Source: Apostichopus japonicus (Eukaryota > Echinodermata > Holothuroidea > Aspidochirotida > Stichopodidae). Taken from it: a stretch of DNA of 64,000 nucleotides. Positions 1 through 64,000 of this stretch are shown here, piece after piece (positions within the stretch are counted from its first letter, which is position 1; the number at the start of each line of letters is the position of its first letter). The stretch covers positions 6,014,001 through 6,078,000 of the forward strand of contig NC_092566.1 in the NCBI RefSeq assembly GCF_037975245.1, written 5' to 3'. The notes beneath the pieces were generated by a model that saw nothing but the letters and a program-made list of their open reading frames with translations, was not told where the DNA came from and did no database searches. The position numbers and the translations under genes were made by a program.

Positions 1-5142
<5,142 letters not shown>

Positions 5143-8100
5143 TGGATTTATGGAAGATTTTATCTGTTAGATATGTACTTAATTGTGATCAGATATGAAA
5201 ATAGAGATATATTTTTTAGAAAACAGACGCTCGAAAAAATGACGAAGAAAAAAGACCTCCAGAGAAAGAAGTTTACCGCCGTAGTAACGACATTCTTACA
5301 ACTTTTTTTACCGAGATTGAAATATCTACGACGATGAAGCAGACAGTTTTTGCTTTCTTTGGAGAGAAGACTTGTTGGCCAGTTGAAATGCTTAAAACAC
5401 CATATACTTAGTATCCCACCATGGTTTGTTCATTAACCAGTTAAAGCGAGAGATGCCATAAGCAGACTTAATATTTCTCGTTGCCGATAGTATTTATTAG
5501 CATGAGACTAATTAATGGGTGATGATGGATTCTATGGAGAGGCTGGGTCTAAGCTTAACTCCATCCCAACTGCGAAAAGTTGGAGGTTTACGGACATACT
5601 CTCGAATATTAAATGGGACCAAGTGACAAGTGTGCAGTAAATGACAAGACTATAAATGGAACCAGCTTACCAGAATGCACGCCAAGCGATGAAACAGCGC
5701 CCCCTATGTCAGACAGTCAGATTAAACTGAGGCATTATGGTTAATGCATAGACAAGGACGGGGCCATGATTTAACCATTGGTGTGTGGATGGTACCCATC
5801 GCCAGAGGTTGCGGTGGTGGGAACGGATGAAAAATCCTGCCGGGATATCGTTTCTTTACTGGATAAACGTTCGCTTCTACAAGGACGGATATATTTCTGG
5901 CAGTGTTTGTGGAAATGAAAAGATGATTTCTTTATGAGGTTTGGTACGTTCGTTGACTGGACATCTTGGTCGTCGGTGTCGTCCGTCGTGCAGAAAAGAG
6001 AAAGCTTGTGGAGTAGTGTGACACCAGGTGAATGCTACTGGGCCAAAGACAAGACATTCAGGGGGTATTTGTAGTGAAGTAACAAAAGGAGGTGGAGGAG
6101 GAGAAAGTATTGTTTTAGAGTTTTCAAAATGTGCAAAGAAAGATGAAATCATTTTGTTTTGTACATTGGCAAAAAATTGTTTTAACACATTTGAAGAATG
6201 TTAATATTTTTGTACGGAGCTCGGAGGTTCCCTCTCGGCTCCTCGGGTTTCAAACAATAACTTTTTTTTTTTTAATTATTTAAGTATTTATTGAAAGTAT
6301 TTGCATTTTTGGCAAAATTCATTCCTTTGTATATAAACGACCTGTATATATGACTTTTTTTCAGTTTTTTTTTTTCGTTGTCTTGGCTTTGTTTTCTATT
6401 TATGCGTTGTACAGCTGCTTTAAGTGTTGCTCACCACTGCTGCTACTGCAATGACCAAACTTGGACCTTTTATTGAATTATGGTTGACCTGTCATGACAT
6501 ACCCAGTCACAAGATACACCCCCTCCAACACAACAACAGAGACTGACTGAATGTAGCTGGGGTGACCAGATTTCAAACTGGGTGTTAGGCATGTCAAACT
6601 GGATGTCAAAAGGAATGTCGGGTTGACCCACCACGTGGGCTGGTACTCCTAACAATACCTTCAGAATACCATCGAACATGTTTGTGGTCACCCTGGGTTG
6701 GGATATTTTAGAATATCCACTTCTCAGAGCAGAACAATTCAGTTAAACATGATGGAAGGTCATTCTGGGAAGGGAAGTCCTTTGGGTCGGCAGGCAGACC
6801 AGTTCACATGCATAGCATATTACAATGTACTTAAATATGCATGGCTGTCATCTAAAGGTAACCATACTTTGAAAAAAAAGACAAGTCTTAATAGAAACCA
6901 AACTTGTATCCTTGTTTTTTCTTTTAATTGTAAATTGGATGTTTTTTTTTGTGTATTCAATTATTTCTACACATATTTTCTTTCATCTAGCAGTCTTTCC
7001 CCTGTAGAGCTTTGTAGTGATTTTAGGTTTCCTTGGATCAGAGCATACCAATTGGAAAGACACAAGTAGTAGCTTTAGGAATCTGTAGGATGAGATGTCC
7101 CCAGTCTCATGCACACTGATAATGAGTATGTCTAATCAACTAATCTGATGTAGAAGCCAGGAGGGGAGGTGAAGTGGGGGGGGGGCATTATTGTGGTGCT
7201 TAGAGAAGCTGCTTACATTATAACTAATCCAGAAGATGGAATTGGTTGATTCAACTTGTTGTTTCATACAATTGATGTTAAGCATGTGTTCTCACCCAAC
7301 AAGGTGCAGTCAGCTGGAAATTTTTTTTTTTTTGGTTTGCTTTATTTGCCTAGTTCCTTGCATCAAAATAACACTAGAACTGGGCACATATAGTCTGTGT
7401 GTTTAGATGTGTTTTGAAAACATCCCTCTCAATGACGGGGGTGGGGGGGGGGGCAACAACCACCTAAAATATTAATAGTCTGAGAGGTTAGAGAATGGCC
7501 AACTTCACTATGTAGCATTAAATATGTACAACTACATCTTACAAATGTCTTAGCAATTCAACCAGAGGTTATACTCTATATTAATGATATAGCATTTCCA
7601 TGAAGTGTTAGTGATTTCTAATATTAGAAAAGAAGTTGATGCTGGTTGCTATGGTAATACGTCTGTTTCATAAAAAGCTTCTTTGGGGGTATTGTTGTGC
7701 TATTGATTGCAGCAGTGTCTTTTTTCCACTGAAATATTATCCATGAGGCTTGGGACAGATTAAACTTTGTAAAGCTGGACATTTTAAATATCCTCAAATG
7801 GACTTGAACCACCTAAAATACTGGTTGAAACCACCTTAACTTCGAATGGTGTCTGTGAACCTGGTACTTGCTTATTAAATCAAACCTTTCCATTAAAAGA
7901 AACTAAACTCGTAAATTGAGTAGTGTTGAACTTTTTATGCCCATTTACTACTACTACTAATGGAGTAATATCACAATGTTTATATTGGTACTGGTCAACA
8001 TTTCTTGTACTTACTTGGTGTTTGAATTTATGAATCATGCACGGTGCTATGGTGACATCAGAAACTAAGCCATATCATTGGGTTTTTTTGCCTTTCTGCG

Positions 8101-8385
8101 GCAGTGAAAAATATTGTAGTTTTCTTCATTTGTTAAGGACAACATCAGTTAAAACAGGTCCTCCGGACAAAATCAAAATGATAAATTTCCAAAGTTGAAA
8201 CCACGAATTCTGAGGCAGACCGAAATTACCTTGTACCTTTGTTTCTCTTTTAACAGATAAAAAATCCTAAATCAAATTATTGATATGGTCTTTGTTCAAA
8301 ATGGTCACCAAACTTGTGCTTTTCTTCTCCTCCTGCACCATGAAATTGAATGTATATTTGTAGAATATGATAGAATTCCAATGCT

Positions 8386-8456
8386 TTGTAACTTATTAGT
8401 ACAATGACCTATTGTCATCTTGTAACTTATTGGTACAATGACCTATTGTCATCTTG
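8386..8456. repeat. 34-bp tandem duplication
   Basis: Two adjacent copies of a unit beginning TTGTAACTTATT and containing the short palindrome-like ATGACCTATTGTCAT. They differ at one position (TTAGTAC against TTGGTAC). Confidence 0.75.
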
Positions 8457-9183
8457 AAATTTTGTATCTTTATTGACTCCTTATTTTACTATTTATGAAA
8501 AAATAGAGTGAAATTCACAGATGCCAATATTTAATGTCTTTTCTTCTCTTTGATGAGTGATGTTTACCTATGTGTACAGTACCTATGTGTTTAACTATGT
8601 GTCATTCTTTTATGTTGATGTCATGTACAGAACTAAGGGATTTAAACAGTTGAACACACAGAAACACAAAGTTCATAACAAATCTACCACCATTAGTTTG
8701 TTATCCACACCGAGCCACCCTACGTGGCAATCTATTGAAATGATATTCATTAGGTATGATAGATGAAAACACAATCATTTAGTTGTTAAGGACTGCCTTC
8801 ATGTGGTTTACAAGAAACAATGGATCCAATACACGAAACATAACACAATGGATTCAAGGTTCAACATTACAATAAGGCTCCTTTGGGTATCTGCAGCAAA
8901 AATACATTCTAACATGCACAAATCATTGTGCCTTACATAAACCAAATCTGTACTACTCATATAGAGTGACTGTGACACGGTAAGCAAACCAATTTATGAA
9001 AGATCATGCTATTGATTGTTAAAGCTTTTCAAGAATATATGAAAGATTCCAACATGGAACAATTTAGAAATAAAACCCTTGTCAATCTCGTAGCTTAACT
9101 ATTGTTTCATGAGTGGATAGGTTACATTAAGTCACATACCTTGGTAACCAATGGCTTTGCATATGTTCACTAATGAAATGTAA

Positions 9184-9223
<40 letters not shown>

Positions 9224-9228
9224 ATATT
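9184..9228. repeat. (TA)n microsatellite
   Basis: About 45 bp of alternating TA, interrupted once by TTTA. Confidence 0.9.
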
Positions 9229-9315
9229 TAAATGTTGTAATTTTAAAATTCACAAGGGTTTGTTACAGTTAATTAAAGCTTCAAGATTTATTGATGTTAA
9301 CCAACACTGAGGCAG

Positions 9316-9475
9316 CCATGGAGTACATAAGTCAACATGGAGTACATTAGTCAACATGGAGAGATGGCAATGAGGTACATAAATCAACATGGAGAGGCAG
9401 ACATTGAGTACATTAGTCAACATGGAGAGATGATCATGGAGTACAATAATCAATAAGGCATAAATTAATGAACAT
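9316..9475. repeat. Irregular tandem repeat
   Basis: The phrase CATGGAGTACATTAGTCAA and variants recur about six times with variable spacing. This is a degenerate minisatellite. The ORF crossing it on the - strand has repetitive residues and is not a gene. Confidence 0.7.
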
Positions 9476-10704
9476 GGGGAGGTGTCATAACTTTGATCAG
9501 AATAAATTCACAACATGAGGATGTTGCATTTTGAAGAGCAATATGAAGACACAGCTTACTAGAACTTTAAAAAACATTGACACGTTGTTGTGGCGCAAAC
9601 TGTTAACAAAACCATTCTAGTGCAGTGATAGTACTGTCACATGTCAGACTTAGAAGAAGACAATTCATTTATTGCTCTAACGGATGAATTAACGGGCAGC
9701 GTGTGAAATAAACCCCTGGACAAGATATTGTCATATCCAACATGAAGAGAGTGTATGTTTGGTCAAACAGTGGTCACTCTTGATTTGCTGTTTGTATTCA
9801 GCCCAGGTAAATCCAACATGAAGTGTAACATGTGTTACACTAACATTAAGATTGTGTAACATTGTGTAGCATGTGTAACACTAGCATTAAGAGAAACCGA
9901 GTACTAAGGTACAATAGTGTAACCAAACAGACGTTTAATTTACTGCGTTAAAAACCATGAAAAGGAGTGAATAGCCCAACTGAAGAAATGTAGCTGTTTG
10001 AAATTGTATCAGTCTGCTTAAGAAAAATGAAAATAGGGAATACCACTATGAATGAGAGAACTAAGCACCAAGGTATAAATAATCACACCAACTCTTAATA
10101 TAACTAACATACAATGTGTCTACAGTGTTGCATAAAGTCTACTCACGGTCAATAAGACCAGTAGAACAAAATGTATATATAGCAAACTGTGAATTATTGG
10201 GACCACTGGAAGGTCAGCTTAACAGTGATAAAAAAGGAGTAATGAACTGCAAATCATTTCTGACAACTGAAAATAAAACTTCATGCATAAATTCATACTT
10301 TCATTGCTACCATAAAGTTTTCTCTACACCGTTGTACAGAGAGTAGTGTAAATACCGATACAGCGCACAAGACTGGTGTTCATAATAGGTTACTTAAACA
10401 TCCAATCACATGCCAGCCTAAACGACAGAGGCTCACCACTGACATAACTTATAACAACTTACACCTAGGAAAAGCCATAAGAATAAAATAAGGGTCTATG
10501 TTTACAACAAAAAAGAATACCAAGAGAGCTATAATTTTGTAATATTCTGACAAAGTTTCTTTTCATTAATTTCTTCTACAATTAACTGTTCAAAACAAAT
10601 ATTTCAAAGTTTTACATATGTGTGTCCTTTGACATTGCATCTAAATTGAATCTTTCTATAAAGCAAATTTCTTGTTCTTGTTTAACTGTTGTTTGAGATG
10701 AAAG

Positions 10705-13700
10705 CTATGTGAAGGTAAGGCCAGCATCGTGATAGGTCCTGAAGATCTTCTCAATAGATGTCACATATGCAGCAGTTCTCAAATCAAGTCCCAGGTTGTA
10801 CTTCATTGCAGTCCTCATTATTTGCTGTCAATTATAGATAGGGAAAATTCAATAAATAATACACTAATTATTATTATATTATAGTGAGAAATATCTTTAA
10901 TGAAATGACATCACATAAAAAATGATTACTTGAGTTAATAGGCTCTCCGAAATATCTTTCCAAAGGCCTGCCTTTATCTCGAATATTATAATTAAAATAT
11001 AAACCATTATTATTCACTAACAAGACCTATGAGAAACCAAGACAAGGCACGGTAGAACGAGGTGCTAAGGTTGTGAGGAGACAGGTAAGCGAGGAGTGCA
11101 GTAAATACAAACAATTATTATTCACTTACAAGACATATGAGAATCCAAGGCAAATATTAGGGAGTGTTAGCTCAGTGGTTAATGCCGGTGCCTTTCAATC
11201 ATAAGGTCCCGAGTTTGAGTCACTCCAAGATTAATGTATGTCGTCCAGTTACAGAGTTGTTGACAATTGACAATTCATAATCATGGACGTTAAAATATGA
11301 ATCTAAGAGACTGACTTCGGTCAGCTTGCGGCTTTGATAAGCCAATGATGGCTTCTTCGCAAGTTCCTGCTTACAGGAGGATCTAAAATTTATACATACA
11401 TATAATTAAAGGTGTAACTAGAAGGCCTGGTTATTTTGTATACAAAGTGAATATGTGCACAAATTTAACAACATCAATAACATTGGTAATACAGTATTAT
11501 GTGTCAATGATGAAGGGGATTACATACCCTAGCAGATCTCTCCATGGTGTATGAAAGACCACTGTTTACAATGTCCTTCTCATTGGCACCGGCAATCTGC
11601 TCACTGAAAGCCTTTGATGGGACGATGGGAATCGGACCTCCGTTACGTCCAAACTTCCTCTCCAGACTCTGCTGAACGCTCTCTGTGAGAAATAATGCAT
11701 ATTCATGAAAGCAGAAATGGTAAAACAGAAACAACAACAAAACAAGCAAGAAAGAACTAAAGTGACCAAAATATTCCCTTATATTTTGATGGTAAATTAA
11801 GGCAATAATTCTACCTTTACCCTAGTCAAACACAGCTAGCTGTTATTTACTTTTTACTTGTTATGCTCTTTTCTTTTGCTCAGCCCACTGAAGTTTTAGT
11901 AGCAAGTATATTAATCTAGTTTAGTTGATATTTTGAATCCCAAGAGTTAGGAAGCCAACAGTAGCTCATTTGATAACAATATCCATGTGATCGGATGAAA
12001 CACAGGCATTTACAAAGCCTTCTCTCTTGATGAGTTTTCAGAGAATTAGGAGGCAGTTGAGTAATTGTTGCACCCACTACTGCTTGGGTGCGGCCAGGAT
12101 TGCCACTTAAAACGATGACTTTAGGCAGAATTTTAGTCTTGATTTTTATATTGATTGTTATAACAGAAACAAGAAAAAGTTGTTGCCAGTAATGTTTATA
12201 AAACTATTCTGGATTTCAAGACATAATTAAGCTTAATCTCTAAAGGCTAAATTTATGGTAAAGTCAGCTCCTCAGTACAGGCCTTAATGTTCATCATGTT
12301 AATCCATTGTTTCAGAAATTATAATGACTGAACCAAAACGTTCTTTTAACTTCATATCAACAATAGAGCATTCTTGGATGACTTTCAAGAATGTTGACCT
12401 TGCAAAAGATACATGTTATTTGAGGTCATAAAGTCTTGTAACTCCCATTGAACTTTGTGTTGCACCTGAAGAACTGACCTACTGGTCAGTGTGTTAGACT
12501 CAGTCCAGCCACTTTAATTGATTAACCTGAACTGTTTACAGAGTCATTTCTCAAACATTGAAAGTGTTATACAAAAAATAAATGGGACTGGAAGTGGTTG
12601 TTAATGGTGTCATCCTTTAAGATCCCAAGTTGATAGCAAGAATGTACCACAAGGTCTGACCACTTTCTCAAATACTGAGGGAGGTGAAGGTACCCCATTC
12701 ATCATCACTGCAGTGTAGCTATGGTAAAAGAAGTAATTCGCGCACCCATCCCTGCTCAGAGAGCCACCCTTTACGAGAGCGTACCTCAACATCTGACCAG
12801 TTTCTCAAATACTGAGGGAGGTGAAGGTACCCCATTCATCACCACTGCAGTGCAGCTATGGTAAAGGAAGTTTCTTCGAAACCAACGTAAGACAGTTCAC
12901 AATTGACAAACCAGAAATACCAAATCCAGGGGAGAAGACTGCTCAACAACATTGCAGAGCAGCAATTATGAATAGGACTCAGGAATCTAGTTCTAGGTGA
13001 GGACTTTTGAAACATGAATCTAATGGTTGTGGGGCAGAAACTCTTTGACTTTTTACTGTCCACTGTTTTCAAGAATACACACACAGGTAGCAGGCTCCAG
13101 CAGAAGCACAACTTGCTAACACTAGTTTCAAGTCCCAGAGCCATATTATTATTATTATAATTACTATGGGATCCTTTTCAATGTTAGTCGGATTAATATA
13201 TTCTGCAACCTACCAAGGAGATGATAGTTTGATTCCTTCTCGTATTTGAAGGTGAGCCGTCCATAGCTGACATGATTCAGGTTCTTCAGCCATTCAAAAT
13301 AGGAGACTGTCACACCTCCAGCATTGATGAACAAATCCTGAGGTTAAGAAAAACAAGATGAGATACTGTAATTCCACTGGCTTTGATCACGGAGGAGGGG
13401 GGGGGGATCCCAGTAACACATGGAAGACAAGGTTTACTGAAGTTTAAGCCTTTGTACATACATCACAAATTGTCCCATCTACCAAAACAGAGAAGATTTT
13501 GTCCTGTTACTAAAATCCCATAATAGAGTAGTATATATATGACTGGCTACTCATGTTCCATTTCAAATAGTGAGAAGGAAAGCAGTATCACACATTTGCA
13601 CATTTCATATGGTTTTGAATGTGAGCACAATAATGCGGTAATAAATCTTAATGACAATGTTGGAATTGAATGGTACTGATAGTTACAATGGACATTCTAT

Positions 13701-16700
13701 TTATAAAGATGGCTTGCTAGAGCTTCATTACTTGATCAATTTTTAATCTTATTTGGAAGCCATACTCGGGCAGCTGTAGTAAAGTTGGTAATCATACAGC
13801 TGTGTTAAAGATAATGGAAAAGGGTTCCTAGGGAGTGTTAGCTCAGTGGTTAACGACCATGCCTTCCAATCATAAGGTCCCCTGTTCGAGTCACTCCAAG
13901 ATTAATGTATGTCGTCCAGTTACAGAGTTGTTGACAATTGACAGTTCATAATCATGGACGTTAAATATGAATCTAAGAGACTGACTTCGGTCAGCTTGCG
14001 GCTTTGATGGCTTCTTCGCGAGTTCCTGCTTGCAGGAGGATCTAAATAATATACATACAAATACATACATCATCATCCTCAGATCTGATGAGGATTCTAA
14101 TTCTATAGCAACATATGTTTACAAATAAGTTTTTCATTGGTTGTATTCATCTAGGAATATAATATGTCTTTTCAACTCACAGGTATGACTAGGACTTTCT
14201 TTTCCAGAAGAATCTTGTCTGCAGCAGGAGTTGTTGGTCCGTTAGCACCTTCAGCGATAATCTAAGGTAAAAGTAAAATATCTGTAACCATGTAGCTCTA
14301 AGCATCATTCATTCAGTTTTACATGGTTTATTTTTAACATATCATAACTAACATATTATTAGCATTTTAAATATTATCAACACAACACAATGAACATATT
14401 ATTAACATTAACATAACATATTATTAACATTAACATAACATTAACATTACTGGAGTGTTAGCTCAGTGGTTAACGCCGGTGCCTTCCAATCATTAGGTCC
14501 CCGGTTCGAGTCACTCCAAGATTAATGTATGTCGTCCAGTTACAGAGTTGTTGACATTTGACAATTCATAATCATGGACGTTAAATATGAATGTAAGAGA
14601 CTAACTTTGGTCAGCTTGCGTACTTTGATAAGCCAATGAGGCTTCTTCGCGAGTTCCTGCTTGCAGGAGGATCTAAAATACATACATACATGTATACATA
14701 CATACATATATACAACATACAAAACATAACTAATTATTCACATAACATTATAACATATTCAGTATTTACATATTCAGTATTTACATATTCAGTAGTTACA
14801 TACCGCAAGAAGATATACAGGAATATCTTTTCTACCTCTGCTATTACTATCAGTAGTCACTGACAAATACAAATTGAAAACAGAACCTAACTCATCAGCA
14901 CAATGTCAAAGGTCAAGAGATCCTACTAGTTAACGGAAGATTACAATAAGTGCAGGTGATCAATGATAAAATTGCAAAGATAGGAAACTCAAACCTTTGC
15001 TTTGATGAGATCAGCATTTTGAGCATTGATGACCTTTTCTCCGGCACATGGTACAAAGATATCGCATTCCTCAAACATGAGATTATCGGTGTATTCCTTT
15101 GCCCCTGGAAATCCCACGATGGTGCCATTCTCCTAATCAGTGAAGGAGGTTTTAAAATAGTTAGTTTAGAAAGCTTTATCTTAATTAAAATAACATATTT
15201 AATGTAAGATAAACAAACAAACTGTAGCAATGTTATGGATTCCTGTTGAATATCATATAACTGCACTTTTAAGTTGAGGTGATTTTACAGTGAAGACACA
15301 CTTAGTACTTCAAATGTACATACAGCTCCCTGGTATAGTTAATATTGCTACAGAGAATCTGGCATGGTCAAGGTATTAAACTTTTGTAATATTGTGTAAT
15401 ATTAGTAACATACAGTGGATTGGTTCTGAGGAAATGGTCTAATTCCATATGCTACAGTAGGAGATAAAGTGAATAATTTGAACGTTTAGTTCAATGAGCT
15501 ACTTACAATCTTGTAGTTCTCCAATTCCTTGGGATCGATGCCGTTAGGATTGTAAATACTGCCATCTATCTCCATGACTCCAACACATCTACATCCATAT
15601 CGGTGCAGGTATCTCATAGAGTGAAGACCAACATTACCAAAACCCTGTTGAAAGACGACAGAGAGTCTGTTATACTGACATTCGACTAAGTGTTTGAAGG
15701 TTGGCTTGTCTTGTCATTCCCAGCAGGACCTTCTTCCAAATAGACTTACAAAGTTACAAATATAGCATCGTTATTGCAGTGCTGTGGCCAAGTGGATAAA
15801 GGCGGTGGCATTTGAAGCAATGAGGATTTAGCAATCGGGAGGTTCTGGGCTCTATACCCGGCCGGGTCACAGCAAGGTGGGTTTTTCATCCAACAGCAAT
15901 CTACCGTTTTCCCATCTTATATAACTTTATAAATTGAAAAGTTTCCAAATTTGAGTTAAAATGTTGAATTGGAAGCCACCCAATGTGTAAGTTGTAATCC
16001 ATAAGCCCTTCCGGGTTTTATCCCACATTTGTGGTCGCTTAAGCGTCGTAAAAATAACTGCTGACTATGTATAACATGCCACCTTTTACACATCCTGGAA
16101 TTTTGTATAACGTGCCACCATTTTACAGATACTGAGATTATGTATAACATGCCACCTTTCTACACATCCTGGGATTATGTTAAACATGCCACCATTTTAC
16201 AGATTCTGGGATTATGTATAACATGCCACCATTTCACAGATACTGGGATTATGTATAACATGCCACCTTTCTACACATCCTGGGATTATGTTAAACATGC
16301 CACCATTTTACAGATTCTGGGATTATGTATAACATGCCACCATTTCACAGATACTGGGATTATGTATAACATGCCACCTTTCTACACATCCTGGGATTAT
16401 GTTAAACATGCCACCATTTTACAGATTCTGGGATTATGTATATCATGCCACCATTTCACAGATACTGGGATTCTGAATAACATGCCACCATTTTTACAGA
16501 TACTGAGATTATGTATAACATGCCACCATTTTTACAGATCCTGGGATTATGAATAACATGCCACCATTTACAGATCCTGGGATTATGTATAATATGCCAC
16601 CATTCTACACATCCTGGGGTAACGAACAACATGCCACCATTTTAGAAATAATCACTAAAAGCTGGTATCTTTTCTGTGTATGCAGGCATATCCAGTACCA

Positions 16701-19700
16701 TATCACCGCCTAAGTGTTTGGAATTATGTGTTTATGTTCCATTTTTATCTGTTTGTAACATATTTTACAATCAGAATAATAAACAGAACCCTGGTTAGTT
16801 CATTCTTATAAGTTATACGGTCCCATCTCTCCCAAAAAGTTGAAATGTACTTAATTCTTACCATTATGATGCAAGTCTTGTCACCAAATCCTGGAGTCAG
16901 GCCAACTGCGCTCATGTAAGATGCCTCCATGACAAAGTTTTCGATTCCGTGAAGTATTCCGCGGCCTGTAGCTGAAGTACGTCCATGAATACCTCCCTAA
17001 ATGCAAACAAACAGACATCACTTAAAGTCATGGGAGTCAAAAATGATATATCCACCTTCATTAATTATCTATAAACAAGGTACAGTATTTCAACACCAAC
17101 AACAACACGGTTTCGTACTTTATCACAGAATTACACCTTGTCATTTATAGAGAATGAAGCCGGTAAAAGGGTATTCATATCAAAATGATTAAAAACTTCA
17201 AATTTGTTCTGCAATGAACAACAACTATATTACACAACGTACTACTATTTTCATTTCTTTTTTATATTAGAATTTATAAGCACTTTACATGACAAGCATC
17301 AACTTGTACTTTAACCATTTTCCACCAACATTACAATCTCATTTAATGAAATTTTCTCAGCAAATTTTTGAGTAACACCTGTTTGTCACAGAATGAGACT
17401 TTGGCTACGGTGTTAGTGAAATTAAAGCAAAATTTATGGTGTCATGCCTTTAGCAAGTAAGTTTCTATGGTTGAATGAATCAATTGCATTTAGTTCTTGA
17501 AGAGACTTATTTACTGACAAGACCTTATGAATAATAACCTTAACCTGCCAGCCCCCCCCCCCCCCTCCTTCACCATCCCTTGTCTAATATGAATTTATGG
17601 GTATATCTCTATTGAGATCAGCAATATTTTTTCTAAAGATAAAGTTTAATCTATAAAGAAATGAGATTAGTATGTTTCTTTTTTAAACATGCAGAAGTTT
17701 GTTGGACCTTTATTACTGTTTAGTTTTGTTAATTAATATTAGAAGATTTAAACATTAGAAAGACAATAAAAGACAATACCAGTGAAAGTCATTAGTCATC
17801 TGTTGTGAAAGGACTAATGATATATGACAAAGACATAACAGACTTTAGTCATCGTGGAAGACTTAGAGGAATTTCATTTTCTTCTCGGTTTTCTCGTCAC
17901 CAGCAGATGTAGTTCTAACTGAGATTGGGTCATTTCACTATTTCATGCAATTCTCTCCTTTAATCTGCTTGTATCCCCCCCTCAACCCCCCCCCCCAGTC
18001 CATTGTGATGAACAAACTAATCTTCAATAAATCAGTAATCACCACTTTGTTTCTACTTCAATAGGTAAGTCATAACTAAATCAGAATTTTTAATGAGACA
18101 ACTGAAACATAAAGAAAACCATTACTTGTTCCAGAACTATTCACAATATATGAAAATTCAAATTTAAACAGAAACCAACTCTGAAATTATCCACACCCAC
18201 GCTATGAAATATCCACGGGAAATGTTCTTGCGAAGGATATACAGTATCCTTACAATTATGCCTAACAGTGAAACTAAGCACCATTAGGCTTAATTTGCAC
18301 AGATACATCCTAGAACGTGTATTTCCAAGAACAAAGGAGCTCACTTCCCACGCATACATCCTTACAAACAAGAACATTTCCTATCATGGATTATTTCCAA
18401 GCGAGAGTGTGATAGTTGGGTGGAACCAAGCATCACAAGCTCTAGAACCATTCTCGGTATATATGAAACATAGAATCATTAAAAGGAACCATGAAACATG
18501 CAAAGACAGTGCACCATATAATGAACACTATAATAACAGCACAATAAAAGAATATGGTATTCTAAAAACAGTCATTAACCAAGGAATTGTATTGACTAGG
18601 TTTTAAAGGTTTTAAATGTTAAGCATATGGTGTTCAATAATAGATTGCTCACATTTCTTTCCCAATTTTTCATTATGCTAGGGCAGGGGAGGGGGGGGGG
18701 GCAGATTTTTAACTCATCACTGTAAACTGTATTATAATTGGAAAATGACTGATAAATCTGTGCTTGCTTGTTCCTGCTCACTGGTGACTAAAGTACTAAA
18801 CCACAGGTTAGTTTAAAGAGCATAGTGAAAGAAGATGATCTACTTATGAACAAACAACTATGTGTGAAATGTATTGATGTGAAGCAATTACTAAATGAAC
18901 AAGAGCTTGTTGAATGCTTCTAACTAGCTGTGTCTCTTGTATACTTCATTCTTCCCTTATTGCTGATCTTTTCTGATCCCTCCCTCCCTTCATCATCTCT
19001 CCCTTCCCCCTCTCCATTTCATTTCCCTTATCAAAATATATTTTTTTCATAATGCAGCTAGTGGTTTCTTGTTTAATTCTAATATTACCAAATTAATATC
19101 CAACTTTCAATTAGGTGAAGTTAGTAATATGTCCAACAACTAGTCAATGATCCACAGAGCACCATTGTGTATAATTAATCACTTTCCTACAATATCGTTA
19201 ATATTGTATCTCATCTATTGCTTCTGTGTTTTCATATCTTTTCTATCTTACACTTAACTGATCTATCAAAGTAAAATGATCATGCATTAAACACCAGGTG
19301 CTACCCAATCTGTAAATACCAACAGAAAGTGCCAAATTTTCATCTTACTAACACACAGTGGCCGCAGATGACCTTTGACCATGCAATGTTCAAAGACCCC
19401 CTTCATCTGCCGATACATCATCAGAAGAGACGGAAAGAGCAAGAATAATAGAGAAATGCAAAACAATGAATATACTTGAAAGGGACAACAATACCTTAAA
19501 GTTGTAGAACAATAGAAGCTATCCACCACCACACTAAGAAGATACACAGTGGCAACACTATATTCTCTTGCTCTAGAAAGACATGTTTTTTTTTTTATTG
19601 TTACCAAGGAAACAACAAACATCTGTAGCTGACAAGATAACAAACTGGACAGAAACCTCTTACACATATATCACATCTACAAGGTAGCATAGAGTTGAAT

Positions 19701-22700
19701 CTCTGTTTAAGATTAATGTATATTTATTTATGCATCTGCAAAGGTCTAATTAGTCAAGCTTACAAACTATATTACTAGTTATGGATTAGCTTTGTGATAT
19801 TAAACATGGTCAGCTTTCTATTGTATCAAGATACAAGTTATTCACTGTGTATTTATAGTCAACAAAGACTTCACACATGAAACATGTAAATATTAACAAT
19901 TTAACACTACAGTTCCATGTATGATCAATTTGATAAGAGATGGTTAGCAATAATGAACTATAATATGGATATGATTTAGAACTCAATGAACGTTAAAAGC
20001 CTAGCACGGCTACATGATATAAATATCCTGGTTAATCAGCAAAAGTTTAATATGCAAGAGTACAGGACAAACATTTTTTTCTTTGCTTTTCATTCTGTGT
20101 TTGTGCACACCAGAAACTGTCCAAACTCTCTGATTTATTTTACATTTTCTGCGACAATTGCTCCTGAGTGTTATAGTTAGTATTAATTTGGCAGTTTTTT
20201 GCTTTAACTTAAGAGCATTCTGAGTATTAGGAAAGTATGTGCATGTACTACTGATGTGAGAAAGAGATATAAATTATCATGATATTTTAGCCATTTAGTC
20301 ATGAAATGCTGCTGAAATGGAAAGTGGTATTGAGCGCTAGGCATGCAGAGAGACGAACACTGAGAAACTACGGACGAATAGAAGACGAGAAGAGAGAACA
20401 AGAAAAAATAAATACTATAGACCACCAGTGAAGCAGAAAAGAGGAAGTTTTCTCAGCTTAATCCACAAGCACAGAGTTTACCATTGAAATTGGTTTGCCT
20501 GTTACACAACCTAACGCGTTCATATCTTTGTGGCCAATTGTCATTTGATATGTATCCGCGATCCAACTCATTTCCCTCTCCCCTGAGCCCATGTCGGGAG
20601 CGGGAACGTCGATGCCTGGTCCTGAAATGATATTGAATTACTGGTTGAGATTGTGAGAAAGACAATTAAATACAGCCATGACTTGACAATGACACCCACA
20701 GGGACTGTGGAAATCTTCTTCTCGGCTTCTTACGTAGAATTGGACGAGAGAAGTAAAACATACAAAAAATAGTTCAGGAAAAGCTGAGGCAGCAAGATCT
20801 CAAGCATATGGATGATGATTTGAAATCGTTGAATTTCAAGCTGTAATTTAGAAGGTTTAATTTTGAATCGATTTCTTCGGAGCAGTAGACTTTGAGTACT
20901 ATTAATGAAAACATTAACAGTATCATAATTCATAATCCATTTTACCATTTTGGCTTCAACCTGCTGGCCATGCTATTAAAAAAAGAAGTAATCTTCTCTC
21001 TCTAATCCTACTCGGCAAGAAGTATTTCAACTGTCCCGTTTTGTGTCACTTTCAAGAATTAAAGCCCGAAAAGTATGACAACCACTTACATCAGAACCGC
21101 TGATCAATCTGTTCCGGGCACAAGTTTTCAAGTTTTTCACTTTTTGTAACCACAGAACTAAAAAGCCTGCATGTTAATGAAGAAGATGAAACAGTTCTAC
21201 ATCATTAGTCTCAGATCTTTTTAACTGAGCCTTCTTCTTGCCATAAAGTGTGCAGTGCCCATAGATTAATAAGCGGTGCTCATGAAGCGAACAAAACTCT
21301 GGGGCATAGTCCACTCTCTGAAATCCTTGTGTTATAATCATCTCACCTGTGCTCATCATGTTGGTTAAGTGAAAAATTGGTGCACTTTAACTTTGAATGT
21401 ATGGAACAAAGATATGCACCCCCATACAGGGGTTCCTCATTGATCCATGCACCCCAATACGGGGGTTCCCAATTGATCCATTGGGCATAAAAACATCCCT
21501 GTGTGGTTAAAAGATGATAACACAAGATTCCCAAAGAGTGTACTAAACCAAACCAAATTTTTTGGGTGTACCTGAGAGATTGGTTTGCCTGTCACACAAG
21601 CTTGTGCATTTATATCCTGATAACCAATAGTGTTGGCAAATGTGTCAGCAATCCAACTCATTTCACGTTCTCCTGTCCCCATGTCGGGGGCCGGGACATC
21701 GACACCGGGCCCTGGATACACAGAGAAACTCAGTTGGTACAGAAACAAGTAGTCATGCCAGATATTAATGAAATCACAAGTTTACATCATGCACATCCAG
21801 CAGAATAGCTCTGCATGAATGGATTGAGACCCCCACCCCACCCCCCTCAATAGTAATAGACAAAAGAAAACAGTTTGAATGATTTCCTGGTCAATTTGAT
21901 GACAACTGCCAAAATTTACACTAGGTAGATTTTCAAACAAGTTGATTATTGTTGAGACTTTTGAGACAGTGTTTGACTTGGACATGAAGGTTCTTGTACC
22001 AACAATAGGGAGGGGAAGGGGGGTCTACAAACAAGCTATCCAAGCTACGTTTTTAATACTATCAATACTGTCTTATGACCAAATATTATTTTCAAGGTTT
22101 TCACAGTTTCACCTGGTTGACCTAACCTTGAACTTGACCCTTATCCAAACAATACGGTTCTTGTAATTAGGCAAAGAACAGTTGGATACTGGTCAAACTT
22201 AGGGTCCAGCTTAGCTTTATGGAAGGACATGTGGTGCTTAACAGATTCTCTCATGTGTTGACTTCCAGCGATCTGTTACCACTTAAAAAAATAACATTTT
22301 CTTACTAACCAAGGGGAACCAAACATCAACTTCAAACTCTTATGATGGAAATAATTGTTGACAAAGCTTCCAGACCTAGACCTCTATGGACCTCTAAAAG
22401 GGAAGCATTCTTGTATTTATAAACAGAGATATACTTATCGTACATGTATAAATTTAACCAAAAAAGCCGGAGTATGTTCACACTATGACCGAATGAGATC
22501 TATAAATTTCACTGAAAACTGAAACAGTCTTATTGTTAAATGACCAACTAGAAATATTTGGCTTATATGGTGTAGGTCTTTTCATATTTATCTTGCCCTG
22601 TTAAAACTGCCTCCACAAAAGTGGTTGAAGAAAAGTTGACTACATAAAACTGCAGTTTGGAGTGATTGCACTCACATGCTAATAATGTAACACACGTGTA

Positions 22701-25700
22701 TGCATGTCATAATAGAGACCTATATCACCTAACTGCTCTCAAATATAATATAATAAATTCATTGACACTGAAATATAACCACAAACTACCATTTTAAAAT
22801 AATTTAATTCCCCCAAAAGGGACACACTTAAATCTTTTATGCCTGATATAGGTATGAGTAGCATGATGTTTCTCACCGATGAAACCTTTCTTAGCCAGCT
22901 CAACACAGAACCTCCTGGTAACTTTCTCTAGTTCCCTGGGAGAGTGCTGCCTGGGATCTATCTTGATACCACCTTTGGCGCCACCAAATGGTACATCTAC
23001 AACAGCACATTTGTAGGTCATGAGCGACGCCAGGGCCTTGACCTCATCCACGGTGACATCTAAACTGTAACGTATACCTTTAACAGGAAGCAAGAAATAG
23101 AAATTCGTAAACACAAATTCCATTTATGTTGTGGAATCAAGTTATCAATTAGAATCCATGATTTCTGTAACATTTAGCTCTATTTAAATGAGTTCAAAGA
23201 TTCACTACTCACACTCTGGTACCAAGTTAAAAATTTTTATGGAACTCAACCAACTGCTCTCGTACATATATATGTATATGGCTCTGTGGTCCAGTCATAT
23301 TGATGTGATTTACGACTATTTTCACCTCACACACTCACCAATCTGGCCCTAACACACACAAACATGCAATTGTAAGTTCGTGGTATTACTCATGATGGTA
23401 CAGAGATATGATTATAGAGGTACCTCCTTTGCAGGGAGTTCGATGCTGGCTGTGTTGTGCTCTGTGCGCCTCAATCATAACAAAGGAGCCATCATCTCTC
23501 TTCAATGGGAAGTTGATACTGAGCACATGATTACAGGGCTTCAAGAGAGTCAGGATACCTTTGACCTGCACATTTTGGAAAATTAAAAATGAGTATGGTA
23601 ACTGTAGTCCAGTCATGCATGTGAAATGATAAATGTTTTAAGTGCATTTTCAAAGTGGCCCAAAATGGCCCTCAGATACCAGACCACATCATCCACCAGA
23701 CAGTTTATCATGATTCAACCACTTTAAATGCCATGTTTGCTGCAGCTCGGTCAATCTGACTGGTACCTTGCTGGTGCTATACCGACTCCTTTTTGGCGAT
23801 GCAAGAGTACATTGCGGTTATACCTACAACTGGCCAGCTTCACCAGGTGTAACCTATCACTGAGAAATAACACTGCATGTAACCTAACCGGGCAGCGGTT
23901 ATTAACGGGCAGCAGTTATTAACAGGCAGCGGTCATTAACGGGCTGCTCTCATTAACCGGCAGCGGTCACTAACCAGCAGTGCATCATTAACGGGCAGCA
24001 GTCATTAACCGGCAGCAGTCATTAACTTGAATCTTGAAAACTTTGCAAATTAATGTCATAAAAGTCGAGTAATGTTGCACCATTTTCTCAGTTTTCTTGA
24101 GTTGAACGTGTGGCCAGCATAAAATTATTGTGGAAAGGTCATAACTACTGGTGCTTGAAATATCACCCTGGCAATGAACTTAACTACAGAAAACTGTGAA
24201 AAGTTGGAGATCTGTCAAACTGTTATACCACGTTACTGTTTCATCTGATTACATAATACATAATTACGAATAGTAATTCCAAACGTTCCAGTGCTGGTGA
24301 TTTTCAGCATATTTACCTCATTTAAGCAAGTTTGGGATCACTATTATTCAGCAATCATCAGTACATTATCCTATGTACAAGAGTGATCAAGTCAATTCAA
24401 TTTATGCACTAGTTACTTATAAATAGAACAGCTGAGCACTAGATCCTCGAAGAGCCTTGATTTAGATTATTATCAGATAGCTTAGGTCTTCATTCAAGCA
24501 TCACGAATGACCTTTATCCCTAGTAGGATTTAATTTTCTCCTATAGTAAAAGTACATGCAGGTATGGGAATAGAGATCTCTCTAGCCTTGGTGTATGTTA
24601 AGTTTGCTCTGTAAATAACTGTGAGTAACTGTACACACAGAGAACTGTCGTAGTGTTGTGTCATAAAATAATACTGACATCTCCCACTAAAGCTTGCTGG
24701 TCACTATCACCAGCATTGACACAGACTATCAGTAAAAACCAGAATACCCACCAATAACACCTCAGGAGAGTATTTTAATGCAAAGAAATTTCAGACAGGT
24801 TCCACTGTTTTGGTTCAGATTCGGGGACAATTTTAAACATGACAATGTTATTACAGGGATTTTACTAAATTTCAATTGTAGTGCTCAAGGAGTTTGTCAG
24901 ATAATTGCAGAGCTGGTTAATCACACGATCGAGTAATTTGTACAATTAAAGGTGTGACACTGAGTGGTGAAGAAATAAATTAATTGTTCCCTAGTCAATC
25001 AGGAAACCAGTCGCTTTCCTAGAGAGACACTTACTGTACTATGTTCAATGTGTCTATGCGCTTAGCTTAGCTTACTATGTACACCAGTTGTGTAGTATTT
25101 TGTTATAGTATATTATCCCATACAGTACTTGCTAAGTATCTGTCTGCTGTATATGTTAACAGTACTAATGATTCTGCCCTACACCATACAACTTGCATTG
25201 TGGCAGGTGTTTATAGACATTTATACATCCTATGACTAATGATGTGTATCAGTCCATTAGTCTCAGTCACTAGCTACTTCTGTAGAAAAACTTGGATAGC
25301 TTGTATTACATTTAGTGTATACTTGGAGTTCCTTTTGCAAAAACATGGTAGTTCAGCTTACATCACAGCATTCATGCAGTGCCAGAGGTCACAGAAAGGT
25401 CTGTTAATACTGTATATGTGTGACATGAAACGAAACTGGCATTTCATTGGGAACTTTCTCAGTTCCTCATAGGTCTGAACAACTTGTACTTACAATGTAA
25501 CTACCTTAATGTGTCGTCATTCCAACAACATATGTAAATTACTATGTTCAATCTCTAAATTAATCCGGTCACATGTGTATTGTTCGGTTACGCCACTTAC
25601 CACTTGTGATATTTTCATATATTTTGTGTGATATTGTGTGATATATCTGTGTGATATTTTCATATATATTGTAACACTGTTACTGTAAAGTTGTGGAGCA

Positions 25701-28700
25701 ATGGGAGTTCTGTGTGGAGGGTGTGGAACCATTGTTGTAGTTTAAATCTCCTTGGAATTATATAGGGGTTATCTCTCCTGGCATTAAGTAAACCAGTTGT
25801 AATTGTTGGCAGGTTATGGCTTTTCTGGCTGCTTCTATGGATCGGCATGTGGTATCAGGCTTATCCTGGGATTGTGATGTAACACATGTGATATTTTCTA
25901 GGGATACTCATGTGATCACATTCATCTCTGTAAAGGAGTACAAGTGCTTGGGGATGGTAGGAATGCACTGTAGTATTTGTGAATTATGTCTTAAAAGCTA
26001 AGTTGTCGGGTGAAGTTCATCATTTGTATACATGTGGTATTTCCAAGTATTGTTAAGGGATTTATATAAAATTCATTACCTGGGAGGGACAGACCAGTCT
26101 ACTCTGGTTACTGTTGGAAGAAACATTCTTGGTGGTAGGCTTCATGCCACCTAGCCTCAAGATTGTACAACACATCCAGTACAACACACTCAACCTGACT
26201 GTAAGAAGTTTTCTTTTCAATATATTGCTGTTACAAATATCCCTCTGGATTTATTTTGTGTTCATCTTCATTCTCTGGCCAATTACAGTACTACATCTTA
26301 GGCCAAGAACCCTGAATCAGCTGGCCGGCTCTTCTCACAGAGGAAAGTGTTACAATATATTTCTTTTATATTGTAGTATAAGTATTGATTACAGCTGGCC
26401 ACAGAATGGTAGTGACTTAATTTTGGCTAATACTAAGCGCTGCATTAAAACAGTGGCATGACCAGACATTTTCACTTTGGAACACTGGGGTGACATCTCT
26501 GTGGGGTGCTAAGGTCCGAAAAACATGCTAAACTTGACAATTTAAAATAAAATGAGCGTTTTGCATCGCCAAAACTCTTACCTGGGAGTTGAGCTATCCC
26601 CTTGGCTAGATATACTATGGCATACTTTTAAAAATCCTTTGTGCTGCTGAGCACTGGACCTGAGTACAGGTATAGGCTTAAATTGATTAATTATATACCT
26701 TAGTGCAGAGCAGTAAAAACCTCAAGATCAGGGTAACACTACGGGCTAAGTAATACAGTATCCCACCAAATGTACCTCAATATACCTGCATTAAAATCAT
26801 AAAAAACAACTAAGAAACAACTACACTAAAAAAGATTTCTCGCCCGAGAAAGTTTTAGCACAATGTTCACATAGTTTCACATCTGCACACTGTACTGTAT
26901 AGCCTAGAGCAAATCTATATGCTGATCTCTACAATGACCTGCACATTTTCATGGCAATGAAACTTGCCCTTTGTATAATACAGGGAGAATGTCAACCGCA
27001 CCAGTTTATGTTCAAATTGTATTAAACAAGAGACAGCCGACATATCGCTCCATCCCCAGTGACTCCAAGCTTGTTCTAGATAGAGAAAACTCTATAAGTA
27101 TATGACTTCATCCAATCCTCACTTTGTGAGTTACGGGATTCACCTCTGCTTATTGTACCTCTGCTGACCTTTGACCTGCACCTATGTCAAAAGGTTTATT
27201 TTAACACACCAAGGAGGATCCACACCAGGTATGAAACTCATTGTAGTTGTAGGTTTAGTTATAAATTATATTACAAGCATGGGAGTCACACACAGTACCT
27301 GTACTTAAACACCACATATGTAGTATCACTTACACACCATCACATACAGTATTCCTATACAAGAGGTACAGTATGATACAATATACTGTAGAGGCCTAAC
27401 CAGATGGCCATCTCTCATACTGTCTGCCTGCTCTTGTACCTAGCTTACATTTGTTTTACGTGTACAGTACTGTGTAAACAGTCAAGTTGTTTGGCAGTAT
27501 TACATGACAGTGTGATGTATTGATGACACCGCTAGCCTGGAGTTATAACATGACTGCAATGACTCTACCAAGGTCAATGTCAAAATCAGCAAACATCCTA
27601 TTACACAGTACTTACATGATAGCTCTAGATAAGGATTGTCATGTCGCAAGATAAACCAATTTGCAGACTTACTGTTAGTTCCAACTTTATCCTAGATTTA
27701 AAATATTTGTCAAATATGTCAAACCAGAAAACACAATTGTTTAGTGGTGTCAATGCCTTAGAACCATATTTATAGTGTGGTTTAGCCATGTATGTTAATA
27801 TTCATAAACTTGTGCACACTGCAAAATGAAGAGGATTGTCTATTGACAAATGCGGCAACACATAAAGGAAGGTACCAGGAATCAGTTATCATGTTGACAA
27901 AGCCTATTTACAGTAGTGACTAAGTATAACCAGAATGCAAAATGTATTGAGGTTTCGATGACTTCATTATCACTAGCCTTGTGTGAGTTCACCAAAAATA
28001 CTGTAGCTCTTATAATGTAAATGACTTGAACCACCATTATGATGTATATAATTATACTAGGGCATGGTAAACACGGTTCAGTGTACTGTACATGGCAATA
28101 CACACATCCACTAAAAACAATAGGGTCTTGCACTCAATGTGGCAAATCCATATACCATGTATGGGAAGTATCCATGATTTCAACCATGAGATATCATGTT
28201 AAAAAGGTTTTCAGTTTGATTGCTGGTGACCCAGATGACCTTTGACCTCCACCAAAAACAATTCAGTTATTTTATTCAATATATGGCATCCACACAAAAA
28301 GTATGAGAAGTAATGGGGCATCTACATGTCAAGTATGAAAGTATCCATGATTCATAACTTGAGATATCGTATTTATAAGCTAGTCATCACACACACACCA
28401 GCACGATTGCAAAGGTTACCGAGCCTTCGGGATCATAACCAAAAAATAATCTAGTTAATGATTTGGCAGTGTGATAGCAAATACTGTGTTACTTTCATGT
28501 GAAATACACAAAACATTGAGAATTCGGTTTGAACTGGCTAGTACTGGATAACAAAATTCTGCTGATATATGTCCAGTGTACCAGCTGTAGCACAGTACAG
28601 AAGTTCCAATATGTATGAAACGTAAATTCATTAACTTTTTATTACTTTGAATATACAGTCCATACATCATTACAAAAGAAAGCAAATTATCATGTAGAGT

Positions 28701-30986
28701 TCTTCTCTTACCCTATATCTCTTTTCTGTGTCCGTTTCTTGCCCTTTAAGCGTCTCTACCAAATAATCTTCCACCAGGCTGGCACCTCTATCATAGAATA
28801 GCTCCACCATCTCAAAGAAATTTGGGTCATCATCTGAACAATAACAAAAGAAATCAGCAATAATCACATCTAGAAGATGCCAATGCCATTCTTCAGTATG
28901 AAACTTCATCATGTGTGCAGACACAAATTCCCTGTGACTAGCTATTCTCATTTACTGCACGAATCTACAAAGCTGGTCAAGCTGTTAAAGGGCAGTGTTT
29001 TATTGTTTGGATGGATTTTATTGCAGTTGAAATTACATTTGCAATGCAAACTTTTCATCAAATATACTAGTTAGATAATGGAGGATAGATAGGGAGTTGA
29101 GTAAACCTTCAACATACACAAATTATACTTAGAAAAAAAAAAACTGTTGCCAAAGTACTTATCCACTAAAGAGCCTGTGTAAGAGAATGTGTAAAAATTA
29201 GTGGGCCTGACGTTTCTATCCTAGCAGGCAGGATCTTCTTCAAAGGCTGAAAGACAAGTAACAGAAACTACTTGTAGTTTCTGTCAGGTCCACTTACTCT
29301 TACGCAAATTGTGCTTGTTAGCAAAACCTGCTGCTCATGAAATGTTGACAATAGAATGTCTACATCTGTCTATAAAATCACATATTAACATTAATTTTCC
29401 AGAACTATATGACCAACAAGATGATATTCAGATATATGTGTTAGCCACTCCTATCATTTCAAATATGGGCCATTACCATGGGTCAAACGTTGGCACAATC
29501 TTTCTGGTGAGCATTTCCATGTTCATTGTATGACCCTATCATAGAAGTTTGATGAAACGATTTCAGAACCATGTAACAGTAATGAGCAAGTACCATTTAA
29601 GCTAACTCACACTCATTCAGTTAATGCCATACCGTATCCAGTACATCCAGAATATTGCTCTCTGACATGTTGGAGCCCTTCTCTCTCATATATACCAGGT
29701 ACAGAAGTACTCACAAAGGTGGATGAATAAAGAAAAATGTACCTCTTGCATGTAGAGGACAATGTAAAATGTTCATATATAAACAAGATTTTTACATCAT
29801 GAATGACGATCTTTAAAAGGTATTGCTATATATAGACAAATTAAACGCTACAGAAATAACCCCCAGTTTCTTCATAGGTTTGTCAAAATATGAAAAAGTT
29901 GAGAAATTGATTACACAATGAATAAAACTGTGGCATAATTGAACCCACCATGCTACTTGATTATTCATTTTGTGTAACTCATACTTAGGTGTCTACAGCT
30001 AATTTGTGGATCTTTCAGTATTCTTGTGTGGGTAACATTGTTGTATGTATACATAGTTTGTAACTATAGACTTTGGATAAATGAAATGACTTGACTTAAC
30101 AATAAAATTGATTGTGAATTAATATGCCAAAAAGGAAGGTGTATTACATCACAAATCTGTGACAATTGTTTAAGACTTAATAGGCAGACCATGTATACTT
30201 AAAATTTTCTTTATATCTTATTGTACTGAATAACGAAGTAGTCTGATTCTGAACTCTACACAGAGTCCCAGAATCTAGGGCCAAGAGGACTCAATTCCAA
30301 AAACTAGAGTTTCTCAAATAATGAAATTACTTTAATACTTATAGATTTTAATTATAACATTATGAGACATTATTGGATTAACTATCGAAATATAGAGGCT
30401 GGCCGATCTCAATGAGATTAAGCCTTAGAATCCATTAACAAAAGACTAGCAGACCAAAGCAACCTTATATTGACAGTAGCTTAGCCTACCAAAAAAGGTT
30501 CAAGATATTTTAGTTGTAGTTTTGATGAAACTATGGAACATAATTTGCAACAACAAAGGTAGTCTAACAAAGATACTTTCCATTTCAAAAGCAGTGTGAT
30601 TCTGCCTTGGCATAAATGCTCATTCTTGGAGAGGAAACTAATCAACTGGGATGGAAACTAACATCTAACATTCTTTATTGCGACAAGTTAGGCCTAGTAC
30701 TCAGCCTTCACATAGTGAAACTAAGCCTAGCCCGTAGGATGCATGCAGGAATAGACAAAAGTTGGGAAGGAAGAAATGCGTAGGTTATGCCTACAGTAGG
30801 CTAGGCCTAGTAAGAAGTAATTTACTTACTTTCTGCTGAACTACTATGCTGCCTCGCTATGGGTGATGTATGTAGCCTAGCGTTATTAAAATCAGCTGAT
30901 ACAACCGGCGCATGGCGTAGTAAGACCGCTGTATCTCTTCTCTTCGACACCTTTCGAGCGACTGTGAAGGCAAGGTTTCTTAGCAT
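10705..30986 (-). CDS. GLUD1: Glutamate dehydrogenase, mitochondrial (GLUD1), complete, with duplicated exon 5
   Basis: Exons in transcript order: 30986-30830, 28833-28712, 23565-23424, 23077-22877, 21711-21572 (5a) or 20621-20482 (5b), 16996-16862, 15644-15507, 15132-14995, 14261-14181, 13337-13214, 11682-11528, 10824-10705. With one exon 5 the frame is continuous: 1653 nt, 550 aa, TAG stop at 10707-10705. The human protein is 558 aa. GDH interconverts glutamate and 2-oxoglutarate with NAD(P) in the mitochondrial matrix. The first about 50 residues are Arg/Ser-rich without acidic residues near the start, a typical import presequence. Visible landmarks are the substrate-binding region (HRTPCKGG), catalytic Lys in PFGGAK, PAPDM, the dinucleotide-binding [17 protein letters not shown], and the animal-type antenna insert followed by SYTMERSAR. 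The antenna implies allosteric regulation as in other animals. Introns are rich in SINEs and minisatellites. Confidence 0.97.
11159..11404 (+). mobile_element. tRNA-derived SINE, copy 1
   Basis: The head has a pol III A box (TTAGCTCAGTGGT) and a B box-like GAGTTTGAGTC. The body is shared with the copies at 13831 and 14452: GTCGTCCAGTTACAGAG, CTGACTTCGGTCAGCTTGCG and AGTTCCTGCTTACAGGAGGA. The tail is short and ATACATACA-like. It is inserted in GLUD1 intron 11. A local 46-bp duplication (near 11003-11050 and 11109-11154) precedes it. Confidence 0.85.
12656..12877. repeat. Spaced duplication of about 85 bp
   Basis: 12656-12740 and 12793-12877 are about 93% identical (both contain TTTCTCAAATACTGAGGGAG and GGTACCCCATTCATCA) and are separated by about 50 bp. 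It lies in a GLUD1 intron, with no coding content. Confidence 0.8.
13831..14070 (+). mobile_element. tRNA-derived SINE, copy 2
   Basis: Same family as the copies at 11159 and 14452, with A box TTAGCTCAGTGGT and B box TGTTCGAGTC. The body ends in GCTTGCAGGAGGATCTAAA and a tail of ATACATACAA units. It lies in the GLUD1 intron between exons 9 and 10. The ORF across it on the - strand (residues [13 protein letters not shown]) is repeat-derived. Confidence 0.85.
14452..14712 (+). mobile_element. tRNA-derived SINE, copy 3
   Basis: Best-preserved copy of the family: A box TTAGCTCAGTGGT and a perfect B box GGTTCGAGTC, then the shared body and an (ACAT)n tail. It is flanked upstream by a short repeat array of ATTAACATTAACATAAC and downstream by ATTCAGTATTTAC repeats. 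It lies in GLUD1 intron 8. Confidence 0.87.
15776..15925 (+). mobile_element. Second tRNA-derived SINE family, fragment
   Basis: The stretch has a Leu/Ser tRNA-like A-box region (GTGGCCAAGTGGATAAAGGCG) and a B box-like GGTTCTGGGCTC, followed by ACCCGGCCGGGTCA. It is unlike the three-copy family nearby. It lacks a foldable, complete tRNA cloverleaf, so I call it a SINE head and not a tRNA gene. It lies in GLUD1 intron 6. Confidence 0.6.
16068..16650. repeat. 37-bp minisatellite with 111-bp higher-order unit
   Basis: About sixteen imperfect copies of a 37-bp unit containing ATAACATGCCACC, TACAGAT(A/T)CTGGGATTATG and variants. At 16140-16472 three successive units form a 111-bp higher-order repeat, present three times with only a couple of base differences. 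It lies in GLUD1 intron 6, about 210 bp inside the 5' splice site of exon 6. Confidence 0.92.
16997..20481. other. GLUD1 intron between exons 5b and 6
   Basis: No further copy of exon 5 and no other coding exon was found by eye. ORFs inside have no recognisable similarity. The stretch contains C runs near 17550 and 17985, a G run near 18690, and a DR1-like TGACCTTTGACC at 19371-19382. Confidence 0.6.
20482..20621 (-). CDS. GLUD1: GLUD1 alternative exon 5b (mutually exclusive copy)
   Basis: This second copy of exon 5 has exactly the same length (140 nt) and phases. Its acceptor is CATTTCAG after a reasonable tract and its donor is GTAAAC. The translation is open and keeps [16 protein letters not shown] and CVTGKP. 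By my count 36 of 47 residues match 5a. The differences cluster in the second half: [15 protein letters not shown] against [15 protein letters not shown], and a final Met instead of Gln. At the His195 position it has Leu. It lies 950 bp after 5a in the transcript. Using 5a and 5b together adds 280 nt and breaks the frame. The absence of stops and the conservation of all core motifs argue against a dead exon copy. Confidence 0.88.
21572..21711 (-). CDS. GLUD1: GLUD1 alternative exon 5a
   Basis: 140 nt, entered in phase 1 and left in phase 0, with acceptor TATCCAG and donor GTACAC. It encodes 47 residues including the split first Gly. PAPDM (Asp168 in mammalian mature numbering), [11 protein letters not shown] and CVTGKP are kept. 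By my count it differs from human GDH at 7 of 47 positions, so it is the more conserved copy. At the position of mammalian His195 it has Gln (NAQAC). It is the upstream copy in transcript order. Either this exon or 5b completes the reading frame between exons 4 and 6. Confidence 0.93.
23889..24025. repeat. 17-bp minisatellite
   Basis: Eight copies of a 17-bp (once 18-bp) unit, CGGGCAGCGGTCATTAA and variants. They lie in the intron just upstream, in transcript sense, of GLUD1 exon 3. Confidence 0.9.
24026..28711. other. GLUD1 intron 2
   Basis: Long AT-rich intron without coding signal. ORFs here are short and unlike known proteins. The only structured content I can support is the repeat near 28100-28430 and two TGACCTTTGACC motifs (27168-27179 and 28232-28243). 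Confidence 0.55.
28100..28430. repeat. Interspersed repeat with TGACCTTTGACC motif
   Basis: Two related half-units (GTATCCATGATTTCAACCATGAGATATC and, later, GTATCCATGATTCATAACTTGAGATATC, shown here as landmarks at about 28168 and 28342) flank a TGACCTTTGACCTCCACC segment. The arrangement resembles the dispersed repeats with this motif common in marine invertebrate genomes. The family is not identified. Confidence 0.45.
28834..30829. other. GLUD1 intron 1
   Basis: No coding exon is seen. The stretch contains a Penelope-like fragment at 29204-29284. In its part nearest exon 1 (30690-30880) there is a cluster of TAGGCCTA and AGCCTAG motifs. Confidence 0.6.
29204..29284 (-). mobile_element. Penelope-like element fragment with degenerate hammerhead motif
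   Basis: Read on the - strand, the stretch shows TTTGAAGA (compare hammerhead core CTGANGA), an ATCCT...AGGAT stem II, then GAAAC-GTC-AGG (core GAAA, short stem III, cleavage triplet GTC). This is the layout of the minimal hammerhead ribozymes known in Penelope-like elements. The first core C has become T, so it is probably inactive. A related copy at 34547 shares the flank GACAAGTAACAG. A perfect inverted repeat, ACAGAAACTAC/GTAGTTTCTGT, sits at 261-284 of the 29 kb block (29261-29284). Confidence 0.5.
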
Positions 30987-31640
30987 GGTGATATTTTGGT
31001 GAATGTAAGTCTAATTATTAAAATAATTATTTCGCTTCAAAGCATCTCAGAACCCTAGTGTGTGGTGAGACTAAAATAGCGCTATGTCTTGTTCATGTTC
31101 TCATGGTATAGCATACTAGTGACAGTGTAACGGATCGGCGCGTGGAATACACACTATAACACTATAAGTATAACATATCGCCAAACGAATGTGCATAGTA
31201 ACTGCTAGATCTCCTGTTTTACTTGGATAGTTAATCAACGCGTAATAACACTAAATAGCAGAGCTAAAAGCGTTCCCAGCACCGTGATGAAAATCCTGAA
31301 ACTCGGGGATTCAAATTAGAGATTTATCTTGCTATTACTATTTTAAGATAACATTTTTAATTTTTAAGTTAACTCCGTATTCCAGATGGCACCATGGTTC
31401 TTAAATTAATTATTTGAGACGAACTTTTCACGCTTACATTAATCGGCGAGACGTTCAGAAAACATGAATTCACATATTTCGTTCTGCAAGTTGCATATGC
31501 GGTAAAACGAAAGGGTGACATTTTTTACGTTTACTGAACAATGGTGACGTAATGGGGTTGATTGGGGGTGCGGACACCATGTAACCAATCAGGTCGAAGG
31601 GTTTTTATGACGCGTTTACACATCCAGGAAGCTGTCTGAA
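30987..31640 (-). promoter_or_regulatory. GLUD1 promoter and 5' flank
   Basis: This is the region upstream of the GLUD1 start codon (30986-30984). I see a CRE-like TGACGTAA at 31546-31553 and a CCAAT box (CCAATCAG) near 31585-31592. CpG dinucleotides are more frequent here than in flanking DNA. No TATA box was placed. The CRE and CCAAT pair is about 560-600 bp from the ATG and could instead serve a divergent transcript. Confidence 0.45.
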
Positions 31641-34277
31641 GAGACATGAAGGTCAAAACGCAATATATACTTATATATGTTGCATATCGTTATGATAACA
31701 TGGCACCACCAGAATTTTCCAAGGTTGGAAAAGGGAAACTAATGAGGCTGGATAAAAGCACAAAAGTATACTTGGTTAAATTGACAATTCTTAGGCAACT
31801 TTAGGGGCAGTTTTGTTTTGTTTACTCTCACCTTTGGAGACCGTGGGGAATCAAAGGTTTCTATTCTCAGGTAGCTTTCTGCCCATTTCAAAGTTTTAGT
31901 AACTGACTGTTTAATTCCTTCAGATGAAGGGGTTATCAGAATACATGATCCTTGTCTGTGATATTATATGCCAGTAGTATAATCAATTTATTTAAGTTGA
32001 GTTATATATGGTAAAAGGTCATGCAGCAGGGCTGACCCTGCTTCATTCCTCTGTCACTTTGTTCAGTTAGGCCTACACTCACCCCCCCCCCCTGCCACCC
32101 TACTCCCCACATCTGCCTCTCTATGGCAGCTCCCTCCATCAGTAATAGTCTCTGGGAGCCCACACTTGTCAAAGGGCATCAAGTGCTACCCTTCGAATTT
32201 TACCAGCTTTTAAATCGTTGTCAGTATTGGCCCCAAAATTTAGCATGCTGTTTCTATGTGAAAATGATATTTACACAAGCACTCTCCCCCCCCCCCCCCC
32301 CGGAGGTTTTTGTAATATTACTCCAGGTCATTGAGGTTTATAAGAAAAGATAGTTATGTCTCAGAGTGGGGTAACTACTTTCAGATTGGCAGTAAAATAA
32401 CTGTTGAAAGGTTGACTATGGGTGACAATTATCTGACCTTCTAACCATTTCGAGGGCAATAGTGATGACCTTAACAATGTATCTTTGGGGAAACTTGGTT
32501 TCTAACATTTTGCCTCAGATGAAATTGGTCTAAAGAATGCTAGAAAAAGAAACAAGTAGACCTAAATTTGTAAACCTGCCATAAAGACTGAGTGCATGTA
32601 ATGAAGAAAACAGGCTTAAACATTAACTGCATATGAAACAGACAACTGGGAATAGTAGAGGGGGAGAAGGATGGATTGATGTTGGTGTTCTTTTTATTTC
32701 ACTCCTTTCTTCCATTCTATGGACATCCATTGATCAACAAACACTTCATATTTTTTCTTAATTAAGTGCATAACATACAGAAATATTGACACACTGAATA
32801 AAGCAGGTAAGACTTCTGGATAGCAACACAATGTAATAGGGTTGGGGGGGCGTAGGGGGTGGAGTTAACTGGCATAACTGCCTCTCGCAGAACTGTGAAA
32901 TTTTACTTTGGAAGATACAAAAAAGTCACCGTTAATTTTGCAGAGAATTACAAGGAGCTTTAGGAAGGTACATTGATCATATTACAACTGCATTTGTAAA
33001 TACCTTCTGGACGAAACCAAAATTCTGGGTGCATATAAGACATAAGTCATCATCTTTGAATATTCTCACTATTCCCTGCAAACTAATATTTAGTACAATA
33101 CAAACATATTTCCTTCATAACAGTACAGTGATACCTGAAACCTGTTGTCTTAAAGCTGTACATTTCGCATTGAATAATCCACCATCTGATGACAGCCACA
33201 TTTGAAAATTGAAGGAAAACAAAAGATACCTAGAAATATTATCTGCTACTTAAGTCCATCACAATTTGCTCTGGGAACGATGAATAAGGCATGGACTTCA
33301 AAGGTTTTCAAATGAAATAATATAAAATGACAGTCATGTTGTAGCTCACAATATTTTCTGGACAAATTGCTTATTCAGAGGGGCCTATAGACCTCTTATT
33401 AGAGACATATCCAATTATGTGCAAATATTACATGGCTTTGTTAGAATGGTGCAAAGTTTGACTCCCTGTATGCAACATGCTGTTAACAACCACAGATTTA
33501 GAGTGGTTGTTTGAAGCCTCAGTTTTGAAATTCTACTTATCAAGTAACTTAAGCAATGCACAGTATGTTTCCCCCTTTTCTATTCTTTGCAAGTTCAAAC
33601 ACCCCATTTACTGATTCAGTATGGGTAAGATAATTAAATAGAGCATACTTACTAATAATCATCACATACTAGTAGATTTATAGGCAGTGCATTAATACTT
33701 AATTACCTTATCTGCAATGTTTACTCAATGAAGCATTACAGCTATTTAACATGATAGATACAGTGCATGATTAACAAAACTGCTGGGAGTAACAATGGGA
33801 GAACAATTAAACCAAGCTAATCAAATACCAGATACTAACAGAGTAATACAAATTTAAGTAGTTGTGTCACATGATTTAATTCATTCACTGTCAATGGCCC
33901 TATTAAATTCTTACCTCCAAAGCTATACCGAATAATGAACAGTGAACTCGGAATCAATCAAACCCTCTGAAACTCAGTGAACATGGACATGAAATACATA
34001 GTATGGACACAATTCTGATTCTCGTGTCATCCCAGTCCTTCAAAGCTTGGTGTTAACGCTTACGTCATTATCATAGCCTTTACCACTGTTACTCTATCTC
34101 ACACCCATTACTTGGGAGTTACCATTGGAAGCAGTTTTCAAGAAAGACTCAAGAACAAACAGTTCTTACTTGAACCTCTCTACAAAAGTGGTCACAAATG
34201 TTACAACCAGCATTTGAAAGTTTGTGATTGGCAACAATTTATTCCCTCATGGTAGTTGAGTTTGCTTTCCTCGCTTT
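31641..34277. other. Intergenic region between GLUD1 and COPS4
   Basis: No convincing gene is present. A 34-codon ORF at 31700-31804 (+) begins in a reasonable context and is discussed as a possible first exon. C runs occur near 32080 and 32283. ORFs elsewhere are short and unlike known proteins. COPS4 transcription ends just past 34278. Confidence 0.5.
34238..34243 (-). other. COPS4 poly(A) signal
   Basis: AATAAA on the - strand, 35 nt past the COPS4 stop codon. It implies a very short 3' UTR. Confidence 0.6.
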
Positions 34278-44327
<10,050 letters not shown>

Positions 44328-44770
44328 TTTAAAGTACGAGCAGTTACTTAAAATTGTAGATACTAAAAGGTTTCATACTCAAAATTAAACAATAAATTAA
44401 ATTAAAATAATAATTAATACAATTATTTCAGTACTTCTATGCTTTTATATATTTTTGAAAAAATAAATATAGTCTTTTAAAATTGTGTATTTTTTTACTT
44501 TGTTCGAGGTCTCTTTAGTGTTACAATTATGGGATGGTGACAATAGGGGCGCGTGATTTTGAACAATTTCAATGAATTTTGCCATCAAGAATTGGTAAGA
44601 AAAACCAAAAGTACAGTTTTTATCGCAAAATTAATGTTCTCTTTATATCGATCAGTGTAGTATGCAATGAACAAATCCGATATGAATCCTGCTAGAGCTC
44701 ATGAAGAGACACAAATACAATCCGTCTGCTCGCAGTATCGGTCTTTCGCTGCGGCGGTGCTGCGTTGGCC
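44328..44770. promoter_or_regulatory. Divergent COPS4/LIN54 promoter
   Basis: COPS4 reads left from 44327, and LIN54 reads right with its coding start at 47346. A CpG-rich block at 44546-44770 (including GGGGCGCG and GCTGCGGCGGTGCTGCG) is the likely shared promoter core. The COPS4 start codon lies in AAAATGGCCGCC, close to a YY1 site, a common arrangement just inside housekeeping genes. No TATA box was placed. The non-coding first exon of LIN54 must lie to the right of this core, but its borders cannot be read reliably. Confidence 0.6.
44546..44563 (+). promoter_or_regulatory. CDE/CHR-like cell-cycle element
   Basis: GGGGCGCG is followed after exactly four bases (TGAT) by TTTGAA. Four-base spacing between a GC-rich CDE/E2F site and the CHR hexamer is the classic layout of DREAM-regulated promoters. 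It lies in the COPS4/LIN54 divergent promoter. Function is inferred from the motif only. Confidence 0.4.
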
Positions 44771-47260
44771 ATCACTTTCTATGTCATAAACACTATGAAT
44801 AGCTTATATATTGTATACGTAGTTTTCTAGTAATAAGGGTTGAATGTGCAATTCCCTAACATAGAACTTGTGCTGAACTTAACGTTAGGCTCAAGTAGGC
44901 CTACGCTAACCCTTACGCAAAGATCGGGATATAGCCTATGTATGTTTTATAGGCCTAGCCTACAACTACTAGTAGTACACACTAAGTATTTTGACTAACA
45001 GTGTTTGGGCTCAATGCCAATGCATAGATCGGTGTAGGCGCCATATTCAGCTTGTTACCTGGGTACATTATACGAAGAATCGTGACATGCAGAGGGTGAT
45101 CTTTCTTGTAAATTACAGGCTAGAAATAAAGGCCTACATTGCAATTAGTAGGGTCTAGGCTTGGCAACATTCCTCCTTATTTTCTTCTTTTCTTGTAAAC
45201 TGAGGTGGACCCCCACAGTTTGAATCAAGTTCTTACTTTACAATTATTTTGGCCACCAAATAAATATTAGGTTTCCGCCAAGCAGTGTACAAAGACTTAG
45301 TTTGATAATATTAACAAGGTAGCCTATGTTGAACTTAACTGTTAGTGTTACTGTTAGTCTTGAAGTACTTTAAAAATTAGGCAAGTTACTGTATGACAAT
45401 GACTGTGAGTAGCCTAGGCATACTAAAGCTCTCTCCAAATTGTAACATCATGACATAGTTCTAAACCTTGGCGATAATAGCCTAGTACTAGTAGTGGAGG
45501 ACTTAAGGAATCAAGTCCCATTCTGCAAGTGTTACTGGTGTTTTATTCTGAAACAGTTTGGGGAACTTTCCTTACATTTGCTCCCACTCCCAAAATCCCA
45601 GGTAGGCATATTGCTTAGTTTGTTGGTCCCCCGGGTGACCTGTCTTTGTTTGTTTGTTTTATTCGCTCTCAGATTGTTCAAAATACAAAAAAAATACAAA
45701 GACATAATAGACAAAGGATGGAATTGAAAAGAACAAAAAGAGTAACAGGAGCAAAACTCATTAGGCTGACAGAACGTCGGCCCGTTGAGCATTAAAGATT
45801 AAAGATTGTCATTACCTGTAAGCATTAAAGATAAAACCCAAAACCATACTATGGCAATTATATGTACTTCATTTTATTATAATATTAACAGGTAGGCCTA
45901 GGCTATAGTAAGACAGTGACTAGCCTAGTGAGTAACTGTTTTTTTTTGTGTGTTGGCTGACTGATTTATACTGCTAGGCTATGCATCTGTACTAGGCTAA
46001 GTGCTAATTTTTCCAAAAATTGTTTTTTTTTTAAATCAAATCTTTTCAACAATGTTTTTATTTCAGTGTTGTTTTTAGTCATTTGTAAAAAGTTTCATAT
46101 CCTGCAAGTGTGGCCCTACCGGCCTAACAGTGCATTCCCTTATGAAAATGTTCTTTGTGTATGGCACATCAGTTTTGCACTTGTTCTAGGACTATTCATA
46201 AACATGGTTGCTGCTATGAGATTAGTTGGAAAGTCCATAAAAACCAAACAAACCATCACTACTTATTGTTGAAGGGTGGTGTTTAGTGTTTGAAATGCAG
46301 GGAATAATTAATTCAGTATCGCATCACAAATGCTATACAAATTAGTCAAGTTGCTACTCAAGTTGAAAATATCAGTTTTCTACACAAGAACTACAGTATT
46401 CAATGAGAAAAAAGTCAGAGCCCTCGAAAATGCTACCCAAAATTAAAACACAAAATCATTTTATCTGTTTCTTTCCAGTGCAGAGCTTCTGTGCAACTCT
46501 AGTTAGTACAGAAAGTTCAACTAAATTTGAAATGGGAGGGTTCTGCCCAGAGTACAAAGCTCAAGTTTTGTTGCAGCGAAAGTTTTCACACTTGAACATT
46601 GTGGTGAGACAGTTTATAGGCTGCAGTCCCATAAATGTGATGGTAAACAAATCTATGTGATCAATCTTTCTGAGAGGGAATAGTAACATCAATAGAGAAG
46701 GGTGTAAGTGAATTTGACAAATATCTGGTCTAGTTAGGAACTTAGGATTAGGGTTCCTATAAATCAAAAGGTAACCCACTTATATCCCTATATTAATTGT
46801 ATCCTTAGGGGGGTGGACCCTTAAAATACTAGTCCTAAGCTACCACTGGTCTGGAATTTTCACACATGGTTACACTGGGTAATCATGGTCATACTGTAGT
46901 TGCTTCCCATGGTTTTGGTATATATGCCAGAAGATTCATTCAACTGGGAAACACTACATGAGCAAAACTTAACCCTGCCACATAATTTACAAGTATTCAC
47001 TCCATAAGCTATAGTTCATTACACTTGTTTTGTTTCATGTTAAAAAGATGCAAAAGGCTTTGTCTGTAAGGTGTCATTGAAACATACCAGAATTGGCAAG
47101 CTTGAAGCTTCCTAATGTATTTTCCCTGAAAGTTGTTGCTGGTGTATAATTCTGCTGATTATTTCACATGTGAGCTGCTGCAGTGTCTCACAATGGAATG
47201 ATATTAAATATAAAAATACAGTGCATTTGATTACCATTTTATGTTGTCTTGTATTCACAG
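44771..47260. other. LIN54 5' non-coding region and first intron
   Basis: No protein-coding exon is seen. The first part (44880-45500 and 45890-45930) is dense in TAGGCCTA-type motifs. A probable retroelement end lies at 45640-45830. The stretch closes with the acceptor TATTCACAG at 47252-47260. Confidence 0.5.
45640..45830 (-). mobile_element. Probable retroelement 3' end
   Basis: On the - strand, a segment beginning near CGGGCCGACGTTCTGTCAG runs into GCGAATAAAACAAACAAACAAAG, that is, a poly(A)-signal-like sequence and an A-rich tail. On the + strand it is bordered by repeated ATTAAAGATTAAAGATTG. No coding region survives and the family is not identified. Confidence 0.35.
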
Positions 47261-47299
47261 ATGAAACACCTTCATCGTGCACTGATTATTCCCGCATAG
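47261..47299 (+). other. Upstream ORF in LIN54 5' UTR
   Basis: The exon that carries the LIN54 start begins with ATG at its first base (47261). This opens a 12-codon ORF ending in TAG, out of frame with the main ORF and 46 nt before its ATG. It may reduce LIN54 translation if the transcript includes this exon start. Confidence 0.45.
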
Positions 47300-47345
47300 A
47301 AATGCAATCTTTCGATAGCATTTCCCGAAGCTAGAAGTTACCACC

Positions 47346-50300
47346 ATGGATAAGATAGAAAGCAATAATGACATTACGACAACAGTCCCGACGACACTAA
47401 TGCCACAAGTCGTGAGTGTTAGTTCGCTTGCAGGGCCTAGTATCTCACAAAATGGAGTCCAACAAATCCTGGCCACCAATCCTACAGTTGTTGGGGCACA
47501 AGGGACAGTGAAAACAGCACAAGTGGTAACGTCACAGCCTCTTCTTGTGAACTTGAACAACGACCAACAATCCTCTTTAACGTCAGTAAACTCTCAAAAT
47601 CACGAAAGACTGGTCACACAGGGTTTGAAGAGGCCCCTAACAAGCACTGGAGCCCCTCAGGGGCCTATCATAAGCAAGGTCATTATAAGAAATGCAAATG
47701 CAAACCAACCTGTGCCATCGGGGCTCGCAGGTGGTTCAACAACTACCACGAAAATAAATGCAACTTTGGTCAAGACTGCTGATGGAAGGCAAGTCCTCAC
47801 AGATGGTAATGGAAGACAGCTTGTCTCTGCCACAGGATCTCCACTGAAATTTGTAACTGTCAGTCAGGGAACATCTGGACAGAAAAATGTCCTTTTAACA
47901 ACTGCTCCAGGTTCTCCTGTCAAGCCAATCGCCCCATTAAGTAAAGTGCCTATAGCTCCCATTAGCCCCGAAAGGATAACAGACACTTCTGCTCAGTACC
48001 AGAAATCTAGTAATTCAAAGAAACGGAAAATAGCAGAGTTGATACAGTTAAACTCTAGCAATACCAATCAAGGGAAGATTGCACTATCCTCAGGAACTGT
48101 GAAGATTATCAGCGTCCCGTCATCTGTGGCAAGCGTAAGTTCAAATTTCAAACTCGTTATATTACAGATAGTGGACTTGCAAACTATCTTTTATTTCATA
48201 ATGTTGATAACAATTTGTTGGTTACTCTTGCGGCAAGACCTCTGATGAGTTTCAGTCATGATAGCAGCTCTGTATGTGAAATGTGTATGTTATCTCCTGT
48301 TGTTTTGAGGGAGGTCAATGTTCTGTGAGGTCACCAACCTGTGAAAGTTTTAATAAATATTATGCAATATCTCAAGATCCATGCCTTTGTATGAAGATTT
48401 GTTGCAAATGGTGTCTAGATTGCTTCTAGGATATCAAAGTTGAATAGAGATGAAAACCCTTATCTAACAAACTTCTCAAGGAATGGATTTTTTTTAACAA
48501 TATAAGTTAATGGAATCAATTATCTTTACATTAAGATAATGTCCTATTATTATTATTTCAATCACTCTGCTGGGATGCATGTGGATTTCCCTTTCCAATG
48601 CAATTAACTCAGCTCTGCAAATGTGGGCACCATATGACCATGGTATACTGTCATTGCGTGTTTAAATGACTTTACCTAATTATTGAAAAGGAAACCTGTG
48701 TCAATCAATATCCAATATCAAATTCCCCACCATGACTGTTGTGCTGGACTGAGCTAGAAATTTTTAAGTTTTAAGGTTTTTTGCATCCATTTACACGAAG
48801 GCAGGCAAACAGATTATGGATTGTCAATGACAGTGGTGTTACCATGAACAATATTGCACAGTGAAATTTTTAATGGGGAAAAACAAATTATGTATCCCTA
48901 ATCTACGTCAAATTTGCTTGAAATTAAGGGACATTTTAGATAATTACGGTAGGTAAAGAATGTAAGGAATATTGAGTAGTGTGTACTTTTGGTAAACATT
49001 ATGCAGGGTTCAAAATGCTTGCATGATCAATAACATGCTATGCAATTACTGTTATTTATTATCTTGCCCCACATTACTTGTACAGTAATCGGGTTCCAAT
49101 TGTGCATGCTTGTAGGGATGTTGGGTAATGACATGCACAAAAGTATATCGTACATACATACAAAACCCTTACGTATGGAGATAAGCCCACTCTCAACTTT
49201 TGGGAAATGTCTAGAGCTGAGTAGGTAATGCTCGCCACCCAATGACATTTATTGTCCGTGAAAGCTTTTGAATAAAGTATATCATATCCCACATGTCATG
49301 AAACATTAAGATGCACATTTAACATGAAGAGTTAACACTTCTACAGTACAGTATGTAAAGACTTGACCAGAACAGGAGGCTTGTAACTTAATGTCATGTG
49401 TTCTAGAATACTGTTTAGTTTTGTCTAAGGGGCTCTTACTTAGCATTTTCTCGTTTGTACAGATTATTTTGTGCATGACCACAAATGTTAAGGAAATGAT
49501 TGCTGTACAGTATATGACCCTGGTATTCAGATCTCGTTGACCCCAGTTTTCACCTTTGATTATGTTGGCGATCGTTCAATGGCAGATATTATGGCCTGGG
49601 GAAGGGTCTGCAGGGAGAATGTAATAATAAGATTAAGAGTGCTTTGTTGTAAAATGATCTTACATTTGCAAGGTTTGAAGTAATTTATAAACAAGCATTA
49701 TACACTTTCTTTTTCAACAAATATCAGTTGAGTAATTTCTTTTATCATCCAAGTTTTTTTGGCGACCCTCCAAATTGTTTGGGAACCCTAAAGAGGGTCC
49801 GAACTCTGGACCCTCACAGCCTCACTTTGAATACCAGGGCTCAATAGCATCTATGATATCATTGGTCTTGTTTGTTGGAAGTTAAATCCTTTTTACAATT
49901 GATTCGTCAGTCTGGTGCGGCTTCAGGATCTACAACATCAACAACCATACCAGTTCATGTTCAGACTATTTCACCAAACAAACAGCAGCAGCTTGTGAAG
50001 CCCTCTACAAGTACCACAACCATTCATCCTCTACAGATGACTGCTGCTGGTAAGATGCCCATGATGAGGATTGTATCTGTCACTTCAGGTAGCACAACAA
50101 CAACCTCTGGTAAGTTCCCCATGGAGAAGAAGATGCATCTCCTTTAAAGAGAAAAAGTTATTTGAAGCTTTGAATTTCTTTAGACATATATGTTTCAGTC
50201 GTGTCCAATAGCAAATCCCATATAGTGTACAATCATTATTATGTTTAGACAAGTGTCAATGCAAGTAGTTAATGAAAAGAAAAGAATATTAAAAAGTTTC

Positions 50301-53300
50301 CAATCTGCTGTGTGTTTTAGTGTCCAGATAAGGTTATATTGTCGAATGAGTAGACTTAATTAATGAATCGCTTCTTAATTGTGGTGAAAACATCCAGGAA
50401 TGCCTGTTTAGTTTGATCAACTGTATACATTCTGTGTAACACTCAGCAGGTTTGAAAAAAAATTGCAGACTAAACTCAAAAAGTTGTAACATCTTGCTTG
50501 CTTGAGGTTGATCAATAAAAGATCTTGTTTGCAATGCAGCATCCTACATTACACAAGTATTTGGGCACTGAATATATTTATAGTTGTTTTTGCATTTGAT
50601 ATTGTCGCAACAGATGTTTAATACCTTGAACAAATAACACCACTTACCACAGGCCAAACAATATTATGATAGCCTATAAAATTCTGGACTGTTTGCATTA
50701 TTTGAGCTAGTTACCCAGAGATCTGATAACAAGGTTTTCTGTAGATGTAAAGTGATCCTATGGAATTATACACTAAAAATACAATGTAGTGGAGAAACAA
50801 GGGAGGCTGGGGATGGTGCTTTGAGATTGTGTAATTTGATAACAAGGTACTTTAAAGTGATACTGATAATTGTGTTTGAAAGAGCAGATAGCAAAAGAGC
50901 CTATGCAATAACTTTCATTAGGGGATTACATCTCAAATTAACTGAAATCCTAACCCTCGATTGTTGCCTGTTCTGGATTTGTTGTGACAAATTCTGCTTT
51001 GACCACAGATGGTACAAGATTCAACCCTGTATTGCATGCAGCTTATTACATGTACAGTAGGTTCAAACCCATGTAGACTGCCATTGCATCAGCATCAGTA
51101 ATGCAGTACATGTTGAAAATTTCCATCAGCTGTCTATGAAGTAGGGTCTTTGATTATATGGATGTTCTGATTAGGTCCAAGGGTACATTCAGCCCCAGGT
51201 TGAATACGTAAAGTTACTGTTGGTTGTAATTGGGCTCTCATAATCGTGATCAATAATTCCAGTGTAAAAGTATCTTACCTGATGAGCATAAAACAGTACC
51301 GTTTGATGCCACAATTGTGTAGTTTATGTTTAATTAAGGGTCGGGGAGAGGGGGGAGTAACTGCATATTGCCATAAGTAATTCAGTTTTGCATGATTGTA
51401 TGTAAAAGTATGTTGACTTTCAGTCAAGTTCAAAATAATACTGCATATGATATATTTGTAGCTTGTATCAAAAGATAATTGTCATTAAATATTGCATACA
51501 GAGAAAGTGACATTTTATCAACTGGTATCTTTTCTCAAACCAGTCAGATGCCACTATGGCCATGTCTTTGTCATTGTTGTATTGCTTGATGAAAGAATCA
51601 TGCTTTATGTTGTTGTTGTTGTGTTTTTGTTCCCAGCAGCTACTAAACTGGTAACAACATTATCTGGAGGTAAACCGATAGTTCCATCTCTCCCTGGCGT
51701 TGTGACTGGAACTACTCTAGCTAGTAAGATTGCAATTGCACCAAGTAGAGTAAGTATGTTTGTCTTGATTGCCTTCATTATAATATATAAAAGAAATAAC
51801 TGGGCAGGGTAAAGATATAACACACTGATTATTTGCTAATTAATGTGAAAGATAGCTTGAGAATAATTCTGCACATAGACAGTCAGTAATGGTGACCTCT
51901 TATTGAATATATTCGTATGGTATGTTAGGAAGGAGACCTAAATTAAGGTAGTCCGGTTATATTGAATTTGATGTGATGTCAAAGGTCATTGGAGAAAAAG
52001 AAGCATCCACACAGCTAGCACTGATACTGTAAAGAACAGTCTATCCATCTCACCATCCTTCTTGACATTTCTCTTGAAGTACCCAAATGTGATTATCGTT
52101 CAGGACACACATGCCTTTGAAATGATTTCTTCATATGGTTCATCATTAGAAGCAAATAAGTCAACTTCTAAGTTCTAAATGAAGGACTCATGATCAATTC
52201 ACAGTGTGAACTCTTCAAATACTTGATTATGAATTTGAAATGCAACAAATACTGGTCGATACAACGACCAAGAAAAAAATTGGAATGTGGCCTGTATTTA
52301 CAGTCAGTCCATCATGCAGTTATAAATACAAGGAATAGTACACTGTACCAACTTGCTTCCACACTAAAATCCAATAGTGACAAAAGTTTGTGATTTAATG
52401 CATCATGCTTTTTTGCCATATTGTATAGTATGTCTTATAAAACTTCCCACATATTTTGTCTTGGTCATTTATGAACGATCATAGGCCTAACAACAATTGC
52501 TAACACTTTTCAAATACAACAGTGGGTACACATGCCCACACAGCCTGTAGCAAAGAATAAATAAATATCATATGCAAACCATGTTGTTGTAACCTGTCAT
52601 AGGAAGAATACCCATACATTTTCACTGTAGAAAGCATACATACTTCATAGTGTGAAACACCTGGAAATCCCTGGCCATACCTAGATACCAAAACAGCTCA
52701 AAATCATGTAACTTGGAAACTGTATATTCCAAATTTTGGTTTAATATTATCCATGAAATAGTGAAAAATGTAGTGACCCATGAATCTTTTACCTGTAGCT
52801 AATACAATAAGAACCAAATGTTTCCACGATTTTCTGCTGTTTTAGTAAAAACGTTTCAAATAACGAGTTAACTTCCAAGGTGGTTAGGCTTCAAATTGTG
52901 ACATACTCAAACAGCTGTAGGATCGTGTACTTTTGTAACACCTAAAACTTGAAGACAAATTTTTCGTGTCAGCTGAACAGTACATGTTGGATGTGGTCAA
53001 AGTTTCATCATTTATTCCGAGACAGCATTTTCTACTTTTAGTATGCACTATACTGCGCATAATTTGCCTAATCTCTCGAGTTTTGAGAGATGTTTGCAAT
53101 GCCCTGGATAAATGATTTTTCTGGAACAAATTTTCCTGATACTCATTCAAGCTCAAGTTGTGTAAGGGTGCCAATGTCTTTGTTAAATTTAGATTTTGAA
53201 CATTGAAAATATGGGGTTGATTTAACAAGAATTTTCGTTTAAAACAGCACTTTTGGTGCATATTATCTTGCAGTCAATACCAAGTGAGACACATGAAACA

Positions 53301-56300
53301 AGCTAAACAATATTTTATAAGCTGTCCCTCAATTCATCTTCCCTGAATGATAATGGACCTAAACACCTGAGTTTCTCAATTACAACTGTTTGTAGATCAA
53401 CCTAATCTTTCACACATTCAAAAACTGATTTTGAAAAAGACTGACCCCCATACGTAAACAGTGCTTCGAGTGAAGGGGCCAGGGGGGTAGGGAAGTCACA
53501 GGGGGGTAGGGAAGGACAGCAATACCCTAAAAAACTCAGAAGAAATTGTACATACAATCATGTGTGAAGTAGTACCCATGCCATGTAAAAACTACCCCCC
53601 TTAAACCGATGATGAAAAGTTTGACGACATTCTAAATTGTATTGTTCATCTGAGAAGAAAACTTCATCTTCAATTTCACTGGGTAACATGAAAACTATCC
53701 TACCATTGTTAGCGTATATCACAACAAAGCCTTACCATATCGGAATTTACCTCGCGAGTGGAAAGGTTATTTCTAAAAAAGTCATGTAAGGTGAATTTTG
53801 ATTCTTAACATTCTCAACTGTAAAAGAATTATGGGTTACTACTTCATTGATTTTATGTAGCTGAAGCTCTCAATTTCCAGGTTCCAACTTGTTTAAAAAG
53901 TTACATAATTTTTTTCAGGCTATGTTGTCTGTAGGTACAGTGCTCGCAGGAATTTCACCTGACCTGATTACACTATGCAGGCTTTTCCTACTGAAACTTC
54001 ATTGGTGTTTTTTCCTGTGACAATTGACAATAAAACATTTTGCAAACAACTTTGATTTATTCTACTGCTTTAGGCTGTGGGGGGACATGTGTATTCTACT
54101 GTTGTTTAAGAACTTACTTGCACAAAAGCGTGAGCGATTGTTTGGCCTGGGAAGCTGTAAAACGCATATATTATGGGAGAAATGTATATCATGATAGACT
54201 ACTGTCACTATCGTATCTTAGTTTGTAACTAGTTCAAGGCATATGGCACTCTGTACTGTGGGCCTACTTCCGAATATTCTTTTTACATTGAGGGTCATTG
54301 CGTAGAATGACATATGAGTAGCGATATTATTCGGAGTCACAAAATGTTAGGCCTGCAAGTACTCTACTTGAGAATTTTAGGAGTCGCCAAAGCCCAGTGA
54401 ATATGTGCGCATGTCCAGACAGGAATTTGGTTACTAGCTTACATGCTAGGCCATTAAAAGCTTGTGGTAATGGATCTTTTTCTAGTCACCAAATCAAATT
54501 CTAGTACTTGATTAGTTCCTGCTGTAGGCATAGATGATTTTTTTAGTACTATGTAGTCACATTAGGCCTGCTACAACACTATAGAGCACAACCCCCAAAT
54601 AGCCTCCATTAATTCATTTGAGGGGGGCTCTTATTTTCTAAAAGAGGCCACAAAATAAATATTTAATTCTTCACCCTGGATTGGAGGCACAAATTATCCA
54701 AGTAGGTAACATTAGTTAATGATATGTTGGTTTAAACTGCTGAAACCCCACATAATAAATTACCAGTTTACTAGTAAACTGAAAATTTGGACTCTTTAAT
54801 ATTATGCATGCTAAGAGTTAAACAATTTGGTGCTCAGGTGTGATAAGTCACAGCACAGGGCTTGTGGATGTGTAAAAACTCTCTATTTAAGTGAGTTGCT
54901 ATGGTAATGAGCTTCTTGGGGAATTACATTTAGTAAAGAAATATATCATTGCAGGATCATGGATGGATTCACTGAGTAATGTGGGTTTTGACAGACTGTG
55001 GCATCTCTGTTTGCACGCAGACTTCTACTTAATGTCAAAGAGTTTATATGGATTATTTCACCTTAATCAACATTCATTATTTTAAGGATTTTTGTAAAGC
55101 ATTATACCTTGTAATCCATACATTTTATCCTTCTATATGGATTATTTCACCTTAATCAACATTCAATATTTAAGGATTGTTGTAAAGCATTATCCCTTGC
55201 AATGATTACTTTTTATCATTTTATAGCAGACTGTCAAAGCAACATCACAGCCCAGATTCATCATGCCTGCTAATACACCTACATTCAAAATTATTAATAC
55301 TGGAGTAAAACCATTCACACAGCTACCTCCGGGTACTACACTGGTAGCTCAGCAGGGGTCTAATCTCTTACAAGGGTTGACCATGATACCTTCCAATTAC
55401 CTGGCTGTTGTAAGTTACTCACTTTTCTGTTTTCAGGTTTAAGTAAGTTTAGCTGTCTGACTTTTAAATTAACGCACTCTATAGAAGAGCGAGGAACGGC
55501 CTATCACATTATTGTCGGACTGCTCAAGTTTGTGTGAACATTGTGTGATAGTGCCATGAGTATATTTGGAAATTTCTTTGTGGGATATCTTAGAATATAA
55601 CCAGAGAAGTTACTTAACTGCTGTGGCTTAGGTAATGTTGACTGCCAACTCATCAAATCCTAAAAATTAAGCACTTACAATAACTTTACTGTCCTGTAAG
55701 TCATTGATTGTACAGTGCATGACCCACATTCCAGTCAGATAATAATTGTTTTTTGTAATTGGTAGGTTAAGCTTGTATAGGATTTGCCCTTCGCAATAAG
55801 AAATATGTTAGGCGTGGATTTATTTCTGCTGTTTTCAAGCAAACTTGTCATGGCAGCTAATGAATAAAAAAATGACACTTGTAGTTAACTGTGTGTTTTA
55901 ATCAGTGTTTAAACTGTGTCTCAGATGTAATTACTGAAAAGGTTGCCAGAGGTCTATGCAAACTGCATGTAAATAACTATTGCATTTTTCCCAAGGAAGT
56001 ATCCTTTCACAAATAAACATTGCGTAATCATCAAATAATTTTTTCTAATGACATTACGAAAGTCTGCCTCAAGTGTAAAATGCAAATAGACCAAGCATAT
56101 GTTACAGTTGCTCTCAGTGTTGTAGTTCTAACCTTATCAGTGTCCATATTTGTAATGCCAGTTTGAGTCGAGTGTAGACTACCACCATTATCAATGGCCA
56201 TGGTGGTTGTGGCATTTTGAATTCACTCTATTTTGTGCCTTTATCGATAGCTGCCATTGCTGTGTCAAATTCAAGCTCCATTTTAGGCTCTGCGTCAATT

Positions 56301-59300
56301 AATGTTTTATTTTCTGTTTTTATCACAGCCCTCTATAGTTCCGGCACCTCAAGAGCAAAGCCAGCAAATTCAACATGACATTGAAGGGACCAGTAATGGG
56401 CTGGTTAAACAGCAGTCACTGAAGGCTAATGGGTAAGGTTTAATGCAGAAACTGAATCACCAACAACAACTTGTTTTCATGTTGTCATGTTGAAAGTTAA
56501 CCATATCTGCAACTAGGTGCTTCTTAGTTTGAATAGCAGGCAACTAATTGTGATATGAAATTGATTCTTACAAAAATTAAACTTGTACTCACAACTCAAA
56601 CTTGTAAGTTTCACTAAACCCAACAGCACAAGACAAGTCATATATGCTACTGTATAAAGGGATGGAAGTAGTTTGTTTCAAGGGCTGAATATTTGTTACA
56701 TAAATAAATGTAGTGGCATCAATTTACTACTTCAAGGATGCTTTTATGGGAGCAATCTATCTCACCTTAAGTATTCTTGTGTGTTATTTTATTTCTACCA
56801 CTCTTTATGGCAGGTACCAACCGACTTTCATGGTCGGGTATCAAGGTCTAAAGTTGCTACGTTGAGAATAATTCAACTGCAGAGATTTTTCCCTGAATAT
56901 TTTTAATTACAAAATATTTAACCATTTAAAGTGAAGATAAGACATTTAATGATTGGAATCGTGGATACATCAGATTCTGCTGTAAATTGTAATACTTTAA
57001 ATCATTTGTGCATAGTGGGATGTTCAAACAGAAGGTAGGGTGAGAACCTTCAGTCTTCCCTTGTTTAGCTGCTGGCTGCCCAGCTACTGTGAATAAACCC
57101 ACCTTCTAACACTGCAAGATGTTCTGGTAGTCATTTTTAACCCCTTTCCTTGATTCATAATGGTTCGCCATGATCTTTAACAATACTCTGGTCATGTATT
57201 TTGTCATCGTGCAGAGTTTTGCCAGACGGTACTGCCGGAAGACCCAGAAAACCCTGCAACTGTACAAAATCTCAGTGTCTGAAACTGTGAGTATATGTAG
57301 TACTAATTAACTATGAAGAAGGGGGAGGGGAGTCAGAGGAATTATGATACCTGATTCCTCTCTTGTGCTGGTTTGATTAAAATTGCATCAGATTCCCACA
57401 AGACTGAGCACTAACTGATGAATTGTTATTTAGATTTCCCTATCTTGTGTAGAAAATTCCATCGGAGTAAAGGCTTGTCGCAGAGCATTATATATGACGG
57501 TCAAAGATTGCTAGCGATGTGCAATTCAAAGAGAGACTTGTGAAAATGTTAAAAAACTTCATTCATGGCATCTGTCCCATGTTTCATGTGTCATATTTGT
57601 ATCATTATCTAATAAAAATTTCCGAAATGTGATCGGCTTTGCTGATGACACAACATTGTAGGGCAATGTCTCTGATATGTACTGCCAATGCAGAAAACTT
57701 GTGATGAACCACAGATATCACTATGACTTATTTGTGAGTGTTCAATGGTTTATTATTGGAGCTCCATATCCACTCTGAAGAAAAACCAATCACAGATGGC
57801 AGATGGTAAAGCCATGTACTGTTTTGTAGTAAATTATCACGCAATCATGTGGATGGGTATATTTTGGGCCAGAGTATTGACCCATACACATTTGGACAAT
57901 GACATTGTCTTTGTTTATCCATGACATAAATCAGATGCATGACTGGACAGGTGTAGTGGCCTTTCTGTTCATTAATACACACTAGGCGGCATGCTAGTTC
58001 TGTGCGAATGAGCCAAAGTTGTCCAAAAAGTGTTTAATCATGATCATGTGATTATTAGCTTCACAATAGTACCAAAAAAGGTGCGTAAGCATTGGTATCT
58101 GTGTTTTAGAGTTGGGATCTGTGTGTAAATGTTAGGCTTTAAAGTAATTTGGGGGGATGATAATAATGATTGACAACAGAGTTGTCTGTCACTAAAAAAA
58201 AATGGAATAATTTTGCTGCAAGTTGACCCCAACTCAATTGAGAATGCATTCAGTTTGATGATGAAATGTATCAATGACATCAAATCATGGATGACTCCGA
58301 AATTTTCTGAAACTGAATAGTGAGAAAAGAGAACTGTTGATTATCTGTTCAAAATGTACTAATAAAGAGCAGACAAAATCCTTCATTTGAGATAGTAGAG
58401 TGTGTAATCGAACCAAGCGAGCAAGCTCGTAAGTTTGGAGTTGTGTTTGATTCGTCTTTTAAGTGCTGACAGCCATATAATAGCAAAGTGTGCCACCTGG
58501 GGCCATTTCACAACATCCAGAACATCTCACAGATTAGGCTCTTTATTATCAACACCAAAATAACCTCCACATTGGTGCAGTCCTCTATTCTAGCGCATCT
58601 TGACTATTGTTATTGGACATCTTCTCGATAAACTTCAAATGTGCCCTGAACTGTGCGGCCAGATTGGTTACAACACATATAACACCGATTCTGAAAGAGC
58701 ACCACTGGCTTTGAATTGCCAATAGAATCAATTATTAAATCCTTGTGTTAGTGTTCAAAGCAATGAATGGTTCAGCGCCGATCTACTGTACAGGAACTCA
58801 TCCGGGAACACAGGCCAAGTAGGGTAGTTATATCAAGCACACAATGCATGCTATTTGTACATACTGTACGCACCTCCACCTATGCAGACGCCTGCTTTGC
58901 AAGAGCAGGTCCACAGCTCTGGAATAGTCTTCCCTTACATTTAAAAATAATTCAGGAATTGTCAATTTTTCAGAAGAAACTCAAGTTGTAAATGCTTATC
59001 CCAGATTGTAAACTCATGTTTTGATAACTGTAGTTTTTCTACTGTGTTCCCTGTTCCTACAGTGCTTCTAAGCAGTTTCCAACTGGATAATAGTGCTACA
59101 AATCCATATTTATTATTATTATTATTTTTATTTGTATAATGTTCAAGGTGAGCCTTCAATGACTTGTATTTAACTAAAGAAAATATTTTTTCCTTATTGA
59201 TTTCTTTAATAACAGTTACTGCGACTGCTTTGCAAACGGAGAATTCTGTCACGAGTGCAACTGCTGCAATTGTTTAAATAACCAGGAACATGAAGAAGAC

Positions 59301-61211
59301 AGGAAGAGAGCCATCAAATGTTGTCTTGAGAGAAATCCCCAGGCGTTCCATCCTAAAATTGGCAAGGGGGCAGCGGGTCAGTCGCAGCGTCGTCATAACA
59401 AGGGATGTAACTGCAAGAGATCGGGCTGCTTAAAAAACTATTGTGAATGCTACGAGGTAAGTTTCTCTGAGTCTCTTATCTGAGTCATTTGATTGAGTTA
59501 TTTGTATCAATTCATCTCGCTAGTACAGATGGTAGGAATGGTAGAAAGGTCATGTAGAGCAGCGTTCCACAAACTTTTAGGACCACAACCCCAAATCTTC
59601 CGTGAGGATTGAGTCAGGAGACAGCAGATCCCGCACCTCTAGGAATCAATTTTCAGCATACATGAAAGCTAGCATGGAGTAATGACTTGGTAGTAAAATA
59701 TTAAACCTAATCTCTCTCCGTCGGCATGCTTTGAAAACCGTAGATAAATTTTCAACATCTGGGGACCCACTTTTAACTTCACAACCCACTTTCTTCGGTG
59801 TAGAGAACTAAAGCCCCTGAAATGTAGCCAGACACCATGGGTTACAAGGGAATCGATTAAAAAGTATTGCCTTAGTCACTCAAACAGTGTTTGGTTAAAT
59901 TGTATTGACTCTACTGTCTATTGTCAGTTGTATTGATGTTTTCTTTACTTGCAGGCCAAAATTCCATGTTCTTCCATCTGTAAGTGTGTGGGCTGTAAGA
60001 ACTTTGAGGAGTCGCCAGATCGCAAGAGTCTGATGCATCTGGCGGACGCCGCAGAGGTCAGACACCAGCAGCAAGCTGCAGCCAAAGATAAGCTTTCATC
60101 ACAAATACAAGAATTCCCAGAGAGACCACCACAGTACGGAGAATCAGGAGAAAGGTTAGTCTATGGATGATTCCTTGCTGCTTGAACAGAGTAACTCATT
60201 CAATCCTTACTGATTGAACAGAGTAACTCATGAGATGCAGCCTCACTGACCTGTATATGTGTTAGTCTACGTATTTATTCCTTACTGATTGAACAGAGTA
60301 ACTCATAGGATGCAGCCTCATTGACCTGTACATGTGTTAGTCTAGGTATTCATTCCTTACTGATTGAACAGAGTAACTCATAGGATGCAGCCTCATTGAC
60401 CTGTATATGTGTTAGTCTACGTATTCATTCCTAGCTGCTTGAACAGAGTAACTCATAGGATGCAGCCTCATTGACCTGTACATGTGTTAGTCTATGTATT
60501 CATTCCTTACTGATTGAACAGAATAACTCATAGGATGCAGCCTCATTGACCAGTATATGTGAGCAGTCAAAACCTTAAAACCTTGTACAACTTGGAAACA
60601 TTTCCATTCTTTACTCAAGTCGGAAGTTCACCAAATTGGCACCACATACAGCAAAATTATGAACAAAACTTTTAAAGTTTGCCAATGAAGACATCAATCA
60701 TAACATAAAATTTGTGGGATCAGATTTTTCTGAATTTCATGAAGCTGCAAAAAACTCACACGTTAGGGACAGGTGAGTAGTTTAACCACAGATATATCTC
60801 AGTTTGGATCGAGGAATCCTCATTTATTTGTGAATATTATATGGCTTAATCACCTGGCCATGTTTTGACTTAACACTTTCAAAGCTGTAGTAGTAGCTTG
60901 ATTTTTTATGGTGCATACAGGTTGATGTAATCTGCAGGTAAGTATGCACTTATGTTAGTTGAGCGTAACTGCACATGAGTTGACAGGGATTTGACAGTTA
61001 TTTTTTTGTTTTTTTTTGCACCAGGTTACCATTTTCATTCATCACTTCAGAAGTAGCAGAAGCAACATGTAACTGCCTGCTAGCACAAGCAGATGAAGCG
61101 GTGAGAGGAGAAGTCTCACAGAGCGAGGCAGAGAGGATGATTCTGGAGGAGTTTGGCAGATGCCTGAAGCATGTTATAGCTTCAGCTGGCAGAAGCAAAG
61201 GTAGAGACTGA
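47346..61211 (+). CDS. LIN54: LIN54 (MuvB/DREAM complex DNA-binding subunit), complete, 9 coding exons
   Basis: Coding exons: 47346-48134, 49911-50109, 51640-51749, 55227-55409, 56329-56432, 57215-57286, 59216-59456, 59955-60154, 61025-61211. They total 2085 nt, 694 aa (human 749), with all phases matching. The start ATG sits in an ideal ACCACCATGG context. The N-terminal 420 residues are Ser/Thr/Gln-rich and weakly conserved, with a basic cluster SKKRKIA near residue 225. Then come two cysteine-rich CXC repeats ([18 protein letters not shown] and [17 protein letters not shown]), including both tyrosines that in human insert into the minor groove of the CHR element, then [11 protein letters not shown]. 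The C-terminal helix-coil-helix ([23 protein letters not shown]) binds other MuvB subunits. LIN54 recruits MuvB to cell-cycle promoters for repression (DREAM) or activation (with B-Myb/FoxM1). Two acceptors are NAGNAG. Additional weakly conserved exons in the long introns cannot be excluded. Confidence 0.96.
48135..49910. other. LIN54 intron after coding exon 1
   Basis: AT-rich, without coding signal or recognisable repeats. ORFs here are short and unlike known proteins. Confidence 0.6.
50110..51639. other. LIN54 intron after coding exon 2
   Basis: No exon is visible by eye. The ORF at 50752-51060 has no known similarity and lacks suitable splice borders. Confidence 0.6.
51750..55226. other. 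LIN54 intron after coding exon 3
   Basis: 3.5 kb without recognisable exons. The flanking exons join in phase 0, so a skipped exon of a multiple of three would not be noticed. The only clear structure is the duplication near the acceptor (55045-55205) and a small GGGGGGTAGGGAAG repeat at about 53483-53515. Confidence 0.55.
55045..55205. repeat. Tandem duplication upstream of LIN54 exon 4
   Basis: About 75 bp is repeated (55045-55123 and 55133-55205); both copies contain ATATGGATTATTTCACC and TGTAAAGCATTAT. The array ends about 20 bp before the acceptor at 55226, so it may overlap the branch-point region. Confidence 0.85.
57625..58995 (+). mobile_element. Decayed L2/CR1-like LINE, reverse transcriptase remnant
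   Basis: In broken frames the stretch reads like the 3' half of a non-LTR retrotransposon ORF2. It starts with [10 protein letters not shown] (the catalytic YADD-type box at 57638-57649). Later come INDIKSWM, then ILAHLDYCY, then [20 protein letters not shown]. It ends with [21 protein letters not shown] in an intact 75-codon piece (58767-58991). This order matches the L2/CR1 clade. Stops and frameshifts throughout make it a dead insertion in a LIN54 intron, in the same orientation as the gene. Confidence 0.8.
60155..60560 (+). repeat. 75-bp minisatellite starting at a LIN54 splice donor
   Basis: The intron that follows LIN54 exon 8 opens with GTTAGTCTA at its donor (60155). GTTAGTCTA then recurs at 60261, 60336, 60411 and 60486, an exact 75-bp period for the last four. 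The unit also carries TGAACAGAGTAACTCAT and GATGCAGCCTCATTGACC. Every copy thus repeats the first bases of the 5' splice site. Confidence 0.9.
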
Positions 61212-64000
61212 AGCCTATCCACAATAATCTAGTCAGCTGCAGTGTGTACATGTAGTCTGACAGATACTGTGTTAGAGAGAATAAATGTATAAGGGAATCT
61301 GTTAATAATCAGATTAGCTCAAATTTTCAAAGGTTTTTGTGTTACTAATTCATGAATTGTATCAAATCCACAATTTGTTAAAAAGCTGTGTTCTTCATAG
61401 TGACTTATAGGTAGTGTAGTGACCAGATGTCCACGATTTCTGTGGACAGTCCCCAGATCTTATGTACTGTCCCACAGCTTCATGTTCTTACTCCTGGTCT
61501 TTGCAAGTGTCTCTGGAATTTTAAAAGCCCTGAATAAAACAAGTTCTTACCCTGATTTGAGCCTTCTGTGTGTTTTGAAAACTTGAAACAGCTTGAACTT
61601 AAGGCCATGGCCTTTTCTTTGACCCCCAAAAAAATCGCAAAACAGAGCTCATAACAAAAAAAGTGGGGGGGGGGGACTTAACAACTGAGGACATCGTAGG
61701 GGGTACACAGTTATTGGGTGAGAGTGCAGGAAGTGGACAATCAGGCAGAGCCCTGGTGGCGGTCCAGTTGGCAAAACCATCAGAAGCTATAGCACTTCCA
61801 GATATTTCATGGACTCTTGTGACTTTCAAGCACAGAGTTTGGCCTAGGGGAGGCTCCATCCATTCTCTCATAGTGCATTTGAAGCAGAAAAATATATGTT
61901 AGAAAGAGGAATTGATCTGAAATTTCTTTTAATCTCCCCCCAAACCTCTGGATGATTATACAAAATACATGGGAAGGTATAAGCAGTTTTAACAGCTACA
62001 CTGAAAATAAGTTGGTATTAATCCTTTACAAGTTACAACAACAATTAAATTTCTAGCCTGCGAAGAAGATCCTACTAGGATCATTATGCTAGAAGATTCT
62101 AAGTGAATAAGAAGTCTTATTTGGAAAGTCTACTGAGCATATAGTTTGATCTGCAAGTAAAGTATGGTGAATTAAGTCACAACACTTTGACACTGTCATA
62201 GTTTAGTGTGGACAGTAATTTGCTAGAAGCCATACTACCCTATTCCTCCCCCTAGTCTAGTCACTTCTGCTATATGACAAACCTTCATCATTGTATTAAA
62301 TGATAGTGGTGTCAAGATTCCACTCAGAGATGTGACTCATAGTAAAGAGAATAACCTATTGTACTGCAACATTTGAGGAGTGTCACTCAAGCCTAGAACG
62401 ACATATCATTCATTTGTAGGTTACCCTTATATAGCATGTAGGACATTATAGAAGAGTAATGATTGTGGGAGAGTAACATCCTCCCCATTATGAATGGCAT
62501 TTTGATTTATTTATGCTGTAACAATGTGTTATTGAGGTTGTTTTTAAAAGATTGTTACAAGTTGACATCGCTGGTGACAATTTAGCAGTTAGAATTTGCT
62601 TCAGCTTGCTTGCTCCAAAATTTGAGCCTGGCAATGATCAAGTTATTTTCAATCCATTAGAAAGCAAATTAGTTCAGAGGGAATTGTGTGTTGAAACATA
62701 CCACAACGACTCAACTAGCTGCGTTGAAGAGGCTACACAGAAAGATATCACAGTGGTCCAGTTAGCGTCAATGAATAACAAAGTATATGATAGCAGAGGC
62801 AAATGTACACTGAAGCTCCAGCTACCAATGGCAAGGACTTGCAAGTGCTTTTCATTAAAATATAATAAAATATTTATGATTCCAAAAAAAGAATGTTGCC
62901 CCAACTTTCTCATTGTTTCAATGTACCTTGTTTTTTTTTCTTCCCCAACCAACAACAGGACCTTCTTGATCTCTAGCACAGGACCAACCATGGAGCCCTT
63001 GTCTATCATGTCGCACCCCTCTGGTTCCTTTCTCTGTGATGCTATTAGGCCTGTGCCTGGCGGAGGTAGAATCTAAGAGGTTATTGATTCTGAGTGCTGA
63101 GCAGATGTAAGAAGAAGTGAAAGATTGGCCATGTCTATTTTACAAGGAAGAATTGTAGTCTGATGCCACGCTTTGCCAGCCAACCCAGTTTTTCTGAAAG
63201 CTGTTTGTCTAGATGCATCAATACGGCAGTTGTATAGCTCCCTTTGGGAGTTACTGTGGCAGAAAATCCAATGTCAGATGTATTAGTTGTGCATGAATAC
63301 TTTCCCCAATAATTCTGTGTGATTGTGTGGCCTTCATTGAAACCAGCATGTGGCAATAATGTCAGCTTTGCCATCATAGCTGCTTATGTAATATCCATCA
63401 TTGCGTTTTGTTGCCGCTTGTAAAATCTATTGATTTTGGAGAGAAATTGAGTCATATTCTGAAGTGTGCATGACCTTGAAGGTACATTCGCAAGTGGGTG
63501 ACCTACTTGACCAATAATCGCATCTCGAGTAAATTTCCTACTGTGACAAGTATATTTAGAAAGTAGTGCACTTTCTGGGCAACACATCCATACTGTCATG
63601 TGTGTGTGTGTGTCTGACCTGTTTGGCCAAGTCATGTTCCAAATTAAAAGAAAGCTTTTCATTCCCTTCTTTCAAAATGCAAGAAAAAAAGCTTGCAATC
63701 CTTTTAATATGGAGACTTGATTATCCATTTATCAGTCTTGAAGTATTTGGGATTTAAATTAATCCAAAGTTATGTTTTTTGTGGGGGATCTTTAAGATTT
63801 GTCAAACCATTCGACTGAAATCATGAAACTTGTAAGACTGGTCTCAGATATCAAGGTTAATAAATGTACATGCCTGATGCCATTCTTTGACAGTGCTCAG
63901 TAGCCCTAGATCATGCTATGGCTGACCTAACTTGACCATCGCAACATGGTCAAACAGCCGTACAGTTTCCAGAAACAGTTTCTAGAAACAGTTTCAAGAA
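61212..64000. other. LIN54 3' flank
   Basis: No gene is recognised. The longest ORF, 62552-63076 (+, 174 codons), has no similarity I know and mixed composition. A strong pyrimidine tract with CAACAG ends at 62958 and could be an acceptor. A degenerate piece resembling the Penelope-like hammerhead stem (GAAGAAGATCCTACTAGGATC) lies near 62056-62077. Confidence 0.45.
61280..61285 (+). other. Possible LIN54 poly(A) signal
   Basis: AATAAA 69 nt past the LIN54 stop codon. A second AATAAA at 63859-63864 would allow a long 3' UTR. Confidence 0.45.

Follow-up and report, generated by a model that had tools for sequence, protein, structure and literature searches.

The glutamate dehydrogenase (GDH) gene of Apostichopus japonicus carries one of its coding exons as a tandem pair, and the genomic sequence makes it very probable that the two copies, 5a and 5b, are used as mutually exclusive exons and encode two isoforms of the enzyme. 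Mutually exclusive use had been proposed in an earlier note on this DNA, and our analysis supports the proposal: the copies are homologous and in phase, either one alone completes GDH, and both are constrained.

Results

The GDH gene and its duplicated exon

The window, by which we mean the whole 64-kb stretch of DNA that was analysed, holds on its minus strand a GDH gene with 11 coding-exon positions running from 28833 to 10705, one of which is occupied by the pair 5a/5b (Table 1). With 5a or with 5b the joined exons form a single open frame of 497 residues whose C-terminus, DAGLTFT, is followed by a stop, and residues 1–497 of the 5b version aligned with residues 5–501 of the PDB 3etd chain gap-free and end to end, antenna stretch included (E 2.9e-263). 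We identify the gene as an animal-type hexameric mitochondrial GDH (GLUD1 type) of an echinoderm. The targeting-sequence exon 1 was absent from the matches of the motif search, which aimed at other GDH exons.

Table 1. Coding exons of the GDH gene, the intron between the duplicated exons, and TGCATG words near them (positions in the window).
Feature	Position	Strand	Remarks
Coding exon 2	28712..28833	-	First exon recognised; motif search and exon joining
Coding exon 3	23424..23565	-	Exon joining
Coding exon 4	22877..23077	-	Phase 1 out; in frame with 5a or 5b
TGCATG	21788..21793	-	82 nt upstream of 5a; weak post-hoc lead
Exon 5a	21572..21711	-	140 nt; first G split with exon 4; more mammal-like copy
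TGCATG	21446..21451	-	121 nt downstream of 5a; weak post-hoc lead
5a-5b intron	20622..21571	-	950 nt
Exon 5b	20482..20621	-	140 nt; more diverged copy
TGCATG	20342..20347	-	135 nt downstream of 5b; weak post-hoc lead
Coding exon 6	16862..16996	-	Phase 0 in; in frame after 5a or 5b
Coding exon 7	15507..15644	-	Carries GFGNVG, presumably the dinucleotide-binding motif
Coding exon 8	14995..15132	-	
Coding exon 9	14181..14261	-	
Coding exon 10	13214..13337	-	
Coding exon 11	11528..11682	-	
Coding exon 12	10705..10824	-	Ends in DAGLTFT and a TAG stop

Re-reading the window confirmed what the earlier note had given for the pair, namely its coordinates, the 140-nt lengths, the AG/GT borders and the phases (1 in, 0 out), as well as the 950-nt spacing and the 36 of 47 residues shared by the copies. 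The PAPDM motif and the CVTGKP strand are, as it also held, common to both, and the differences cluster clear of either. At the nucleotide level the copies are 73% identical over 139 nt; this similarity ends at the exon edges, the flanking introns being without significant similarity. Joining 5a to 5b produces the expected frameshift, with a stop after 218 residues (17 of them read from 5b), and a GDH with neither copy stops after 192 residues. The further claim that each copy is open in the correct frame only was true of 5a, where coding-strand stops per frame number 0, 3 and 2, and had to be given up for 5b (0, 5 and 0), in which a second coding-strand frame is also stop-free.

No match of useful score to a third copy of exon 5 was found within the 64-kb window. 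When the window was compared with itself in translation (pairs on the same strand, 60–8,000 nt apart), 5a/5b was among the strongest pairs (best 60 of 504); among these 60, the pairs stronger than 5a/5b match in many frames and on both strands and are repeat-like.

Several repeats were observed in and around the gene. A dispersed element of ∼250 nt has three copies in GDH introns (11139-11405, 13810-14064 and 14452-14707), whose translated pieces (15–58 residues) are about 68–100% alike. The 6-7 intron contains a minisatellite (16066-16644) with 37-nt units and a higher-order period of 111 nt, and an array of 17-nt units with matches of about 79% lies in the intron that precedes exon 3 (23889-24026). 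Two other tandem arrays, at 36674-37319 and 60194-60561 and with periods of some 110 and 75 nt, are located upstream of the first recognised GDH exon.

Selection on the two copies

Silent sites have diverged between 5a and 5b to saturation (24.5 of 30.8 sites differ, pS 0.79), as compared to 15.5 of 110.2 replacement sites (pN 0.14), giving a pairwise pN/pS estimate of 0.18 in which pS is saturated (Fisher p 2e-11 for the contrast, on rounded counts). Direct site counting was used because dN/dS methods had no usable dS at this saturation. Third codon positions hold 26 of the 40 nucleotide differences, and 21 of the 36 residues identical between the copies carry a silent change. None of 8,000 neutral simulations run to the same nucleotide divergence kept 36 identities, the maximum being 30; between 31% and 37% of them ended stop-free, so the absence of stops from 5b is weak evidence when taken alone.

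Nineteen exon positions are invariant in 80 of 80 prokaryotic GDHs of the animal type, a set made up of the 80 top-ranking sequences among 348 relatives that six peptide patterns (one derived from 5b) had retrieved, and all 19 are intact in 5a and in 5b. Identity to mammalian GDH (PDB 3etd) is 41/47 for 5a and 37/47 (79%) for 5b, the latter within the range of the other ten GDH exons (46–88%). Mammalian rows disagree at exon position 4, which is Val in 3etd and Ile in 6dqg; with Ile, the counts become 40 for 5a and 38 for 5b. The pattern of substitution is that of two copies both retained by purifying selection.

Position of the residue differences

Exon 5 corresponds to bovine mature residues 159–205 in PDB alignments (3jcz group) and to human numbers 216–262, the bovine numbering resting on the use of 3JD4 in the part of PMC5192433 that we consulted. 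The 11 residue differences between the copies are at exon positions 4, 13, 25, 26, 27, 31, 32, 34, 37, 38 and 47, that is, bovine 162, 171, 183–185, 189, 190, 192, 195, 196 and 205. Eight of these fall within 14 adjacent positions, bovine 183–196 (scan p 0.016, the window length having been picked post hoc), in the segment that separates the PAPDM motif from CVTGKP. Three positions have a different residue in each of 5a, 5b and the mammalian row (3etd): bovine 185 (N/M/S), 190 (Q/K/Y) and 195 (Q/L/H). Bovine Tyr190, as we take it, belongs to the inhibitory NADH site, where an adenosine affinity reagent labels it. Two substitutions of the hominoid GLUD2 also map to this exon, and the consulted part of PMC11050691 assigns I219V to the hydrophobic core/hexachlorophene site, which it locates within the central cavity of GDH, and sets S227N close to the NAD(P)(H) site. 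The first is the same I/V difference as that between 5b (I) and 5a (V) at exon position 4, and the second, at exon position 12, adjoins the T/S difference at 13. Because of where the differences fall with respect to known GDH sites, we favour a difference between the isoforms that would be regulatory rather than catalytic.

Exclusive splicing could also be real and the isoforms functionally equivalent, with drift accounting for their divergence, and such an account is compatible with the splicing part of our preferred explanation. Among the 80 prokaryotic GDHs, ten of the 11 differing positions hold more than one residue (at the eleventh, every sequence has a gap), so many of the substitutions may be neutral. 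However, the retention of both copies through saturation of their silent sites is hard to explain if they do not differ in use, and the differences between them cluster. We consider equivalence unlikely.

Splice sites and exclusion

On an approximate matrix, the donors of 5a and 5b scored 0.8 and 1.7, respectively, as compared to 0.1–5.1 (median 2.7) for the other nine GDH donors, and the polypyrimidine tracts of the two copies (10/16 and 9/16 pyrimidines) are below the gene median. Regulated exons often have weak donors and short polypyrimidine tracts. Exons 3 and 8 are as weak as the pair (donor scores 1.0 and 0.1; 9 and 10 pyrimidines of 16), however, and weak splice sites are thus not special to 5a and 5b.

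Two known routes to exclusion do not fit the pair. The 950-nt intron is too long for steric exclusion between the copies, and U2/U12 incompatibility does not apply, as the donors (gtacac and gtaaac, with AG acceptors) are unlike the U12 donor consensus with which they were compared. Competing intronic RNA pairing was sought in this one genome in four intron comparisons, two of which were limited to the opening 1,500 nt of the 5b-6 intron; the best ungapped helices around 5a/5b were matched by 24, 23, 18 and 25 of the 30 dinucleotide shuffles made for each.

TGCATG, which we take to be an RBFOX-type motif, occurs three times within 150 nt of 5a/5b as against about 0.3–0.4 expected (P 0.003–0.008, for a motif picked post hoc), and CTCTCT words start downstream of 5b at 20396 and 20352, near the last of the three. 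Exon 3 also has two TGCATG. A search of the genome with the Fox-1 C-terminal domain model gave nothing over the cut-off (best E 0.54), which does not establish absence. RBFOX-type regulation of the pair is a weak, post-hoc lead.

The weakish splice sites of both copies, and the stop that double inclusion brings after 17 residues read from 5b, would also suit a poison exon, in which case 5b would act mainly by being included beside 5a, shifting the frame and sending the GDH mRNA to decay, and would control the amount of GDH and not its kind. A poison exon needs neither a frame nor a protein sequence, yet 5b has, in the GDH frame, conserved replacement sites beside saturated silent ones, and 19/19 of the family-fixed residues are intact in it; we therefore find this role for 5b quite improbable. 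Nor do we give much credence to a recent retirement, by which 5b (or 5a) was used until lately, is silent now and has its decay yet to come. Although 5b is the more diverged copy when set against the mammalian row (37/47 vs. 41/47 for 5a), it has no stop and no indel, retains AG/GT borders and has a higher-scoring donor than 5a (1.7 vs. 0.8), and a copy so free of scars demands that retirement be very recent.

Search for other GDH genes

An exon-5 peptide search of the 672-Mb assembly matched at 5a and 5b only. The two GDH Pfam domains gave six above-cut-off matches in the genome, all inside this GDH gene, and the three matches elsewhere were all under the cut-off (E 0.135–0.874). A second GDH gene is thus likely to be absent from the 672-Mb genome, within the limits set by runs of N and by an exon-wise search, and because none was found, no origin for two versions of GDH other than exon choice was detected. 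That the pair is an assembly or haplotype artefact, with two alleles or gene copies placed in tandem, can be practically discounted, since the silent divergence is saturated and the flanking introns cannot be aligned, both of which argue against alleles, and the genome searches brought up no further set of GDH exons.

Relatives were also sought in viral contigs, where three stretches fit a pattern and none encodes a relative. COX1 in the mitochondrial contig has AAA at the Asn of MNNMSFW, presumably a conserved position, and AGA at the next Ser. Both readings belong to the echinoderm code and so indicate an echinoderm; the flatworm code has them too, and we set it aside because of the character of the COX1 protein and of the ND4L-like frame that comes after it. 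Pieces of COX1 were seen at two places on the minus strand of G000 contig C29 (14745-16086 and 30842-31219), and COX1 in contig C35 is in one frame; the pieces in C29 may be mitochondrial DNA in the nuclear genome or belong to a mitochondrial assembly left unplaced.

Age of the duplication

The only residue common to 5a and 5b yet lacking in the mammalian row is Gly at exon position 12. Gly is found there in 80/80 prokaryotic relatives and is for that reason probably ancestral, which leaves 5a and 5b without a shared derived residue against the mammalian row and hints at an old duplication. In a tree of 69 rows (66 distinct prokaryotic stretches, 14 duplicates among the 80 having been dropped, plus 5a, 5b and mammal), the best topology united 5a with mammal (95/87), on 47 columns that are too few and with an unsettled bootstrap; neither a 5a+5b clade (p-AU 0.42) nor 5b+mammal (p-AU 0.45) was rejected on the same columns.

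A return of 5b to a bacterial-like exon was considered and rejected, as 26 of the 80 prokaryotic GDHs are closer to 5b and 31 to 5a, the rest being ties, in a count that leans to 5b because one search pattern was derived from it. Several bacterial GDHs of known structure score better with 5b than with 5a; 6yeh scores better with 5a.

Discussion

We propose that the exon for bovine residues about 159–205 was tandemly duplicated long ago and that purifying selection has held both copies as mutually exclusive exons. Each mature GDH mRNA would take 5a or 5b, and a transcript with both or with neither would run through a frameshift to an early stop and probably be degraded. Either choice would yield a complete enzyme with the PAPDM motif and the CVTGKP strand unchanged and 11 residues different. 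The 5a form may be the default, mammal-like enzyme and the 5b form a specialised one, altered in its allostery or cooperativity and used in some tissue, stage or stress. Our guess is that trans-acting factors choose between weak splice sites, with the reading frame as a backstop.

We infer that both isoforms are made, are spliced exclusively and differ in regulation, and we rate the regulatory difference lower than the exclusive pair with its two isoforms. Somewhat doubtful as a whole is the suggestion that exon choice acts as an allosteric switch, with 5b retuning the GDH hexamer by way of the stretch before CVTGKP that includes the bovine Tyr190 position, following a duplication on the echinoderm stem or earlier. 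If the allosteric-switch reading is true, one gene would do by splicing what GLUD1 and GLUD2 do with two in apes.

Duplicated exons are well known from other metabolic enzymes. In PKM the duplicated exons are 9 and 10, with splicing regulators and isoform kinetics established, and in KHK they are 3a and 3c, with isoforms and expression established. GDH itself has a splice variant in Drosophila, a spliced 13-residue insertion that is unlike a swap of homologous exons. In the accessible parts of PMC13296549 and PMC9741552, PKM1/PKM2 resembles the GDH pair in being an allosteric metabolic enzyme with alternatively used duplicated exons, and KHK-A/KHK-C in being a metabolic enzyme with an exon duplicated in tandem. 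As far as the accessible part goes, PMC9741552 describes the exchanged region of KHK as lying beside the ATP site, with the catalytic arginine present in both isoforms. PKM differs from the GDH pair in enzyme and domain, and KHK in enzyme.

The closest in setting is the alternative oxidase (AOX) of the eastern oyster. According to the part of PMC5589949 at hand, the AOX of Crassostrea virginica is a single gene with a duplicated terminal exon and switches between CvAOXA and CvAOXB under air exposure. On that account it shares with GDH 5a/5b a single gene for a mitochondrial enzyme in a marine invertebrate, one coding exon duplicated in tandem, the use of one copy or the other, critical sites intact in both copies and the greater conservation of one of them. 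The oyster exon, however, is terminal and subject to 3' alternative splicing, whereas the GDH exon is internal and frame-locked, and the AOX transcripts and their air-exposure switch have been measured in the oyster, whereas the GDH pair is read here from genomic DNA.

Two versions of GDH are also found in hominoids, where, according to the consulted part of PMC11050691, GLUD1 and GLUD2 are regulated differently, as the 5a/5b reading would have it, but GLUD2 is a second gene that arose through retroposition and not through exon choice. Mammalian splice variants likewise provide GDH isoforms from one gene; those in the consulted part of PMC5192433 differ in the first exon or by exon deletions and involve no swap of homologous exons. 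One of them, a gorilla GDH1 isoform, has a deletion that corresponds to exons and begins directly after Tyr247, as far as that part of the paper describes it. Human Tyr247 is position 32 of the 47-residue exon 5, and because the gorilla deletion, so described, implies a junction inside the 5a/5b unit, human GLUD1 intron positions seem to differ from those here. The earlier note had called 5a and 5b two copies of the same GLUD1 exon; their homology to each other stands, and the unit is, on the same partial description, probably not a human exon, given the junction after Tyr247.

In the open-licence literature, judged mostly from titles and the openings of abstracts, we came upon no description of a GDH in which homologous exons are swapped, and GDH was not among the matches to the terms asked in the accessible parts of PMC9013439 and PMC5703972. 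The novelty that had been claimed for the arrangement is thus narrower than first put: an exon swap in GDH is without a precedent that we found, but GDH splice isoforms and duplicated exons (PKM, KHK and AOX) were already known. Exclusive duplicated exons in GDH would be a known kind of arrangement in an enzyme for which we found no precedent.

The place of GDH at the junction of carbon and nitrogen metabolism has made the tuning of its allostery a long-studied subject. Two natural GDHs that differ at only 11 residues, grouped at a distance from the catalytic motif, would offer a ready test of which residues set regulation. The pair would extend the alternatively used duplicated exons of PKM, KHK and AOX to a core mitochondrial dehydrogenase, and it would add to the GLUD2 retrogene another way in which evolution has arrived at two activities of GDH.
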